Below are positions 1 through 64,000 of a DNA stretch of 64,000 bases, in pieces. Both the position numbers and the translations under genes were made by a program. This DNA is from Thermococcus gammatolerans EJ3 (lineage in GTDB: Archaea; Methanobacteriota_B; Thermococci; Thermococcales; Thermococcaceae). Every line of letters starts with the position of its first letter. Within the stretch, counting starts at the first letter, position 1. The notes beneath the pieces were generated by a model that saw only the letters and a list, made by a program, of their open reading frames with translations, ran no database searches and was not told where the DNA came from. The stretch lies in the NCBI RefSeq assembly GCF_000022365.1, contig NC_012804.1, positions 1,426,001 to 1,490,000 of the forward strand, in the 5' to 3' direction.

Positions 1-894
1 GTGGCCGGCGTTGGCCATTATGACGCCGTCCTTCATGAGCTCGAAGTGCTCCCTGCGAATGCACTTGATGTTGCCCGTAGAGGTGACGAAGATGTCGCCT
101 ACCTTTGCCGCCTCCTTCATGTCCATAACGAGGAAGCCGTCCATCCTCGCCTCCAGGGCCCTAATCGGGTCAACCTCGACGACTATCACCGTCGCGCCGA
201 GACCGCAAGCGCGCATCGCTATTCCCCTTCCGCACCAGCCGTAGCCGACAACGACGACGTTCTTTCCGGCGACGAGCAGGTTGGTGGTTCTTATTATGCC
301 GTCCCACGTTGACTGTCCCGTTCCGTAGCGGTTGTCGAAGAGGTATTTGGTATAGCTGTCGTTGACCGCTATGATTGGGAACTTCAGAACCCCGTCCTTC
401 TCCATCGCGCGGAGCCTTATTACCCCGGTGGTCGTTTCCTCGCTTGCGCCCCAGATTTCGTCTATTAACTCAGGCCTTTCGCGGTGTACGGTGCTTATCA
501 TATCGGCACCATCGTCTATGATGATGTTGGGCCTTATGTCCAAAGCCCTGTGCATGTTCTCGTAGTACTCCTCCCTGCTCTCTCCTCTAATCGCGTAGAC
601 CTTGACGCCGGCCTTTGCCAGGGCCGCGACCACGTCGTCCTGCGTCGAGAGAGGATTGCTGGCCGCGGCCGAGACCTCAGCTCCTCCTGCCTTAAGGGTC
701 AGGAGCAGGAAGGCCGTCTTCATCTCAAGGTGGAGCGTCGTGGCGATTCTGACGCCCTTAAAGGGCTTCTCCCTCTCGAACTCCCCCCTTATCATCTGGA
801 GGACGGGCATGAAGCGCGAGACCCAGTCAATCTTCTTCTCCCCGCTCGGTGCCAGGTTTATGTCCTTAATGCAGTAATCCTTCGTGCAGTCCAT
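1..894 (-). CDS. ahcY: S-adenosylhomocysteine hydrolase (adenosylhomocysteinase), 3' end outside window
   Basis: Cytosolic enzyme of the methyl cycle that splits S-adenosylhomocysteine into adenosine and homocysteine. 298 codons are present from ATG at 894 and the reading frame runs off the left edge, so the C-terminal NAD-domain end is missing. The start reads [12 protein letters not shown]. Visible family signatures include the substrate-domain stretches [10 protein letters not shown] and DDGADM, the [18 protein letters not shown] segment, and the NAD-binding [11 protein letters not shown] Rossmann loop; the frame leaves the window in MANAGH. It is divergent from the cyclase gene; the 53-bp gap holds back-to-back T/A-rich TATA-like elements. 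Confidence 0.95.
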
Positions 895-947
895 AACAAC
901 CACCGATGGGTTTTTAATTCCGTGAGTTAAAAAGGGTTGGTGTTGTC

Positions 948-1514
948 ATGATAGTCGACCTCTCGCTTCCCCTCGGAGAGGAGACGCCGGTTTATCCGGG
1001 CGACCCCGAGGTGAAGGTCAAACCCTGGGCCTTCATCGAGCGCGACGGCTACTACATGAACGCCCTTAAACTCGGAGAGCACTCCGGGACGCACGTTGAC
1101 GCTCCGGCTCACTTCATTCCCGGCGGAAAGACGATAGACGAGATGCCCCTTGAGAAGTTCATCGGCGAGGCCTTTGTCGTTGATGTACGCGACGGGGAGG
1201 GAACCGTTAAGCTCGATGAGATTCCCGACTCGGGCTATTACGGGAAAATCGTCCTTTTCCTTACCGGCGGGAGGGAGCTCTCACCCGAGGTCGCGCTCTT
1301 CCTTGTGGCCGAGGGTGCTAAAGCGGTCGGCACCGACGCGATGAGCATTGGCGACGATACGGTTCACACTATTCTCCTGACCGCTGAGGTGCCGGTCTTC
1401 GAGAACCTCGCCAACCTTGAGGTCCTGCTCGAGAAGACGTTTACCTTCATAGGCCTTCCCCTGAAAATCGAGGGTGGGTCGGGAAGTCCTGTAAGGGCCA
1501 TCGCCCTGCTATGA
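948..1514 (+). CDS. Cyclase-family metal-dependent hydrolase (kynurenine formamidase-like)
   Basis: A 188-residue protein of the cyclase/arylformamidase family, whose members hydrolyse amide or ester bonds using a bound divalent metal. The family metal site HSGTHVDAPAHF is near residues 45-56, and the N-terminus has the usual IVDLSLPLGEETPVYPGDP strand-turn. The ATG at 948 follows GGTTGGTG and a TATA-like TTTTTAATT about 35 bp upstream. No tryptophan catabolism genes are nearby, so kynurenine formamidase activity is not supported; the true substrate is unknown. The 3' end overlaps the convergent coiled-coil gene by six bases. Confidence 0.85.
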   Translation: MIVDLSLPLGEETPVYPGDPEVKVKPWAFIERDGYYMNALKLGEHSGTHVDAPAHFIPGGKTIDEMPLEKFIGEAFVVDVRDGEGTVKLDEIPDSGYYGKIVLFLTGGRELSPEVALFLVAEGAKAVGTDAMSIGDDTVHTILLTAEVPVFENLANLEVLLEKTFTFIGLPLKIEGGSGSPVRAIALL

Positions 1515-2516
1515 TTCCTCGGATTCCTCCCGTTCTAGGAGCATCTTAAGGGCCTGGGATAGCTTCTCGTTCTTCTCCCGGAGAAAGGCGTTTTCCCGCT
1601 CCAGTTCCTCAAGGCGTTCTTGGAGACGCTTTAGCTCGCTGAGAAGGGGAGCAACCTTTGATTTTGGAACGTATTCCTCCTTCATGCGTCTGACAGCTTC
1701 GAGGGCCTCTTCAAGGGAACCAGCCCCGGTCAGACGGAGAAGCTCACGTTCGGCCTTTGAGAGCCTTCCAGTCTTTTTCTCGTACTCCTGAACCCTTCTC
1801 TGGAGTTCCTCGATCCTTCTGTTCAGCTCGGCGTAGCTGGAAACTTTCTTCCTCAGCTCCGCAAGTTCTCCCTCCTTCTTCCTGAGGGCCCCCCGGAGGC
1901 TCTCAACCTTACGCCTCAACTCATAGTTCTCAATTATGAGCTTCTCGTGGCGCTCCTGTAGCTCCCTCAGGGATTTTGCGAGGTCTCCGCTGACTCCCAG
2001 GATAGATCCCTCAAGCTCCCTTATGCGCTGATTCACGAGTTCCTCAACCTTCTCTTCGATGAGCCGGAGATAGCTCTTCTCGAACCTGGCCAGTATCTCC
2101 GCCTGATTCATCTCGAGCTTCTCCTCGAGCTCGTTTATCCTCGGCAGGAGGTTGCTTATACCCTCTATGAGGAGGGTCTTTCTCTGAACTTCATTCAGAC
2201 CCTTTTCCAGGACGTGTATACGTTTCTCCAGCGCAGAATCTCGCTCCCTCATCTCCGTTCTCGTGTCCTCGAGCTTCTGAGTCAGCCCCTCGATCCGCTC
2301 CCCGAGAAGACCGCGTTCAATGTGGAACTCCTTTATGAAAGAGGCCAGTGCCTGAAGGGAGAATAGTGAATAGTCGCCCAACTTCTCGGCCTCCGGGACG
2401 ACGGCCTTAACTGTATCCCAGTCCCTCAGGGTTTTAAGCTCCGAAAGAATTTCTGGATGCCTTTCCCGGAGGTAGTCCCATGTAACTCCCTGTTTTCCCT
2501 TGTCAAACATTCCCAT
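1509..2516 (-). CDS. Coiled-coil protein of unknown function
   Basis: About 335 residues, almost entirely charged heptad-like coiled coil from roughly residue 65 to the end, rich in E, K, R and L; the N-terminal 60 residues look globular (WDYLRERHPEIL). No catalytic motif, signal peptide or membrane segment is visible. A TTG at 2537 would extend it, but the TATA box at 2541-2547 places transcription start near 2519, so I choose ATG 2516 (MGMFDKG), probably a leaderless mRNA. It could be a structural or SMC-like accessory protein; no function is assigned. It overlaps the 3' end of the cyclase gene. Confidence 0.75.
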   Translation of the reverse strand: MGMFDKGKQGVTWDYLRERHPEILSELKTLRDWDTVKAVVPEAEKLGDYSLFSLQALASFIKEFHIERGLLGERIEGLTQKLEDTRTEMRERDSALEKRIHVLEKGLNEVQRKTLLIEGISNLLPRINELEEKLEMNQAEILARFEKSYLRLIEEKVEELVNQRIRELEGSILGVSGDLAKSLRELQERHEKLIIENYELRRKVESLRGALRKKEGELAELRKKVSSYAELNRRIEELQRRVQEYEKKTGRLSKAERELLRLTGAGSLEEALEAVRRMKEEYVPKSKVAPLLSELKRLQERLEELERENAFLREKNEKLSQALKMLLEREESEES

Positions 2517-2540
2517 CAAAGTGTTCAACGAATCCAAAAC

Positions 2541-2547
2541 TTATATA
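2541..2547 (-). promoter_or_regulatory. TATA box for the coiled-coil gene
   Basis: TTATATA on the plus strand (TATATAA on the minus). It sits 25-30 bp upstream of ATG 2516 and predicts a leaderless transcript; this decides the start codon. Confidence 0.55.
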
Positions 2548-2622
2548 GCTTTTGTGTAGGCGGTTTCTAAGAATTTGAGTAATTCAGGGGCTCCCTTCCA
2601 GAAGAGTTGGACGGGGAGAAGT

Positions 2623-2748
2623 TAGTGGCCGGCGGCGTTCCCGGTTTCCCGCCCCCTCTCGGAGGGCAGTACACCCGGGAACGCTGGCGGGCTTAACTTC
2701 CGGGGTCGAAACGAGACCGGGTGTAACCCCGCCGCTATGGCCGCCGTG
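2623..2748 (-). rRNA. rrf: 5S ribosomal RNA
   Basis: The minus strand carries the archaeal 5S pattern. The 5' strand CACGGCGGCCATAGCGG can pair with the 3' strand CCGCCGGCC to form helix I. In between are the loop-region blocks ACACCCGG, GGAAGTTAAGC, GGTGTACTGCC and GAGAGGGGGCGGGAAACC. Ends are estimated from helix I and may be off by a few bases. It is not next to 16S or 23S genes here; an unlinked 5S gene is usual in Thermococcales. Its promoter is the TATA element at 2771-2782. The protein-coding reading of this stretch is spurious. Confidence 0.93.
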
Positions 2749-2770
2749 CCGATTCATACCTGCCAAGGCA

Positions 2771-2782
2771 AGTTTATAAACT
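2771..2782. promoter_or_regulatory. Palindromic TATA element of the 5S rRNA gene, possibly bidirectional
   Basis: AGTTTATAAACT is a perfect 12-bp palindrome centred about 28 bp upstream of the 5S 5' end, the right place for its TATA box. Because it is symmetric it could also direct TBP the other way, toward the OB/wHTH-protein gene at 2832, giving a 28-nt leader. A second weaker TTTATC at 2800-2805 could instead give a leaderless mRNA for that gene. Confidence 0.6.
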
Positions 2783-2831
2783 TTACGGTCCAGCAAAGGT
2801 TTATCAGACCTAAGAGCTACCCTAACACAGT

Positions 2832-4358
2832 ATGGAGGAGCTGTACCTTGAACTCATGAGAATCGAAAGGCCGATGGGCGAACCCCTCACACCCGAGAGG
2901 AGAGCCCGGGATTTCATTGCCGAACTTCAGAGAACACCCAACGGCGAGGAGATAATCGTAAGAGGGTTCCTGATGCTCAGAAAACCCCCAAACGCGCCCA
3001 GGGATGCAGTATACTACGTACTCTCCGCACTAAGTCCAGGAGAGCTCAAAAACCTCCCTCCAAGAGCCCCGAAACCGTACGTCATCGTGAGAGTTGGACA
3101 TGAAACATCGATAGGGGAAAAATTTCTCTCGGGCTCGTACGTTGAAGTTAGGGGAATCCTTGAGCCGTACCCCTGGGGAAACCTCCGGATGATAAGGGCA
3201 ATATCTCTGAGGGGCGTGGACTACTCTGATTACTGGAAGGAATACCAAAAGATGGCCCTCAGCCCGGAGGAGGTAGAGAACATCATCGAGGGCTCGATAT
3301 ACACCAACAGGGAGTTCCAGCTGGGTCTCATCTACGCCCTCTACGGTTCGCCACCGGTACTCGAGTCCCCGAGGGGATGGAGCGAGGGGTATGAGCTCTC
3401 GATCCTCGGACAGAGGGGAAGAGAAAGTTCACTGCTAACCCTCTGGAGAATTCTCAAGTTCCTCTACACAAATCTTCCCGAAGAGCTCAGGTTCAGAAAG
3501 GAAAAAAAGAGCCTGCTCACCGACGATTTTCTCGATCTTGATTTCAAGGTCTTTGACCCAAACGGAACGCCGGTGAGGTACTACGTTCCGAGAACCCCCG
3601 GGAGAATAAGCAAGGCCGCCGAAAGGAGGCTCCTAGCTAAGAAGCTTGCCGGAATGCTGGCCCTTCCAAAGAGGGCAAATCCCACCGACGATTTGAGCAC
3701 CAGAGCAGAAACACCCTTTGTTTTTATCCCCGAGGAGGACGAACGTCCATACCTTGAGAACGAGTCTCTGCTAAGGAGCTACCTGCCGAACCTAATCGTC
3801 ACGATCTTCGTGGAGAGGGAGAGGGTAAGTACTCTCTCGACGTCCGGGAAACTGGGAGAGACCTTCCAGCGAAAGTTCGAGGACTGGCTGATGGAGAAGA
3901 GAAACGAGTACGGATGGACCTTCGACGTGCTGACAATCCCCGGAGGGGTTTTTGATGTCGGCATGCGCTACGAGCTGAGCCTCCGGCTCCTCGGATCGAT
4001 GGCAAGGCTGGACGGAAAACTGAAAAGAAGCCACCTCGGAAGGGTAAAAACTCTCAACGATGAGATCCTCAACGACTGGATGACTGTTCTCTCCTCCATG
4101 CCCCAGAGCGAGCTCCAGAAGCTGCTAAAACTTTATCGGGGCTATATGCCTGGCGACCATAGGGCCGCGAAGGCGCTCCAGCTCTTCAGGGACATCGCCT
4201 CAACGACTCTCTCAGGGGCGGTAACGAGGGAAACGTTCCGGGCCGAGCTCCTAAAGGCGGGGTTCTCAGAGGGCGCCGCCGAGAGGATCATTGAGACGTT
4301 AGTAAGAGAGGGTTACCTCTACGAGCCCTCTGCGGGGGTTCTAAAACTCGTTCGGTGA
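2832..4358 (+). CDS. Uncharacterised protein with OB-fold-like N-terminus and winged-helix-like C-terminus
   Basis: 508 residues; I do not recognise a named family. Residues about 38-130 alternate beta strands (EEIIVRGFLM, YVIVRVGHETS, YVEVRGILEPYPWG) in the manner of an OB-fold nucleic-acid-binding domain. The last 60 residues (TRETFRAELLKAGFSEGAAERIIETLVREGYLYEP) look like a winged helix. The middle is mixed alpha/beta with no Walker motif. A role in nucleic-acid metabolism is inference only. The stop overlaps the RNase P protein 4 gene region, so the two are probably co-transcribed. Confidence 0.75.
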   Translation: MEELYLELMRIERPMGEPLTPERRARDFIAELQRTPNGEEIIVRGFLMLRKPPNAPRDAVYYVLSALSPGELKNLPPRAPKPYVIVRVGHETSIGEKFLSGSYVEVRGILEPYPWGNLRMIRAISLRGVDYSDYWKEYQKMALSPEEVENIIEGSIYTNREFQLGLIYALYGSPPVLESPRGWSEGYELSILGQRGRESSLLTLWRILKFLYTNLPEELRFRKEKKSLLTDDFLDLDFKVFDPNGTPVRYYVPRTPGRISKAAERRLLAKKLAGMLALPKRANPTDDLSTRAETPFVFIPEEDERPYLENESLLRSYLPNLIVTIFVERERVSTLSTSGKLGETFQRKFEDWLMEKRNEYGWTFDVLTIPGGVFDVGMRYELSLRLLGSMARLDGKLKRSHLGRVKTLNDEILNDWMTVLSSMPQSELQKLLKLYRGYMPGDHRAAKALQLFRDIASTTLSGAVTRETFRAELLKAGFSEGAAERIIETLVREGYLYEPSAGVLKLVR

Positions 4359-4363
4359 TTGGA

Positions 4364-4726
4364 ATGGGAAAGAAGCGGTTCATCAGAGAAAGGGAACAGC
4401 GGGAAAAGAAGAGGATTGCCCGCGAGAGGGTCGAGACGCTATTCACGATGGCGGAGAGAGTGTTCCCGTACAGCAGGGAGCTGGCCAACAGGTACGTCGA
4501 AATAGCGCTTGCCGTCCAGCAGAAGGCCAAGATAAGGCTCCCGAGAAAATGGAAGAGGAGATACTGCAAGAGGTGCCACTCCTTCCTCGTTCCCGGTGTC
4601 AACGCACGGGTCAGGCTGAGGAGCAGGCCCTACCCCCATGTGGTCATCAAGTGCCTTGAATGCGGGTACATAATGCGCTACTCGTACCTGAAGGAGAAGA
4701 AGGCAAGGCGCAAGAAAAATGATTAA
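4364..4726 (+). CDS. rnp4: Ribonuclease P protein component 4 (Rpp21/Rpr2 family)
   Basis: About 120 residues, the usual length. Rnp4 is a zinc-ribbon subunit that pairs with another protein subunit and supports tRNA 5' maturation by RNase P RNA. Visible are the basic N-terminal helix, the conserved AERVFPYSRELANRYVEIA segment, the basic RKWKRRYCKRC stretch and two Cys pairs (CKRC and CLEC) that bind zinc. A GTG at 4355 would overlap the preceding stop, but ATG 4364 gives the MGKKRF start typical of the family. The 3' end overlaps the convergent HEAT-repeat gene by four bases. Confidence 0.93.
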   Translation: MGKKRFIREREQREKKRIARERVETLFTMAERVFPYSRELANRYVEIALAVQQKAKIRLPRKWKRRYCKRCHSFLVPGVNARVRLRSRPYPHVVIKCLECGYIMRYSYLKEKKARRKKND

Positions 4727-5487
4727 CTGCCTTCCTTCCTCTCTTCCTCTGATTCAGCAAGTGTTATCTTCATAAGCCCCTCCCTCACCTTTTCCATGAC
4801 GAGTTCGCTGCGGTCGTTGAGTTCCTGGAACTTGACCTTGATGATCTTTCTGAACTTCGGGCTCTTGAGGGCCAGCTCCGTTAGGGTCTCGACGGCGCTT
4901 ATCCTGACTATCTCGTTCCTGTCGTAGAGGAGCGACAGAAGCCTTGGGAGGAACGGGGTCGCGTAGCGGGTCTGGTTTTCCGCGAGGGCGGAGATGAAGT
5001 TGAGGGCGGCGAGACGATCCGTTTCATCGGGGGATGTCAGCATCGAGGCGATTTCCCTCGCTATGTTACCGAGAAGCCGGGGATTGTTCCTCATGATCTC
5101 CTCTAGGACGTAGGCCATGTTTATCCGGATCTTTGGATCGCCTATGCGATAGTTGGCAAGGATCACGGGGACGGTACCCCTGACGAGTTCTGGCTTGATG
5201 CGGGAGAGCACACCAATGGCCTTTGCTATTTCAAGGGTCAGCGGGATCGCCTCGCTCTTTCGTATCATTACGAGCAACTTCCGGAGCAAGGGGTCTATCA
5301 ACTCCTCATACTCCTCAATGACGTTCATAATGACTATCAGTGCGTTTTTCTGGACTGTCCAAAGGTCGTCGTCGAGATACCTTATCACCTGATCGAGGAT
5401 CTCCTTGTCGTACGAGGCACGCACTATAACCTCGTCGAGCTTCTCGCCTGTTGCGAGTGCCTCCCTAACGTCCAGCTCTTCCTCCAT
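4723..5487 (-). CDS. HEAT-repeat protein at the end of the chemotaxis operon
   Basis: 254 residues made of repeated paired helices of about 35-40 residues (for example DLWTVQKNALIVIMNVIEEY, PKIRINMAYVLEEIM, EIVRISAVETLTELALKS), which is a HEAT/armadillo-type solenoid. No signal peptide. ATG 5487 is chosen because GGGGTGG precedes it; a GTG at 5496 is less likely. It is the last gene of the minus-strand run cheY-cheA-cheC-cheF-propeller. In Halobacterium a HEAT-repeat protein works with CheF proteins between Che proteins and the archaellum, so a role as scaffold or adaptor there is a reasonable inference, not shown. Confidence 0.8.
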   Translation of the reverse strand: MEEELDVREALATGEKLDEVIVRASYDKEILDQVIRYLDDDLWTVQKNALIVIMNVIEEYEELIDPLLRKLLVMIRKSEAIPLTLEIAKAIGVLSRIKPELVRGTVPVILANYRIGDPKIRINMAYVLEEIMRNNPRLLGNIAREIASMLTSPDETDRLAALNFISALAENQTRYATPFLPRLLSLLYDRNEIVRISAVETLTELALKSPKFRKIIKVKFQELNDRSELVMEKVREGLMKITLAESEEERKEGS

Positions 5488-6760
5488 GGGAACCACCCCT
5501 CACCGCAAAACCCGCGAGCACGGAGAGGAAAATCATGAAGGCAGGCCCGCAGATACCTTTCGATCCCCTTATCTTTGACAGATCCAGAACGTAAAAGTAC
5601 GAGCTCCCGGTTCCCGCGACCACCAGGTTTCCCTGGACTGCCGTGCTCCTGACGTAACCAACGTTAAGATCCTTCCAGAGCACCTTTCCGTTCTCAGGGT
5701 TGAGAACGTACAGACCTCCCTCACTGTAAACCTTCGTTACATTGCCCTCTCTCCTGCTTTCGAACTTGCCGATTCCAACTATCAGCTTACCGTCCCCGTA
5801 GGCGAGCGTTTTAACCCTGTAAGGAAAGTCCTCGCTCCAGAGGAGCTTCCTCTCATTCAGGTCGTAGGCAGTGACTTTCCCATTTCTCCCATCGAAGCCT
5901 GAAGCGTAGAGGGTGTCTCCAACGACGAGGAGATCCTCAACGAAGAACGTGCTCTCGTTCCACATTACGTGACCGTTCCCATCGACCATTAGGATGTAAC
6001 CCTTGGTGTTGTTGAAGCCCGTTCCTGCTATGGCCTTGCCACCCCACACCTCAAGATCCCGGACCCACCAGCCGGTGCTGATGTTCCAGAGCAGTTTACC
6101 GTCGTAGGAAACGCCGTAGAGCGCGCCGAAGTGGTAATGGGCGGAGTATCCCGAGGGCAGACCGGAGCCAACGTAAACAACGTCCCCGAGCCGCACCCTA
6201 CCGGGCATACTCGGAAGTCTAACCCTCCAGCCGTCTTCAAGCGACAGGCTTCCGTTATCGAGGAGCTTGGCCCTGAAAACTTCCCCAGAGCTGCTGAACG
6301 TGCCGTTGGTGTGCCAGATGTCTCCATCTACCCCGTAAACGTAGCCGTTTTCCATGACAAAGTCATAAAGTTTGTTGGGGGTCGGGAAGTTGGCCTTTAT
6401 GTGGCCTTCCCCATCAAGGAACACGAAACCCCCGAGTCCACCGGCGAGAACACCCCTATCCAAGGGCTGGATTTTAACCACGTAACCCGAACTGTTCACC
6501 CAGAGCCTGCTCCCATTGGTCGAGTAAGCGGCCATAAGACCGAGGTAATAAACCCCGATGAGTTCTTTTCCTGCAGTCATTCTGTAATCGCAGGCGGCAT
6601 AGATGGTGCCGTTTGAGATGGCAACGGCCTCTATGCTCTTCTGGTATGGAATGTCCTCCCCAACCACCCCCTTGAACACCAGGGGGTTTTCCTTTGCCAT
6701 TGCCGGCGCGAGAAGCCCCAGCATTAGAATTAAAGCCAGTCCAATGGCCTTTCCATTCAT
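5465..6760 (-). CDS. Secreted PQQ-like beta-propeller protein within the che operon
   Basis: 431 residues. A signal peptide is visible (MNGKAIGLALILMLGLLAPAMA). The body has recurrent propeller-blade motifs such as GTIYAACDY, VYGVDGDIWH, LLWNISTGWWVRDLEVW, TVYDL-type and GKVLWKD, as in outer-membrane-type PQQ-like repeat proteins. The C-terminus has a short hydrophobic stretch (GPAFMIFLSVLAGFAV) followed by a basic tail, consistent with membrane anchoring outside the cell. It starts at ATG 6760, overlapping the cheF stop (ATGA-type), and overlaps the HEAT gene downstream. Such a protein is not a standard che gene; its function is unknown. Confidence 0.8.
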   Translation of the reverse strand: MNGKAIGLALILMLGLLAPAMAKENPLVFKGVVGEDIPYQKSIEAVAISNGTIYAACDYRMTAGKELIGVYYLGLMAAYSTNGSRLWVNSSGYVVKIQPLDRGVLAGGLGGFVFLDGEGHIKANFPTPNKLYDFVMENGYVYGVDGDIWHTNGTFSSSGEVFRAKLLDNGSLSLEDGWRVRLPSMPGRVRLGDVVYVGSGLPSGYSAHYHFGALYGVSYDGKLLWNISTGWWVRDLEVWGGKAIAGTGFNNTKGYILMVDGNGHVMWNESTFFVEDLLVVGDTLYASGFDGRNGKVTAYDLNERKLLWSEDFPYRVKTLAYGDGKLIVGIGKFESRREGNVTKVYSEGGLYVLNPENGKVLWKDLNVGYVRSTAVQGNLVVAGTGSSYFYVLDLSKIRGSKGICGPAFMIFLSVLAGFAVRGGSHGGRAGR

Positions 6761-7620
6761 TTTTCACCGCCCTCCTTTAGTTTCCTTGCCAGAGGAGTTG
6801 GTTCCACTATCTTTCGTACCCCCTTAATCCGTAGGAGTCCCTTCCTTATCAAGCTGTCGTAGACCCCCTCGACCTTCAGAACATCGAGCCCAAGAACACG
6901 AGGCACGTCAAGCGGATCGATGCCGGCGAGGAGAACATCGAGAACCTCTCTCTCGAGGGGTTCAAGCTCGGGGCGTTTCAGTTCCCTTTCGAGTTCCGGA
7001 AACTCCCGGGAAAGCTCCGCAAGGTAACCCCAGCTCAACGGGGAAAACCGCTGAAGATAGCGCAGTATGAAGAGCCTGATCCTCCTCTCCCCGATTTTAA
7101 GGTCAAAGCTCTCCACACCCGAGGGAGAGTAGACCTTAAACCTCCACAGGGTGTCCTCAAGAACCTCAGCCTCGCTTACCGAAGAAAGGCTCATCAGCCT
7201 CTCCCTCTCATTTTCAACTACCAAAAGCCGCCCAGGCCCGATCAGGCGGAGGTGCACAACGCTCCAGGGTTCTCCGGCTCTCCTCATAAGAACTGGGACT
7301 CCGTTCAAAAGCTCAACGAAGATCCCGTGGATGAAGGCCTCAAACTTTCTCCTGTCGTAGATCAGGGGGTTGTTCCCAACGCTCAGTATGAGAACCCGAT
7401 CGCCCGAGAAACGAAGGGTGAAGTTCGGCTCATCGCACGGAAACGGAGGAAGGAACCCGAGATCCTCAAGCAGGGAGAACGAAAAGAAGTCCTCACCAGC
7501 TTTTTCATCAACAAACCGCATGGAGAGGCCGCTGTGGCTCAGAGTGACTATAACCTCCCTAGTTTGAGTCCTCTTGCCACTCCAAACCACCTCTGCCCGG
7601 GCCCTTAACTCAGCGGGCAT
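6757..7620 (-). CDS. cheF: Archaeal chemotaxis adaptor CheF (DUF439 family)
   Basis: 287 residues. CheF is known in other archaea to link the Che system (CheY, CheC/CheD) to the archaellum motor. The sequence has a beta-rich N-terminal half (VVWSGKRTQTREVIVTLSHSGLSMRF) and a C-terminal helical or winged-helix half ending in KLKEGGEK, matching the two-part layout of the family. ATG 7620 is preceded by GGGGGGTTGAGT and lies 11 bases inside the cheC gene; the longer reading from 7686 is unlikely. Position directly after cheC supports the call. Confidence 0.8.
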   Translation of the reverse strand: MPAELRARAEVVWSGKRTQTREVIVTLSHSGLSMRFVDEKAGEDFFSFSLLEDLGFLPPFPCDEPNFTLRFSGDRVLILSVGNNPLIYDRRKFEAFIHGIFVELLNGVPVLMRRAGEPWSVVHLRLIGPGRLLVVENERERLMSLSSVSEAEVLEDTLWRFKVYSPSGVESFDLKIGERRIRLFILRYLQRFSPLSWGYLAELSREFPELERELKRPELEPLEREVLDVLLAGIDPLDVPRVLGLDVLKVEGVYDSLIRKGLLRIKGVRKIVEPTPLARKLKEGGEK

Positions 7621-8215
7621 ACTCAACCCCCCTGGACCGCCTACCAGTCCTCTTAAAGGGCTCGGGATATCGGGCCAGCATCTCAAAGAAGTCCGCAGAA
7701 GGAATTATGTAAACCTCAAGACAGCCCCCGTGTTCATCGTAAACAAGCCCCACAAACACGGGGAGCTTCTTTCCCCCACCGAGAAAGTTCAGAACCCTCT
7801 CAAGCTGATCAACTGTTTTTATGGAAAAGGGAACGCTGGGGAGGAGTTCGTAACCCAGGGAGTTCGAAAGCCTGCTGGCAAATTGGCCGGCTATGACGTT
7901 ACCCAGTTCCCTGAGAAGGGACTCCATAAGCTCCCTAATGTTGTAAGTCTCGAGAATCCCCGTCTTTTTCAGTTTTAGAAGGCGACTCACGATGGTGGAA
8001 GAGTTCTCAAAATCGAAGGCCATTATTAGCTCCGGGCTATCGCCTATGGCAAAGCCCACGAAGTTCACGCCCTCCAAGAGGCCCCCAATAACCAAGTCGG
8101 AGGACGAGATCACCCGAAACTCCGAGAGTTCCATCTTGCCAGTTGGGTCGATTTTGGCGAGCGACTCCCTTAGGGCTCTCTCAAGCAGTCGTCCCACAAG
8201 CCTAACGTTTTTCAC
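7610..8215 (-). CDS. cheC: Chemotaxis protein CheC
   Basis: 201 residues of the CheC/CheX/FliY phosphatase family, which dephosphorylates CheY-P. One phosphatase-type motif is clear (ESLLRELGNVIAGQFAS, around residues 93-109, with the E...N pair). The first motif near residue 20 is less obvious, so it may act mainly as a CheD or CheF binding partner. It starts at GTG 8215 and overlaps the cheA stop by 14 bases, and its own end overlaps cheF. Cytoplasmic. Confidence 0.85.
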   Translation of the reverse strand: MKNVRLVGRLLERALRESLAKIDPTGKMELSEFRVISSSDLVIGGLLEGVNFVGFAIGDSPELIMAFDFENSSTIVSRLLKLKKTGILETYNIRELMESLLRELGNVIAGQFASRLSNSLGYELLPSVPFSIKTVDQLERVLNFLGGGKKLPVFVGLVYDEHGGCLEVYIIPSADFFEMLARYPEPFKRTGRRSRGVEYAR

Positions 8216-10433
8216 ACACTAATCCCTCCATAAGGCTGATCAAGTCTATAAGCGGAACCGGCTCCCTGCCTCCCATGATTATCACTCCGGTGAAAACACT
8301 CTTCTCTACCTCAGCGGAAGGAACCAGCGAGCGAAGGGACCTAACGACGGTCTCCTTCTTTCCAAGAATCCGATCAACGAGCACGAGCACCTTCTCCTTA
8401 CCATCCTTATCAAACTGAAACAGAAGTCCCTCGACCTCACCCTCGGGCAGTGGAGCAAAGTCCTCGACAATGTCGTGGAGAAGAACTGCCGGGAAAATTC
8501 CTGAGGTGTGGGCCGCGACGTAGACACTTCCCACCTTCCTCACGCTCTCAGCCCCGAGCTTGAAACTATCGAGAATCCCTATGGAGGGAATTGCATATTT
8601 CTTCCCTCCAACCTCGACGATGTAAACAGGAATGATCAGCACGTCGGTCGGAACCCTCAGCGTTATTACGGTACCTCTACCCTCCTCACTGCTTACGTGA
8701 ACGCTACCGTGGAGTTCCCTTATCGACTCCATAACCACGCTCAGACCAAAGCCCCTTCCGCTCTCCTCAGAAACTTCCCTCTCCGTGCTCATTCCCGGCT
8801 TAAATATCAGCATAAGCGCTTCCTTCCTAGAGAGCCTCTTGGCTTCTTCCGGTGTTATTATGCCCCTCTCTACAGCTCGTTTCTTGACCTCACTGATGTC
8901 GATTCCCCTCCCGTCATCGCGAACGCTGACCTCAACGTAGCTCGGATGAGGAACGATGCTTATCTCGATGAGCCCCTCAGGGGGCTTTCCAATTCTGAGC
9001 CTTTCTTCACTCCCCTCAATACCGTGAATAACGGCGTTTCTAAGTATGTGCACGAGTGCCTCCCATACGACGGCGGCCACCATCCTATCGACGGCGACGT
9101 CCTCTCCCAGGATAGTAACTTTAACCCGCTTTCCTTTCTCCGCTGCCAGCTTTTCGATAGAAGGTATCAGCTCTGCTATCCTGTCCCTGAGTTTGACAGT
9201 CCGAAGGGAAGTAACCGTCTTCCTCAGCCTCTCGATGGTTTCCAAAAGTTTACCGCTCAGCTCCTCTATCTGCTCGGGATTGAAACTGCCAGAGGTTATA
9301 TCTCTCAACCATTCTCCAATCGCTACAAGCTCACCTAGAGAGTAAAGAAGCTCGTCCAGAGCTGAAACATCAACGGGAATAGTTCTCTTCCGTGACCTGA
9401 AGGGTAATGGCCTGATTTTTTTACCCGAGAACGATTTCCGTTCCGTGGACTCCCCTTCCGGCTCCCCGATCTTAATAACATCTCGAACCCCCGGGTGGCG
9501 AAGAACTAACTCCCTGACTCTCTCGAATGACAGCTCGCTTTCCAAAAGTACCTCAAAGAAACTCTCACCAAGCAGCATACCATCTTTTATCTCCCCCTCT
9601 GGGGGATTCACCGACAGTACCCTACCCGCCTTCCTGAGGTCTTGGATGATAAGAAGCGCCCGTGCAGCCTTAAAAGGAGTCTCCTCTGTAAGGTAAATCC
9701 TGAGCCTGAGCTTTCCTTCTTTTCTTTCGTTTTGTCCTCCATGCCCAAGCACCTCCACTTTTCTGACACCGTTCACGGAACCGAGCTCTTCCTTGATTTC
9801 ATCTGGGCTTAATGGACTCTCAATAACAAGTTTAAGCCGTTCTCCCGGCTTAGTCCGGCCCTCGATAATATCATTAACGTCCGGCTCTGAAGATATCAGG
9901 TGACCCAGTCTCTGCAGTTTGGAAAGAACCGCAAAGGTCCACACAGGGATCTTCTCGGAAACAGGCTCAAAGCTCACAACAACCTCGTACCTTTTCTCCA
10001 GGGCAACCTTCAAAGGGGGGAGCTTTCCAGCTTTTCTCGAGGCGTTTTTAAGATAAAGGGTTGCCCTAGCTATCACAGGCGACAGTTCAACTTCCCTCTC
10101 GTCCCCAAAGTCCTCAATGGAATGTATCAGCCGGTCAATTGAGACTATTAGCTCCCGAATTATGGAGAGAAGGTCCTCGTCCAGGGAAAGGTTACCCGAG
10201 CGGATCATATCCAGAATCGTCTCGAGCCAGTGCGCAGCCTGGGTAAGCTTTGGAAACCCAGCCAAGGAAGCCGTGCCCTTAATCGTGTGGGCACTCCGTA
10301 TCATTTCCTCGACGGTCTTTGAAAGATTTTCCTCATCACCACTAAGCCGGGAAAAAAGCTCTTTGAGCTCCACAACCTTTTCTCTTGCTTCTTCCAGGAA
10401 ACTCCCGATATAGTTTGCCCCGATGATGGTCAC
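8202..10433 (-). CDS. cheA: Chemotaxis histidine kinase CheA
   Basis: 743 residues from GTG 10433. Domains in order: Hpt with phospho-accepting His in SAHTIKGTA (about residue 48); a long P2-like region; a P3 dimerisation helix after VDVSALDELLYSLGELV; the ATP-binding P4 domain with HILRNAVIHGIE (N box), DDGRGID (G1) and GRGFGLSVV (G2); and a CheW-like P5 domain at the end. An in-frame reading continues upstream to 10571 but would overlap cheY and cross the hairpin at 10443-10513, so the GTG (VTIIGANYIGSFLEE) is preferred; no strong ribosome-binding site is seen. CheW, CheB, CheR and receptors are not in this window. Confidence 0.95.
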   Translation of the reverse strand: MTIIGANYIGSFLEEAREKVVELKELFSRLSGDEENLSKTVEEMIRSAHTIKGTASLAGFPKLTQAAHWLETILDMIRSGNLSLDEDLLSIIRELIVSIDRLIHSIEDFGDEREVELSPVIARATLYLKNASRKAGKLPPLKVALEKRYEVVVSFEPVSEKIPVWTFAVLSKLQRLGHLISSEPDVNDIIEGRTKPGERLKLVIESPLSPDEIKEELGSVNGVRKVEVLGHGGQNERKEGKLRLRIYLTEETPFKAARALLIIQDLRKAGRVLSVNPPEGEIKDGMLLGESFFEVLLESELSFERVRELVLRHPGVRDVIKIGEPEGESTERKSFSGKKIRPLPFRSRKRTIPVDVSALDELLYSLGELVAIGEWLRDITSGSFNPEQIEELSGKLLETIERLRKTVTSLRTVKLRDRIAELIPSIEKLAAEKGKRVKVTILGEDVAVDRMVAAVVWEALVHILRNAVIHGIEGSEERLRIGKPPEGLIEISIVPHPSYVEVSVRDDGRGIDISEVKKRAVERGIITPEEAKRLSRKEALMLIFKPGMSTEREVSEESGRGFGLSVVMESIRELHGSVHVSSEEGRGTVITLRVPTDVLIIPVYIVEVGGKKYAIPSIGILDSFKLGAESVRKVGSVYVAAHTSGIFPAVLLHDIVEDFAPLPEGEVEGLLFQFDKDGKEKVLVLVDRILGKKETVVRSLRSLVPSAEVEKSVFTGVIIMGGREPVPLIDLISLMEGLVCEKR

Positions 10434-10442
10434 CCCCGTAAA

Positions 10443-10513
10443 GGCCGGCCGGGTAGTGCACCTCTGAGACAGTGAATCTCTAGCTCTTTCCAGCCTCCCT
10501 ACCCCGGCCGGCC
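10443..10513 (-). other. Long GC-rich inverted repeat filling the cheY-cheA gap
   Basis: GGCCGGCCGGGTAG (10443-10456) is matched by CTACCCCGGCCGGCC (10499-10513): 14 paired bases with one bulged C, around a 42-nt loop with a smaller GAGA/TCTC stem. It occupies almost the whole 82-nt space between the cheY stop and the cheA start, so in the mRNA it would form a very stable stem. It is not a tRNA or C/D-box RNA. It could protect the cheY mRNA end, attenuate cheA or be an independent structured RNA. Confidence 0.75.
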
Positions 10514-10515
10514 AC

Positions 10516-10884
10516 CTATTCCTGGCTCGATAGTACTCTCTCGACTTCTTTGAGCACCTGTGAGGGTTCAAAGGGCTTGACTATATATCCGGAGGCCCCG
10601 GCTTCTATGCACTCTATAAGTTTCTTATCATTATCCACAGAGGTTATCATGATAACTTTGGCATTGGGATCAATTTTCTTTATCTCCTGCAGGGCAGTTA
10701 TACCGTCCATGTCCGGCATTATTATATCAAGTGTTATAACATCGGGGCGGAGCTTTGAGTAGAGTTCAATCGCTTCCTTACCAGTGGATGCCTCACCAAC
10801 TACCTCATGCCCGGCCTCTGTGAATATTTTCCTGAGCAGTATCCTCGCGAAGAGCGCGTCATCCACTATCAGTATTCGCGCCAT
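10516..10884 (-). CDS. cheY: Chemotaxis response regulator CheY
   Basis: 122-residue single receiver domain. It carries the acidic pair DD at residues 8-9, the phospho-acceptor Asp in DVITLDIIMPDMDG (about residue 53), the conserved Thr in IMITS and the Lys in VKPFEP. When phosphorylated by CheA it signals the archaellum motor, via CheF in archaea. First gene of the minus-strand che run; GGGAGG precedes ATG 10884. The upstream region contains the repeats at 10930-10953 shared with the archaellin promoter. Confidence 0.96.
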   Translation of the reverse strand: MARILIVDDALFARILLRKIFTEAGHEVVGEASTGKEAIELYSKLRPDVITLDIIMPDMDGITALQEIKKIDPNAKVIMITSVDNDKKLIECIEAGASGYIVKPFEPSQVLKEVERVLSSQE

Positions 10885-10929
10885 CGTTCCTCCCTCTAAA
10901 CTGTGTTTTTCGTAAACTAAAACCCTTGT

Positions 10930-10953
10930 GTGTAGGTAATTGTGTAGCTACAC
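10930..10953 (-). promoter_or_regulatory. CTACAC repeats upstream of cheY, same type as at the archaellin promoter
   Basis: Read on the minus strand there is GCTACAC (10948-10942) followed exactly 12 bp later by CCTACAC (10936-10930). The first unit lies inside a perfect 12-bp palindrome GTGTAGCTACAC (10942-10953). The T/A-rich TATA candidates for cheY lie at about 10911-10923. The element and its 12-bp period match 12585-12615. Confidence 0.6.
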
Positions 10954-11031
10954 TCTCCCAATCCTCGTGGTTTTGGAAAACTTACAATGCACACTCGCGG
11001 TCACACTCATCATTTGGAAAAAATACAACAA

Positions 11032-12006
11032 TCAGGGCATCAGGGTAACTCTCAGCAGACTGCGACCGAGGGGCTCTATAGAGACATCAAAACCGTTCCC
11101 TTCAATGGTTCTTATGACATCGTTCCTTCTGGGAAAGCCTACGAAATCCTTGTTCAGCTTCTCAAAGAACTCCAATGCCTCAATGTGTTTGAACTCTTCT
11201 CTGAAGGGTTCAAGGATAATCAGCCGTCCGCCGGGTTTGAGGGTCTCCAGCGTCCTCTTCAGAACCCTGCCGTAGTCATCGGGCTTTAAGTACTCCAGAA
11301 GGTAGCTGATAACGGCCACGTCGTATTCGTTCACGGGCCGGATCAGACGAACGTCAAGTTCTTTCAGCTCAACTGGCAGGTTATCAGTCTCAGCACGACT
11401 CTTCGCTATCTCAAGGATCGCTGAGGAGTAGTCCACTCCCGTGTAGAAGCCGTCGTATCCTACAATTCTTCCAAAATAGCTGGGAGCAGCCGATCCGCAG
11501 CCGAGGTCAAGCACGCTCATTCCCTGCTCGAGCCCTGCGGCTACTGAAATGGTTTTTCTGTAAAGATCGGCGAAGTCTGTCGTCATCCGGATGTCCCAGA
11601 AGTCGGCGTCTTTATCAAAGTCCATGAGCACGTGGGGGTGCGTTGGCGTTATGAACGCGTAGTCAACCATCCTATATATTTCTTCGAGCGTGGAGACCCA
11701 GCCGGGCAGGAGTGAATCATAGTGCTCCTGCGGAACTTTCAAGGTGCAGGAGAACCCGTTGAGCTTTAACCTGCCTTCTTTTTCCTCGATGATTCCTATT
11801 GCCTTCAGGGTGTTCAGGAACTCGAGGAGGAGCCTCCTGTTAGGAAGTCCCACGGAATCAAGGACTTCCTGGTATGTCGGTTCCCTTGAAAGAACTTTGA
11901 AAATACCGTGTTTGGTGCCAAGCTGTATTATATGGAGTATTGCCATCCTGACCATCTGCTCGATGTTGGAATCAACAACTGAAACAAGCCTTTCAACGGT
12001 GTCCAT
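11032..12006 (-). CDS. SAM-dependent methyltransferase with N-terminal winged-helix-like domain
   Basis: 324 residues. The N-terminal part (about 1-95; LGTKHGIFKVLSREPTYQEVLDSVGLPNRR) resembles the helical dimerisation domain of plant/bacterial O-methyltransferases. The C-terminal part has the SAM motif VLDLGCGSAAPSYFG (motif I) and LKPGGRLIILEPF (motif IV/post-I region). ATG 12006 is chosen because GGTGATCAGG precedes it; the longer reading to 12063 would overlap the regulator gene. It lies 10 bp after the EarA-like gene and so is in its operon. Comparable methyltransferase genes flank fla loci in Pyrococcus. The substrate is unknown; it is not CheR. Confidence 0.8.
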   Translation of the reverse strand: MDTVERLVSVVDSNIEQMVRMAILHIIQLGTKHGIFKVLSREPTYQEVLDSVGLPNRRLLLEFLNTLKAIGIIEEKEGRLKLNGFSCTLKVPQEHYDSLLPGWVSTLEEIYRMVDYAFITPTHPHVLMDFDKDADFWDIRMTTDFADLYRKTISVAAGLEQGMSVLDLGCGSAAPSYFGRIVGYDGFYTGVDYSSAILEIAKSRAETDNLPVELKELDVRLIRPVNEYDVAVISYLLEYLKPDDYGRVLKRTLETLKPGGRLIILEPFREEFKHIEALEFFEKLNKDFVGFPRRNDVIRTIEGNGFDVSIEPLGRSLLRVTLMP

Positions 12007-12016
12007 CCTGATCACC

Positions 12017-12352
12017 TCACATGAACTTCCTGTAATACCTATAGTATTCCCTGAGGTATTCAACCACCTGTTTTCCGTACTCTGTAAGCCGGTAGTACTT
12101 AAAGCCGCCGTTGGTTATCTCCTCGACGAGGCCAAGGTAAACGAGGGAGCTTTCGCCATTGTAGCGGTTTCCAAGGCCAACCAGCGCCCCGCGAACGTTC
12201 GATGGATCGGACCCAACAACCCTGGCGATCTCAGAAAGGTAAGTTGCCGACGGGTATATCTCATTCAGGTAAAGGAGAATTCTCTTTCTCAGCTCACTCC
12301 TGTGTAGGGACCTCAACACTTGTGGGTCTATGATCATTGTCCTTACGGCCAT
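12017..12352 (-). CDS. earA: Winged-helix regulator, probable archaellum activator EarA
   Basis: 111 residues with one wHTH domain (LRKRILLYLNEIYPSATYLSEIARVVGSDPSNVRGALVGL) and a basic aromatic C-terminus (YYRYYRKF). It sits divergently next to the archaellin operon. EarA of Methanococcus, with homologues in Pyrococcus, is a small wHTH activator of the fla promoter that binds TACATA-type sites; size, domain and position fit, and a TACATA is present in the intergenic region. The assignment is by pattern and context, not alignment. GGAGGTG precedes ATG 12352. Confidence 0.7.
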   Translation of the reverse strand: MAVRTMIIDPQVLRSLHRSELRKRILLYLNEIYPSATYLSEIARVVGSDPSNVRGALVGLGNRYNGESSLVYLGLVEEITNGGFKYYRLTEYGKQVVEYLREYYRYYRKFM

Positions 12353-12450
12353 CCGCCCCCACCTCCAGTGTTACTCTGCGGCCTTTAGCCCGCTGATTTT
12401 ACTGCCCCACTGACCATCTATGGCAGCCAACACTTTGTTTGTTTGGATAC

Positions 12451-12457
12451 TATATAA
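12451..12457 (-). promoter_or_regulatory. TATA box of the earA-like gene
   Basis: Minus-strand TTATATA within CGTTATATAGTATC, giving a start near 12425 and a leader of about 70 nt. It is part of the 339-bp intergenic region 12353-12691, which otherwise holds the CTACAC repeats, the archaellin promoter and AT-rich sequence without a gene. Confidence 0.5.
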
Positions 12458-12584
12458 CGTTTTTGGTTTTGAATTGTACTCATTCCAGCATTTGTCCATT
12501 TAATCTGCTGCCAATGCATTGAATATAATTTATTTTGCAGGATTTTCAAAATCTGGTCAGGAAATTTCCAAAACCCGAGGACTA

Positions 12585-12615
12585 CCTACATATGCACCTA
12601 CACAACCAGCTACAC
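12585..12615 (+). promoter_or_regulatory. Three 12-bp-spaced direct repeats upstream of the archaellin promoter
   Basis: CCTACAT (12585-12591), CCTACAC (12597-12603) and GCTACAC (12609-12615) recur at exactly 12 bp. The first contains TACATA (12587-12592), the hexamer reported for EarA. The last repeat ends 20 bp before the TATA box, an activator-like position. Confidence 0.65.
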
Positions 12616-12635
12616 TACTAAGAACAAAAAAGCGA

Positions 12636-12643
12636 TTTATATC
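12636..12643 (+). promoter_or_regulatory. TATA box of the archaellum operon
   Basis: TTTATATC preceded by an A-rich BRE (AAAAAAGCGA). It predicts transcription start near 12663, which excludes the ATG at 12662 and supports ATG 12692, preceded by GGGGGTG. Confidence 0.7.
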
Positions 12644-12691
12644 GTAAGCTTGTAATCATTAATGCAAACAACCCCAGGGGGTGCATGGCTG

Positions 12692-13357
12692 ATGAAGGCC
12701 AAGAACAGAAGAGGTGCGGTTGGTATTGGAACCTTGATAGTGTTTATTGCCATGGTGCTAGTGGCGGCAGTGGCTGCAGCAGTCCTCATCAACACGAGCG
12801 GCTTCCTCCAGCAGAAGGCTTCAAGCACCGGCAGACAGAGCACCGAACAAGTCGCCAGCGGAATACAGGTCATGAGGGTTACAGGACACTACGATGGATC
12901 CAGCGGAATAGACAAGCTCGCTATCTATGTCACTCCGAACGCCGGCAGCTCGGGGATTGACCTCAGCAACACAAGGATAGTACTGTCCAATGGTGACAAG
13001 CAGGCCATTCTGAAGTTTGCCAAGAACAACGTTACGAGCACTCTTCCGAGCAACATATTCGACACCAGCCTGACCGCATGGGATTATATAAACTATGGAG
13101 GCACGAAGGGATACACCTACTACGGTATCATTGTCGTCCAGGACTATGACGGATCCCTCACGGAATCAACCACAACGCCGACCCTCAACAAGGGTGACAT
13201 AGCTATCCTCACCGTTGATGTGAATGGGCTGTTCGGTGCTTCTATTGATGTCAGGAAGCACATTACTGGGCAGGTTGTCCCCGAGTTCGGTGCACCGGGC
13301 GTCATCGACTTCACCACCCCAAGCACCTACACCACCGATGTTGTTGAACTCCAGTGA
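12692..13357 (+). CDS. arlB1: Archaellin (flagellin) 1
   Basis: 221 residues. Class III (type IV pilin-like) signal: basic [13 protein letters not shown] followed by the hydrophobic [19 protein letters not shown] helix, with prepilin-peptidase (FlaK/PibD) cleavage expected after the Gly before TLIVF. The conserved C-terminal end of archaellins ([15 protein letters not shown]) is present. Subunit of the rotating archaellum filament. First of four tandem archaellin genes; the start is fixed by GGGGGTG and the promoter. Its first ~140 coding bases and its 3' part are almost identical to archaellin 2. Confidence 0.96.
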
Positions 13358-13372
13358 GGGAGGTGAAAGGAT

Positions 13373-14032
13373 ATGAAACTTGTTAAGAAGAGGGGTGCGG
13401 TTGGTATTGGAACCTTGATAGTGTTTATTGCCATGGTGCTAGTGGCGGCAGTGGCTGCAGCAGTCCTCATCAACACCAGCGGCTTCCTCCAGCAGAAAGC
13501 TTCAAGCACCGGAAGGGAAAGCACCGAACAAGTCGCCAGCGGAATACAGGTCACCAGCGTCGTTGGATGGGTCAACAACAGTGGAGTCTCCAAGCTCGCC
13601 ATCTACGTTACTCCAAACGCTGGCAGCGCTGGCATTGACCTCAAGAACACGAAGATAATCCTCTCCGATGGAAAAGTAGAAGGAATACTCAGGTATGGTA
13701 ACGACACTGATGCCTACGTCGTTGGACCAGTCTCAGACGTATTTCAGGATGTCATAACACTGAATGGATACACCTTCAACTGGTCCAAACTCGACAAGAC
13801 CACATATGGTATCATTGTCGTCCAGGACTATGATCACTCAGTCCAGAAGCAGGCCCCAACTCTTAACAAAGGCGACATAGTAATCCTCGGAGTCAACACC
13901 TACAAAGTATTTGGAGGAATACCCGTCAGGAGGCACATTACTGGGCAGGTTGTCCCCGAGTTCGGTGCACCGGGCGTCATCGACTTCACCACCCCAAGCA
14001 CCTACACCAGCACAGTTATAGAGCTCCAGTGA
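13373..14032 (+). CDS. arlB2: Archaellin (flagellin) 2
   Basis: 219 residues with [13 protein letters not shown] leader and the same signal helix as archaellin 1. The variable middle differs (surface-exposed part), while the ends are nearly identical at nucleotide level. GGAGGTGA precedes ATG 13373, 15 bases after the previous stop. A pyrimidine-rich tract follows its stop. Confidence 0.96.
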
Positions 14033-14040
14033 CCTCAGCG

Positions 14041-14067
14041 TTTCTCCACCCTTTCCTTTCGTTCTTT
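14041..14067 (+). terminator. Possible pyrimidine-rich terminator or processing site after archaellin 2
   Basis: A run rich in T and C directly after the archaellin 2 stop, in the only sizeable gap (58 bp) among the archaellin genes. T-rich tracts terminate transcription in Thermococcales. Partial termination here would favour archaellins 1 and 2 over downstream motor genes. Confidence 0.35.
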
Positions 14068-14090
14068 AAAGATTCTCCGGAGGTGATGCT

Positions 14091-14747
14091 ATGAGAAGGG
14101 GAGCAATAGGCATTGGCACGCTGATCGTCTTCATCGCAATGGTCCTAGTGGCTGCAATAGCGGCAGGGGTTATCATCGGTACAGCGGGATACCTGCAGCA
14201 GAAAGCTCAAGCAACGGGCAGACAGACAACACAGGAAGTTGCCAGCGGGTTGAAGATCGTCAACATCTACGGCTACACGCCCACCAATCCCCCAAGCAGT
14301 GGGCTCATTGAGAGGATGGCCATCTTCGTAACACCAAACGCAGGGAGTGAGGGAATCGACCTCAGCAACGTTAAGATAGTCCTCAGTGATGGGAAGAGGC
14401 TCGTGGTGTACAATTACTCCGCTCAGTTCCTCAACCCCGGCAACATCAACGATTTATTCAACACTACTGAGATAAGCCTCTGGAACAGCATCCAGGGTAC
14501 AGCAAGCTTCGGAATAGTTGTTGTCAATGACATAGGAAGCAGGATGCAGGACACCCACCCAACGCTGGAGTTCGGTGACATGGTGGCGCTCTGCATCTGG
14601 ACCACAATGTTCCAGAGCGATGGTGGCAATGGCATAGGCCCAAGCACGAAGATAACAGGAAAAGTGATACCGGAGCGGGGAGCCGCTGGAGTTATCGACT
14701 TCACGACACCCGCCACGTTCAGTGAGAACGTGATGCAACTCCAGTGA
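14091..14747 (+). CDS. arlB3: Archaellin (flagellin) 3
   Basis: 218 residues; leader MRRGAIGIG, signal helix [19 protein letters not shown], archaellin C-terminal [17 protein letters not shown]. It is preceded by a strong GGAGGTGAT. It groups with archaellin 4 by the shared [12 protein letters not shown]-type segment and TTQEVASG motif rather than with archaellins 1 and 2. Confidence 0.95.
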
Positions 14748-14757
14748 GGTGGTGAAA

Positions 14758-15408
14758 ATGCCAAGAAGACGCGGTGCAATTGGCATTGGAACGCTCATAG
14801 TGTTCATCGCAATGGTCCTAGTGGCTGCAGTAGCCGCCGGAGTGCTAATAGCCACGAGCGGTTACCTCCAGCAGAAGGCCATGAGCACAGGAAGGCAAAC
14901 AACACAGGAAGTTGCCAGCGGGATTAAGGTCATGAACATCTACGGGTACACACCAGCAAACCCACCAAGTGCCGGAAACATAACGAAACTTGTCATCTAC
15001 GTTACTCCAAACGCGGGGAGTAGCGGCATAGATCTCAGCTACGTCAAGGTCGTCCTCAGCGACGGCTCCAAGATGACCGTCTTCAAGTATAACCCCAACG
15101 CATTTTACACTGGGGACATAGACAACGTATTCACCCTGCCTGTCTGGGTCAACGTAACAGGCACGAACTTTGGCATAGCAGTGGTTCAGGATTCAGACCT
15201 CAGCATAATTAACAACAGAGAGCATCCCGTCCTGAACTGGGGTGATATCGCGGCACTGCTGGTGAACACTACAGGATTTGGCAAGGGTGCTGGATTACCC
15301 CCAGCCACCCACGTTACGGGTAAAGTAATACCAGAAAACGGCGCCGCAGGAGTCGTGGACTTCGTAACACCACACGCATACACGGACAAGATACTTACAC
15401 TGCAGTGA
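14758..15408 (+). CDS. arlB4: Archaellin (flagellin) 4
   Basis: 216 residues from ATG 14758 ([11 protein letters not shown]); GAGGTG six bases upstream. In-frame GTG codons at 14749 and 14752 are part of the ribosome-binding site and less likely starts. Same class III signal and C-terminal archaellin signature ([14 protein letters not shown]). Only ten bases separate it from archaellin 3. Confidence 0.94.
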
Positions 15409-15423
15409 AAGGGGGGTGGCACA

Positions 15424-15903
15424 ATGGCACTGACTTTCCTTTCATCTTTATTTGGGAAGAAGAAAAAGGAGGAAGCGGCCACCCCCGTCGAGGAGCCAAT
15501 AGAGGTTGAAGAACTCGAAGAGACCGTCGAAAACAGGGAGGAGAACGAGCAGATAAACCAGCTCATGGAGAGGATAAACGAAATCGAGAACGATCTCCCA
15601 AGGATAAAGATAAGCATCGACACCATAAAGAAGCAGATACAGGAGCTCAGAGATGACATAGATAGGCTCGACAAGACCATCAAGGACGTCATGATGCTCT
15701 ACGAGGTCATCAGCCAGGAGATAAACCCGTTCAAGGAGCAGATGGGTCAGGAAAATCCGCTCAGCAACGAGATACAGGAGCTCAGAAAGGAACTGGAGAA
15801 TCTCAAGATGGAGCTGGCCCAGGTCAAGAACGACATCAAGGTGCTCGCCGGGTATGGTGTGGACATAGACTCGATAATCTACGAGGTGCTGGCGGAGGTG
15901 TGA
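15424..15903 (+). CDS. arlC: Archaellum protein ArlC (FlaC)
   Basis: 159 residues, mostly charged coiled coil after an N-terminal SSLFGKKKKEE stretch. The C-terminal KVLAGYGVDIDSIIYEVLAEV tail fits the FlaC family. FlaC with FlaD/E forms the cytoplasmic ring that docks on the motor and receives signals from CheY via CheF. Its GGGGGGTGG site directly follows archaellin 4 and it runs into arlD with four bases between. Confidence 0.85.
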   Translation: MALTFLSSLFGKKKKEEAATPVEEPIEVEELEETVENREENEQINQLMERINEIENDLPRIKISIDTIKKQIQELRDDIDRLDKTIKDVMMLYEVISQEINPFKEQMGQENPLSNEIQELRKELENLKMELAQVKNDIKVLAGYGVDIDSIIYEVLAEV

Positions 15904-15907
15904 TGCA

Positions 15908-17263
15908 ATGCAGCTAGCGGGGTTCGTCACTGAGGCCGACATCAACGCCAAGCTCTCAGAGCTTAAAGGCAAGGTGCCAACTGTCGTCATAAACGAACTC
16001 AGGGAGAAGCTGATAGCCAGGAAAGATCAGCTCACACCGGAGCAGCTTGACAAGATCGTCAAGAAAGTCCTTGAGACATATGGAAACCAAGCAACAAAGT
16101 ACGAGCAGTTGAGCAAGCGCGTTGACGAGCTCGGTAAGAGGTTGACTGATTTGAGCCTCCAGCTCAGTAGGCTCGTCGAGAGCCTCGAAGAGGCGAGGTT
16201 CAAGGTACAGGAGAAGAAGGCCGAAGAGGTCACCGAGAAAGTGGAAGAGGTTCACGAGAAAATCGGAAAGCTCGAGGAGATGCTTGAAAGGAAAGAAGAG
16301 AAGAAAGAAGAAAAGGAAATCTCAGAGGAGGCAAAGAAGAAGCTCGAAGAGCTTCACAGGAAGGTCGAAGAGCTGGAAGAAAAGCTCAGCGGAAAGGTTG
16401 CTGAGAAGGTCATTGAGGAAGCGAAGGCAAAGGTAGAGGAGCTCGAAGAGAAGCTCGAAAGTGGTGAAGAGATCACGGAAGAGGAACTCAAGGAGGCTAT
16501 TGAGAAGGTCGAGGAAGTCAAGGAAGCCCCAGTAGAGGAAGAGACACCAGAGATCGAGGAGAAAAAACCTGAAGAGGCAGAAAAAGCTCCCGTCCCTGAG
16601 GAGGCGGCGCCTGAAGTTGCCAAGGAGGTCGAAGAGACCACAGAGGAAGTGGAAAAGCAGAAGAAAGTTGAAGAGGTCAAGGAAATCGAAAAGCCCGAAG
16701 AAGTTGAGGTTGTTGAGGAAACGCCCGAAGAAGAGGTTATTGAAGAGGTTCCCGCTCACGAGGAGGTTGTTGAGGTTACTCCTTCCCCCGAAGTTGTTGA
16801 GGAAGAAAAAGCCGAAGAAGGTGGTGTTGAGATGGCAGAAGGAAAAGTTCAGATTCCCGAGGATATTGCGAACCTTCTCTTCGAGGAGGAGCCAAGGAAG
16901 GCCAGGCTCGAGAAGCTCCCGGAGGACGTCGTGTCAACGATGATAGCCCTCAAGTGGCTCGGATTCCTCATCGACAGGGTCGGCATACAGAACCTGGAGA
17001 GGGTCCTCGAGTTCTACTACGAGATCGGCTGGATCAGCGAGGAAGTGCTCAACCAGCTGCTCCGCTACGCCAAGGGCACTAGGCCGCACCACCGGGACCC
17101 CGAGTGGAAGCCGGCTGACAAGCTGACCGTCCAGGACCACCTGATAAGCCTGCTCTTCATAGAGAGGCTTAGGGGGCTGAGGATCAACAGGGACGTCCTC
17201 GACAAGCTTGAGAGGGAGATAAAGCTCCTGGAGAAGACGCTGGACGAGTTTTACGGCATCTGA
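15908..17263 (+). CDS. arlD: Archaellum protein ArlD (FlaD/E)
   Basis: 451 residues. Residues about 1-90 are an ordered N-terminal region, 90-300 a very long E/K-rich low-complexity coiled coil with VEEV-type repeats, and about 318-451 the conserved FlaD/E domain (ARLEKLPEDVVSTMIALKWLGFLIDRVG and GWISEEVLNQLLRYA). It is thought to form the cytoplasmic ArlCDE complex at the motor base. No separate arlE gene exists here; an internal start at 16832 may supply the short form. Confidence 0.92.
   Translation: MQLAGFVTEADINAKLSELKGKVPTVVINELREKLIARKDQLTPEQLDKIVKKVLETYGNQATKYEQLSKRVDELGKRLTDLSLQLSRLVESLEEARFKVQEKKAEEVTEKVEEVHEKIGKLEEMLERKEEKKEEKEISEEAKKKLEELHRKVEELEEKLSGKVAEKVIEEAKAKVEELEEKLESGEEITEEELKEAIEKVEEVKEAPVEEETPEIEEKKPEEAEKAPVPEEAAPEVAKEVEETTEEVEKQKKVEEVKEIEKPEEVEVVEETPEEEVIEEVPAHEEVVEVTPSPEVVEEEKAEEGGVEMAEGKVQIPEDIANLLFEEEPRKARLEKLPEDVVSTMIALKWLGFLIDRVGIQNLERVLEFYYEIGWISEEVLNQLLRYAKGTRPHHRDPEWKPADKLTVQDHLISLLFIERLRGLRINRDVLDKLEREIKLLEKTLDEFYGI
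16819..16834 (+). promoter_or_regulatory. Candidate internal translation start within arlD (short ArlD/E form)
   Basis: AGGTGGTG at 16819-16826 lies five bases before an in-frame ATG at 16832, exactly between the acidic linker and the C-terminal FlaD/E domain. It would yield a protein of 143 residues. A short FlaD made from an internal start is reported for Methanococcus voltae. Confidence 0.5.
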
Positions 17264-17292
17264 CCAGGGATAGCAGAGCGGGGGAGGGTACA

Positions 17293-17820
17293 ATGGGCTT
17301 CAGCGTTTCAGCGAGTGCAGCGATAATCTTTATCTCCTTTTTAATCGCGGCAGCGACCCTCTACACAGCATGGGACAACAGCTACAACAACGTTCAGGCG
17401 GCGCAGGAGGATTGGTACAACAGGAGGATCTCCCAGTTGAATACTTTAGTATCCCTGAACGCGTCCCTAGGATCTGCAACCATAGACAATGCTAACGGAT
17501 ACTACAACGTAACATTTCACATCCAGAATTCGGGGGTTACTCAGTATCTGCCATATTGGAGCGTAGTATACGATGGAGAATACCGCACGATATACAATGT
17601 TAGCGACGATAACATTGGTTTCATCTCGGATTACACGTATCTGTTTCCATCTCAGGTGGCATATTTGAACGTGACTAGGATCCCCCTAAACACCGAGGAG
17701 CACTCTCTGGTGATAACCTTTGGAAATGGTTGCTGGCTTAGATTGATATGGCACTACAACGGGACAGATGTACTGCTTGACGCAACCCCTCAAAGGGGCT
17801 GTCCAACGGAGGTGAGCTGA
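17293..17820 (+). CDS. arlF: Archaellum stator-type protein ArlF (FlaF)
   Basis: 175 residues with a single N-terminal membrane helix (GFSVSASAAIIFISFLIAAATLYTAW) and a beta-rich outer domain carrying NVTFHIQNSG and NVTRIPL strands with N-glycosylation-type sequons. In other archaea FlaF and FlaG form a complex between motor and S-layer. GGGGGAGGG precedes ATG; the stop overlaps the arlG ATG. Confidence 0.88.
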   Translation: MGFSVSASAAIIFISFLIAAATLYTAWDNSYNNVQAAQEDWYNRRISQLNTLVSLNASLGSATIDNANGYYNVTFHIQNSGVTQYLPYWSVVYDGEYRTIYNVSDDNIGFISDYTYLFPSQVAYLNVTRIPLNTEEHSLVITFGNGCWLRLIWHYNGTDVLLDATPQRGCPTEVS

Positions 17821-18296
17821 TGGGGGCAGGAGGACCAGCGAGCGAGCTCATAATGTTTATCGTGGCCGTCATAGTGGCCGGTACAGTAGCGGGGGCCCTT
17901 ACGTATGTCACCAATGACATAGCCCATGGTATAAACGATAAGGGCTCACTGCTTGCCGATAAACTCAGAACGGACTTTGCGATAATCAATGATCCACTTA
18001 ATATCCCAAACTCAACGAGCACCAACCAGTACAATTACACATTTTACATTAAGAATACAGGAAAGACTCAGTTCCCGTTTAACCCCAACGCAGTTCAGGT
18101 GTTCATTGATGGTGATATTGTTCCACCCTCAAATCTTACGTTTACAGACATCAACAACAACACGATCACGTACCTTAATCCCTACGAGGTTGGAAAGATA
18201 GTAGTCTCGTTAAGTGGCCCACTTACTAAGGGTAGCCACAGAATAGTAGTTGTCCTCGAGAACGGCGAGAGAAGATCGTTGATCTTCAAAATCTGA
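17820..18296 (+). CDS. arlG: Archaellum stator-type protein ArlG (FlaG)
   Basis: 158 residues; class III-like N-terminal segment (MGAGGPASELIMFIVAVIVAGTVAGAL) and a beta-sandwich outer domain (YNYTFYIKNTGKTQFPFNPNA). Partner of ArlF on the outer face of the membrane. The ATG overlaps the arlF TGA stop, indicating coupled translation. Confidence 0.88.
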   Translation: MGAGGPASELIMFIVAVIVAGTVAGALTYVTNDIAHGINDKGSLLADKLRTDFAIINDPLNIPNSTSTNQYNYTFYIKNTGKTQFPFNPNAVQVFIDGDIVPPSNLTFTDINNNTITYLNPYEVGKIVVSLSGPLTKGSHRIVVVLENGERRSLIFKI

Positions 18297-18333
18297 GCCC
18301 GTAGCCTAAAATCAGCCGGTGGAGGTGATCGTG

Positions 18334-19032
18334 ATGGTCGAGGAGCTACTCAAGATCGAACTCAAGGGCGATGAGCTCCACAGGCGCCTTGGGGGCGGCA
18401 TCCCAGCGGGCACTATAATGCTCCTCGAGGGGGACAGGGGTACAGGGAAGTCAATATTCGTCCAGAGGCTTCTCTACGGTTTTCTAATGAACGGATACAG
18501 TGCCAGTTACATTTCAAGCCAGTACACCACCGTTGAGTACATAAAGCAGATGACTTCCCTTGGATATGATATAATCCCTTTTCTAATCAGGAAGAAGCTC
18601 GTTTTTGTGTCGCTCTACCCCCTTCTGAGCGGGGTTAGCGAGAAGAGGAAGTTTCTGAGCAGACTTCTTGGCGAGCCCCGTCTCTGGGAGCCGAACGTCA
18701 TGATCATCGATTCATTTTCATCTCTCCTCTCGAGGGAACAGGAACCGAACGCGATCCGGGACTTCCTGCTCTACGTGAAGAAACTGGCCTCCCTTGACAA
18801 AGTTATAATACTGACAGCCAACACCGAGGAAATTGATAGGGATTCGCTTTTCGTCCTTGAAGAGGCCGCGACTCTCCTGATAAGATTGAACGTTAAGGTG
18901 TTCGGAGGAGATCTCAAGAATTCTGCGATGATAGTGAAGTACAACAACGCCAAGGGCATCTTTCAGAAGATAATCCCGTTCCGCGTGGAGCCTAAGGTGG
19001 GGCTGATAGTAGAGATCGCGGCGGTGGTGTGA
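18334..19032 (+). CDS. arlH: Archaellum ATPase-like regulator ArlH (FlaH)
   Basis: 232 residues of the RecA/KaiC-like fold. Walker A is LEGDRGTGKSIF near residues 34-45 and Walker B is NVMIIDSFSSL. ArlH binds ATP and sits with ArlI and ArlJ at the core of the motor. ATG 18334 lies six bases after GGAGGTG; an upstream GTG at 18319 precedes this site and is unlikely. One base separates it from arlI. Confidence 0.93.
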   Translation: MVEELLKIELKGDELHRRLGGGIPAGTIMLLEGDRGTGKSIFVQRLLYGFLMNGYSASYISSQYTTVEYIKQMTSLGYDIIPFLIRKKLVFVSLYPLLSGVSEKRKFLSRLLGEPRLWEPNVMIIDSFSSLLSREQEPNAIRDFLLYVKKLASLDKVIILTANTEEIDRDSLFVLEEAATLLIRLNVKVFGGDLKNSAMIVKYNNAKGIFQKIIPFRVEPKVGLIVEIAAVV

Positions 19033-19033
19033 T

Positions 19034-20671
19034 ATGGCGCAGGTAATCAAGAGTGACACGCTGGAAGAGGCAATGCAAAGGAACCCCCACCTTAGGAGGT
19101 ACGTGGAGAGCTTCCGAAAGAAGTACGGTAAGATGCCAGAGTTTCACGCCCAGCTCAGCAGGGACATGAAGGATATAATGTACCCCAACATAATCTATCC
19201 AGTCGGTGATCCCATCTTCATCCACATCTACGGCGACCAGAAAACTGACAAGAAGTACATCGTCATAGAACCTAGAATAGAAACCCCTATTGAGGAGAAG
19301 AAGTACGAGATGATAAAAGATCGCATCCTCGAAATCGCTCCCACCAGAAACATCCCCGAGGATCAGGAGGAGTTTGAGAGGTTTCTCGATGCTCTCTACG
19401 ATGAAGCCGTGCTGTCATTAGTCAAGGGGAAAAGGAAAATTCCGGGAACGAAGGAACCGTTCACCTTAACCAAGGAAGAAATGGAAAAGTTCCGCTACCT
19501 CATCAAGCGAGATATCATAGGAATCGGCCCCCTTGAGCCCCTAGCCAGGGATCCATACATTGAGGACATACATATCATCGGCGCCAACTACGTCTCCCTG
19601 GTTCACAAGATATTCGAGGCCCTGCCAACTAACATAACATTCGGTGACAACGTCAAGCTGGCGGACTACTTCAAGAACATAGCCGAACGCATTGGAAGGC
19701 CCGTTAGCGACAGAAACCCGATAGTGGACGGAGCCCTCCCGGACGGTTCACGTATCAACATAATCTACTCACCGGACATCTCCCTCAAGGGACCGAGCGC
19801 TACAATTCGTAAGTTCACGGCAACACCCATCAGCATCGTCCAGCTCATAGGGTGGGGAACGCTGAGCGCGGAAGTAGCGGCCTACCTGTGGATAGCTCTT
19901 GAGTACGGAATGAGTGTCTTCGTATGCGGCGAGACAGCAAGCGGTAAGACTACCCTGCTGAACTCCATAATCCCCTTCATCAAGCCAGGCTCAAAGATAT
20001 TCACCGCGGAGGACACTCCTGAGGTTCAGGTTCCCCATCCAACATGGCAAAGGCTTGTAACCCGTGAGCGCGGCCCGGAGGAGAGCAGGGTAACGCTCTT
20101 CGACCTTCTCAAGGCGGCCCTGCGTTCCAGGCCGAACTACATCATCGTCGGTGAGATTCGTGGTGCCGAGGGAGCGATAGCATTCCAGGCAATGCAGACC
20201 GGCCACCCGGTTATGAGCACATTTCACGCCGGTGACGTCAAGAAGATGATACAGCGTTTTACCGGTCATCCAATAAACGTCCCGATAACCTTCATCGACA
20301 ACCTCAATATAGCGGTCTTCCAGCAGGCAGTTTATCTAAAGGGTAAGTTCCTGAGGAGAACCGTGAGTGTCGTCGAGATAGAGGGCTACTACGAAGAGCT
20401 CGGCGGTGTTGCAACGAGGAACGTCTTCGAGTGGGACCCAGTAAATGACAAACATATCTTCAGGGGTTTCAACAACTCTTACATCCTCGAGAGAAAGATA
20501 GCTGAGATAGCCGGTTATGAGGATCCAAAGGAGATATACAACGAGCTTTTCCTCCGTGCGAGGATCCTTCAGAGAATGCTGGAGCTTGGCATCACGAACT
20601 ACTGGGATGTCTACCGGGAGATCAAGGCCTTCTACCAGCGAGGTATCGAGGGCCTGAGCTTCAGGCTCTGA
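19034..20671 (+). CDS. arlI: Archaellum motor ATPase ArlI (FlaI)
   Basis: 545-residue secretion/rotation ATPase of the type IV pilus/GspE superfamily. Visible are the Walker A CGETASGKTTLLNS, the Asp box, the Walker B IIVGEIRGAEG and the His box TGHPVMSTFHAG, all in normal order. It drives filament assembly and rotation on the inner membrane face. Length is normal for euryarchaeal FlaI. Confidence 0.97.
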   Translation: MAQVIKSDTLEEAMQRNPHLRRYVESFRKKYGKMPEFHAQLSRDMKDIMYPNIIYPVGDPIFIHIYGDQKTDKKYIVIEPRIETPIEEKKYEMIKDRILEIAPTRNIPEDQEEFERFLDALYDEAVLSLVKGKRKIPGTKEPFTLTKEEMEKFRYLIKRDIIGIGPLEPLARDPYIEDIHIIGANYVSLVHKIFEALPTNITFGDNVKLADYFKNIAERIGRPVSDRNPIVDGALPDGSRINIIYSPDISLKGPSATIRKFTATPISIVQLIGWGTLSAEVAAYLWIALEYGMSVFVCGETASGKTTLLNSIIPFIKPGSKIFTAEDTPEVQVPHPTWQRLVTRERGPEESRVTLFDLLKAALRSRPNYIIVGEIRGAEGAIAFQAMQTGHPVMSTFHAGDVKKMIQRFTGHPINVPITFIDNLNIAVFQQAVYLKGKFLRRTVSVVEIEGYYEELGGVATRNVFEWDPVNDKHIFRGFNNSYILERKIAEIAGYEDPKEIYNELFLRARILQRMLELGITNYWDVYREIKAFYQRGIEGLSFRL

Positions 20672-20681
20672 GGTGATAGCC

Positions 20682-22412
20682 ATGCCCGACAAGGAGAAGA
20701 TCAGCATCTTCACCAAGGCAGACCTCGACATGAAAACGTACATTCGCAAGATCCTCCTCCCGAACGTGGTTATCTCAGCGGTTCTCTTCATCGTTGCGTC
20801 CATAATCTCACGGCTCTTCATGCTCTCATCTGCCCTGACAACGATGCTCTATGCCATTCCCGTTGTTCTATTGGTCTACGCGGCAATCTATCCATATATC
20901 CAGGCCGATTCAAAAAAGATTTCGATAAACTCTCGCATCCCCTACTTCATAACTTACTTCGCAGTTCTCTCAACGAGCGAGATGGGAAGGTCCGACCTCA
21001 TTAAGGTACTGGCCAGCGATCCAAAACTCGGCGCCATAGCGAGCGAGCTGAAAAAGGTCTACATAATCGTTGATAAACTCCACCGTTCAATGCCGGAAGC
21101 TTTTCGCTTCCTCGCCAGAAGAACACCCAGCAAGGTCTTCGCGGACTTCCTTGACAGGTTGGCTTATTCCCTCGACAGCGGTGTGGACATGAAGGAATAC
21201 CTCTTTCAGGAGCAGAAAACCGTTATGGACGACTACGAGACTTTTTACGAGGGGGCCCTCTACGATCTGGATGTATTCAAAGAGATATACGAATCAATAA
21301 TTATCTCAGTTGTTTTCATGGCGAGCTTCATCATTATAGGCCCGTTGATAACGGGCCAAGACATCGGAAGGCTGGCGCTCTACACCCTCGCAATAATCCT
21401 GGCGGCCGAGATAGGTGTCTTTCTTGTCATAAAGTTTAGAATGCCGGAGGATCCCATCTGGGCAGACACCAAGGGAATAGAAACGGAAAGAATGAAGAGG
21501 ATTAAAAGGGCCAGCCAGATTTCAGTTCTTGGCGTCGTCCTGATGGGGATACTCTACTACTTCCTCCTCAGCAAGAGGTTTGATATACCTAAGCCCTTTG
21601 TCGTTGCCCTGATCTTAAGCCCCCTTTACTACGTTGGCCGTCTCGCGGCAAAGGAGGAGCAGTCGATATTCAGAAAGGACGAGAACTTCGCCGCCTTTAT
21701 AAGAAGCCTCAGCTCTTCCTTAGCCGCCAGCGGAACCTCCCTCGTCCTCGTCCTTAAGTACCTCAGCGCCCACGACTTTGGATCGCTGACCGAGGACATC
21801 AGGGCCCTGTACAGAAGACTAGCCGTTAGGGTAGATAGGGAGAGGGCATGGGACTTCTTCATAGCCGGGACGGGAAGCTGGCTGATCGGCATTTTCTCAG
21901 AGATATTCAGGGAGGCAATAAGACTCGGAGCAGAGCCCGATTACGTCGGTCTCGTCATCAGCAGAAACTTTGAGCGCCTTGTACGCCTCAGGAGGAAGAG
22001 ACAGCAGAGCATGGCAAGCTTCATAGGCATAATCTACGGGCTGACGGCATCTTTTGCCTTTGCTCTAGCGGCATCGTTCCAGGTTGCGGCTTCTATAAAC
22101 ACCCTCTTCGCCCAGCTCAAGGTTCCAACTGAATACATAGGGGATATAATCCACGTTATCCCCCCAGCTGGAATGAGCTTCGTCATGTACATTATGCTAA
22201 CGATAATGATAATCCACTCCTTCCTCTCGGCAATAGCAATAAAGACCGCCGATGGCGGCCACTGGATAGTCGCGCTGAAGTACTTCGTGATCCTCCTGTG
22301 GATATTCGCCGCCGGAATGTACGCGGGGCAGGTTCTAATGGAGAGAATGATGGGTATAAACAGCCAGACGGAGACAACCCAGCTCCTGAGGGTTCTAATA
22401 TCTTCGCTCTGA
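20682..22412 (+). CDS. arlJ: Archaellum platform membrane protein ArlJ (FlaJ)
   Basis: 576 residues with several hydrophobic helices in two T2SSF-type repeats (for example VVISAVLFIVASIISRLFML, SIIISVVFMASFIIIGPLI and a final cluster ending FVILLWIFAAGMYAGQVLM). It anchors ArlI and the filament. ATG 20682 follows GAGGTGAT; the GTG at 20673 lies inside that site. It is the last archaellum gene; a GGGTAAATACCCCC inverted repeat lies just downstream. Confidence 0.95.
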   Translation: MPDKEKISIFTKADLDMKTYIRKILLPNVVISAVLFIVASIISRLFMLSSALTTMLYAIPVVLLVYAAIYPYIQADSKKISINSRIPYFITYFAVLSTSEMGRSDLIKVLASDPKLGAIASELKKVYIIVDKLHRSMPEAFRFLARRTPSKVFADFLDRLAYSLDSGVDMKEYLFQEQKTVMDDYETFYEGALYDLDVFKEIYESIIISVVFMASFIIIGPLITGQDIGRLALYTLAIILAAEIGVFLVIKFRMPEDPIWADTKGIETERMKRIKRASQISVLGVVLMGILYYFLLSKRFDIPKPFVVALILSPLYYVGRLAAKEEQSIFRKDENFAAFIRSLSSSLAASGTSLVLVLKYLSAHDFGSLTEDIRALYRRLAVRVDRERAWDFFIAGTGSWLIGIFSEIFREAIRLGAEPDYVGLVISRNFERLVRLRRKRQQSMASFIGIIYGLTASFAFALAASFQVAASINTLFAQLKVPTEYIGDIIHVIPPAGMSFVMYIMLTIMIIHSFLSAIAIKTADGGHWIVALKYFVILLWIFAAGMYAGQVLMERMMGINSQTETTQLLRVLISSL

Positions 22413-22429
22413 GAAAGACTTAAGGGTAA

Positions 22430-23116
<687 letters not shown>

Positions 23117-23119
23117 CGC

Positions 23120-23127
23120 TTTAAATA
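23120..23127 (+). promoter_or_regulatory. TATA box for the C/D-box sRNA candidate
   Basis: TTTAAATA directly after the pcm stop, predicting transcription start near 23148-23150, immediately before the C box. Confidence 0.5.
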
Positions 23128-23147
23128 GTTCCCATCAAACGAAGGAA

Positions 23148-23203
23148 CGCGATGATGAAATTGGCCTTTGGGGTACCGATGCCCGAAAAACCCATCTGAG
23201 CCG
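23148..23203 (+). ncRNA. Candidate C/D-box methylation-guide sRNA
   Basis: The C box GATGATGA (23151-23158) and D box CTGA (23196-23199) are separated by 37 nt, the compact spacing of Thermococcales C/D sRNAs. Degenerate D' (CCGA, 23176-23179) and C' (TGCCCGA) boxes split the interior into guides of about 17 and 9 nt. Flanking bases GGA..GC and GC..TCC can form a short terminal stem. A TATA box lies at the right distance upstream. Targets were not predicted. Confidence 0.6.
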
Positions 23204-23277
23204 TCCGTCAAATTTTTAAATCTCCTTATTTTAGTTACCTTTGGATAGATTAATGAGCAAAATCAGGGGGTGATATC

Positions 23278-24603
23278 TTGCCGGCGGTCATAGAGGAAGT
23301 CGCAAAGGTCTCCTTTGAGAGGGTTGGAATGCACTCCCACATAAGGGGCCTCGGCCTCGACGAGAACGGAAGGGCCAAGTTCATCGCCGACGGCATGGTC
23401 GGTCAGGTTAAGGCGAGGGAAGCGGCTGGAATCGCGGTCGAGCTCATAAAGCGCGGGAAGCTCGCCGGCAAGGGAATTCTTCTCGTAGGGCCAACAGGGA
23501 GCGGTAAGACGGCGATAGCGATGGGCATAGCGAGGGAGCTCGGCGAGGACGTTCCCTTCGTCCAGATAGCGGGGAGCGAGATTTACTCGGCCGAGGTCAA
23601 CAAGACGGAGTTCCTCAAGCAGGCGATGAGGCGGGCGATAGGCGTTAGAATCAGCGAGGAGAGGAAGGTCTACGAGGGCGAGGTCAAGAAGATTGAGATA
23701 AGGCGCACGAGGCACCCGTTCAACCCCTACGTCGAGATTCCCGAGAGCGTCATCATAACCCTCCGCACGAAGGACGACGAGAAGACGATAAGGGCCGGCA
23801 GGGAGATAGCCTACCAGCTCATGGAGCTCGGCGTTGAAGAAGGCGACGTCATACAGATTGACGCCGAAACCGGCAGGGTCTCGAAGGTTGGAACGACGAA
23901 GGAAGAGGAAGGGCTCTTCTTCAAGCGCAAGGTTAACCTGCCGAGCGGTCCCGTGCTCAAGATAAAGGAGTTCACCTACACCGTTACGCTCCACGACCTC
24001 GACGTTGCCAACGCCCGCGGAAATATCTTCGGCCTGCTCTTCAGCACGGGAGCAGAGATAAGCGATGAGATAAGGCAACGGGTTGACGAAACCGTCAAGA
24101 GCTGGATTGAGGAGGGAAGGGCAACGCTCGTTCCCGGGGTGCTCTTCATAGACGAGTGCCACATGCTCGACATCGAGGCCTTCTCGTTCTTGGCCAGGGC
24201 TATGGAGGGCGAGCTCGCTCCGATTCTCATCCTGGCCACCAACAGGGGAAGGACAAAGATAAGGGGCACGGACATCGAGGCTCCGCACGGAATACCCCTC
24301 GACATGCTCGACAGACTTCTGATAATCAACACCGAGCCATACAGGAAGGAGGAAATCAGAGAGATAGTCAAGATTCGCGCGAGGGAGGAGAAGATTGAGG
24401 TGAGCGAGGAGGCGATAGAGTACCTCGCGGAGCTCGGCGAGAAGACCAGCCTGCGCTATGCGGTTCAGCTTTTGGCTCCCGCGAGCGTCTTGGCTAGAGG
24501 CGGAAGGGTCGAGAGGGAGCACGTCGAAAAGGCCAAGGAGTACTTCGCCGACATCAAGAGGAGCATCGAGTTCGTCGAGAAGCTCGAGGGGATGCTTAGC
24601 TGA
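23278..24603 (+). CDS. RuvB-like (TIP49/RUVBL family) AAA+ ATPase
   Basis: 441 residues starting at TTG 23278, fixed by GGGGGTGAT five bases upstream. Starts with the family sequence FERVGMHSHIRGLGLDENG. It has Walker A VGPTGSGKTAIAMG, an insertion domain (about 120-230), Walker B GVLFIDECHMLDIEAF, sensor LATNRG and the arginine-containing C-terminal lid (GEKTSLRYAVQLL). Eukaryotic relatives act in chromatin remodelling and complex assembly; the archaeal role is unsettled. The promoter is TTTTTAAAT at 23213-23221. A T/C-rich tract follows the stop. Confidence 0.93.
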   Translation: MPAVIEEVAKVSFERVGMHSHIRGLGLDENGRAKFIADGMVGQVKAREAAGIAVELIKRGKLAGKGILLVGPTGSGKTAIAMGIARELGEDVPFVQIAGSEIYSAEVNKTEFLKQAMRRAIGVRISEERKVYEGEVKKIEIRRTRHPFNPYVEIPESVIITLRTKDDEKTIRAGREIAYQLMELGVEEGDVIQIDAETGRVSKVGTTKEEEGLFFKRKVNLPSGPVLKIKEFTYTVTLHDLDVANARGNIFGLLFSTGAEISDEIRQRVDETVKSWIEEGRATLVPGVLFIDECHMLDIEAFSFLARAMEGELAPILILATNRGRTKIRGTDIEAPHGIPLDMLDRLLIINTEPYRKEEIREIVKIRAREEKIEVSEEAIEYLAELGEKTSLRYAVQLLAPASVLARGGRVEREHVEKAKEYFADIKRSIEFVEKLEGMLS

Positions 24604-24620
24604 TTTTTCTCCCTTTCTCC
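24604..24620 (+). terminator. Pyrimidine-rich tract after the RuvB-like gene
   Basis: TTTTTCTCCCTTTCTCC immediately after the stop codon. It matches the T-rich terminators used in Thermococcales and faces the convergent CPBP protease gene. Confidence 0.45.
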
Positions 24621-24624
24621 CAAC

Positions 24625-25239
24625 CTAAACTACCCCGGCCTTCGCCAGGACACAGAGAACATCGAAGAAAGCGGAACCGATCCAGTGGAGAAGAAAGCTC
24701 TGGAGAAAGCTTCTCCCCCTAAGATCCACCCAGCCAAAAACTATCCCGGCAAGAAAGGAGTAAGGCACCTCAATCGGAGGCTTTCCAAGGTGAACGAGTA
24801 CATAAGGCACGTCCTGAGCCAGAATTCCAACCCACTTCTTCCGCGAGGCGAGTGGGAAGAGCAAAAAGCCCCGGAAGAAAGCCTCATGGGTAAACATAAC
24901 GAGGCCTATCACCATCTCTTTCTCCAGAAACTCCACCCAGCTTGAATAGGCAAAGTTCGGGTAGTAAGATACCATCGAGGGCACCGTGAGGCCTGCAAAA
25001 CTCAGGATCACTGCCAGGCCAAGGAGAACCAAGAAAATCCCCCAGTTATCGTCCGGGAGTCGAAGCCCCAGATCAGAGGGCCTGAAGCCAAGAACCAATG
25101 AAACGCCCAGTGGAACGAGTAGATACCACAGGACAAGCCATAGGGCCCACCTCTCCAGCGAACCCCCCAAAAAACGGGGGACAAAAGAGAGCGGGAGCAA
25201 AACTCCGAACAAAAGGTAGGGATTCCTCCTCATGCCCAT
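24625..25239 (-). CDS. CPBP (CAAX-type) intramembrane metalloprotease family protein
   Basis: 204 residues with about six hydrophobic segments. The CPBP motif-1 Glu/Arg pattern is in THEAFFRGFLL (about residues 116-126) and a second-motif His occurs in VLVHLGKP. The first Glu of the usual EE pair is replaced by His-Glu, so catalytic competence is uncertain. ATG 25239 has GGTG six bases upstream; ATG 25233 is an alternative. It is four bases after the preceding hypothetical gene, so they form one operon. The substrate is unknown. Confidence 0.8.
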   Translation of the reverse strand: MGMRRNPYLLFGVLLPLSFVPRFLGGSLERWALWLVLWYLLVPLGVSLVLGFRPSDLGLRLPDDNWGIFLVLLGLAVILSFAGLTVPSMVSYYPNFAYSSWVEFLEKEMVIGLVMFTHEAFFRGFLLFPLASRKKWVGILAQDVPYVLVHLGKPPIEVPYSFLAGIVFGWVDLRGRSFLQSFLLHWIGSAFFDVLCVLAKAGVV

Positions 25240-25242
25240 CGA

Positions 25243-26154
25243 TCACACCATAAAGCTTATGGTTATCGTTCCCGGGTACCTCTTGACCTCGATTCCGCGG
25301 TTGGTAAAGGCTATGCCTATCTCAAGCGGCCTGTTGGGATTGGCCCTTCTCACGACCCTAATCCCGATTTCGTCACCGAGGTGATCCTTGTTAAGCCTCG
25401 CAACGTAGGAGTAGAGGAGCCTTATGAAGTTGCGGTAGTCGTGCATGTCGCTGAGGAACTCCCTCTGCTCAGGGTTGAGGCGGGGCATGACGTATCTATG
25501 GAAGAACCAGTCAAATGTTCCGGCAGTCTCAGAGGAGTATACAAAGAGAAGCTTGTAGAAGTCTATGTTCTTGTTGCCGAAGACCGAATCCATGTAAGGG
25601 ATGGCCTTGCCCAAAAGCCTGCTTGCCTCGGTGAAGTTCAGGTTGACCAGCCTAACGAAGACGTCACTCCCCTTCATTTCAAGATGAATGAACCTGTTGT
25701 TGCCGAAGTCCATGTAAACATGGCTGTAGAACATTACAAAGTTCCTCGGTCTCGTGCTCATCTGCTGGAGGATGCGTCTCATTACATCCCTCAACCGGGC
25801 CAACCGGGCCGGATCGCCGATGAGAACAGCCTCTATTCCTCCCACCCGCTCCCTCAGCACAACGTCTCTGTCAAGTCTGAACTCAACCTCTCGCCTCCAG
25901 CCGGGCATGTTGTAGCGGTTGAGGATCCTGAACTCAAGGAGGGACACCATAACACTCTTCTCGAGGTTTCCAAACCTCTTTTTGAAGACAACCACAGGAT
26001 GATAGCGGGAGCCGGGATTGAGATACGAGACGGGTATCTCGGTCACCTTTACAAAAGCATTAAGGGCTTCTCTAATCTTCCTCTCGTCAGCCTGTGAAAA
26101 CCTGCCGACGAGATCTCTGATCAGCAACTCAAAGCGCTCCCTTGTCACGGCCAT
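25243..26154 (-). CDS. Conserved-looking protein of unknown function
   Basis: 303 residues; I recognise no family. Mixed alpha/beta, no signal peptide or membrane segment, with a central NFVMFYSHVYMDFGNNRFIHLEM strand pair and a beta-rich end (IGIAFTNRGIEVKRYPGTITI). ATG 26154 is chosen because GGTGAGAGT lies directly upstream and a TATA box (TTTATAAT, about 26186-26193) predicts a start near 26163; the longer reading to 26178 does not fit. It leads into the CPBP protease gene. Confidence 0.7.
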   Translation of the reverse strand: MAVTRERFELLIRDLVGRFSQADERKIREALNAFVKVTEIPVSYLNPGSRYHPVVVFKKRFGNLEKSVMVSLLEFRILNRYNMPGWRREVEFRLDRDVVLRERVGGIEAVLIGDPARLARLRDVMRRILQQMSTRPRNFVMFYSHVYMDFGNNRFIHLEMKGSDVFVRLVNLNFTEASRLLGKAIPYMDSVFGNKNIDFYKLLFVYSSETAGTFDWFFHRYVMPRLNPEQREFLSDMHDYRNFIRLLYSYVARLNKDHLGDEIGIRVVRRANPNRPLEIGIAFTNRGIEVKRYPGTITISFMV

Positions 26155-26234
26155 ACTCTCACCAGAATAGTACTCCAACGACTGAAATTATAAACCTCTC
26201 GGCGAAACCGTAAGAAAAAGCAGGAGAGAAAAGC

Positions 26235-27173
26235 TCACTGCCCCGTCTTCTCGTCATCCTCAGGTGAGGTTGCTTCTTCCGCTTTGGTCTCCTCAACGAT
26301 CTCTTCGGTGGGCTCTGCCTTATTTTCGGTCTCTTCTTTGACTTCACCGGTCTCATCGCTCTCGGTCTTCTCCTCTTGGACGGTCTCAGCGGGCCCGGCC
26401 TCTTCAGTCTCCTCCTGCTCCTCAACCTTCTCTTCAACGTTTTCCTCGGCGGCTTCCTCCGGAGGCTTGAGAAGCTCCTCGACGTTCGGCTTAAAGGTTA
26501 CATCTTCGTAACCGATGAACTTCAGGTCGCTCTCAAGGAGTATCTCGCCGAGGACGAGAGTGTTTTTATCAATCTCCTCAAGGACGGGTGTGAAGTTTAT
26601 CGTGACATCCTTCTCGCCGACCTCGATGACCACTTTATTGGTGTCAATCCTCGGCAGGCGGAGCTCTATCATGGCTTTGACTTTTTCTATTGGATCCTCG
26701 ACCTTCTCAACGATCTCGACCTCGTAGATCAGGTGTTTGCCAGCGTACGGGTGGTTGAAATCAACCCTGACACGGCCTCCGCTAACGGTCAAAACCCTTC
26801 CCTTGATCTTCCTTCCACCTTCACTCTCAATCTCAATAGGCATTCCCGGGAAGGGAATTATGCCCTGTCTTCTAAACTGGCCCAGCGTAAAGACCTTTAT
26901 AAGCTTTGGATCACGCTTTCCAAAGCCCTTCTCGGGCGGAACAATAATTTCATACTTCTTGCCGACCTCAAGACCTTCAAGCTGCTCATCAAGGCCCTTT
27001 ATGACGTGACCCGCCCCAACGGCTATCGGGACGGGGCCGTAAACACCGCTCTCCTTGTAAATGCCGGCCTGCTTGGCTATTTCCTCGTCGGTAGTATCAA
27101 AAATTTCACCCGTTTCCTTAATCCTTCCGGTGTAGCGGAGCCTTATGACATCTCCCTTCTCAACCTTGACCAT
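26235..27173 (-). CDS. FKBP-type peptidyl-prolyl cis-trans isomerase with acidic tail
   Basis: 312 residues. FKBP core at about 1-95 (IRLRYTGRI, GETFDTT-like GEIFDTTDEE, GAGHVIKGLDEQLEGLEVG) containing an IF/SlyD-type insert with NHPYAGKHLIYEVEIV near 140-160. A second alpha/beta region spans 160-235. The final 75 or so residues are a very acidic Glu/Thr/Lys tail. It catalyses proline isomerisation and probably acts as a cytosolic chaperone. The acidic tail makes it longer than the usual archaeal long FKBP. Confidence 0.93.
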   Translation of the reverse strand: MVKVEKGDVIRLRYTGRIKETGEIFDTTDEEIAKQAGIYKESGVYGPVPIAVGAGHVIKGLDEQLEGLEVGKKYEIIVPPEKGFGKRDPKLIKVFTLGQFRRQGIIPFPGMPIEIESEGGRKIKGRVLTVSGGRVRVDFNHPYAGKHLIYEVEIVEKVEDPIEKVKAMIELRLPRIDTNKVVIEVGEKDVTINFTPVLEEIDKNTLVLGEILLESDLKFIGYEDVTFKPNVEELLKPPEEAAEENVEEKVEEQEETEEAGPAETVQEEKTESDETGEVKEETENKAEPTEEIVEETKAEEATSPEDDEKTGQ

Positions 27174-27283
27174 GACTGCTACCTCCTTTCCCAGCTCTAC
27201 TGGGTGTTGGGGGGTCGCTTTTTAAGCTTTCCCGCAACGATAAGCTAATAAAAAGGCCCTCCCAAAAGGCCCCGGTGGTGGGA

Positions 27284-28714
27284 ATGGCGATTAGGATATA
27301 CAACACCCTCACGAGGCAGAAGGAGGAGTTCAAGCCCCTTCACGAAGGCGAGGTTAGAATGTACGTCTGCGGCCCGACGGTTTATGATTACCCGCACCTC
27401 GGCCACGCGAGAACTTACATCGCCTTCGACGTCATAAGGCGCTACCTTGAGCACAAGGGATACACGGTTCTCATGGTGATGAACTTCACGGACATAGACG
27501 ATAAAATCATCAAACGCGCCAACGAGACCGGGGAAGACCCGAAAGAACTGGCGGAGAAATTCCTGAGGATTTTCCTTGAGGATATGAAGGCCCTGAAGGT
27601 CAAGCCGGCCGATATATACCCGCGCGTCACCGAGCACATGCAGGATATCATCAGCTTCATCAAGAAGCTCCAGGAAAAGGGCTACGCCTACGAAGGTAGC
27701 GACGGCGTTTACTTCGAGGTCAGGAAGTTCAAGGACTACGGAAAGCTGAGCAAGATAAAGCTCGAGGACCTCGTGAAGGGCGCGCGCGTCGAGCCCGGTG
27801 AGGGGAAGAGGAACCCCGAGGACTTCGCCCTCTGGAAAAAAGCCAAACCGGGCGAGCCCAAGTGGGAAAGCCCCTGGGGAGAGGGAAGGCCTGGCTGGCA
27901 CATAGAGTGCTCCACGATGAGCAGTAAGTACCTCGGCGAGAGCTTCGACATCCACGGCGGAGGAAACGACCTCATCTTCCCGCACCACGAGAACGAGATA
28001 GCCCAGAGCGAGGCCTGCTTCGGCCACGAGTGGGTCCACTACTGGATGCACACCGGCTTCCTGATGGTGAACGGCGAGAAGATGAGCAAAAGTTTGGGCA
28101 ACTTCGTAACCGTTAGAGAACTCCTCAAGCGCTACAATCCCGAGGTAATCAGGCTCTTCGTCCTCCAGAGGCACTACCGCTCACCCCTCGACTACAGCGA
28201 GGAGGGCATTGAGCACGCCAAGAACAATCTTGAGAGGCTCTACAACACGCTTGAGAACATCCGCGTTGCGATGAGCAAGGCGGAGATTTCCTTCCGCTGG
28301 GACGAGCCCGAGTTCAGGGCATACGAGGCCATAAGGGACGCCAGGAAGAAGTTCTACGAGGCTATGGACGACGACTTCAACACGGCCGAGGCTTTAAAGG
28401 CGGTCTTCGAGGTCAGCAACGCAATAAATCGCTACCTCACCGAGGTCGAGAAGCCGAAGGAGAGCATTCTAAGGAAGGCCTGGGAGTTCTTCAAGGACGT
28501 CGGTGAGGTCTTCGGCCTGTTCGAGGACTACTTTAAGGAGCAGAAGGCCGAAAACGATGAGGAACTCATAAACCTGCTCGTTGAAGTCCGCGCCCAGCTC
28601 AGAAAGGAGAAGAAGTTTGATTTAGCCGACAAAATCAGGGAGGAGCTGAGAAAGCTCGGAATTCAGCTGGAGGACACACCGCAGGGAACGGTCTGGAAGA
28701 GGATTAAGGTTTGA
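27284..28714 (+). CDS. cysS: Cysteinyl-tRNA synthetase
   Basis: 476 residues, class I synthetase. HIGH motif is PHLGHARTY near residue 34, the zinc ligands include CGPTVYD, GWHIECS and [15 protein letters not shown], and the KMSKS loop is [11 protein letters not shown]. The C-terminal helical anticodon-binding region is complete. ATG 27284 follows GGTGGTG; a GTG at 27275 overlaps that site. Divergent from the FKBP gene. Confidence 0.97.
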
Positions 28715-28809
28715 TCAGTTCTGAGTCTGTCCCCTCTGAGTTTTTCTCTTCTCTTTAACCACGTTTAATTTCTAAGCGCAGAACAAATTAGGAATAAAAA
28801 CAAAGCGCG

Positions 28810-30234
28810 CTACGGCACCTGGAAGATCCTTATGGTGTTTGTACCGACGGTCTTGCCCACCGGAGCGCCTTTGGTGAGCAGCACCGTATCCTCCTCTTTG
28901 GCCAGGCCAAGGCCTTTTATGACCTGAAGGATCTCCGCCTCGTCGTCGCTCTCGACCACGAAGGGATAAACCCCATAGCTTAGCATCAAACTGTTGGCGA
29001 CCTTCTCGTCCCGGGTGAAGGCAAGAATCCATTGCTTGGGCCGGAAGCGCGAGATAAGCCTTGCCGTGTAGCCGCTCCTCGTGGGCGTTAGTATATAGCG
29101 CGCGTCTATGACCTGGAGGGCCTCGATTATGCTCCGCGTTATTGCGTCCTTTATCGTGCCCTTCTTCGGTATCTTCTCCTTCCACTCCAGCATCCTCACG
29201 TTGCCAAAGCTCTCCCTATAACCCTCCGTTGCTCTGGCGATCCTCGCCATCATTCTCACGGCATCAACTGGATACTTGCCCACCGCGGTTTCCTCCGAAA
29301 GCATCACCGCGTCGGCACCGTCCAGGATGGCGTTTGCAACATCGGTAACCTCAGCACGGGTCGGCAGTTTTTCGGTTGTCATGCTCTCCAGCATCTGAGT
29401 TGCCACTATGGCGGGCTTCCCAGCCATGACGGCCTTTTCTATGAGCTTCTTCTGGAGTATAGGAAGTTTCTCTATTGGCATCTCAACACCAAGGTCCCCT
29501 CTGGCTATCATCACTCCATCTGCGGCGCTGAGGATCTCGTCGAAGTTCCTAACGGCATCGGGCCGCTCTATCTTGGCCACGACGAAAAGCCGGGCGTTAT
29601 GTTCCTTGATGAAACGCCTGACTTTGAGGACGTCGTAAGCCGAACCGACAAAGCTTATGCCCACGATGTCAACGTCGTTCTCAATCATGAACTCGAGTAT
29701 CTCAAAGTCCCTCTCGGTTACCGCCTCCAGCGGGATTCTGGCGTTTGGAACGTTTATGCCCTTGTGAGAGTACAGGGTCCCACCAACGATAACCTTGCAA
29801 ACGACTTCTTTCTCAGTGACCTTGACAACCTTCAGGACAATGAAACCATCGCTGAGGTAAATGGTATCCCCAGGGGAAACAAGCTTCGGAAAGTCTTTGA
29901 ACTCCACCGGAATTATGCCCTCCATTCCCTCAACGTCCTCAGTGGTCAGTGTTACAGTCTGGTTCCGCCTGAGCTCAATTTTGCCACCCAAAAGTTTGCC
30001 GACGCGGATCTTAACGCCTGGAAGATCCCCGAGTAGGGCAACTCTTCGGCCGAGCTTCTTGGAAGCCTCTCGAATTCGTTTTATGGCCTTCTTATGTTCT
30101 TCGAAAGTCCCGTGAGAAAAGTTCAGCCTCGCAACGCTCATTCCCGCCTTGATTAGGCTTTCTATGGTTCTTCTGTCGTTTGAAGCAGGCCCTATCGTTG
30201 CTATTATCTTTGTCTTGTGGGATGGCAGTCGCAT
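28810..30234 (-). CDS. pyk: Pyruvate kinase
   Basis: 474 residues. Converts phosphoenolpyruvate and ADP to pyruvate and ATP. Signatures: KIIATIGPAS, ARLNFSHG, catalytic Lys region VAKIERPDA, MIARGDLGVEMP, ATQMLESM, DGADAVMLSEETAVGKYPV, and the C-terminal domain TPTRSGYTARLISRFRP. GGTGAT precedes ATG 30234; TATA-like ACATTAAAG at about 30272-30281. I see no Thermococcales glycolytic motif (TATCAC-N5-GTGATA) in the promoter. Confidence 0.97.
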   Translation of the reverse strand: MRLPSHKTKIIATIGPASNDRRTIESLIKAGMSVARLNFSHGTFEEHKKAIKRIREASKKLGRRVALLGDLPGVKIRVGKLLGGKIELRRNQTVTLTTEDVEGMEGIIPVEFKDFPKLVSPGDTIYLSDGFIVLKVVKVTEKEVVCKVIVGGTLYSHKGINVPNARIPLEAVTERDFEILEFMIENDVDIVGISFVGSAYDVLKVRRFIKEHNARLFVVAKIERPDAVRNFDEILSAADGVMIARGDLGVEMPIEKLPILQKKLIEKAVMAGKPAIVATQMLESMTTEKLPTRAEVTDVANAILDGADAVMLSEETAVGKYPVDAVRMMARIARATEGYRESFGNVRMLEWKEKIPKKGTIKDAITRSIIEALQVIDARYILTPTRSGYTARLISRFRPKQWILAFTRDEKVANSLMLSYGVYPFVVESDDEAEILQVIKGLGLAKEEDTVLLTKGAPVGKTVGTNTIRIFQVP

Positions 30235-30299
30235 GGTTTCATCACCGATGAAAGATCTCTGGAAGGGAAGGTACTTTAATGTATCGTCTTGTCAGAAAT

Positions 30300-31742
30300 A
30301 CAACTTTAGAGAGTAATTAGCTTCGTCTGATGTCTCTCAAAGTGATGCTTGACATAATTATTTCAGTGTATGAGGACAAAAAGATTTACTTTGAAATGGA
30401 TTAAATCAACTTTTATTTAATGTAATTTTTATAATATGTAGATTAGAACTAATTTTTCAACTAAAGATATAACAAATAACAAAATATAAAAGCTTAATTT
30501 TTTTAGAGAATTAACTATTGATAAGAGTGAAATACTTAATATCTAAATTTGGAATTTTAAAATGATGAGTTAGATATGTCAAAATTATGTTTATATCCAG
30601 CGTAGTGCATTCAAAGATATGATCCAAAAGAGCAATGTACCCGCTAAGTTTTATTTAGAGTCAAAACAGCACGTTCTAAAGGTTGGTGATAACTTATGTG
30701 GGTTAGCACTAGAACTCTCCAAAAATAGGTACAAGGGAGTTAGAGAGCGAGTAGCAAGTCAAAGGGAGGAACATCCACACAAACGATGCAATACAAGCAT
30801 CCAAATGATAAACAGGGCCAGCGCTTCCCTGTGGCCAGATTCTCCAGTTTTGTAAAGACTACGCTTTCTTTAATTTAATTGCACTTTGCACACAAAACCG
30901 CACAAATACAAGAGAAAGTCCTCTAATAGTAGCATACTTAAAGCTGTGTTGTTCATACCCAGGAAAACATATTATGGGATAAGGGGTAATGATCTAATCA
31001 ATAACCGACCAATGTATGTTCATATCTGTACGGGGACTTTAGATATAAGGTACATTATATCCAAAACTAGTGATCAAGTCCGAGCATTAGAATGGAGTGA
31101 AAACACCCTCAATGTACCGGCTACAAGTTTGTGTGGATGCTCTCAGCAGGATAGAGACCAATGCAGGCAACTTAAAATAGGGGAGGTACGCCTACTTCAA
31201 GACCTACAAGCTTAGGAATAAGCCTAGACTTATACTGGAGTCAACTTAAATTACTGCGGTTCAGCAGGATTTTCAAAGTTTAGGGTTTTTACTTATGAAA
31301 GCCGGCTTCTGTTTTCCAAAATTTGGCTACAATTAAAGGTGGTAAAAACTCGTGGTGAGAGTGTGACCTTAGTAGGATCGAGCGTTTCTGCTGCTAAAAG
31401 TTAGGACTGCACTTACATCTGGGTGATGGTTCCGCATTGATGTAATTTTTCTAAATACTCTTATTTGCAGTTAAAAATTTGGATTTTTTAATATTTAAAG
31501 AAGTGATTTTATAAAAAACCAACATTTTATAATTTAAACTGCTTTGTTGTGGATATTTAATATTTTATTAACAAGGTCATAAAAATAGAAGTTTAAAGTC
31601 ATTATAAAAATTTTTTAATAGGAAATAATAAGAGTTATTCATAATAAACGTAACAACTCACCCAAAAATTTGAGAGATAAATTTGGCTGCAGCCCAAACC
31701 CACAAAAAGATCTTAAAAGAGAGAAAACAGCAAACCAAGAGC
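30300..31742. other. AT-rich island without intact genes
   Basis: About 1.4 kb between pyk and purB, visibly far richer in A and T than the rest of the window, with A/T homopolymer runs at 30400-30600 and 31440-31740. The middle third is less AT-rich and holds decayed tnpB sequence. No ribosome-binding-site-led gene, tRNA or CRISPR repeat is seen. Base composition and the tnpB remnant suggest imported DNA in decay. Confidence 0.75.
30619..31217 (+). pseudogene. Decayed IS200/IS605-type TnpB (OrfB) remnant
   Basis: Reading 30619-30855 has KFYLESKQHVLK then LSKNRYKGVRERVA and REEHPHKR, which track the TnpB helix region FYRKxEKxLxxLQRxLSRKxxxSKNRxKxRxRVAxxHExIxNxRxDFLHKLS. About 430 bp further on, CGCSQQDRD followed, after one frame change, by NAGNLK (31154-31171) matches the zinc-finger/catalytic CxxC-DRDxNAxxNLK end. 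The distance fits an intact TnpB. The N-terminal half is missing and at least two frameshifts or stops interrupt it. The homology is by eye. Confidence 0.5.
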
Positions 31743-33098
31743 TTATAAACCTTCTTTCTGCATTTGGGTCCTTACTAAGGCTATTACTTTATCAACTATC
31801 TGCGGGGCAACTCCAATGTAGTTCTCAGGCTTTAGTGAGGTTAAATCCTCCCCGCTCAAGTACCTCCGGACTTCTTCATTCTTCTCTACAACCTCAAGGA
31901 AATCCCTGCCCTCCTCAAAGGCCTTCATAGCCAGTTGTCTGACAAGCTCATGGGCCTCCTGCCTCCCCATGCCCCTCTCCGTGAGCTTCAGCATCAGCGG
32001 TTCGGCCATTATGAGGTTCTTCGTTAGGTAGAGGTTGCGCTCGATGTTCTCTGGGAAGAACTCCAGCCCCCTAAGAACGCGGAGTGTGACGCGGAGCATC
32101 TCATCAAGGAGAACAAAGCTCTCCGGCAGGATTACACGCTCAACTGAGGAGTTAGTGAGATCCCTCTCGTGCCACAGCGGGTTGTTGAGCAATGCGGGAA
32201 TAACGTTTGAGTAGATAACTCTCGCCAGTCCGCAGACCTTCTCAGTCCTTATAGGATTTCTCTTGTGGGGCATCGTTGACGAACCTACCTGCTTCTTTCC
32301 GAAGGGCTCGCTGACCTCGAGGATTTCCGTTCTCTGGAGGTTTCTAATTTCGAGGCCAATCTTGTCAAGTGTTGAGGCAACCAATGCCAGAAACATCATG
32401 AGCTCCACGTAGAGGTCCCTCGGAACGAGCTGGTTGGTTATCAGCGCGGGCTTGAGACCGAGGTCTTCCATGACCAGTTTCTCAATCTCAAGGGCCCTCT
32501 CCCCGAACGAGGCAGCAGTCCCCACTGCCCCGCGCATCTTGCCAACTAAAATGCGCTTCTTGAGTTCTTCAAGCCTCTCAAGGTGCCTCTGAACCTCGTC
32601 GAGCCACAGGGCAAACTTCATGCCATAGGTTGTCGGAACCGCGTGCTGGCCGTGTGTTCTGCCGATGCAGACTGTGTACTTGTGTTCCTCCGCCAGCTTT
32701 AGCAGGACGTCGCGGAGCTCCTTGAGATAACGCTCTATCAGCTCAAGGCTCTCCTTTATGAGGAGTGCGTTCGCGGTGTCAATTATGTCGTTGGAGGTCG
32801 CGCCGAGGTGGACGTACTTCCCGTGCTCACCGCAGACCTCGCTCAATGCCTTTACAACGGCCATTATGTCGTGGTGTATCTCGGCCTCTATCTCCTTGAC
32901 GCGCTCGGGCTTTACCCACTTTGTATTGGCCCTTTCAGAAATCACGCGAGCACTCTCCTCAGGGATGTTGCCGAGTTTCGCGTGGGCCCTTGCTAGGGCA
33001 GCCTCAACGTCAAGAAGTTTTTGGAGCTTGTTCTCCTCGTCCCAGATTTTTCTCATTTCCTCGCTCCCGTAGCGATAATCAATTGGATGAACTGCCAT
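31743..33098 (-). CDS. purB: Adenylosuccinate lyase
   Basis: 451 residues of the fumarase/aspartase superfamily. It cleaves SAICAR and adenylosuccinate in purine synthesis. Signature loop GSSTMPHKRNPIRTEK, His region GRTHGQHAVPTTYG, and HLGATSNDIIDT are present. ATG 33098 follows GGTGATTAGG; the reading from 33110 starts inside that site. Divergent from alba; TATA-like TTTTAACATA near 33128-33138. Confidence 0.97.
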   Translation of the reverse strand: MAVHPIDYRYGSEEMRKIWDEENKLQKLLDVEAALARAHAKLGNIPEESARVISERANTKWVKPERVKEIEAEIHHDIMAVVKALSEVCGEHGKYVHLGATSNDIIDTANALLIKESLELIERYLKELRDVLLKLAEEHKYTVCIGRTHGQHAVPTTYGMKFALWLDEVQRHLERLEELKKRILVGKMRGAVGTAASFGERALEIEKLVMEDLGLKPALITNQLVPRDLYVELMMFLALVASTLDKIGLEIRNLQRTEILEVSEPFGKKQVGSSTMPHKRNPIRTEKVCGLARVIYSNVIPALLNNPLWHERDLTNSSVERVILPESFVLLDEMLRVTLRVLRGLEFFPENIERNLYLTKNLIMAEPLMLKLTERGMGRQEAHELVRQLAMKAFEEGRDFLEVVEKNEEVRRYLSGEDLTSLKPENYIGVAPQIVDKVIALVRTQMQKEGL

Positions 33099-33235
33099 CC
33101 TAATCACCATTTCAATGATTATTCAGTATGTTAAAACGTTTTCTTTTGGCATTATAGTGTCAACGATATTCACGATAATGGACAATTTTGAGATTGACTC
33201 GACCATTGGGGAGACCGGAATGAGGAGAACCGAAA

Positions 33236-33245
33236 AGTATTTAAC
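33236..33245 (+). promoter_or_regulatory. TATA box of alba
   Basis: AGTATTTAAC, predicting a start near 33267, 25 bases ahead of ATG 33293. Confidence 0.55.
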
Positions 33246-33292
33246 CCTATGCCCGCGATAGGCTAACGACAAAACTTCCGGAGGTGCCAGAA

Positions 33293-33568
33293 ATGGCTGA
33301 GGAGCACGTCGTCTACATCGGAAAGAAGCCGGTTATGAACTACGTCCTGGCCGTTATAACCCAGTTCAACGAGGGTGCCAAGGAGGTCACCGTCAAGGCT
33401 CGTGGTAGGGCTATCAGCAGGGCCGTTGACGTCGCCGAGATCGTCAGGAACAGGTTCCTCCCAGAGGTCAGGGTCAAGGAGATCAAGATCGGCACCGAGG
33501 AACTTCCGACTGCCGACGGCAGGACCGCCAACACCTCGACCATCGAGATCGTTCTCGAGAAGCCGTGA
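33293..33568 (+). CDS. albA: DNA/RNA-binding protein Alba
   Basis: 91-residue chromatin protein that coats DNA and RNA as dimers. The family core is clear: [41 protein letters not shown] with the RNA/DNA-contact Lys/Arg residues, and a C-terminal [11 protein letters not shown] strand. GGAGGTG lies just upstream of ATG 33293; a GTG at 33284 is inside that site. Strong codon bias as expected for an abundant protein. Confidence 0.97.
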
Positions 33569-33580
33569 ATTGATTAAATC

Positions 33581-33597
33581 CCTTTCCTTTTACTCTC
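33581..33597 (+). terminator. Pyrimidine-rich tract after alba
   Basis: CCTTTCCTTTTACTCTC twelve bases past the stop, a typical Thermococcales T-rich terminator position. Confidence 0.4.
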
Positions 33598-33673
33598 ACC
33601 CTTAGCTCCAAACTCTTTTGAAGTCGTGGAAAGGTTTAATACCCCGCCCCCCAAGTTATTAAGGGGGAATCGT

Positions 33674-34366
33674 GTGGGCGAGGGGAAGATCATAGAGATT
33701 AACGATGAAACCGCAAAGCTTCTGGCCCAGATTATAACGAACGAGAAGGCCCTGGCGATTCTTCATGCCGTTGAGGAGGAGCCTAAATCCCTGACTCAAA
33801 TCGCTGAGGAACTGGGATTTCCCCTTTCCACGGTGAGTTATCATATAGATAGAATGCTGAGGGTTGGCCTTGTGGAAGTGGCCGGAAAGAAGTACGGCAA
33901 GAAACTTCAGGAGGTCAAACTCTACAGGGCCTCTAACAAGCCAATCCTGATCGTGCCGAGAAGAGAGGCTCCGAAGGTCACGAAGAAGTTGTCCGCCTTC
34001 GAGAAACTGCACGTGATAAGCCTCAGCATTGCCTCGATAGTCTCGCTCCTCGTTTACAAGGTTCTCGAGAGGTTTGCGAGACCCGGGGTCGTTAGAACTG
34101 TTTTTGTGAACAATACTTCAACTTCTGCTCTGGAGGTCGTTAGATCGAACTCCACAACGTCCACTGCCGAGAAGTTCATTCCTGGTTCGGTTTCTAGTGT
34201 TACCTCAAATACAACGAATAACACAACGATCCTCCCCACCACAGCCCCCGTGAAAAATGTCACGCACAACGCACAAGGGGACACTCTGGTCTTGCTTGGG
34301 ACTGTTCTAACGTTTGCGGTGGTCTTTGCCGTGACGTACCTTCTCCTGAGGAGGAAACGTTTTTAA
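33674..34366 (+). CDS. Membrane-anchored winged-helix (ArsR-like) regulator
   Basis: 230 residues from GTG 33674. N-terminal wHTH (about 10-85: NEKALAILHAVEEEPKSLTQIAEELGFPLSTVSYHIDRMLRVGLVE), then a first membrane helix (LHVISLSIASIVSLLVYKVL), a Ser/Thr/Asn-rich segment with many NxT/NxS sequons, and a second helix (LVLLGTVLTFAVVFAVTYLLL) before a basic end. So a DNA-binding domain is inside the cell and a probably glycosylated loop lies outside. The TATA box GGTTTAATACC (33633-33643) rules out the GTG at 33626. Targets unknown. Confidence 0.8.
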   Translation: MGEGKIIEINDETAKLLAQIITNEKALAILHAVEEEPKSLTQIAEELGFPLSTVSYHIDRMLRVGLVEVAGKKYGKKLQEVKLYRASNKPILIVPRREAPKVTKKLSAFEKLHVISLSIASIVSLLVYKVLERFARPGVVRTVFVNNTSTSALEVVRSNSTTSTAEKFIPGSVSSVTSNTTNNTTILPTTAPVKNVTHNAQGDTLVLLGTVLTFAVVFAVTYLLLRRKRF

Positions 34367-34402
34367 GAGTGTGGCCCAACTCCCTCCGAAGGGGTGATAG
34401 AG

Positions 34403-34933
34403 TTGGCAGGGATCAGCGTAGGTCAGATCGTCAAGAGAAAGGCCATCATTGTAAAGCCTGACGACACCGTACACAAAGTCGCCAAGATCCTCGCCCGAAA
34501 CAGGGTGGGGAGCGCGGTGGTCGTGGAGAACGATGAGATAGTTGGGGTGGTCACGGATCGTGACATCCTGGATAAGGTTGTCGCAAAGGGAAAGGATCCA
34601 AAGAAGGTCAAGGTCAGGGACATAATGACTCAGAACCCGGTAACGATTGAGGATGACTACAGCATCTCGGACGCGATAGACAGAATGATGGAGAAGGGCA
34701 TCAGAAGACTCCTAGTTACAAGACTTGGAAGGCCAATAGGCTTTGTAACCGCCGCTGACCTGTTGGCGGCCCTCAACAGTATGAACAGCGAGGAAGAGGA
34801 AGAAACCATCGAGGAGACTGATGTTTACGGCATCTGCGAGCTCTGCGGTCAGTACGGGCCCCTTTACAGGGTGTACATTGAAGGGGAGGAAAAATGGGTC
34901 TGCGAGGCCTGTAAGGACAGCCTAAACCTTTAG
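34403..34933 (+). CDS. CBS-domain protein with C-terminal zinc ribbon
   Basis: 176 residues. Two CBS motifs form one Bateman module (IVKPDDTVHKVAKILARNRVGSAVVV and DIMTQNPVTIEDDYSISDAIDRMM), which in other proteins binds adenine nucleotides. The last 35 residues carry two CxxC pairs (CELC, CEAC), a zinc-ribbon-like element. TTG 34403 with GGGGTGAT upstream is the best start. It follows the membrane wHTH gene by 36 bases, probably in the same transcript. The regulated target is unknown. Confidence 0.82.
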   Translation: MAGISVGQIVKRKAIIVKPDDTVHKVAKILARNRVGSAVVVENDEIVGVVTDRDILDKVVAKGKDPKKVKVRDIMTQNPVTIEDDYSISDAIDRMMEKGIRRLLVTRLGRPIGFVTAADLLAALNSMNSEEEEETIEETDVYGICELCGQYGPLYRVYIEGEEKWVCEACKDSLNL

Positions 34934-35460
34934 CCCCTCAGCTCTCTCATTATCTCGTCGAGGATTATTCCAAATTCCCTGTTCCTGTTCTCAACGCTTA
35001 GAGTGTGAAGCCTTCCAAGCGGTCTGAACTTGTCAGCCATCTTCCTGTGGACGACCGCCAGGAGTCTCTTATCCGAATTCAGCACTTCACCTACGGCCTT
35101 CACGAACTCGTTGCTTTTATACTCCATCGGGCCGATTTCGTCTATGACGACCAAATCTGCCTCAACGAGCGCGCGCCTTATTGCCGAAACTCCGACCCGC
35201 TCAAGCTCGTCAACGTGGACAACGTACTTCCCAAAGGGAACCCCCGGTAGATGCGAGGTGCCTCGGAGACTCGCGAGCGTTCCCTCCTCACCAGTGTCAA
35301 GGGCAATGATTTTGAATCCTATTCTCTTTCCGTTCCGCCTGACTTCCTTCGTGATCATGCCACCGACGATGTAGCCCCACCTTTCAACTTCCCTCGCGAC
35401 CCTCTCGACGAGCGTCGTCTTCCCAACCCCTGCCGGGCCGGTCACGAAAACCCTGACCAT
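34930..35460 (-). CDS. Nucleoside-triphosphatase, THEP1 family
   Basis: 176 residues. Walker A GPAGVGKTTLVERV at the N-terminus, Walker B ADLVVIDEIGPMEYKS, and the family segments GGMITKEVRRNGKRIGFK and VVHRKM. THEP1 enzymes hydrolyse NTPs to NDPs in thermophiles; the cellular role is not settled. The 3' end overlaps the CBS gene by four bases. Confidence 0.92.
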   Translation of the reverse strand: MVRVFVTGPAGVGKTTLVERVAREVERWGYIVGGMITKEVRRNGKRIGFKIIALDTGEEGTLASLRGTSHLPGVPFGKYVVHVDELERVGVSAIRRALVEADLVVIDEIGPMEYKSNEFVKAVGEVLNSDKRLLAVVHRKMADKFRPLGRLHTLSVENRNREFGIILDEIMRELRG

Positions 35461-35516
35461 TTCTCACCACCGAAGGAGCTTTAAGTTCCTCCCTTAAACC
35501 CTTTGGGGTGGTCGCG

Positions 35517-36590
35517 GTGGAGATAAGGTACAGGCCAGAGGAACTCACCAGACTTCCGAGAAGCGTTCGCTACGAGACCGGAAAGGTCATCATGATTGAC
35601 CAGACGCTTTTGCCGAAGGAGTTTAAGATAATTGAGCTGAGGACTGTTGAGGAAGTCGCTGAGGCAATCATCACGATGAAGGTGCGCGGTGCTCCAGCCA
35701 TAGGAGCGGCCGCCGCTTTCGGCTTAGCTCTCTACGCCGACACAACGAAGGCAAAAAATAAGGACGAGTTCATGGATGGCTTTTACAGGGCCTATGAGAC
35801 GTTGAAAAACACGCGTCCCACTGCCGTAAACCTCTTCTGGGCGCTCAACAGGATTAAGAAGCTTGTCGAGGAGAACGCCGAGAGTCCTCTCGATGAACTC
35901 AAAAAGCTCATAGTTGCCGAGGCGCAGAGGATAGCGGACGAGGACGTTGAGGCAAACCTCAGGATGGGCCACTACGGTGCCGAGGCCCTGCCCGAGGGCA
36001 ACGTTCTCACCCACTGCAACGCCGGAAGCTTGGCTACCGTTCAGCTCGGGACAGTTGGGGCGGTTCTCAGGGTTATGAACAAAGACGGAACGCTGAAGCT
36101 CCTCTGGGTGGACGAGACGAGGCCTGTCCTTCAGGGAGCTCGCCTGAGCGCGTGGGAATACCACTACGACGGCATTCCTCTCAAGCTGATAACGGACAAC
36201 ATGGCGGGCTTCGTGATGCAGCAGGGCAAAGTTGACGCGATAATAGTTGGCGCCGACAGGATAGTGGCCAACGGCGACTTCGCCAACAAGATAGGAACAT
36301 ACACCCTGGCAGTTCTCGCCAAGGAGCACGGAATACCTTTCTTTACAGTGGCACCGCTCTCGACGATTGACATGAGCCTGAAGAGCGGGAAGGAGATACC
36401 GATTGAGGAGCGGAAGCCGGAGGAAGTGCTCACCTGTGGTGGATGCAGAATCGCTCCAGATGTGGACGTCTACAATCCTGCCTTCGACGTTACACCGCAC
36501 AGATACCTCACAGGGATAATAACCGACAGGGGCGTTGTCTATCCACCGTTTGAGAGGAATTTGAGGAGGCTTTTCAGGGAAGAACAGTGA
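35517..36590 (+). CDS. mtnA: S-methyl-5-thioribose-1-phosphate isomerase (eIF2B-like family)
   Basis: 357 residues from GTG 35517 (VEIRYRP), with GGGGTGGT upstream and a TATA box (CTTTAAGTT, about 35479-35487). Methionine-salvage isomerase. Motifs: KVRGAPAIGAAAAFG, THCNAGSLAT with the catalytic Cys, VDETRPVLQGARLSAWE, ITDNMAG with the catalytic Asp, and VGADRIVANGDFANKIGTY. A related archaeal enzyme, ribose-1,5-bisphosphate isomerase, shares the fold, but the full MtnA motif set is seen here. Confidence 0.93.
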   Translation: MEIRYRPEELTRLPRSVRYETGKVIMIDQTLLPKEFKIIELRTVEEVAEAIITMKVRGAPAIGAAAAFGLALYADTTKAKNKDEFMDGFYRAYETLKNTRPTAVNLFWALNRIKKLVEENAESPLDELKKLIVAEAQRIADEDVEANLRMGHYGAEALPEGNVLTHCNAGSLATVQLGTVGAVLRVMNKDGTLKLLWVDETRPVLQGARLSAWEYHYDGIPLKLITDNMAGFVMQQGKVDAIIVGADRIVANGDFANKIGTYTLAVLAKEHGIPFFTVAPLSTIDMSLKSGKEIPIEERKPEEVLTCGGCRIAPDVDVYNPAFDVTPHRYLTGIITDRGVVYPPFERNLRRLFREEQ

Positions 36591-36592
36591 AG

Positions 36593-36612
36593 CTTTCTTT
36601 CCATTTTCTTTA
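36593..36612 (+). terminator. T-rich tract after mtnA
   Basis: CTTTCTTTCCATTTTCTTTA directly behind the stop, pointing at the convergent glycerate kinase gene. The rest of the gap to 36709 shows no gene. Confidence 0.4.
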
Positions 36613-36709
36613 ACGAAGGACGTTATCAGTTGAATGCACCACACCAGGGAGCCCATCTAAAATGTTATCCCTACAAGCTTCCATACTGCGTTGTCATCCC
36701 AATATAGGG

Positions 36710-38056
36710 TCAAAATTTGCCCGGGCTCCTCACCAACCTCCCGGTACCCCCAACGACCGCTATGACCATTGAATTCACGTTTGTCCCAGTTGGTCCGGTT
36801 TTCAGGAGCGCGCCGACCCTTTCGAGTGCACGATAGCTGTCGTGATTTCGGAGGGCTTCCTCAACGTCAATTCCTGTCTCCTTAAGCTTTCCCAAAGTCT
36901 CTCCATCCACTATCCCGCCGGCAGCATCGGTCGGCCCGTCCGTTCCGTCTGTATCAACCGCTAAAACCACAGCATCCAGTCCATCTATCTTTCTGGCAAT
37001 ACTCAGGGCGAACTCTTGATTCGGCCCGCCGAGACCTGCCTTCCCCTCAATGGTCACCGTCCATTCGCCGCCGGCTATTAGAACGGCAGGCTTTGGAACC
37101 GGGCGGTCGTATTTTGCTATCTCCTGGACTATTGAGCCTATCGCCAGGGCTATCTCCCTGGCCTCGCCTTCGAGGGTCGTGGTAAGTAGCAGGGCGTTGT
37201 AGCCGAGCTCCTTCGCCTTCGCCAGGGCAGATTCACAGGCGAGGGTGTTGCTTCCAACTATGAAGTTGTGGACGTTCGGGAGGTCTTCTTTGAGGGTTTC
37301 CTCCGCCTTCCCCTCCAGTCCCAGCTCGATGTGTCTCTTAACGCTCTCCGGCAGCTTCTCCCAGACGCCGTAGAGCTTTAAAATCCGGTAGGCGTCTTGG
37401 AAGGTGGTTGGGTCCTTTACTGTCGGACCCGATGCTATCGCCTCAAGCGGGTCGCCGACGACGTCCGAGAGGATGAGACTTATCACCCTCCCCCTCACGC
37501 GCTTCGCTAACTTGCCGCCCTTGACGGCCGAGATGTGCTTTCTAACCGTGTTTATCTCGTATATCTTTGCCCCGCTCTTCAGAAGGAGTTCGTTCGTTTG
37601 GATTTTGTCCTCCAGGCTTATTCCCCTCTCGGGAAGGAGGAAGAGCGCACTTCCGCCGCCGGAGATGAGGACGAGGAGGATGTCGTTCTCCCCAACCTTC
37701 CCGGCCAGTTCGAGGCCGAGCTTTCCGCCTAGGAGAGAGTTCTCGTCTGGAATGGGGTGTCCGGCCTCGATGACCTTCAATCTTTCCATTTTGGGACAGT
37801 CTTTGGCGTAGCCGTACTTCGTGATGATAACTCCTTCCTCAATACGCTCCCCGAGGGTATCAACGACTGCTCTCGCCATGGAGCACGCTGCCTTGCCGAA
37901 GGCCAGGAGGTATATTTTTCCCTCAACCGGGAAGTTCTTACCCGCCACAACGATGTTGTCACCCTGAACCCTGAGGTTCCTTTTCACCGCGAGGTAAGGA
38001 TCCGCGCTTTCGATGGCAGCGTTCATGATCTCCAGTGCGGCAGTTCTGGCGTCCAT
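36710..38056 (-). CDS. gck: Glycerate 2-kinase (GckA/MOFRL family)
   Basis: 448 residues. Phosphorylates D-glycerate to 2-phosphoglycerate. Visible family segments: LLAFGKAACSMARAV, EAGHPIPDENSL, VLISGGGSALFLLPERGISL, VRKHISAVKGGKLAKRV, LSDVVGDPLEAIASGPTVKDPTT and the MOFRL region AGGEWTVTIEGKAGLGGPNQEFAL, with DTDGTDGPTDAAGG near the end. Length is normal. It starts 21 bases after the TrmB-like regulator and thus ends the ABC-transporter operon, which could mean that glycerate is released from the imported or recycled substrate, or merely reflect old gene order. Confidence 0.93.
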   Translation of the reverse strand: MDARTAALEIMNAAIESADPYLAVKRNLRVQGDNIVVAGKNFPVEGKIYLLAFGKAACSMARAVVDTLGERIEEGVIITKYGYAKDCPKMERLKVIEAGHPIPDENSLLGGKLGLELAGKVGENDILLVLISGGGSALFLLPERGISLEDKIQTNELLLKSGAKIYEINTVRKHISAVKGGKLAKRVRGRVISLILSDVVGDPLEAIASGPTVKDPTTFQDAYRILKLYGVWEKLPESVKRHIELGLEGKAEETLKEDLPNVHNFIVGSNTLACESALAKAKELGYNALLLTTTLEGEAREIALAIGSIVQEIAKYDRPVPKPAVLIAGGEWTVTIEGKAGLGGPNQEFALSIARKIDGLDAVVLAVDTDGTDGPTDAAGGIVDGETLGKLKETGIDVEEALRNHDSYRALERVGALLKTGPTGTNVNSMVIAVVGGTGRLVRSPGKF

Positions 38057-38077
38057 CCCCCTCCCCCAGTGGAGAGT

Positions 38078-39094
38078 TCACTCAAGGAGTACTATCCTCT
38101 CGGCTTCAATATCCTCAAGTGACGCGTTCCAGCCACCGACAACGTACTTGGCCCCCTCTTCGGTCTCTACTGTGATATTGGAAATAACTTTGTTCTCATC
38201 CTCAAAAAACCCCACCACCCTACCCACGATGTGTACAGGTTTCTTGGAGCGAACAAACTTCCCAATAATCTCGACCTTTGATCCCGTTAGATTGAAGGTC
38301 TTTATGTCCTCCACCAGCTCCCTTATGTGGATGTACTCCCGCGGGAGCTTGAGTTTGCGCTCCTCGCGATAAACTACCCTTCCCGTCGGCCAGAGGGCAT
38401 GATAGAAGTAGCGGTCTATCATAAAGAGTATGTTGTTGTCCCTTATGATGAGTCCATAGCCGAGCAGTGAACTGCTTGAGGTCAGCGCCTCGTAGGGTAG
38501 GTAAACTCCCTCTTCCCGGTCTTGGATGATAATTATGGGATCGGGGACTTCCCTCACCCTTATTTCACTGGCTATCGGCGGGATCTCATCACAACCGTAA
38601 ACGAAGAGGTTTATCCTTACTCCCTCCTCCTTTTTGGTGGTGAGGGGCCCCTCGATTTTCCTGAGGAATTCCCTGGGGACGGCAATACTTAGATGAAACC
38701 GAGCTCTCTCAATGGCTTTTCTCACGTGCTCTTCGAATGTTATCCTGCTCTTAACGACAGTTACGCTTCCGATCTCTCCTTTTGGAGTGTAGAGCTTCTC
38801 CAAAGCGCTCTTGAGCTCGTCAATCCGCTCATTGTAGCGCCTCTTCAAAGCGTCCATGACGCTATCAGGGCTGAGGGGGATTACCTGTTTGGGCCTGCTC
38901 TGGCTCGTCGTGACGAATCCCTTGGCCATGAGTGTCCTTATCACGTCATATATTCTCGGCTGGGGCACCTTCGAGAGCGTCGCGAGCTCTCCTGCCGTCA
39001 GCGCTCCGTTCTTTATGAGTGTAAGATACGCCCTGACCTCATACTCATTGAGACCGAACTCCTTTAGCCGGGCTTTTATCTCCTTTTCTTCCAT
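38078..39094 (-). CDS. TrmB-family sugar-responsive transcriptional regulator
   Basis: 338 residues. N-terminal wHTH (about 8-70: GLNEYEVRAYLTLIKNGALTAGELATLSKVPQPRIYDVIRTLMAKGFV) characteristic of TrmB proteins, a coiled segment, then the effector domain with a PLD-like part (VTVVKSRITFEEHVRKAIERA) and a C-terminal beta domain. TrmB relatives control sugar ABC importers and glycolysis in Thermococcales. It lies between the ABC ATPase and glycerate kinase genes in one operon and is the obvious candidate to bind the palindromes at 43291, 45433 and 47562. Confidence 0.9.
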   Translation of the reverse strand: MEEKEIKARLKEFGLNEYEVRAYLTLIKNGALTAGELATLSKVPQPRIYDVIRTLMAKGFVTTSQSRPKQVIPLSPDSVMDALKRRYNERIDELKSALEKLYTPKGEIGSVTVVKSRITFEEHVRKAIERARFHLSIAVPREFLRKIEGPLTTKKEEGVRINLFVYGCDEIPPIASEIRVREVPDPIIIIQDREEGVYLPYEALTSSSSLLGYGLIIRDNNILFMIDRYFYHALWPTGRVVYREERKLKLPREYIHIRELVEDIKTFNLTGSKVEIIGKFVRSKKPVHIVGRVVGFFEDENKVISNITVETEEGAKYVVGGWNASLEDIEAERIVLLE

Positions 39095-39103
39095 AGGCAG
39101 ACC

Positions 39104-40207
39104 TCAGATTATCGCTTTCTCCGTGTCCCTGTCGAAGACATGGATGTTGTCAAGGTCAATCTCTATTTTAATCTTTTCTCCAACTGGAAGGGGTATGTGG
39201 CCGGGAAGCTTTATCTTGATGATGTTTCCCCCAACCTTGGCGTGGACTATCGTATCCGTGCCAAGGGCCTCTATGAAATCAACGATCCCCTCTATCTCAG
39301 CCGTTCTAGTTACATGCTCAAGGGTCGAAACGCCCTTCACAGTCATATGCTCGGGTCTTACGCCAAAGAGAACATCCTTTCCAATGTAACTCTCAAGGAT
39401 CTCCCTGAAGTCGTCCGGAAGGAGTATCTTGAAGCCGTCCCCCTCAAGGAAGAGGCCATCGTTCTCCACGACCGTCGCGTCCACGATGTTCATCTCAGGG
39501 GCACCTATGAAGGTCGCCACGAAGAGCGAGTTGGGCTTGAGGTAGACCTCTGTGGGGGGACCCACTTGGAGGAGTCTTCCCTGGTTCATTACCGCTATTC
39601 TATCGCCCATTGTCATTGCCTCAACTTGGTCGTGGGTGACGTAGATCGTCGTTACCTTAAGCTTCGTCTGAAGCTTCTTTATCTCCGCCCTCATCGCCAC
39701 CCTGAGTTTGGCGTCGAGGTTGCTCAGCGGCTCGTCCATAAGTAGGACATCGGGCTCGACCACTATTGCCCTCGCCACCGCAACACGTTGCCTCTGACCA
39801 CCACTCAGCTGAGCGGGATACCTGTCAAGGAGTTCCTCTATCTGAAGGAGCTCGGCCGCCCACTTAACACGCTCCTTTATCTCGTTCTCGGGGTATTTCT
39901 TCACCTTGAGGGGAAAGGCTATGTTGTCATAGACCTTCATGTGCGGCCAGACTGCGTAGCTCTGGAAGACCATGGAGATGTTCCTGTCCTTGGGCGGGAG
40001 GTACGTCACGTCCCTATCACCGAAGTATATCCGTCCTTCCGTTGGAGTTTCAAGGCCGGCTATCATTCTCAAGGTGGTCGTCTTTCCGCATCCACTGGGG
40101 CCAAGGAGCACGAGGAACTCACCGTCCTTTATATCCAGCGTGAGCTCTTTAACCGCCTCAAAGTTCCCAAACCTTTTGGTTATCCTATCGAGCTTAACCT
40201 CTACCAT
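39104..40207 (-). CDS. Sugar ABC transporter ATP-binding protein (MalK/MsmX type)
   Basis: 367 residues. Walker A LLGPSGCGKTTTLRMIAG, Q-loop VFQSYAVWPH, signature LSGGQRQRVAVARAI, Walker B VLLMDEPLSNLDAKLR and switch His YVTHDQVEAMTMG. The C-terminal third is the MalK-type regulatory (TOBE) domain. It energises the importer encoded by the three upstream genes. GAGGTG precedes ATG 40207. Confidence 0.97.
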   Translation of the reverse strand: MVEVKLDRITKRFGNFEAVKELTLDIKDGEFLVLLGPSGCGKTTTLRMIAGLETPTEGRIYFGDRDVTYLPPKDRNISMVFQSYAVWPHMKVYDNIAFPLKVKKYPENEIKERVKWAAELLQIEELLDRYPAQLSGGQRQRVAVARAIVVEPDVLLMDEPLSNLDAKLRVAMRAEIKKLQTKLKVTTIYVTHDQVEAMTMGDRIAVMNQGRLLQVGPPTEVYLKPNSLFVATFIGAPEMNIVDATVVENDGLFLEGDGFKILLPDDFREILESYIGKDVLFGVRPEHMTVKGVSTLEHVTRTAEIEGIVDFIEALGTDTIVHAKVGGNIIKIKLPGHIPLPVGEKIKIEIDLDNIHVFDRDTEKAII

Positions 40208-40216
40208 GGTAACACC

Positions 40217-41050
40217 TCACTTGAGCGTTATACCCCACATCGTGACCAGATATTTCCTTGCGAAGAATATAAACAGCATCGCCGGGAGGGTCATTATGAA
40301 GGCCGCGGCGAACTTGTAGTAGTCAGGCGCGGCACCGCCGCTGGAGCCGGCCATTATCGAGAGTACCTGCGCCGGCAGCGTCCTGTGATTGAGCGTTAGA
40401 ACTGAAGCCACAAAGACCTCGTTCCAGCTCATGACGAAGGTGAACATTGCCGCTGCTGCCAGTCCGGGAAGGGCCAGCGGAAGTGTTATCTTCATGAAGG
40501 AGCCGAGCCTCGTGAGACCAAAGACCATCGCTGCCTCTTCATATTCCTTCGAGACCCCTCCAAAGATGCTGGAGGTTATAAGAACCACGAAAGGCAGGGC
40601 CATTGCAGTATGAGCCAGAGCAACGCCGAGGAGCGTGTCCGCCAGATGGAGGCGGATGTAGAGGACTATGAGGGGTATGGCCATCACAGGTATTGGAAAC
40701 ATCCTGAGGGCTACTATGGAGAGCTTTATCGTGTCCCTACCGGGGAATATGAACTTGGCTATTGAGTATCCCGCAGGGATTCCAAGGATGAAGCTTATGA
40801 TTATGGTGAGGGTTGCAACGATAACGCTGTTTTTTATGCCCTCCCACGCCCCGAGGGTGAAGAGTATCGTGTGAACGTACTTGGTAGTGTAGCTGTGGGG
40901 GATGATAATATCTGGGTTATAGTAGTCCGTTTTAGTTGTGAAACCGTAGAGGAAAGCCACTATTATCGGGATGAGTATCCAGGCGACGGCCGTAAAGATA
41001 ACGAAGTAAAAGGCCGTCTTTTTCAACGCGTACTTTGTCTCGTCCCTCAT
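40217..41050 (-). CDS. Sugar ABC transporter permease (MalG type)
   Basis: 277 residues, six membrane helices. The EAA loop is EYEEAAMVFGLTRLGSFMKITLPLALP, contacting the ATPase. Its ATG overlaps the stop of the other permease gene (ATGA), and GGAGGTGAG is upstream. Confidence 0.95.
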   Translation of the reverse strand: MRDETKYALKKTAFYFVIFTAVAWILIPIIVAFLYGFTTKTDYYNPDIIIPHSYTTKYVHTILFTLGAWEGIKNSVIVATLTIIISFILGIPAGYSIAKFIFPGRDTIKLSIVALRMFPIPVMAIPLIVLYIRLHLADTLLGVALAHTAMALPFVVLITSSIFGGVSKEYEEAAMVFGLTRLGSFMKITLPLALPGLAAAAMFTFVMSWNEVFVASVLTLNHRTLPAQVLSIMAGSSGGAAPDYYKFAAAFIMTLPAMLFIFFARKYLVTMWGITLK

Positions 41051-41898
41051 CTGCTCACCTCCAAGTACTCGGCCTTAAGGAACTTAATGTAGAGGGCACC
41101 GAGCAGTATGGAAAGGCCCGCAATTATGAGTGCGTAAACGGATGCAACGCCGTAGTCTTTGATCTCCGTAAGCTGGTAGAAGCCTTCTCCAGCGAGAACG
41201 GGAATATCCCTGCCCGCCAGTATCCAGACTATACCAAAGATCTGCATCGCGAAGAGCGTCCTTATTATCAACGCACTCTGGATGCTGGGCTTCAGCATAG
41301 GAAGAACTATTCTCCTGAGCTTGGTCCAGTAGCTTGCCCCAAAGACCTCCGCCGCCTCGAGGTATTCCCTGCTTATCATCTGCAGTCCGGCGAGTATTAT
41401 GACGAAGACGATGGATGTGGCCCTCCATACTTCCGCAAGCACTATTGCCAAGAACTCCCTGCTCCGGTACTGGTATCCAAAGAAGTATATCGGCTGAGAA
41501 ATCAGTCCGATGTTCATAAGGACCTTGTTCAAAAACCCATAGGGGGAGAGCATTGAGTACCAGATAAGACCGGCGGCCACGTCACTAATCGTGAGGGGGA
41601 TAACAAGGGCATAGATGACCATATCCTTGCCCTTAAAAGCCTTATTGACAAGAAGGGCGAGCACAATAGCCAGACCCAGCTGAATGGGAACGATAACAGC
41701 GGCGAGTGCAAGTGTATATTTAAGAGCGCTCCAGAAGTAGTAATCACTAACCGTTCTCCTAAGGGTCTCGAGTGAGAAGGCCCCGTTCTTGGTAAACGCG
41801 AGGTAGAGAGCCTGCACAAGGGGGTAACCCACGAAGAACATGAGATACGCAAAAGCAGGTAAAATCAAAAGGTAAGGAAGGAGAGTTTTCTTTTCCAT
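41047..41898 (-). CDS. Sugar ABC transporter permease (MalF type)
   Basis: 283 residues, six membrane helices, starting with LLPYLLILPAFAYLMFFVGYPL. EAA loop EYLEAAEVFGASYWTKLRRIVLPML. GGAGGGTGC precedes ATG 41898, 13 bases after the binding-protein gene. Confidence 0.95.
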   Translation of the reverse strand: MEKKTLLPYLLILPAFAYLMFFVGYPLVQALYLAFTKNGAFSLETLRRTVSDYYFWSALKYTLALAAVIVPIQLGLAIVLALLVNKAFKGKDMVIYALVIPLTISDVAAGLIWYSMLSPYGFLNKVLMNIGLISQPIYFFGYQYRSREFLAIVLAEVWRATSIVFVIILAGLQMISREYLEAAEVFGASYWTKLRRIVLPMLKPSIQSALIIRTLFAMQIFGIVWILAGRDIPVLAGEGFYQLTEIKDYGVASVYALIIAGLSILLGALYIKFLKAEYLEVSR

Positions 41899-41911
41899 GC
41901 ACCCTCCTCCT

Positions 41912-43198
41912 TCACGGTGTCTCTATCCCGACCTCCTGGAAGAGGCCAACGAGATTCGGTTTGATCTCCGAGGTAACCTTAGCCGGGTCTTCACCGTTGA
42001 GGACTATCCTCTCAAAGGCCTGCTTGTAGTACTCTTTGAACTGGCCTCCCTTGTCTCCAAGGTTTGGTATCATCACCACAAGGGCGTCGGAGGTGCTCGA
42101 CTGAGCGGCAACGCCCTCGGCGAGTATCTTGAGCGGCCCTTCAGGCAACTTTCCGCTCGCCTCTTTAACGGTGGGGAAGAATCCGACCTTCTCAAGGACT
42201 TTGACCTGCGTTTCGGGCTTGGTTAGGTAGTCTATGAGCTTCCATGCCTCATCCTTGTGGGGTGCCCCCTTAGGTATGGCGAGGCCAGCGAGGACAACTA
42301 TGAAGCCCCTGCCCTTCGGCCCCCTCGGAACGGGAACAACGACGAACTGGTCCGGCTTTGTCTCTATGGCATTCTTAATCCTCGCGGTGTGATCCCAGGC
42401 TATGAGAACCTCGCCCTTAAGGAGCGGGTCGGCCATGGCGTCCCACGTTGTACTCGACGGGTGAACGTATTGCCAGAGCTCTTTAAGGTAGTTCCACATC
42501 TGGACTGCATCAGAGCTGTCAAACTCCTTGGCCTGGTAGCCGGTGTAGCTCGGGTAAATGTAACCGTGAAGGAACCTCACGAAGAGTCCCTTCGGTCCGG
42601 CCGGGAAGCCGAGCTCGGGCTGGCCCTTGGCCTCTTTAAGTTTCTTTGCCCACTCGAGGAGTGCGTCGTACGTCCACTTGTCGGTGCCCTTCATGACGTC
42701 CTCCTGCGTAAGGCCCTCCGGAAGATAATTGAAGGCCTCTTTGTTGACCACCATGACGTAGGTGGCGCTCATCCAGGGAACGTAGACCTTCTTGCCGTTT
42801 ATGGTGGCGTACTTCTCGAAGGTGCTTATGAACGTCCTGCCCTCGAGCTTGGGCATGCTGCTCAGATCCTCAAGCCAGCCCTTTGAGGCCATGTAGTCCA
42901 TACCGCCGTGCAGGTCACCTATGACGTCAATGGTGACCTTTCCAGTCTTCTCCTCACCTTCAAGCCTCGTGACCATGTCCGTGTAGGAAATCGGGACGAA
43001 GTTAACATCTATTCCGGTTTCGCTGGTGAACTCCTTAAGAAGCTCGTCTTTCACAAAGGCCCGCTCCTCCGGAGGGTTAAGCTGGGTCGACAGGAACGTT
43101 ACTGTTACTTTTTCCTTTTCTCCTCCTGAGATACAGCCACTGGCCACTACGGCAAAGGCCATAAGGCCAACTAACAACACTCCCAACAACCTTTTCAT
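41912..43198 (-). CDS. Sugar ABC transporter substrate-binding lipoprotein
   Basis: 428 residues. N-terminal lipoprotein-type signal MKRLLGVLLVGLMAFAVVASGC with the Cys at about residue 22, then the MalE-type type-I carbohydrate-binding fold (FTSETGIDVNFVPISYTDMVTRL, WLEDLSSMP, KVYVPWMSATYVMVVNKEAF). It captures the sugar outside the cell and feeds the two permeases. First gene of the operon. The promoter has TATATA at 43271-43276 and the palindromic operator at 43291-43307. Ligand unknown. Confidence 0.95.
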   Translation of the reverse strand: MKRLLGVLLVGLMAFAVVASGCISGGEKEKVTVTFLSTQLNPPEERAFVKDELLKEFTSETGIDVNFVPISYTDMVTRLEGEEKTGKVTIDVIGDLHGGMDYMASKGWLEDLSSMPKLEGRTFISTFEKYATINGKKVYVPWMSATYVMVVNKEAFNYLPEGLTQEDVMKGTDKWTYDALLEWAKKLKEAKGQPELGFPAGPKGLFVRFLHGYIYPSYTGYQAKEFDSSDAVQMWNYLKELWQYVHPSSTTWDAMADPLLKGEVLIAWDHTARIKNAIETKPDQFVVVPVPRGPKGRGFIVVLAGLAIPKGAPHKDEAWKLIDYLTKPETQVKVLEKVGFFPTVKEASGKLPEGPLKILAEGVAAQSSTSDALVVMIPNLGDKGGQFKEYYKQAFERIVLNGEDPAKVTSEIKPNLVGLFQEVGIETP

Positions 43199-43270
43199 CA
43201 GGTATCACCCCTGTGCTACAATGTTAAACAACGCAGTTCAAGGTACTTCAGTTGACATACTCGCTGAAAG

Positions 43271-43276
43271 TATATA
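43271..43276 (-). promoter_or_regulatory. TATA box of the sugar ABC operon
   Basis: TATATA (minus strand CTTATATACTTT), giving a transcription start near 43248 and a leader of about 50 nt. Confidence 0.65.
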
Positions 43277-43290
43277 AGACTTATGTTTAG

Positions 43291-43307
43291 AACCACTAAA
43301 AGTGGTT
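43291..43307. promoter_or_regulatory. Palindromic operator 1 of the sugar regulon
   Basis: AACCACTAAAAGTGGTT: perfect 7-bp inverted repeat with 3-bp spacer. It lies upstream of TATA and BRE of the ABC operon, 15 bp from TATATA. Variants occur at 45433-45449 and 47562-47578. Confidence 0.75.
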
Positions 43308-43362
43308 GTATTTACAAAACAGTAAAAGTTCAGGAGAGCCCAACGTCAGTTTTAAAGTTCAA

Positions 43363-44376
43363 TCAGAGGTTTAGCCTCACCGCCCTCTTTCTCCGTGAAG
43401 ATTCATAGGCCGCAAGGATTATGGCGAGGTTCTTTTTGGCGTCTTCACCGGTTATTGGAACCTCCTCGTCCTTCAGGACGGCCCTGGCGAAGGAGCCCAC
43501 TATCCCTCTGACGTCGGGCCTGTCCCAGTAGACCTTTTCCGCCCTGTCCTGGTAGACCGTGAAGTCGGGGTAGGCAGTTCTCACATCAAGGAAGCCCTCT
43601 CTGCCAACGAGGTAGTACTTTATCTCGATGCCATAGGAGTAACCCTTGGGGTTGCCCCAGCCCGCCGTGAGGACCGCAACAACACCATCTTTAAACTCAA
43701 GGACTGCCGTCCCTATGTCGTCCACCGGAAAGCCGTATATCTTTGCCCCTATGTCCGCATACACTTTCCTGGGAACGTCCCCAGTGAGCCAGAGCAGGGA
43801 GTCAACACCGTGTGGGGCGGTGTCCATAAAGCCTCCTCCGCCAGACTTTTTAACGTCCAAAAACCAGCTCATATCAAGTCCCTGAAGGAATATCGGCGGC
43901 TTGACGTTCTCCGAGATGGCCTGGATGTACTCCAAGGGCCCAATCTCCCCAGCATCTATCATCTCCTTTGCCTTCACAAGGGGTTCCGTAAACCTTGGGT
44001 TGAAGGGGAGCATGAGCTTTACGCCTGCCTTTTTAGCGGCCTTTATAATATCGTCTGCATCCTTCAGGTTCAGCGCAATAGGTTTCTCAAGGAGTATGTG
44101 CTTGCCCTCCTCGGCGGCCCTAATTGCGACCTCCTTGTGCCTGTACGTCTCTATTGCAATGTAGACCGCCTCAACGTTTTCATCCCTCAAAAGTTCCTCA
44201 TAGTTCTTGTAAAACCTCGCTCCGTACTTCTTTGCCTCGGCTCTTGCCACGTCTGAGTTCGAGCCGTCGCCGGAAATAGCGACGAGCTTCGTCTTTCTAC
44301 CTCCCGCTATAACGGAGGCAAACCTCAGTGCATGCGGGTGAGCGTAGCTTATTATTCCGAAGTTAAGCTTCTTCAT
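43363..44376 (-). CDS. Gfo/Idh/MocA-family oxidoreductase 1, atypical nucleotide loop
   Basis: 337 residues. The family EKPIAL motif (about residue 95), GGGGFMDTAPHGVDSLLWLTG and the central sheet domain are present. The N-terminal dinucleotide loop, normally GxGxxG/A, reads FGIISYAHPHALRFASV, with a His-Pro-His in place of the glycines, so cofactor use is uncertain. It overlaps the stop of oxidoreductase 2 by four bases, indicating translational coupling. Probably oxidises or epimerises a sugar or cyclitol derivative. Confidence 0.85.
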   Translation of the reverse strand: MKKLNFGIISYAHPHALRFASVIAGGRKTKLVAISGDGSNSDVARAEAKKYGARFYKNYEELLRDENVEAVYIAIETYRHKEVAIRAAEEGKHILLEKPIALNLKDADDIIKAAKKAGVKLMLPFNPRFTEPLVKAKEMIDAGEIGPLEYIQAISENVKPPIFLQGLDMSWFLDVKKSGGGGFMDTAPHGVDSLLWLTGDVPRKVYADIGAKIYGFPVDDIGTAVLEFKDGVVAVLTAGWGNPKGYSYGIEIKYYLVGREGFLDVRTAYPDFTVYQDRAEKVYWDRPDVRGIVGSFARAVLKDEEVPITGEDAKKNLAIILAAYESSRRKRAVRLNL

Positions 44377-45380
44377 ATCTCCACCACCTCCCCCCTGCGG
44401 GCACTCTCCTTGGCCTTCTCGGCGATCTTCAGCGCTATAAGGGCGTCCTCCGCAGTGACTACCGGTTCTTCCTTCCCCTTGATGCAGTTGAAGAAGTGCC
44501 TCAGCTCCCTCTCGAAGGCATCCGGGAAGGTCGAGAGGAGCGGCGAGAAGCGGGGCATCTCAAAGTTGGCCTTGGCGACGCCGACAACGGGGGTGTCCAA
44601 GGGTGTGTACCTTATCCTGCCGTTCTTTCCTATAATGTCAACGTGATGGTAGAAGACACCATAGCGTGACGGATATGGATACGCCCAGCTGACCTCGGCT
44701 ATGCCCGTCTTCTCACCCTCAAAGGAGATCATCATGACGAAGTGGTCGAAGGTGTCGTTTGCCCTCGCCTCGGCCTTTATTGATTTCCCGACGGCATAAA
44801 CGCTCAGGGGTTCGCTCTCGAAGAACCAGCGAAGGAAGTCCGTGACGTGAACCCCAAGATCAACGGCGACACCGCCGCTCTTCCTCTCGTCCCAGTACCA
44901 GTAGTCCTTCGGGAAGGGGAGGTTCTGCACTTCAGCCTTTCTAATGTGCATCGGCAGAATGTTGCGCTTCTTTATGACCTCTTTCATCTGCGTCCATCTC
45001 TTGTCAAACCGCCTCACATGGCCCACGAAGAGATGAAGATCCTCCTTCTCCGCAGTTCTTATCATTCTCTCGCCCTCTTCAACGGTCAGGGCTATCGGCT
45101 TCTCCACTATCACGTGCTTTCCAGTCTTGAGAGCAGCAACTGCCAGTTCAGCATGGGTGTACGTCGGAGTCAGTATCTCAACGACGTCAATGTCGAGGTC
45201 AAGGAACTCATCAAGGTTTGTGAAGGCCTTAGCTTTAAACGCCCTCGCCCCCTCGCGGGCCCGCTCCTCGTCTATATCCATGCAGGCAACGACCCTTATG
45301 CCTTCGATTCTCCTGAGGGCACGCTTATGGGCGAGGTTAAAGATGTTACCACAGCCTATCACTCCCACCCTCAACTCCAT
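44373..45380 (-). CDS. Gfo/Idh/MocA-family oxidoreductase 2
   Basis: 335 residues from ATG 45380 (MELRVGVIGCGNIFNLAHKRAL), with a canonical GxGxxx NAD(P) loop, EKPIAL and DLGVHVTDFLRWF. The longer reading to 45662 crosses the promoter and is rejected. The promoter has TATATA at 45412-45417 and operator 2 upstream. It is the first gene of a two-gene operon with oxidoreductase 1. Substrate unknown. Confidence 0.9.
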   Translation of the reverse strand: MELRVGVIGCGNIFNLAHKRALRRIEGIRVVACMDIDEERAREGARAFKAKAFTNLDEFLDLDIDVVEILTPTYTHAELAVAALKTGKHVIVEKPIALTVEEGERMIRTAEKEDLHLFVGHVRRFDKRWTQMKEVIKKRNILPMHIRKAEVQNLPFPKDYWYWDERKSGGVAVDLGVHVTDFLRWFFESEPLSVYAVGKSIKAEARANDTFDHFVMMISFEGEKTGIAEVSWAYPYPSRYGVFYHHVDIIGKNGRIRYTPLDTPVVGVAKANFEMPRFSPLLSTFPDAFERELRHFFNCIKGKEEPVVTAEDALIALKIAEKAKESARRGEVVEI

Positions 45381-45411
45381 AGGGATCCCCGAGGATTGTG
45401 GGAGCAAAAGG

Positions 45412-45417
45412 TATATA
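45412..45417 (-). promoter_or_regulatory. TATA box of the oxidoreductase operon
   Basis: TATATA (minus strand AGTTATATACC). It predicts a transcript start near 45389, about ten bases before ATG 45380. Confidence 0.65.
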
Positions 45418-45432
45418 ACTCTTTTCAAAATA

Positions 45433-45449
45433 AACCACTTTAAATGGTT
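45433..45449. promoter_or_regulatory. Palindromic operator 2 of the sugar regulon
   Basis: AACCACTTTAAATGGTT, six of seven half-site positions symmetric. It is 16 bp from the TATATA of the oxidoreductase operon (upstream side). On the other strand its TTTAAATG overlaps the best TATA candidate of the glycosyltransferase gene at 45474. Confidence 0.7.
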
Positions 45450-45473
45450 GTAAATTTGCGGAGGTGGGAAGAG

Positions 45474-46616
45474 ATGAAGGTCATCGTTGGAATTCCCAGT
45501 TACAACAACGCGGAGACAATCTCTTTTGTCGTGAAGCAGGCCGCTGAAGGTCTGAAAAGGTACTTTGGCGGAGGTATCATCGTCAACGCTGACGGGGGGA
45601 GCACCGACGGGACGAGAGATGCAGTGCTGAGAACGGAGGTTCCCGATGGCGTCGAGGTTCACAGCTTCGTCTACAAATGGCCGATACCGGGAAAGGGAAG
45701 CGCCATGAAGGAGCTCATGGAGTTCGCCCTCGAGAGGGACGCCGATGCCATAGTCTTCGTTGACAGCGATTTAAGGAGCATAACCCCCGAGTGGATATAC
45801 CGCTTCGCCAAACCCATCGAAGAGGGCTACGACTTCGTGGCACCGCTTTACATAAGGCACAAGTGGGACGGAACCATAACCAACAACATAGCCTATCCGA
45901 TGACGGCCTCGCTCTACGGAAAGAACGTCAGACAGCCCATAGGAGGGGACTTCGGAGTGAGTAGGAAGCTCATGGAAGTTTACCTCGAAGACGAGGAGGT
46001 CTGGAAGACCCACGTGGCGCGCTTCGGCGTGGACATATTCCTGACGACGACGGCCATAGCGAGGGGCTTCAAAGTCATCCAAGCGGCCCTGGGGATGAAG
46101 ATACACGACCCCAAGGATCCAGCCGCTTCCCTCGGCCCCATGTTCAACCAGGTCGTCGGAACGCTGTTCATGCTTATGGAGAAGTACGAGGACGTCTGGA
46201 AGGACGTGAGAACGATAGAACCCGTTCCGGTCTTCGGGGAGCTTGAGAAAGGTGAACCCGAGCCTGTAAAGGTGACCTTAGAGCTCCTGGAGATAAGGGC
46301 GAAGGAGCTATTCGCCCAGCACGAACCTGTGCTGAGGAGGGCACTGGACAAAGAGACGTTCAAGGGAGTTGTGGAAGCCCTCAAGACCTTCGAGTTCGAC
46401 GACAGGCTCTGGAGCCACGTCCTCTACGACGGGGCAGTGGCGTACAAAAACAGAATCCTGACCGAGGCTGAACCCCTCGTGCCCCTGTACTTCGCAAAGA
46501 CTGCTGATTTTGTCAAGAGAACGATTAATATGAGCACCCTTGAGGCCGAAAAACTGATAGAGGAGAGGGCGAAGGTCTTCCTTGAGGAGAAGGACTACCT
46601 CCTGGAGCGCTGGTAG
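45474..46616 (+). CDS. GT-A fold glycosyltransferase (GT2/GT81-like), acceptor unknown
   Basis: 380 residues, no membrane helix. GT-A features: VIVGIPSYNNAETISFVV start, GGSTDGTRD, PGKGSAMKELMEFAL and the metal-binding DSD in IVFVDSDLRSITPEW, then GGDFGVSRKL and GVDIFLTT. The soluble form with the GKGxA motif recalls glucosyl-3-phosphoglycerate or glucosylglycerate synthases more than membrane dolichol-phosphate enzymes; this is inference. GGAGGTG lies seven bases before ATG 45474. It is divergent from the oxidoreductase operon across operator 2. With glycerate kinase nearby, a glyceric-acid glycoside is a possible product. Confidence 0.8.
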   Translation: MKVIVGIPSYNNAETISFVVKQAAEGLKRYFGGGIIVNADGGSTDGTRDAVLRTEVPDGVEVHSFVYKWPIPGKGSAMKELMEFALERDADAIVFVDSDLRSITPEWIYRFAKPIEEGYDFVAPLYIRHKWDGTITNNIAYPMTASLYGKNVRQPIGGDFGVSRKLMEVYLEDEEVWKTHVARFGVDIFLTTTAIARGFKVIQAALGMKIHDPKDPAASLGPMFNQVVGTLFMLMEKYEDVWKDVRTIEPVPVFGELEKGEPEPVKVTLELLEIRAKELFAQHEPVLRRALDKETFKGVVEALKTFEFDDRLWSHVLYDGAVAYKNRILTEAEPLVPLYFAKTADFVKRTINMSTLEAEKLIEERAKVFLEEKDYLLERW

Positions 46617-47545
46617 AGCTCCCTAACTTCCTTCATCTGAACTATTTCCTCCATTTTTGGAACGCTCCAGGCACCTCGCCGGGTGGTGGAGATCGCCGCC
46701 ACGAGGTTTGCGAAGCGGCCGATTTTTCTGAGGTGCTCCTCATCTATGGAATCCTCACCGAGCAGGTTTGAGTAGTGAAGGCCGGCCAGAAGGGCAGCCG
46801 TGAAGGCATCTCCCGCTCCCGTGGTGTCAACCGGCTCAACTCTATAAGCCGGAATGTGAACCTTAGCGTCTCCGCTCGTCAGCTCACTACCCTTCTCACC
46901 CGAGGTCACCGCGAGGAGTTTGAAATCGAACTCATCGAGGCTTATTCCGTTGTTCCTGAGGTACTCCAGCTCCCCATCACCGAGCTTAACTATATCCGCC
47001 AGTTGAAGGGCCCTCTCAATATTCCGAAGCATTTCCTCCTCCCTTCCGCGCCAGAGATCGGGCCTTATGTTGACGTCGTAGCTCAGCGGAACCCTTCCCT
47101 TAAGTTCCTCTAAAATCCCGAAGAGAGTCGAGCGGGATGGCTCCCTGGCGAAGAGCACGGTGCCGAAGTGAACCGCTTCAGCGTTCTCAAGAGGGGTCGT
47201 TTCAACATCCCAGGGCTTCAGGTTGAAATAGGCGACGCCGTCATAAAGGATGAACTCCGGTTTGGCACCGATGAGCTGAACGAAGACGACGCCGGTGTGC
47301 TTTTCAGCGTCCCGGGATACGTAGGTCTTTACACCCTCATCATGGAGTCTTTCGAGTAGAAAGTCCCCAAAGGGGTCCTCGCCAACCTTGCTTACCAGCG
47401 CACCCTCAACGCCGAGCCTTGAAAGGCCAACAGCAACGTTTGCGGGAGCACCGCCGGGATGCTTCTCGAAGGACTTCACATCCTTAAGCTTCCCCTCCTG
47501 CAGGGCTATGAAATCTATGAGGACTTCTCCAATAGAGACAATCAT
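46595..47545 (-). CDS. PfkB-family sugar kinase, fructokinase-like
   Basis: 316 residues. It starts MIVSIGEVLIDFIA and has the two PfkB signatures: the GGAPANVAVGLSRLG region and the C-terminal catalytic DTTGAGDAFTAALLAG with the base Asp. It resembles the fructokinase-like kinases of Pyrococcus/Thermococcus by its FEKHPGGAPANV and RRGAWS segments. ATG 47545 has GGTGA five bases upstream; the longer reading to 47953 runs through the promoter and the next gene. Its minus-strand TATA would be the same symmetric CGTTATATACG used by the isomerase gene, which puts operator 3 over its start site. Confidence 0.9.
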   Translation of the reverse strand: MIVSIGEVLIDFIALQEGKLKDVKSFEKHPGGAPANVAVGLSRLGVEGALVSKVGEDPFGDFLLERLHDEGVKTYVSRDAEKHTGVVFVQLIGAKPEFILYDGVAYFNLKPWDVETTPLENAEAVHFGTVLFAREPSRSTLFGILEELKGRVPLSYDVNIRPDLWRGREEEMLRNIERALQLADIVKLGDGELEYLRNNGISLDEFDFKLLAVTSGEKGSELTSGDAKVHIPAYRVEPVDTTGAGDAFTAALLAGLHYSNLLGEDSIDEEHLRKIGRFANLVAAISTTRRGAWSVPKMEEIVQMKEVRELYQRSRR

Positions 47546-47561
47546 CATTATCACCACAAAC

Positions 47562-47578
47562 AACAACTTTTGGTTGTT
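47562..47578. promoter_or_regulatory. Palindromic operator 3 of the sugar regulon
   Basis: AACAACTTTTGGTTGTT, six of seven half-site positions symmetric, same length and A/T spacer as operators 1 and 2. It ends 16 bp before the TATATA of the isomerase-like gene and overlaps the predicted start of the kinase gene. Confidence 0.65.
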
Positions 47579-47593
47579 TTCTCTGACAATCGT

Positions 47594-47599
47594 TATATA
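47594..47599. promoter_or_regulatory. Shared TATA element of kinase and isomerase-like genes
   Basis: TATATA within CGTTATATACG, readable in both directions; start near 47622 for the plus-strand gene and near 47570 for the minus-strand kinase. Confidence 0.55.
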
Positions 47600-47633
47600 C
47601 GTTTTCCGCGATTGAAATACCAAGGTGCTGCCT

Positions 47634-49112
47634 ATGATAGCCGTCATTACCTTTACCGACCCCCGACCAACGGCCCTCTCGATCGAGCGCGAGAGGGCTT
47701 TGATGGAGAAGCACTCCGCCCTCATCGGGGAGCTGAGGAAGGCCGGCTTTGAAGTTCTCGACGTGAACGAGAGGCTTGGAAAATACGAGGCCCTCAACGC
47801 CGGTAAGAACTTCGGGGTAGATTCGATGGATGAGAGCTTTAAGGCAGGAGAAATCATAGCCGGAAGCTCCGTCTCGGGAATAATAGCCGGCCTCTGGCAC
47901 TGGACGGAGAGCAACCTCGTTACGGCACTCGTCAGGGAAACCAAGAGGCCCATACTCCTCTACGCCGACGACGATCCGGCATGGGCAGGAACCACGTGCA
48001 TCACATCTGTCGGGGCCTCGCTCTGGGAGAGCGCGGTGAACGAGTACGCGCTGAACCACGTGCGCCTCAAGGGGGACGTTGAAAAGGTAAAGGCCTGGGT
48101 CAGAGCCGTTGAGGCCGTCTCAAAGCTCTCCAGGAAGTCCATCCTCCTCTGGGGAGCTCCGTACACCCTCGGGATGGAGCACCTCATGGACGATCTGCCG
48201 GGGCTTAAGAGAATCGTCGGCGACTTCATAATGCTCGACCAGTACGTTCTGGTGAGGAAGGCTGAGAAGATGCTCTCGGACGAGAGGCTGAGGGTCCGCG
48301 TGGAGGAGTTCTACGACTGGCTGACCGAGAAAACGGAAGTCAAGTTTGATGACCTCATGCTGACACCCGAGGCATTGAGGAGACAGATAGCCATCTATCT
48401 CGCCGCAAAGGAGAGCTGGAGCGAGCAGAAAGGTGTTTCGGCCGTCTCGATAAAGTGCCAGCCGGAGCTGAGCGAGGTCTACGGCGTTACGGCCTGCCTG
48501 ATTCCGGCGCTGTTCCCGTTCAACCTCGATGCCGAGGGCGAGAAGGAGGTAATCCCTGCCACGTGTGAGGGTGACGTTAAAGGAACGATAAGCTCGGCGC
48601 TCCTCTTCTATCTGAGCGGAAAGCCGCCGCTCTTTGGAGACATAAAGTACGTGGACGATGAGGTCGTTATGATAGCCAACTGCGGCGCTTCATCGCTCTA
48701 CTACGCGAGGCTGAGCGAGAACCCGGAGGAGAACCTCAAAGCTACTATAATCCAGGGACAGTGCCAGGGGGCGAGCGGCGGGGCGCTAACTTACAGAACT
48801 CCCCCGGCGGAGTTCACCGTGGCGAGGCTCATACGTCGTGGAGGTGAATACTACCTCCTCTACTTCTTCGCGGAGGGCCTTGAGATAACGGAGGAGATGG
48901 AGTCGAAGCTCAAATGGGGCAAGCAGTGGCCGCATACGGCCATAAAGAACCCGCTCGACAAAGAAACCTTCATCTCGGCCATGGGAGCCAACCACCTCTC
49001 ACTGGTTCCCGGCGACTACACCGAGGAGCTCCGCTTTACCGCGAGGCTCTGGGGAGTAAAGGCAATAAACCTTGAAGACCCAAGGGAGGTAAAGTCCTTC
49101 CTTGAGGGGTAG
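47634..49112 (+). CDS. L-fucose/L-arabinose isomerase-fold protein
   Basis: 492 residues from ATG 47634 with AAGGTG six bases upstream. The N-terminal alpha/beta domain (VDSMDESFKAGEIIAGSSVSGIIAGLWHWTESN), the central SIKCQPELSEVYGVTACLIPAL with candidate Glu ligand, and the C-terminal GQCQGASGGALTYRTPPAEFTVARL region match the FucI/AraA-like isomerase superfamily. Such enzymes interconvert aldoses and ketoses with Mn2+. Sharing a promoter with a fructokinase-like kinase suggests an isomerase-kinase pair making a phosphorylated ketose. The exact sugar cannot be told. Confidence 0.82.
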   Translation: MIAVITFTDPRPTALSIERERALMEKHSALIGELRKAGFEVLDVNERLGKYEALNAGKNFGVDSMDESFKAGEIIAGSSVSGIIAGLWHWTESNLVTALVRETKRPILLYADDDPAWAGTTCITSVGASLWESAVNEYALNHVRLKGDVEKVKAWVRAVEAVSKLSRKSILLWGAPYTLGMEHLMDDLPGLKRIVGDFIMLDQYVLVRKAEKMLSDERLRVRVEEFYDWLTEKTEVKFDDLMLTPEALRRQIAIYLAAKESWSEQKGVSAVSIKCQPELSEVYGVTACLIPALFPFNLDAEGEKEVIPATCEGDVKGTISSALLFYLSGKPPLFGDIKYVDDEVVMIANCGASSLYYARLSENPEENLKATIIQGQCQGASGGALTYRTPPAEFTVARLIRRGGEYYLLYFFAEGLEITEEMESKLKWGKQWPHTAIKNPLDKETFISAMGANHLSLVPGDYTEELRFTARLWGVKAINLEDPREVKSFLEG

Positions 49113-49115
49113 TCC

Positions 49116-50978
49116 ATGAGAACCATCTTAGCCGGCAACGGAGCCTTCGTCCTGAGCGATGAGAGGGGGGACATGCCCTCCCATTACGACGGCTTTTATT
49201 TTCTTGACACAAGGTTCGTCAGAAAGGCCAGGCTTGAAGTTTCTCCGGAACCGGACTTCATCGGGGCATCCTCAACCTTCACCCGGGCGGTTTCACACTT
49301 CTCTCTCGGCGAGCGGGGAATCCTGGTGAGGCTAAGAACGCTGGACGGGGTTTACGAGGAAAAGCTCTCCTTCTACAACACGTCGGAAGAATCGCTCGGT
49401 GTCAAGGTCAGGTACTCCTACGAGGCCCCCATTGAGGACATATTCCAGGTCAGGGGCTTCATGGGGCTGAAGAGCGGAAAGGCGATAGCCCCAGCCGGAG
49501 GAACGCACGTCAAAGAGAGCCCCTCCGGAAGGAGGAGTCTCTCCATCGAGACCAACATGGAAAGGGAGGGGAGTCTCTTAAGGGCGGAACTTGAGATACC
49601 TCCCCTCGGAAAGGCAGTCCTCTACGTCCGCTTCATCCCCAAAATCGAGGGGAGTATCTCGGAGATACTCGGGGAGAAAAGGAAAACGATAAAAAACGTC
49701 GCCTTCACCGGCTCACCCGCCATCGACGGGATATTTGAGAGGGCGGTTGAGAACATAAACGCCCTGACGCTATTCACGCGCTTCGGGCCTGTTCCCCTTG
49801 CGGGGATTCCGTACTTCGCCTGTCCCTTCGGAAGGGACGCGATAATAGCCTCACTCTTTCTCCTGCCGTATTACCCCGAATACGCCGCCGGCACGCTGAG
49901 GCTCTTCGGGCGGCTCCAGGGGAAGAGAACCAACCCGAAGAACGAGGAAGAACCTGGAAAGATACCACATGAGTTCCGTCTCGGGGAGCTCGCGCAGTCG
50001 GGGAAGGTTCCCTTCGCGCCCTACTACGGCACGGTGGATGCCACTCCACTCTACGTGGCATTAGCCGGTGAGTACCTGCGCTGGACGGGGGACAGAAAAT
50101 TAATCGAGGAACTGAGACCGAACCTGACGGCCGCCGTCGAGTGGATACTCAAAAAGCTCGATGATGGGTACATAACCTACGTTCCGGGGATACTCGGCAA
50201 CAAGGGGTGGAAGGATTCGAGGGATGGGATAATTGACGAGGAAGGGAAAATTCCAAAGCCGCCGATAGCGCTCGTTGAGGTGCAGGGCTACACCTACTGG
50301 GCGCTTAAACTTGCAGGGGAGCTCAGCCTGACAGACCTCGATGAAAAAACCCTTCTCGCAGAGGCGGAAAAGTTGAAGAAAAGGTTCAACCGCGACTTCT
50401 GGCTCGGCTCCTACTACGCCCTCGCGCTTGATGGGGAGGGAAGGCCGCTTAGAGTCGTCTCCTCCAACATGGGACACCTACTCCTGACGGGTATAGCCGA
50501 GCACGAGGAGGAACTCGCGGAGAGGCTTTTCCGGCCGGACATGTTCTCCCGGTACGGGATAAGAACCCTGAGCGCTAAGGAGAAAGCCTACAACCCCTTC
50601 AGCTACCACCGCGGAAGCGTATGGCCGCACGACAACGCGCTGATAGCCCTCGGCCTGGCGAGGATTGGAAGGACTGACATGGCGAAGGCACTCATGGATG
50701 CCGTCTTCGATGCCGCGAAGCTTCTGCCGGAGAGGGAGCTTCCGGAGCTGTACAGCGGCCTAAACGAGCTCGTTCCCGTTCCAAGGGCCAACTCCCCGCA
50801 GGCCTGGAGCTCGGCGAGCGTTTTCGCCTTCGTTACCGCCTCGCTCGGAATGGAAGCCGGGGATGAACTCACCGTCCGGCCGGCCGAGGGGACGAGCATC
50901 GTTCTGAGAGGGGTTTCTTTTGGAGGGAGGAGATACGTCGTAGTGGTCAACGGAGGTGTTAGCGTTGAACCCCTATGA
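49116..50978 (+). CDS. Glycogen-debranching-type (amylo-alpha-1,6-glucosidase-like) glycosidase
   Basis: 620 residues. The N-terminal beta domain (about 1-190; LAGNGAFVLSDERGDM, GFYFLDTRFVRKARLEV) matches the GDE_N_bis type, followed by an (alpha/alpha)6 barrel with YFACPFGRDAIIASLFLLPY, VEVQGYTYWALKLAGEL, NMGHLLLTGIA and FSYHRGSVWPHDNALIALGLARIG. Asp/Glu residues in those blocks are likely catalytic. No signal peptide, so it acts on internal substrate. In this context an alpha-linked glycoside other than glycogen is as likely as a branched glucan. It follows the isomerase gene by three bases. Confidence 0.85.
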   Translation: MRTILAGNGAFVLSDERGDMPSHYDGFYFLDTRFVRKARLEVSPEPDFIGASSTFTRAVSHFSLGERGILVRLRTLDGVYEEKLSFYNTSEESLGVKVRYSYEAPIEDIFQVRGFMGLKSGKAIAPAGGTHVKESPSGRRSLSIETNMEREGSLLRAELEIPPLGKAVLYVRFIPKIEGSISEILGEKRKTIKNVAFTGSPAIDGIFERAVENINALTLFTRFGPVPLAGIPYFACPFGRDAIIASLFLLPYYPEYAAGTLRLFGRLQGKRTNPKNEEEPGKIPHEFRLGELAQSGKVPFAPYYGTVDATPLYVALAGEYLRWTGDRKLIEELRPNLTAAVEWILKKLDDGYITYVPGILGNKGWKDSRDGIIDEEGKIPKPPIALVEVQGYTYWALKLAGELSLTDLDEKTLLAEAEKLKKRFNRDFWLGSYYALALDGEGRPLRVVSSNMGHLLLTGIAEHEEELAERLFRPDMFSRYGIRTLSAKEKAYNPFSYHRGSVWPHDNALIALGLARIGRTDMAKALMDAVFDAAKLLPERELPELYSGLNELVPVPRANSPQAWSSASVFAFVTASLGMEAGDELTVRPAEGTSIVLRGVSFGGRRYVVVVNGGVSVEPL

Positions 50979-51867
50979 GTTCAGGTTTGAAAAACTCCCA
51001 AAACCCGTGCTTTTCCCCTCAGATGAAGGATTCGACTCAAAGAACGTCTACAACCCTGCGGTGGTCAAGAGGAGGGGAAAGGTGGTTATGCTCTACCGTG
51101 CGGAGGCCAAAGGGGAAAGGATAACCGGAAGAATCGGGCTGGCGCTGAGCGAAGACGGGATCAACTTCATCAGACACCCTGAACCAGTTATGGAGCCTGA
51201 ATACGAGTGGGAGAAGCTCGGCGTTGAGGACCCCCGCGTCGTGAGGATTGAAAAGACCTACTACATGACCTACACCGGCTACGATGGAGAAACCGCCCGA
51301 CTCTGTATCGCCACCTCGAAGAACCTGCTGAACTGGAAGAAGCACGGAGTGGTTTTCGAGGAGTTCCCTTTCCCCAAGAATGGAAGGTTCAACTGGACAA
51401 AGAGCGGAGCCATACTGGCCGAGAAGATGAAATTTGGGCCGTTCAAGGGGCACTACATCATGTACTTCGGCGACTCCAACGTCTGGCTCGCCTATTCGAA
51501 GGATCTCCTCCACTGGGAGTACGAGAGAGAGCCCGTTTTGAGGCCGAGGGGTCATCTCGTCGAGCCCGGGCCTCCTCCAATCCTCACGGAGGATGGAATA
51601 CTCCTGATACACAGCGAGGCCTTCCATGAGGAGGGAAAGCTCGTTTACTACACTCACGCGGCTCTCTTCGACTTGGAGGACCCGAGAAAGCTCATCTGGA
51701 GAACCGAGAAGCCCATCCTCAGGCCGACCTTCGACTGGGAGCTGCACGGGTGGGTCGACAACGTGGTCTTCGCCGAGGCCATGATAGAGCATGAGGGGAG
51801 ATACTACCTCTACTACGGCGGTGCCGACAGGTACGTTGGCCTCGCGATAGGAAAAATTGAGACCTGA
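50965..51867 (+). CDS. GH130-family glycosidase or glycoside phosphorylase
   Basis: 300 residues from TTG 50965, with GGAGGTG six bases upstream, overlapping the previous gene by 14 bases. A five-bladed propeller pattern is visible: NVYNPAVVKRRGKVVMLYRAE, GLALSEDGINF, GVEDPRVVRIEKTYYMTYTGYD and HGWVDNVVFAEAMIEHEGRYYLYYGGADR. Known GH130 members act on beta-mannosides by phosphorolysis or hydrolysis. Cytosolic. It ends the isomerase-glycosidase operon. Confidence 0.88.
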   Translation: MNPYEFRFEKLPKPVLFPSDEGFDSKNVYNPAVVKRRGKVVMLYRAEAKGERITGRIGLALSEDGINFIRHPEPVMEPEYEWEKLGVEDPRVVRIEKTYYMTYTGYDGETARLCIATSKNLLNWKKHGVVFEEFPFPKNGRFNWTKSGAILAEKMKFGPFKGHYIMYFGDSNVWLAYSKDLLHWEYEREPVLRPRGHLVEPGPPPILTEDGILLIHSEAFHEEGKLVYYTHAALFDLEDPRKLIWRTEKPILRPTFDWELHGWVDNVVFAEAMIEHEGRYYLYYGGADRYVGLAIGKIET

Positions 51868-51872
51868 GTCGA

Positions 51873-51902
51873 GCGTCGCTAAAGTCTCAACGCTTGCGAC
51901 GC
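51873..51902. repeat. Inverted repeat between GH130 gene and MFS promoter
   Basis: GCGTCGC (51873-51879) and GCGACGC (51896-51902) with a 16-nt loop. It lies just behind the GH130 stop and a few bases before the TATA-like TTAAATTTTTAAA of the MFS gene. It may be an RNA hairpin ending the upstream transcript or a protein-binding site. Confidence 0.5.
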
Positions 51903-51945
51903 GTGAAGGTTAAATTTTTAAACCCTCTCTTTTTCTCCCGCGCCT

Positions 51946-53214
51946 ATGGCGGTCAGTCAGAAGCGCAAGAGAACGACCCTCAAGAAGCTCGAGAGAAAAA
52001 GCCAGATGAGGCACCGGCCGAATCCAGAGAAGTGGTTTTACTCCTTCATTCCCTTCAAGGTCTCAACCGGGGGAGTTGCTCCCTTGATCCCACTCCTCAC
52101 TATGGAGCTCGGTGGCGGTCCGCGGGAAGTCGGTATTGTAAACGCCGTCGGGAGCTTTGCATCAATGCTCGGCGGCCTTTTCTGGGGAAAACTCAGTGAC
52201 CGGCTCAACAGGCGGAAGGTTTTCCTCGTAACCGGCTTTCTTGGAACGGCACTCTCAACCTTTCTGTTCGCCCTAGCGAGAAGTGTTTCCTCAGTGATTT
52301 TTGCAAACGCCCTCTACACTTTCTTCATAGCCGCAACGGTTCCGATTCCAGTCCTCATAATCACCAAGGCGTTCCGCCTTGAGGACTGGGACTACGAGAT
52401 AGGGAGGTTCAACGAGATATGTGGCTGGGCCTGGGTACTGGGGCTTGTGGTTGGGTTCGTCCTGTCCCACCTGCTTCCCCTCCGGTGGATTTTTGCAGTT
52501 CTCGGCTTAATCGGCCTTCTCTCTGCCCCCTGGGGTATGAGGACGATAAAGGAAGTCCCGCTTCACCTCAGCAGAAAGATCCTCGGCGTCTACGCGGGCT
52601 ACGTCGTCGAAAAGTTCCGCTACCTGCCGAACTTCATTACCCACCTGCCAAGGCTTTCCACGAACGGATTCGGCGGGCTTTACCTCTCAACTTTCCTCTT
52701 CTGGTTCGGGGCGATGCTGTACTTCACCCAGTTCCCCGTCCTCCTGAAGGTGAGAGGCTTTGGAGCCTCGATGCTCTATTTGATGAGCATCGGAAACTCA
52801 GCGGTCTCCGCCTATATGTACGCCCGCGTTGGAAAGAGGGTTAAGGCGAAGGGCGGTTACAGAACCCTCAAGCTCGGCCTCCTCCTGAGGGGCCTCTCTT
52901 TCCTCCTGCTCACCTTTGCGACGTTCATAACCGGACCCCTCTTTCCCGTTCTCGCGTTCATCTCCTACTTCCTCGCTGGCTATACGTGGGCCTTCATAGG
53001 CATCTCAACAACCACCGTAATTTCCCGTTTCGCTCCACCAGGAAAGAAGGGAACCCTAATTGGAGCCTACAATCTCGTGAGCTCCCTGGGAGCAGTAGCT
53101 GGAAACCTGACGAGCGGGTTCATAGTCTCACTTCTGGGTCTTACAGGCAACTTTGCGCTCGCCTCTGCGTTCATCTTCCTCTCGCTCCTTCCGATAGCTC
53201 GTCTCAGGGGTTAA
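51946..53214 (+). CDS. Major facilitator superfamily transporter
   Basis: 422 residues with about twelve membrane helices after a long basic cytoplasmic start (QKRKRTTLKKLERKSQMRHR). The MFS loop signature is GKLSDRLNRRKVF between helices 2 and 3, and the second half starts near GKRVKAKGGYRTL. Substrate unknown. It has its own promoter (TTAAATTTTTAAA at 51910-51922), so it is not clearly part of the sugar operon. Confidence 0.88.
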   Translation: MAVSQKRKRTTLKKLERKSQMRHRPNPEKWFYSFIPFKVSTGGVAPLIPLLTMELGGGPREVGIVNAVGSFASMLGGLFWGKLSDRLNRRKVFLVTGFLGTALSTFLFALARSVSSVIFANALYTFFIAATVPIPVLIITKAFRLEDWDYEIGRFNEICGWAWVLGLVVGFVLSHLLPLRWIFAVLGLIGLLSAPWGMRTIKEVPLHLSRKILGVYAGYVVEKFRYLPNFITHLPRLSTNGFGGLYLSTFLFWFGAMLYFTQFPVLLKVRGFGASMLYLMSIGNSAVSAYMYARVGKRVKAKGGYRTLKLGLLLRGLSFLLLTFATFITGPLFPVLAFISYFLAGYTWAFIGISTTTVISRFAPPGKKGTLIGAYNLVSSLGAVAGNLTSGFIVSLLGLTGNFALASAFIFLSLLPIARLRG

Positions 53215-53861
53215 AGTTCGATAGTGCTCCCTGTCTTCACGCTTACGAACTTCTCAGGGTATTCCCGCCGCACGTAGGCCTTGGCTTTTTCACCAGAGCA
53301 GTGTGCGGGCGCTATAAATTCAGACATCTTGGCAAGCCTGTCTAGAACCGCCCTAGATGGGTAATGGAAGCCGCCGATTACAAGGTGGGCTCTTTTGTAC
53401 CCTGAAACCTCAAGGACGGCCTCCGTCAGCCTGTCTGGGCCCGGATGAGAACAGCCGACTATGACGACGAGTCCAGAGGGCGTTTCCACCCCCACCGCCT
53501 GCTCGAAGCCATCCAACGCTCCAGAGGTCCAGACACCATCGGCTATTCTCCCCGCTTCGTGCATTTCGGCGATGTTTAGTCCCCGGATGTTCCCTCCAGG
53601 CGGAGCGTACAGTTCAAGCCCCGGGTTCAGCTCCGCAATTGTTGAAAAACCGCCGTAGTGGTCGTAGTGCCAGTGGCTGAGAACCGCGAAGTCGAGGCCC
53701 TTCAAAGAAACACCGAGAGCTTCTGCATTATGGAGGAGAATTTCTCCCCTCGTGTCTGCATCGAAGAGGAAGCGATGCTTCCCCTCAACCAAAACGCTCC
53801 AGCCCCAGTCATTGAGAAGTCCTTCAGCGGGCACGTTGTCGTTTAAAACCACGAGCCTCAT
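53211..53861 (-). CDS. MBL-fold metallo-hydrolase
   Basis: 216 residues with the metallo-beta-lactamase metal motifs SHWHYDHYGG, a later GCSHPGP His and the C-terminal GGFH and PAHCSG. It belongs to the archaeal group that lies near folate/pterin-type synthesis enzymes in some genomes (MJ0301-like), but no such gene is next to it here. Reaction unknown. The end overlaps the MFS gene by four bases (convergent). Confidence 0.87.
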   Translation of the reverse strand: MRLVVLNDNVPAEGLLNDWGWSVLVEGKHRFLFDADTRGEILLHNAEALGVSLKGLDFAVLSHWHYDHYGGFSTIAELNPGLELYAPPGGNIRGLNIAEMHEAGRIADGVWTSGALDGFEQAVGVETPSGLVVIVGCSHPGPDRLTEAVLEVSGYKRAHLVIGGFHYPSRAVLDRLAKMSEFIAPAHCSGEKAKAYVRREYPEKFVSVKTGSTIEL

Positions 53862-54001
53862 ACCAATCCCCCGGATTAAGGGTTTCCTTGTTCAGGGTAA
53901 CACTATCCTCCAGTAGGAGCCCAAGGATAAGACAGCAATCAAACATATCTTGGTGCGAGACCGTTAAAAGGACTTTCCAAAACCTTAATCCGGTGATGGT
54001 G

Positions 54002-55138
54002 ATGTTCTGGCTCAAGACGAGAATCATCGAGGGTAAGGGCTCCCTTGAAAAGCTCCGAAAGGAGGCCAAGGAACACGAGAGGGTTCTTATCCTGGCCGGC
54101 AACTCGATGAAGAGACACGGCTTCCTGAGTGAGGCTGAGGACTACGTTAAAGAGGCGGGGGCGGAGGTCTTCTCAATAACCGGCCTTCCGGCGGAGCCGA
54201 GCGTGGAAACAATAGAGGAGTTCCTGCCGAAGGTGGGGGAGTTCAAGCCAGACCTGCTGGTTGCGCTCGGGGGTGGAAGTGTAATAGACACGACCAAAGC
54301 CCTTAAGGTTTTCTACGACGCTCCCGAGCTGAACTTCGAGGAGATAGCTTTCTTGGATAGATTTTCGAAGCCCAAACCCGTTCCGAAGCTGAAGACGAAG
54401 CTTATTGCTATCCCCTCGACGAGCGGTGCCGGGAGCGAGGTCTCTGGAGCGAGCGTTCTGAAGAAGGGCGGAATCAAGTACAACATCGTTACGCCCGAGA
54501 TAGCACCCGATGTAGCAATACTCGACCCCCGCCTGCCGATGACGATGCCGAGGGAGGTGGCGAGGAATTCCGGACTGGATGTGCTCGTTCATGGAATAGA
54601 GGCCTACACCACCAAGGTCGCCAACGACTTCAGCGATGCGATGGCGATTAGGGCGATAAAGACCGTCTTCAACTACCTTGAGAAGAGCCTTGAAGGAGAC
54701 GAGGAAGCCCGTGAAAAGATGCACTACGCTGCGACTATGGCAGGGATAGCCTTCCTCAACGCGCGCCTCGGCCTCTGCCACGCGATGAGCCACAAAGCCG
54801 CGTGGATTGGACCGCACGGGCTGCTGAATGCAATATTCCTTCCCTACGTCATGGAGTTCAATGCCGAGAGAAGCGACTACGCGAGGAGGCGCTACGACGA
54901 GATAGCGAGGGAGCTCGGCCTTAAGGATTGGAGGGCGCTGATAGAAGCCGTTAGAGAGCTGAACGAGCGGACGGACGTTCCGAAGCTGAGCGAGCTTGTT
55001 GATGAAGAAACCTTCATGGCGAGGCTCGACGAGATGGCCGAGAAGGCCTACCGCGACGGCCTTTTGGCCTTCAACCCAGTCGAGGCAAAGCCGGAAGAGA
55101 TAAAGGAGCTCTACCTTAGGGCGTTCAGAGGGGAGTGA
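54002..55138 (+). CDS. Iron-containing alcohol dehydrogenase
   Basis: 378 residues of the group III Fe-ADH family. GGGSVID and SGAGSEVS segments bind NAD(P); the iron ligands are expected in the SGLDVLVHGIEAY and LCHAMSHKAAWIGPHG stretches. ATG 54002 (MFWLKTRIIEGKG) with GGTGATGG upstream is chosen; a longer reading from 53888 crosses the promoter. Thermococcales enzymes of this type interconvert aldehydes and alcohols, helping remove aldehydes or excess reductant. Confidence 0.92.
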   Translation: MFWLKTRIIEGKGSLEKLRKEAKEHERVLILAGNSMKRHGFLSEAEDYVKEAGAEVFSITGLPAEPSVETIEEFLPKVGEFKPDLLVALGGGSVIDTTKALKVFYDAPELNFEEIAFLDRFSKPKPVPKLKTKLIAIPSTSGAGSEVSGASVLKKGGIKYNIVTPEIAPDVAILDPRLPMTMPREVARNSGLDVLVHGIEAYTTKVANDFSDAMAIRAIKTVFNYLEKSLEGDEEAREKMHYAATMAGIAFLNARLGLCHAMSHKAAWIGPHGLLNAIFLPYVMEFNAERSDYARRRYDEIARELGLKDWRALIEAVRELNERTDVPKLSELVDEETFMARLDEMAEKAYRDGLLAFNPVEAKPEEIKELYLRAFRGE

Positions 55139-55161
55139 GGAAAAGAAAAGGAACAAACGGA

Positions 55162-56655
55162 CTAAGCAACCTTCACCTCCTTTTCTCCCCCGTTCTCCAC
55201 CTCGCGAATCTTTCCACCCTTCATGACCTCGACGATGGCCAGGCTTAGTATCGCCAGGAACAGGTAGATTCCTGCGGAAGTTCCGAAGAGCACCTCATAG
55301 GCTTTGGTCGTCGGTATCTTTATCTGAACCCACGAGGGGGCGCCAGGCGGGTGGAAGAGGGTGTAGTATGTGCTCATTATTGTTCCGGCTATAGCGGGCC
55401 CCCAGGTTGAGCCGAAGTTCCTGAAGAGGCTGTTCGCTCCTGTCGCAACGCCCATGACCCTCGGCGGGACGCTGAAGACGAGGACGTTGATTAGGGAGAT
55501 GTTCATGAGTGTTATGCCTGCACCGACGTATGCTATCATCGCCACGAAGGCCCAGAGGTGGTTCGGTGGGAATTCAGGGGCGTACTTCGCAAGAACGGCG
55601 AGGCCAGAGCTCGCGATGAGAGCGCCCGTTATTGCGAGTGGCTTGGCGCCGACCTTCGGCATTATTTTTCCGGCAAGGGGGGCGATGATGAGCATGATAC
55701 CCGCCATTGGGGTCATAAGCAGACCGCTCTGGAGTATCGTCTTGCCGAAGCCATACGGTGGCTTCATCTGGAAGATGTAGGTGTTCGCCTGGCTCATCAT
55801 GGATATGCCAAAGGCCGCGAACATGATTCCGAGGTTCACTATGGCGGGGTTCCTTGCGGTCACGATGTCGAGGGGAATCAGCGGGTTCTCCGCGCGTTTC
55901 TCCCAGAGGACGAGCAAAATTGCGCCGACTATCGAGACCGCGAAGAGAACGAGGGTTTCTCTTGCGGTCCAGCCGACGTTCGGGGCGCGAGTTACCGCAA
56001 CGAGTGCCGGAACGACGGCCCAGACGAGGAGCAGAGCGCCCTGCCAGTCGAGCTTTCCGGGGTTGATGTAGCGGCTCTCGCGGAGTATCTTCCACGCGAG
56101 GATGAACATCAGCACGGCGAATGGGGCGGCGGTGTGGTAGGTCCAGCGCCACCCCCAGTGCTGGGTAACGTATGCTCCGAGCGGGAGGGCTATGACCATA
56201 CCGACGCCGAACATTGCGCTTATCATTCCCTGAACCTGCGGGACCATCTCGGGCGGGAACTCCTCGCGGACGAGGGCGAAAGCCAGCGGGAATATGGCCA
56301 TTCCAAAGCCCTGAATTGCCCTGCTGAAGAGCAGCCACTGGAAGCTCTGCGCAAAGCCGTTCAGGATGACGCCGAGGGTGTAGAAGCCGAGGGCAACCAA
56401 AAACATCTTCTTCTTGCCGTACATGTCGCCGAGCTTTCCGAAGAGTGCCACACTGACCGTACCAACGAGCAGGTATATCGTGAGAACCCAGCTGACGTCG
56501 TTTGGATTCACCGCGAACTCCTTCTGAATCGTCGGCAGTGCGGGAGTTAGCATCGCCTCGGTGTACATGACGAGGAGAGGCAATAAAACCACGACGAGCG
56601 TGGCCTTCTTCGCGTATTTGAGGTCGTAGGTTTCGCCGTTCCTCGTGACGTTCAT
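55162..56655 (-). CDS. MFS transporter, DHA2 (14-helix) drug-efflux type
   Basis: 497 residues, about fourteen membrane helices. Motif A is GKLGDMYGKKKMF and motif C-like FGVGMVIALPLGAYVTQHWGWRWTYH. Typical of proton-driven multidrug exporters. ATG 56655 is downstream of TATA at 56691-56697. Two adjacent palindromes (56666-56688) lie at the predicted start site, suggesting a repressor-controlled efflux pump; no repressor gene is adjacent. Confidence 0.92.
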   Translation of the reverse strand: MNVTRNGETYDLKYAKKATLVVVLLPLLVMYTEAMLTPALPTIQKEFAVNPNDVSWVLTIYLLVGTVSVALFGKLGDMYGKKKMFLVALGFYTLGVILNGFAQSFQWLLFSRAIQGFGMAIFPLAFALVREEFPPEMVPQVQGMISAMFGVGMVIALPLGAYVTQHWGWRWTYHTAAPFAVLMFILAWKILRESRYINPGKLDWQGALLLVWAVVPALVAVTRAPNVGWTARETLVLFAVSIVGAILLVLWEKRAENPLIPLDIVTARNPAIVNLGIMFAAFGISMMSQANTYIFQMKPPYGFGKTILQSGLLMTPMAGIMLIIAPLAGKIMPKVGAKPLAITGALIASSGLAVLAKYAPEFPPNHLWAFVAMIAYVGAGITLMNISLINVLVFSVPPRVMGVATGANSLFRNFGSTWGPAIAGTIMSTYYTLFHPPGAPSWVQIKIPTTKAYEVLFGTSAGIYLFLAILSLAIVEVMKGGKIREVENGGEKEVKVA

Positions 56656-56665
56656 ATCTCTTCAC

Positions 56666-56688
56666 CGACATGTCGAACGATATATCGT
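56666..56688. promoter_or_regulatory. Tandem palindromes at the DHA2 transporter start site
   Basis: CGACATGTCG (56666-56675) and ACGATATATCGT (56677-56688) are perfect palindromes one base apart, between the TATA box (56691-56697) and ATG 56655. A repressor bound there would block initiation. Confidence 0.6.
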
Positions 56689-56739
56689 CTTATAAAGTTA
56701 GCGGTAGGGGTTATAAACCGCACAACGCCAGGTTTAACC

Positions 56740-59520
56740 ATGCACCCACTCCTCAGAAAGGCCATCCGGGAGCGCTTTGGGAGGCTCAACCGGCTCCAGC
56801 AGGACTCGTTCAGGGAAGTTAGCTCGGGAAAGAGCGTCCTAATCATCGCGCCGACCGGCTCGGGGAAGACGGAAGCCGCGGTTCTGCCCGTCTTCAACGA
56901 AATCCTTGAAGAAGGACTAAAACCCATTTCGGCCCTCTACATCGCCCCGCTCAAAGCATTAAACAGGGACTTGCTTGAGAGGCTCGAATGGTGGGGGAGG
57001 AAGCTCGGGATAACCGTCGAGGTACGGCACGGCGATACATCAGCCCACAGAAAGGCGAAGCAGACGAAGAATCCGCCCCAGATGCTAATCATCACCCCTG
57101 AAACCCTCGGCGTGATTCTGACTGTTAAATCCCTCAGAAAGCACCTCGAAAACGTGAAGTTCGTCATCGTTGACGAGATAGCGGAGCTCGTAGATAACAA
57201 GCGCGGTTCCCAGCTCCTCCTGAACCTTGAGAGACTTGCCGAGATAGCGGACTTCAAGAGGATAGGCATGACCGCAACCGTCGGCAACGAGGAAGAGGTG
57301 AGGGACTGGCTGAAGGCCGAAACGATAGTAAAGCCGAACTGGAAAAAGAGCTACCGCTTCCACGTTCTCTATCCAAAGCCGAAGGAGGAAGATAAGGAGC
57401 TGGCGGAGAAGCTGAGCGTCTCGCCCGAGATAGCGTCCCGTCTGAGGGTTCTGTGGGAGATAGTTGAAAAGCACGGAAAAGCCCTCATCTTCACCAACAC
57501 GCGCCAGTTCGCGGAGGTTTTAGCCCACCGCCTCAAGGCCTGGGGAAAGCCCGTAGAGGTTCACCACGGCTCGCTCTCGAAGGAGGCGCGCGTCAGAGCC
57601 GAGAAGGCCCTTAAGGAGGGGAAAATCAAGGCCTTAATCTGCACCTCCTCAATGGAGCTCGGCATAGACATAGGTGATGTGGACGTTGTAATACAGTATA
57701 TGAGCCCGAGGCAGGTCAACAGGTTGGTTCAGCGCGTCGGAAGGGCGAAGCACAGGATTGGAGAGGTCAGCGAGGGCTACATCATAGCGACGAACGTGGA
57801 GGACTACCTCCAGAGCCTCGTCATAGCGAAACGGGCCTTGGAAGGGCGTTTCGAGGCGGTCGAGCCGATAGGCGGGCTTGACGTCCTGGCTCACTTCGTC
57901 GTCGGGTTGCTCATTGAATACAAACGCCTTCCGCGCGAGAGGCCCTACGAGATAGCGAAACGAGCGTATGTTTACCGCGATTTGAGCTGGAGCGATTACC
58001 TCGACGTTCTCCGCGTTCTGGAGGACGCTCGTTTGGTCGGCTACGATGAGGAGAGCAACCTCCTCTACCTCAGGCGAGGAGCGTTCCAGTACTACTACGA
58101 GAACCTCTCGACGATTCCCGATGAAGTCTCGTGGCGCGTTTTCGACGCCAAAAGTGGGCACGTCATAGGGAGGCTCGATGAGAGCTTCGTGATGGATTTG
58201 GAGGAGGGCATGGAGTTCGTAATGAACGGGCGGAGCTGGATTGTGCTCAAGATAGACGACGAGGCGAGGCTTTTGAAGGTTCGCGAGAGCAGGAGCCTTG
58301 AGAGCGCGATACCGAGCTGGGAGGGTGAGATGATTCCCGTTCCCTTCGGGGTTGCGTTCGACGTCGGCAGGCTGAGGAGGGAGCTGGTCTTCGACTTCAA
58401 CAAAGCTTTAGACCTTTTGGAGGGCGTTGAGTTCAGCGAGGAGGAACTTAGAAGGGCCTTTGAGGAAATCAGGGACGAGCCGTTTCCGACCGACCGAGAT
58501 ATCGTCGTCGAGAGCACCCCGAAAGCTCTGGTAATCCACGCCGATTTCGGGAGCAGGGCGAACGAAGCGATAGGGAGGATAGTTCACTCGCTCCTAATCC
58601 TCCGCTACGGCAGGGTTTTCTCCGTAAGGAGCCAGGGGCACGCGATAGTCTTCAAAACGCCATTCCAGCTCAACCCTGAGGAGGTCAAGCGCTACCTCTA
58701 TCAGGAGCCCGGGAGAGTTGAGTTAATAGTTTCCCGCGCTCTGAGAGATTCCCACGCCTACCGCTGGAGAATGCTGAACGTGGCCAAGCGCTTTGGGGCG
58801 CTGAGGAGGGACGCGAGGATAAGAAAGGTGGAGAGACTCTTCGAGGGGACGGTGATTGAGAGGGAAACGCTCAACGAGCTCTACCACGACAAGGTGGATG
58901 TAAAAAAGGCCGAGCTCGTGATGGAGCTACTCAAGGCCGGCTCGCTGAGGGTGAAGACCGTCCTAAGGAAGGAGCCCTCAACTCTGGCGAGGCTCAACAT
59001 GACGGTGAGCGGGGAGTTCCTGCTGTCGGGCGTTCTCGAGAGAGACGAGCTAATTGAGCTGTTCAAAAAGAGACTGCTTGAACACGAGGTCGTTCTGGTC
59101 TGCACCAACTGCGGGTGGCACTCGAAAACGAAAGTGGCGAGGCTCCAAAACATCAAGCTGAGGCAGTGCCCGCGCTGCGGCTCGAAGATGTTAGCTGTGG
59201 CGCACCCGATTGACGCCGAGGAGTTCCTCTCGGTACTTGAGAAGGTCCGCCACGGAAAGCCGCTGGAAAGGAAGGAAGAGAGAATCTACAGAAAGATTCT
59301 CAAGGCGGCCGATTTGGTCGATACCTACGGCTTCGAAGCGGTTCTAGCGCTGGCGAGCTACGGAACGGGACCAGATACCGCCGCGCGACTGCTCGCGCAG
59401 TACCGGGGAGACGCCTTAATCCTCGCGCTTATGGAGAGGGAGAAGCAGTTCATAAGAACGAGGCGGTTCTGGGTTGAGAGGAAGGAGAAGGAAGATACAG
59501 AAAACGGGAGTGCATCTTGA
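56740..59520 (+). CDS. Lhr-type superfamily 2 helicase (aLhr2-like)
   Basis: 926 residues. Helicase motifs: I APTGSGKTEAAVLPV, Ia IAPLKALNRDL, II VIVDEIAEL (DEIA in place of DEIH), III MTATVG, IV LIFTNTRQFAEVL, V SSMELGIDIGDVD and VI RQVNRLVQRVGRAKHR. The Lhr winged-helix and C-terminal core follow, ending with a zinc-finger-like pair CTNCGW and CPRCGS (about 788-810). Lhr proteins unwind DNA-RNA and DNA forks during repair or recombination. It is preceded by TATA TTATAAAC (56710-56717), so the mRNA is nearly leaderless. Confidence 0.93.
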   Translation: MHPLLRKAIRERFGRLNRLQQDSFREVSSGKSVLIIAPTGSGKTEAAVLPVFNEILEEGLKPISALYIAPLKALNRDLLERLEWWGRKLGITVEVRHGDTSAHRKAKQTKNPPQMLIITPETLGVILTVKSLRKHLENVKFVIVDEIAELVDNKRGSQLLLNLERLAEIADFKRIGMTATVGNEEEVRDWLKAETIVKPNWKKSYRFHVLYPKPKEEDKELAEKLSVSPEIASRLRVLWEIVEKHGKALIFTNTRQFAEVLAHRLKAWGKPVEVHHGSLSKEARVRAEKALKEGKIKALICTSSMELGIDIGDVDVVIQYMSPRQVNRLVQRVGRAKHRIGEVSEGYIIATNVEDYLQSLVIAKRALEGRFEAVEPIGGLDVLAHFVVGLLIEYKRLPRERPYEIAKRAYVYRDLSWSDYLDVLRVLEDARLVGYDEESNLLYLRRGAFQYYYENLSTIPDEVSWRVFDAKSGHVIGRLDESFVMDLEEGMEFVMNGRSWIVLKIDDEARLLKVRESRSLESAIPSWEGEMIPVPFGVAFDVGRLRRELVFDFNKALDLLEGVEFSEEELRRAFEEIRDEPFPTDRDIVVESTPKALVIHADFGSRANEAIGRIVHSLLILRYGRVFSVRSQGHAIVFKTPFQLNPEEVKRYLYQEPGRVELIVSRALRDSHAYRWRMLNVAKRFGALRRDARIRKVERLFEGTVIERETLNELYHDKVDVKKAELVMELLKAGSLRVKTVLRKEPSTLARLNMTVSGEFLLSGVLERDELIELFKKRLLEHEVVLVCTNCGWHSKTKVARLQNIKLRQCPRCGSKMLAVAHPIDAEEFLSVLEKVRHGKPLERKEERIYRKILKAADLVDTYGFEAVLALASYGTGPDTAARLLAQYRGDALILALMEREKQFIRTRRFWVERKEKEDTENGSAS

Positions 59521-59591
59521 TTTTGCGTTCTTGTAGAGACAACAATGCTTAAATATGTCGGTACCCCTCCATGACAGTATGGTAGGTGCCT

Positions 59592-59660
59592 ATGCTGTTT
59601 GGCAGAATCAAGAAATCGCGGCATGAGATATTTGACAGGGAGTATGAATTCAACCACTAA
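59592..59660 (+). CDS. Possible small protein of 22 residues
   Basis: MLFGRIKKSRHEIFDREYEF... from ATG 59592, ending in TAA. GGTAGGTG lies four bases upstream and TTAAATAT (about 59549-59556) is a TATA box at the right distance, so promoter, ribosome-binding site and reading frame are all in order. The remainder of 59521-59769 shows nothing else except the next gene's promoter. It may be a real microprotein or the leftover start of a lost gene. Confidence 0.35.
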   Translation: MLFGRIKKSRHEIFDREYEFNH

Positions 59661-59769
59661 CAAGGGTTGCTGAGGATGGAGTTCCCCTAATTGTTCTCAT
59701 GGGAATCAGACGGAAGAAGAGAAAAGGCTTTCGAAACCGTTAAATAGTTGCAGTGCGATTAGTCTAATC

Positions 59770-61122
59770 ATGATGCAACAATTCGTCAACAGAAAGGGCG
59801 AGCTCGATGCTCTCAGGAGGGCCTTTGAGGGCGACAAAGCGGAGCTGATAGTGGTTTACGGGAGGAGAAGGGTCGGAAAGACGGCGCTCGTCCTGAAGGC
59901 CGCCGAAGGGTTCAGGCACGTCTACTTCCTCGCGGACGAGAGGAGCGAAGCGGAGAACCTCGCGGAGTTCAGGAAGAAGGTGGCACAATTCCTGGGCGAT
60001 GAGGTCGTCGCCCGCTCCGACCTCGGCTGGATCGAGGTGTTCCGTCTCATCGCGGAGCGTGGAAATGGAGTTGTCATGATAGACGAGCTCCCCTACCTCG
60101 TTGAAGGAAACCCGGCTTTCCCCTCGGTTCTCCAGAAGGCATGGGACTTGCATCTCCAGAACTCGAAGGTCAAGCTCGTTCTCGTCGGCTCGTCAATCGG
60201 CATGATGGAGAGGCTTCTCGGCCATAAAAGCCCGCTCTACGGCAGAAGAACAATGCAGATTGACCTCAAGCCCCTCAGGTACTGGCACGTTCCTGAGTTC
60301 CTGCCCGGCTACTCCCCCGAGGACTGGATGAGGGTTTACGGCGTTGCCGACGGGATACCCCTCTACCTGAAGCAGTTCGACGGTAGTTCATCGTTCTGGG
60401 AGAACGTTGGAAGGCTATTCCTCAGAAAGGAGAGCCCCCTCTACACCGAGGCGGAGTTCCTTCTCAGACAGGAGTTCAGGGAGCCGGCGCGGTACTTCTC
60501 GATACTGAAGGCGATAGCCTTCGGGAAGACGAGCTTCGGGGAGATAGTGAACTTCACGGCCTTTGACAGGGGGACCGTTTCGCGCTACCTCGACAACCTC
60601 GCCAGAATAAGGGTGATAGCCAAGGTTCACCCGGCCTTTGAGCCCGAGAAGAGGAGGAACACCCGCTACGAGTTCGCCGATAACTACTTCCGCTTCTGGT
60701 TCCGCTTCGTCTATCCGAACAGGGAGAGGATTGAGCGGGAGCTCTACACTGAGGTTCTGAAGGACGTTAAGGCAAACTTCGACCACTACATGGGACCTGT
60801 GTTTGAGAGGGCCGCTGAGGATTTCCTGTGGCGGAGGTTCGCCTTCGAGCGGGGCGGAAGGTGGTGGCGCAGGGGAGAAGAGGTCGACTTCGTGGGCGTG
60901 AAGAACGGAACCGCGTACTTCTTCGAGGCCAAATGGGGCACCTTAGACCATCGAGAGGCCCTCCGGGTTCTTAAAAGGCTTGAGGAAAAGGCCGAGAACG
61001 TCAGAACCGGGGCAAAGAAAAGGTGCCTCGGCATCGTTGCAAGGGCCGTAGAGGACAGGGAAAGGCTTGAGGAGAGGGGCTTCCTCGTCTTCGAGCTCAG
61101 GGACCTCTTTGGATTCTCTTGA
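59770..61122 (+). CDS. Archaeal AAA ATPase with C-terminal DUF234 domain
   Basis: 450 residues. N-terminal FVNRKGELDALRRAF, Walker A VVYGRRRVGKTALVLKA, Walker B GVVMIDELPYLVEG, a wHTH around 255-310 (TSFGEIVNFTAFDRGTVSRYLDNLARIRVI), then DUF234 with GRWWRRGEEVDFV and YFFEAKWG, resembling a PD-(D/E)XK nuclease core. Function in the cell is unknown. TATA TTAAATAG (59740-59747) predicts a leaderless start; no ribosome-binding site. Confidence 0.9.
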   Translation: MMQQFVNRKGELDALRRAFEGDKAELIVVYGRRRVGKTALVLKAAEGFRHVYFLADERSEAENLAEFRKKVAQFLGDEVVARSDLGWIEVFRLIAERGNGVVMIDELPYLVEGNPAFPSVLQKAWDLHLQNSKVKLVLVGSSIGMMERLLGHKSPLYGRRTMQIDLKPLRYWHVPEFLPGYSPEDWMRVYGVADGIPLYLKQFDGSSSFWENVGRLFLRKESPLYTEAEFLLRQEFREPARYFSILKAIAFGKTSFGEIVNFTAFDRGTVSRYLDNLARIRVIAKVHPAFEPEKRRNTRYEFADNYFRFWFRFVYPNRERIERELYTEVLKDVKANFDHYMGPVFERAAEDFLWRRFAFERGGRWWRRGEEVDFVGVKNGTAYFFEAKWGTLDHREALRVLKRLEEKAENVRTGAKKRCLGIVARAVEDRERLEERGFLVFELRDLFGFS

Positions 61123-61139
61123 GGAACTCCTCTGCCCTC

Positions 61140-61754
61140 TCAAGCTCCCCCTCTCAAGCAGGAGCGGAAGCGTCGAGTAGAGCGCCAAGGGTCGCTTTTC
61201 GGCTTTTCCAAGAGCTCCTCAACCTTTGTCTTCAGCTGGAGATAAGCCTTTCCCCTTTTGAGGAAGTCCCGCAGATCCCAGACGAGGTAGCCCTCCTCCC
61301 TCAGCTCTTCCTTTCCCTCAACGCCCCTTGCGATGAGGCCGAACCTGAAAGCGCCGTCAAAGCGGACGAACCTTGCTTTGCCCTCCAGCTCCCTTAAAAT
61401 CCTCCTCGCCTCCCTCTTGCCCAAGTCCTTCCACTTGACCTCAATCAGGCTGGCCATCCCCCTGCCCAACGCCACGATATCGATTTCTTCGCCCCTGAAC
61501 CACCACCTGCCGAGGGTTTCGAACTCAATCGGCCTTTTGAGAAGAATGAACTCCCTCGCGAGGTCCTCAAAGCGAACCGAGAAAACCCTGTAGAGGTCGT
61601 CGAGCTTAGCGGTTCCCGAGGCTATCTCGGCCATCTGGGGGTAGGTAAGGAGAAACCAGCTCAGCAGAATCGGGTCGCTTATCCTGTAAAGGCTCACCTT
61701 CCTGCTACCGAGGATTGGGATCTCTTTCTCGCGGTCTATGAACTCTTCTACCAG
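61140..61754 (-). pseudogene. Internally deleted DUF234-type archaeal ATPase
   Basis: A reading of 185 residues from GTG 61697 covers only the C-terminal part of the family (LYRISDPILLSWF, GRWWFRGEEIDIVALG, LIEVKWKDLGKREA). In the same frame upstream (61698-61754) the DNA still encodes LVEEFIDREKEI, which matches the start of such ATPases, then a TAA. Thus roughly 250-280 residues, including Walker A, Walker B and most of the wHTH, have been deleted in frame and the start codon is lost. Convergent with the intact family member. Confidence 0.75.
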
Positions 61755-61807
61755 TTACTGGTGGGAGCCTGCTTAAAAAGATTGGGTCAAAAGGGAAAAA
61801 GAAATGC

Positions 61808-62863
61808 TCAGTCGCCCTTCCCGTAAATCTCATTGAGGGCCTTCAGGAACTCGCTTGCCGTAACAACGTCCCTGACGTCTATGCGCTCGAACTTAGTGTG
61901 CGAGATGTCGAGGTTGCCTGGGCCGAAAACTATCGTCCTCGTTCCGTTGTACATGAAGTTTATCGCGTCCGTCCAGCTCCTCATTCCGCCGAACTCGTCG
62001 AGGCCCGTCTTCTCCATCGCCTTCTTGGCTAGCTGGACTATCTCTTCGTCCGGTTCGAGCTTGTAGCCGTCCCATATCTCGGTGTACTCGTAGCTCTTGG
62101 TGTACTCGTCGAGTATAGGGTCCATTAAGTCGAGGACATCCTCGACCTCCTGCTCTGGTAAGAGTCTCGCCTCGAGCCTTCCCTTGCAGAGGGCGGGGAT
62201 GAGGTAAACGGGGTTCTCGCAGACGAGCTCCTGAATTCCAATGTGTGGGTCGAAGAACTCGCCCTTGGTATTGAAGGGTTCGAGCTTTTTAAGCTCCTCG
62301 AGCATCTTATAGGTCTCCTCAATCGCGTTGACACCGCTCTCGGGACAGGCACCGTGAGCTTCCTTGCCATCCACCTCAAAGTAGGCCTCGATGTTGCCGG
62401 CGTGGGCGATGTGCACCTCAAGGTCGGTCGGTTCCAGAACGACGGCCATCTTGGGCCGGTAACGCTCCATAAAGAGCGCGCTCCCGCGACCGCCGAGCTC
62501 CTCGTCGCTGACGAAGACGATACCGACGTTGAGGTCCTTGTTTTCCCTCTTCAGGCTCTCAAGCATGAGGAGTATTGCCGCGGCGCCGCCCTTTATGTCG
62601 CTCGCGCCGGTGCCGTAGATTATGTTGCCCCTGACGAAGGGCTCAGCGCGAATCGGTATCGTGTCCACGTGGACCTCGTAGAAGAGCTCCGCCTCAGGGT
62701 TCACGACGAGGTCTATTATCTCGCCGTCGCTCTCGATGTGGACGTCGTAGTCGAGCTTATGGAGGAACTCCATGATGTGGAGCATTATCCTGTCTTCCTG
62801 GCCCGAAGGCGAGGGTATCTTCAAAAGCTGGAGGAGTATTTCCTTCGCTCTCTCGGTCTTCAT
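61808..62863 (-). CDS. M20-family metallopeptidase/deacylase (ArgE/DapE/ACY1 type)
   Basis: 351 residues from ATG 62863 (MKTERAKEILLQLL), with GGTGA upstream. Di-metal site motifs: YEVHVDTIP (His, catalytic Asp), TGASDIKGGAAAIL (bridging Asp), SDEELGGRGS (catalytic Glu and ligand), LEPTDLEV, and a late GPGNLDISHTKFE His. Length is normal. It could be a LysK/ArgE-like deacylase or a peptidase; no biosynthetic neighbours decide this. Confidence 0.88.
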   Translation of the reverse strand: MKTERAKEILLQLLKIPSPSGQEDRIMLHIMEFLHKLDYDVHIESDGEIIDLVVNPEAELFYEVHVDTIPIRAEPFVRGNIIYGTGASDIKGGAAAILLMLESLKRENKDLNVGIVFVSDEELGGRGSALFMERYRPKMAVVLEPTDLEVHIAHAGNIEAYFEVDGKEAHGACPESGVNAIEETYKMLEELKKLEPFNTKGEFFDPHIGIQELVCENPVYLIPALCKGRLEARLLPEQEVEDVLDLMDPILDEYTKSYEYTEIWDGYKLEPDEEIVQLAKKAMEKTGLDEFGGMRSWTDAINFMYNGTRTIVFGPGNLDISHTKFERIDVRDVVTASEFLKALNEIYGKGD

Positions 62864-62922
62864 TTGGTTCACCTAACTTACCCTCGACGTCGCCCTTTAT
62901 AAACCTCGGCATTCCAAGCGTC

Positions 62923-63960
62923 TCAGGATACAGTGCAGAACCTCTCAAGTATTGCTACAACTCGTCCCTTCAGATTCTCAGGCAAGTTCTCGTCTCGGAG
63001 GTACTCTTCAACATCACGGCAGCGTTTTTTAATCCATTTAGCATTACCCTCTTTTCCAGCACGCTGGAGTTCCGCCTCAAGAGCTATGAGGTGGCACTCG
63101 TACGTCTCTTTTGGGTTCTCGATTATCACGTTCGGCGTTATCTCAAGGCCTCTGGCTTTGAGGCATTCAATTTCCCTGACCTCGTGAATCACGAGGTAGT
63201 CGTTGGAGAGTATCTCCCCGGGCTCATAAACATCGTTTTCATATGTTCTCGCGTTCAGATAATCCCACAGCTCAGCGGGAGTTACCTCTGTTTCTATTCC
63301 CACCCTTTCCAGGGCTTTCTTGCACTCCTCAACCCCCGTCAGCCATTTTTCAAGGGCCGTGTTTACTGTCCAGAGAAACTCCTCCTTCGTCCCGCCCCTC
63401 CGGTAAAACTCCTCGAGCAGTTCCATGAAGCGCTTCTCATCCTCACTGAACTTCTCCCCCTTCCAGCGGAAGATTTTAAAGCGTTCTCCAAGGAGCTCGA
63501 CGGTGTGAAAGCCGCTATCTCTGGGCGTTGGCTCAAGATCCTTCACGAGCTCGACAGTGTTTATCGTATCGTAGCCGAGTCTCTTCCAGAAAGCTATGGC
63601 GTCCTTATCCTGTGGCAGGACGAAGAGGTAAAGAGCCGAATCCCACTTCAGAACCTCCTCCTCGGCCCTCTCAACGAGAGCCCTTCCGATGCCCCTTCCC
63701 CTGAACTCTGGCCTTACGAAGAGCTCTTCCACCCAGAAACTTCCATCCCTGCTCGAAACCCTGATGAAACCAGCAGCCTCTCCGTTTTCAAGGGCAAGGA
63801 AGATTATGTCGTCCCTTTTAAAGTAATACGTCGCCTCGGCCCGGTACTCTGCCTCAGCGTGTGGACTCCAGCCCTGCTTCCCCCTGAGCTCCTTGAAAAA
63901 CTCGATGTAAAGCCCTTGGAAGTCTGGAAGATGTTTTTCGGTTAGGCGAACTATCTCCAT
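62923..63960 (-). CDS. GNAT acetyltransferase fused to a domain of unknown function
   Basis: 345 residues. Residues 1-150 form a GNAT domain: ELFVRPEFRGRGIGRALVERAEEEVL carries the acetyl-CoA loop (RGRGIG), followed by AIAFWKRLGYD. Residues about 165-345 are a helical second domain I do not recognise (EEFYRRGGTKEEFLWTVNTALEKWL). Acceptor unknown. It begins 4 bases after the stop of the partial gene at the right edge. Confidence 0.87.
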   Translation of the reverse strand: MEIVRLTEKHLPDFQGLYIEFFKELRGKQGWSPHAEAEYRAEATYYFKRDDIIFLALENGEAAGFIRVSSRDGSFWVEELFVRPEFRGRGIGRALVERAEEEVLKWDSALYLFVLPQDKDAIAFWKRLGYDTINTVELVKDLEPTPRDSGFHTVELLGERFKIFRWKGEKFSEDEKRFMELLEEFYRRGGTKEEFLWTVNTALEKWLTGVEECKKALERVGIETEVTPAELWDYLNARTYENDVYEPGEILSNDYLVIHEVREIECLKARGLEITPNVIIENPKETYECHLIALEAELQRAGKEGNAKWIKKRCRDVEEYLRDENLPENLKGRVVAILERFCTVS

Positions 63961-63964
63961 GCAT

Positions 63965-64000
63965 TCAGCCCCACACGAGCCTCTTCCGGAACACCAGCAC
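63965..64000 (-). CDS. C-terminal end of an unidentified gene, cut by the window
   Basis: The minus strand reads VLVFRKRLVWG then TGA, just ahead of the GNAT gene in the same direction. Only eleven codons are visible, so identity is unknown; an aromatic and basic tail of this sort is common at the end of membrane proteins. Confidence 0.35.
   Translation of the reverse strand: MLVFRKRLVWG

Follow-up and report, generated by a model that had tools for sequence, protein, structure and literature searches.

The 64-kb window, by which we mean the whole stretch of DNA that was analysed, carries an archaellum operon on the + strand and a che operon on the - strand, with the gene for the winged-helix transcription activator EarA located between the two (Table 1). 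The archaellum operon consists of four archaellin genes, followed by the gene for FlaC and then by more archaellum genes; the more likely start codon of the first archaellin gene, arlB, is the ATG at 12692, which is found 10 bases past AGGGGG. In the che operon the order is cheY, cheA, a CheC/CheX-like gene, an ORF of 309 aa, a gene for a PQQ-type beta-propeller and a HEAT-repeat gene, and the true start of cheA lies 3' of the TTG that is given in the list of open reading frames.

Table 1 Features of the archaellin and cheY promoters and of the genes nearest to them
Feature	Position in window	Strand	Basis or remark
EarA box 1, archaellin promoter, ACCTACAT	12584..12591	+	sequence reading, pattern search
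EarA box 2, archaellin promoter, ACCTACAC	12596..12603	+	sequence reading, pattern search
EarA box 3, archaellin promoter, AGCTACAC	12608..12615	+	sequence reading, pattern search
Empty or degenerate fourth 12-bp slot, from archaellin array to BRE, TACTAAGAACAA	12616..12627	+	
BRE-like AAAAGCG, archaellin promoter	12628..12634	+	weak A-rich BRE type, after PMC10665913
TATA box TTTATA, archaellin promoter	12636..12641	+	
arlB, first archaellin gene	12662..13357	+	PF01917 5e-45; NCBIfam flagellin
earA, winged-helix transcription activator EarA	12017..12352	-	PF07381 E=1.2e-32
EarA box, distal, cheY promoter, AGCTACAC	10942..10949	-	
EarA box, proximal, cheY promoter, ACCTACAC	10930..10937	-	adjoining BRE
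BRE-like ACAAGGG, cheY promoter	10923..10929	-	AAG.G invariant, 8 genomes
Weak TATA-like TTTTAG, cheY promoter	10917..10922	-	invariant, 8 genomes
cheY, first che operon gene	10516..10884	-	PF00072 4e-32; CheY_Halo 2e-39
cheA, second che operon gene	8202..10571	-	P2, Hpt, HATPase_c domains; CheA_Halo 1e-84
CheC/CheX-like phosphatase gene	7610..8215	-	PF04509 2e-6

EarA and its genomic surroundings

The sequence-only reading had proposed that the winged-helix protein at 12017-12352 controls both operons. This protein is EarA: it has the PF07381 domain, the length of about 110 aa and the winged helix by which the family is recognised. In an AlphaFold model, the confidence of which is low (pLDDT 61), the order is helix-helix-helix-strand-strand-helix, and a sequence search against the PDB yielded no significant match. 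The protein is well conserved (mean column identity 89% for ten aligned sequences), a match is present in 72 of 94 family genomes, and nearly all genomes scanned have a single PF07381 gene. By profile search the domain is absent from G017, G019, G026, G031, G038, G040, G041, G049 and others. EarA-like PF07381 domains also occur within larger proteins, encoded by open frames of 435-470 aa (G073:C1:1416892-1417122, G077:C1:2174727-2174954 and G085:C22:1117-1407). Directly 3' of earA lies a gene for a SAM-dependent methyltransferase (11032-12063, - strand), which is found beside earA in G018 too.

The che cluster (4723-10884, - strand) resides in a host genome in which no MCP (PF00015), no CheR (PF01739) and no second CheY-like (CheB) receiver match were found; G020, G032, G055 and G067 resemble it in having che genes without MCP, CheR or CheB receiver. 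The cluster encodes a CheA-CheY-CheC system that lacks both receptors and methylation. The 309-aa protein (6757-7686, - strand) matched nothing in Pfam or NCBIfam, not even at E=0.1-1, and its C-terminus resembles, by eye, a winged helix; it is possibly a divergent CheF-like adaptor that links CheY to the archaellum.

Arrangement of the boxes relative to BRE and TATA

The three archaellin units that had been claimed to precede the TATA box at an exact 12-bp period are present nearly where they had been placed (12584-12615), the first one with the hexamer TACATA (12587-12592), and the two units proposed for the cheY promoter were likewise recovered at this period (10949-10942 and 10937-10930, - strand). 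The distal cheY box is part of a palindrome, GTGTAGCTACAC. The fourth 12-bp slot of the archaellin promoter is near-invariant among fla promoters and absent in che, MCP and AAA-ATPase promoters.

The position of the array differs between promoter classes by a single step. In all 18 fla promoters the TATA box begins 20 bp (8+12) past the last box, as compared to 6-8 bp in most of the che and MCP promoters with a recognised TATA-like hexamer. Where the array precedes che, MCP or AAA-ATPase genes, the BRE follows it without a gap, and in archaellin promoters the array ends exactly one 12-bp step before this position. The two TATA offsets thus point to a common rule, with boxes placed in 12-bp steps that end at the BRE, and the promoter sequences indicate that fla leaves the last slot empty or degenerate. 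Of the helical-phase array that had been envisaged, the 12-bp step and the register with BRE and TATA proved to be strict; the helical phase itself is only approximate, since 12 bp corresponds to about 1.14 turns of B-DNA. Published arlB0 promoters keep a fixed spacing of about 9-11 nt from the last box to the BRE, which is seen at fla and not at cheY; there box and BRE are contiguous, closer by one 12-bp step, which makes the cheY promoter a geometric variant instead of an arlB0-type promoter.

The archaellin half of this arrangement is already known. Thermococcales archaellin promoters were described to carry A(C/G)(C/G)TACA(T/C) in up to three adjacent copies (Stockl 2023; PMC10665913), and the window shares with that system the octamer, the number of copies, the weak A-rich BRE and the location of earA beside the archaellum cluster. 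The scan in that paper is restricted to regions upstream of arlB genes, EarA is held to be specific for arlB0 and chemotaxis genes are proposed as future work; boxes at che or MCP genes are not described in its accessible part. The fla promoter of Methanococcus maripaludis resembles that of the window in having several short EarA sites directly upstream of a weak BRE, but these are four sites with the 6-bp consensus TACATA whereas the window has an octamer; the EarA of this organism is thought to recruit TFB (Ding et al.; PMC5512572), and the portion of that paper at hand describes no che targets. The earlier idea that the motif deviates from the published hexamer is therefore correct with respect to Methanococcus, although the motif equals the octamer published for Thermococcales (PMC10665913). 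That archaella need EarA has been shown by others for P. furiosus and M. maripaludis. TFB-RF1 and Ptr2, as cited in PMC10665913 and PMC5512572, are archaeal activators that bind just upstream of BRE/TATA and recruit TFB or TBP; they differ from EarA in protein and sites, and the likeness is a mechanistic analogy only.

Occurrence of the tandem box in Thermococcaceae

For genome scans the dimer was defined as ASSTACAY-N4-ASSTACAY, with the reversed pattern as control. Allowing at most one mismatch, the pattern ASSTACAYNNNNASSTACAY has three matches in the window, all at the archaellin and cheY promoters, and none in 100 dinucleotide shuffles of it. The whole 2.05-Mb host genome contains only these same three as exact dimers, at an independent-base expectation of about 0.05 per genome and with no exact match of the reversed control. 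The genome-wide motif scan suggested earlier thus confines exact dimers of the host to the archaellin and cheY promoters. Among host-genome matches with one or two mismatches, the one at 889289 lacks a convincing promoter or gene and the one at 1910662 lies inside ORFs; neither was counted as an EarA target. A match at 1110599 was also left out, as it is a palindromic operator-like site 3' of a TATA. This palindrome, ACCTACATGTGTAGGTACAY, is located between two divergent genes (G000:C1:1110599-1110630) and recurs at G023:896135-896166, G029:723790, G041:888504 and G067:C27:135129; since it occurs in an EarA-less genome, it is probably the operator of another regulator.

The earlier reading would have been refuted had related fla and che promoters lacked the repeats, yet both promoter groups retain them, fla in most genomes. 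None of the eight genomes that possess a che cluster of the window type has lost the cheY dimer, and in the alignment of these eight both boxes, the GTGTA before them and the AAG.GTTTTAG after them form largely invariant blocks, outside of which the promoter DNA is divergent. Many Thermococcus and Pyrococcus-like genomes have another che operon type, with cheR as the first gene. When 1,500 bp upstream of cheY were searched in 22 such operons, the best dimer (0-2 mismatches) was located in each case at the same site directly before cheR, often as an array of three units, 12 bp apart.

In 94 genomes 122 exact dimers were found, against 11 in total for the reversed pattern, and they are distributed over fla (76), che (9), MCP (18), AAA-ATPase (7) and earA (1) promoters, with 11 elsewhere; some of these counts across genomes are inflated by close relatives. 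Exact dimers are present in 55 of the 71 genomes with earA and in 5 of the 23 without it (Fisher p=3e-6, phylogeny uncorrected). For 80 MCP upstream windows, a dimer with at most one mismatch was detected in 39 (reversed pattern, 0) and with two mismatches in 48 (reversed pattern, 2), and unit spacing peaks at 12 bp (47/86 unit pairs). Most MCP genes that lack the dimer immediately follow coding sequence or come from G073, which is without a normal EarA, and in one orthologous MCP family the boxes are inverted and placed about 60 bp upstream of the TATA. A matrix trained on fla promoters only outscores every background piece in 8/8 cheY, 18/22 cheR, 9/9 Thermococcus AAA and 41/80 MCP windows; it barely recognises DUF835 promoters (1/18).

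The seven exact dimers at AAA ATPases all belong to one gene. In nine Thermococcus genomes a conserved EarA dimer precedes the gene for this AAA ATPase of about 360 aa (e.g. G021:C1:1640593-1641700), which is a candidate motility or taxis component; its Pyrococcus-like orthologues are without boxes. A further candidate target is the host gene for a DUF835 protein (G000:C1:1828357-1828806; PF05763 2e-22), which is preceded by the array GCCTGCAT-GTGC-ACCTACAT-AACC-ACTTACAA-AAAAGG-TACTTATAT, with similar arrays upstream of its orthologues in more than 20 genomes. The DNA directly 5' of the host array (G000:C1:1828806-1829000) has features of a C/D-box RNA (TGATGA...CTGA...TGATGA), and this C/D-box-like sequence is conserved in many relatives.

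A probable role of EarA in the control of motility and taxis genes

Expression studies with T. kodakarensis have already grouped these genes. In histone mutants the fla (TK0038-0050) and che (TK0630-0638) genes fall together, along with the MCPs TK0156, TK2147 and TK1606, TK1605 and the AAA ATPase TK1139; no transcription factor stood out to the authors as an obvious candidate in their transcriptome (PMC8155482). When a bacterial gyrase is introduced, most of the fla/che/MCP/AAA set rises together, and MEME analysis identified a 23-bp motif, TTTGTGTABSTGBTTATGTAGGT, in six promoters, comprising fla, che, MCP and AAA-ATPase promoters (Villain 2021; PMC8643681). Its function was termed "unclear" and sensitivity to topology was proposed; EarA is named nowhere in that paper (0 occurrences). 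The reverse complement of this motif is ACCTACATAAVCASVTACACAAA, in which two EarA octamers with a 12-bp step precede AAA. Compared with the 23-mer consensus, the fla promoter of the window has sites with 2 and 3 mismatches, and at cheY no site was found within 3 mismatches, although the two cheY octamers fit the box. In G023, promoter dimers with at most one mismatch occur at fla, at an MCP gene (126 kb), at MCP/cheR (537 kb), at the AAA ATPase (997 kb) and at 1,410 kb, the last one between genes and of the inverted-site class; judged by gene number, these positions would fit TK0038, TK0156, TK0630/0631, TK1139 and TK1605/1606. A link between the 23-bp motif and EarA is absent from PMC10665913 and from the other literature found, and within the literature searched neither the che half nor the assignment of the motif to EarA appears to have been described before.

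The claim that the winged-helix protein controls both operons gains support from these comparative and published expression data, and with considerable confidence we propose that fla and che are served by one mechanism. EarA would bind ACCTACAY units head-to-tail, 12 bp apart, in arrays that end at the BRE, at one 12-bp step from it in fla and adjoining it in the promoters of che, MCP and AAA genes. From there it would probably recruit TFB (and TBP) to a weak BRE/TATA and so activate the two operons; on this view EarA would sit on the che and MCP boxes as well and contact TFB. The regulon in Thermococcaceae would comprise fla, che, most of the receptor genes that have their own promoter, the AAA ATPase and possibly the DUF835 gene.

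A different possibility is that EarA serves only fla, as in the arlB0-specific role assigned to it in PMC10665913, and that che, MCP, AAA and DUF835 genes are controlled by another protein, either a second regulator that recognises the same half-site or an EarA relative. The BRE-abutting geometry, one 12-bp step off that of fla, would agree with this, and so would the persistence of boxes in genomes without detectable EarA. G041 (99% complete), which lacks EarA and archaellins, has kept an intact DUF835 array; G049 (a 96% complete draft), in which archaellin and cheY were not found, has kept AAA and MCP dimers; G019 and G026 have eroded DUF835 arrays. Recent loss of EarA or assembly gaps are plausible causes of such boxes. 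The second regulator is nevertheless improbable, as box sequence and step are equal to those at fla, the presence of dimers tracks earA, nearly all genomes scanned offer a single PF07381 gene, and the EarA-less G073, in which receptors are present, has no dimer at its one MCP gene examined.

Another reading, which follows the idea of PMC8643681, takes the motif not for the operator of a protein but for a stretch of DNA through which promoters become responsive to supercoiling or to packing by histones. The opposite responses of motif-bearing genes to gyrase expression and to histone mutation are in line with this idea, but the octamer is directional, its 12-bp step is strict and its distance to the TATA is fixed, as is typical of activator sites, and the fla boxes match the EarA sites defined by genetics in Methanococcus (PMC5512572) as well as the EarA motif published for Thermococcales. 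We regard a pure DNA element as very unlikely. The two ideas need not exclude each other, as activation through EarA could be sensitive to supercoiling. Chance resemblance of the cheY repeats, with the archaellin array as the only functional one, would suit the location of the proximal cheY box, which unlike the fla boxes is 7 bp from a TATA-like element; with conservation in 8/8 genomes, the parallel at 22/22 cheR-first operons and zero matching shuffles, this is almost certainly wrong, and the conservation data already contradict it.

We return to EarA, which is likely to be the master activator of the Thermococcaceae motility-and-taxis programme, acting through a BRE-docked 12-bp array, with the 23-bp gyrase/histone motif as its operator. 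The programme is meant here to include fla, both che operon types, receptors, the AAA ATPase and the DUF835 protein. EarA, so far a regulator of one operon, would then become the regulator of a regulon, and a conserved T. kodakarensis motif, to which no function was assigned on publication, gains a likely protein. This would offer a mechanism by which swimming and chemotaxis genes respond together to changes in chromatin and supercoiling, and the AAA ATPase and the DUF835 protein are nominated as new motility genes. Finally, the geometric rule of 12-bp steps ending at the BRE suggests how an archaeal activator may reach TFB.
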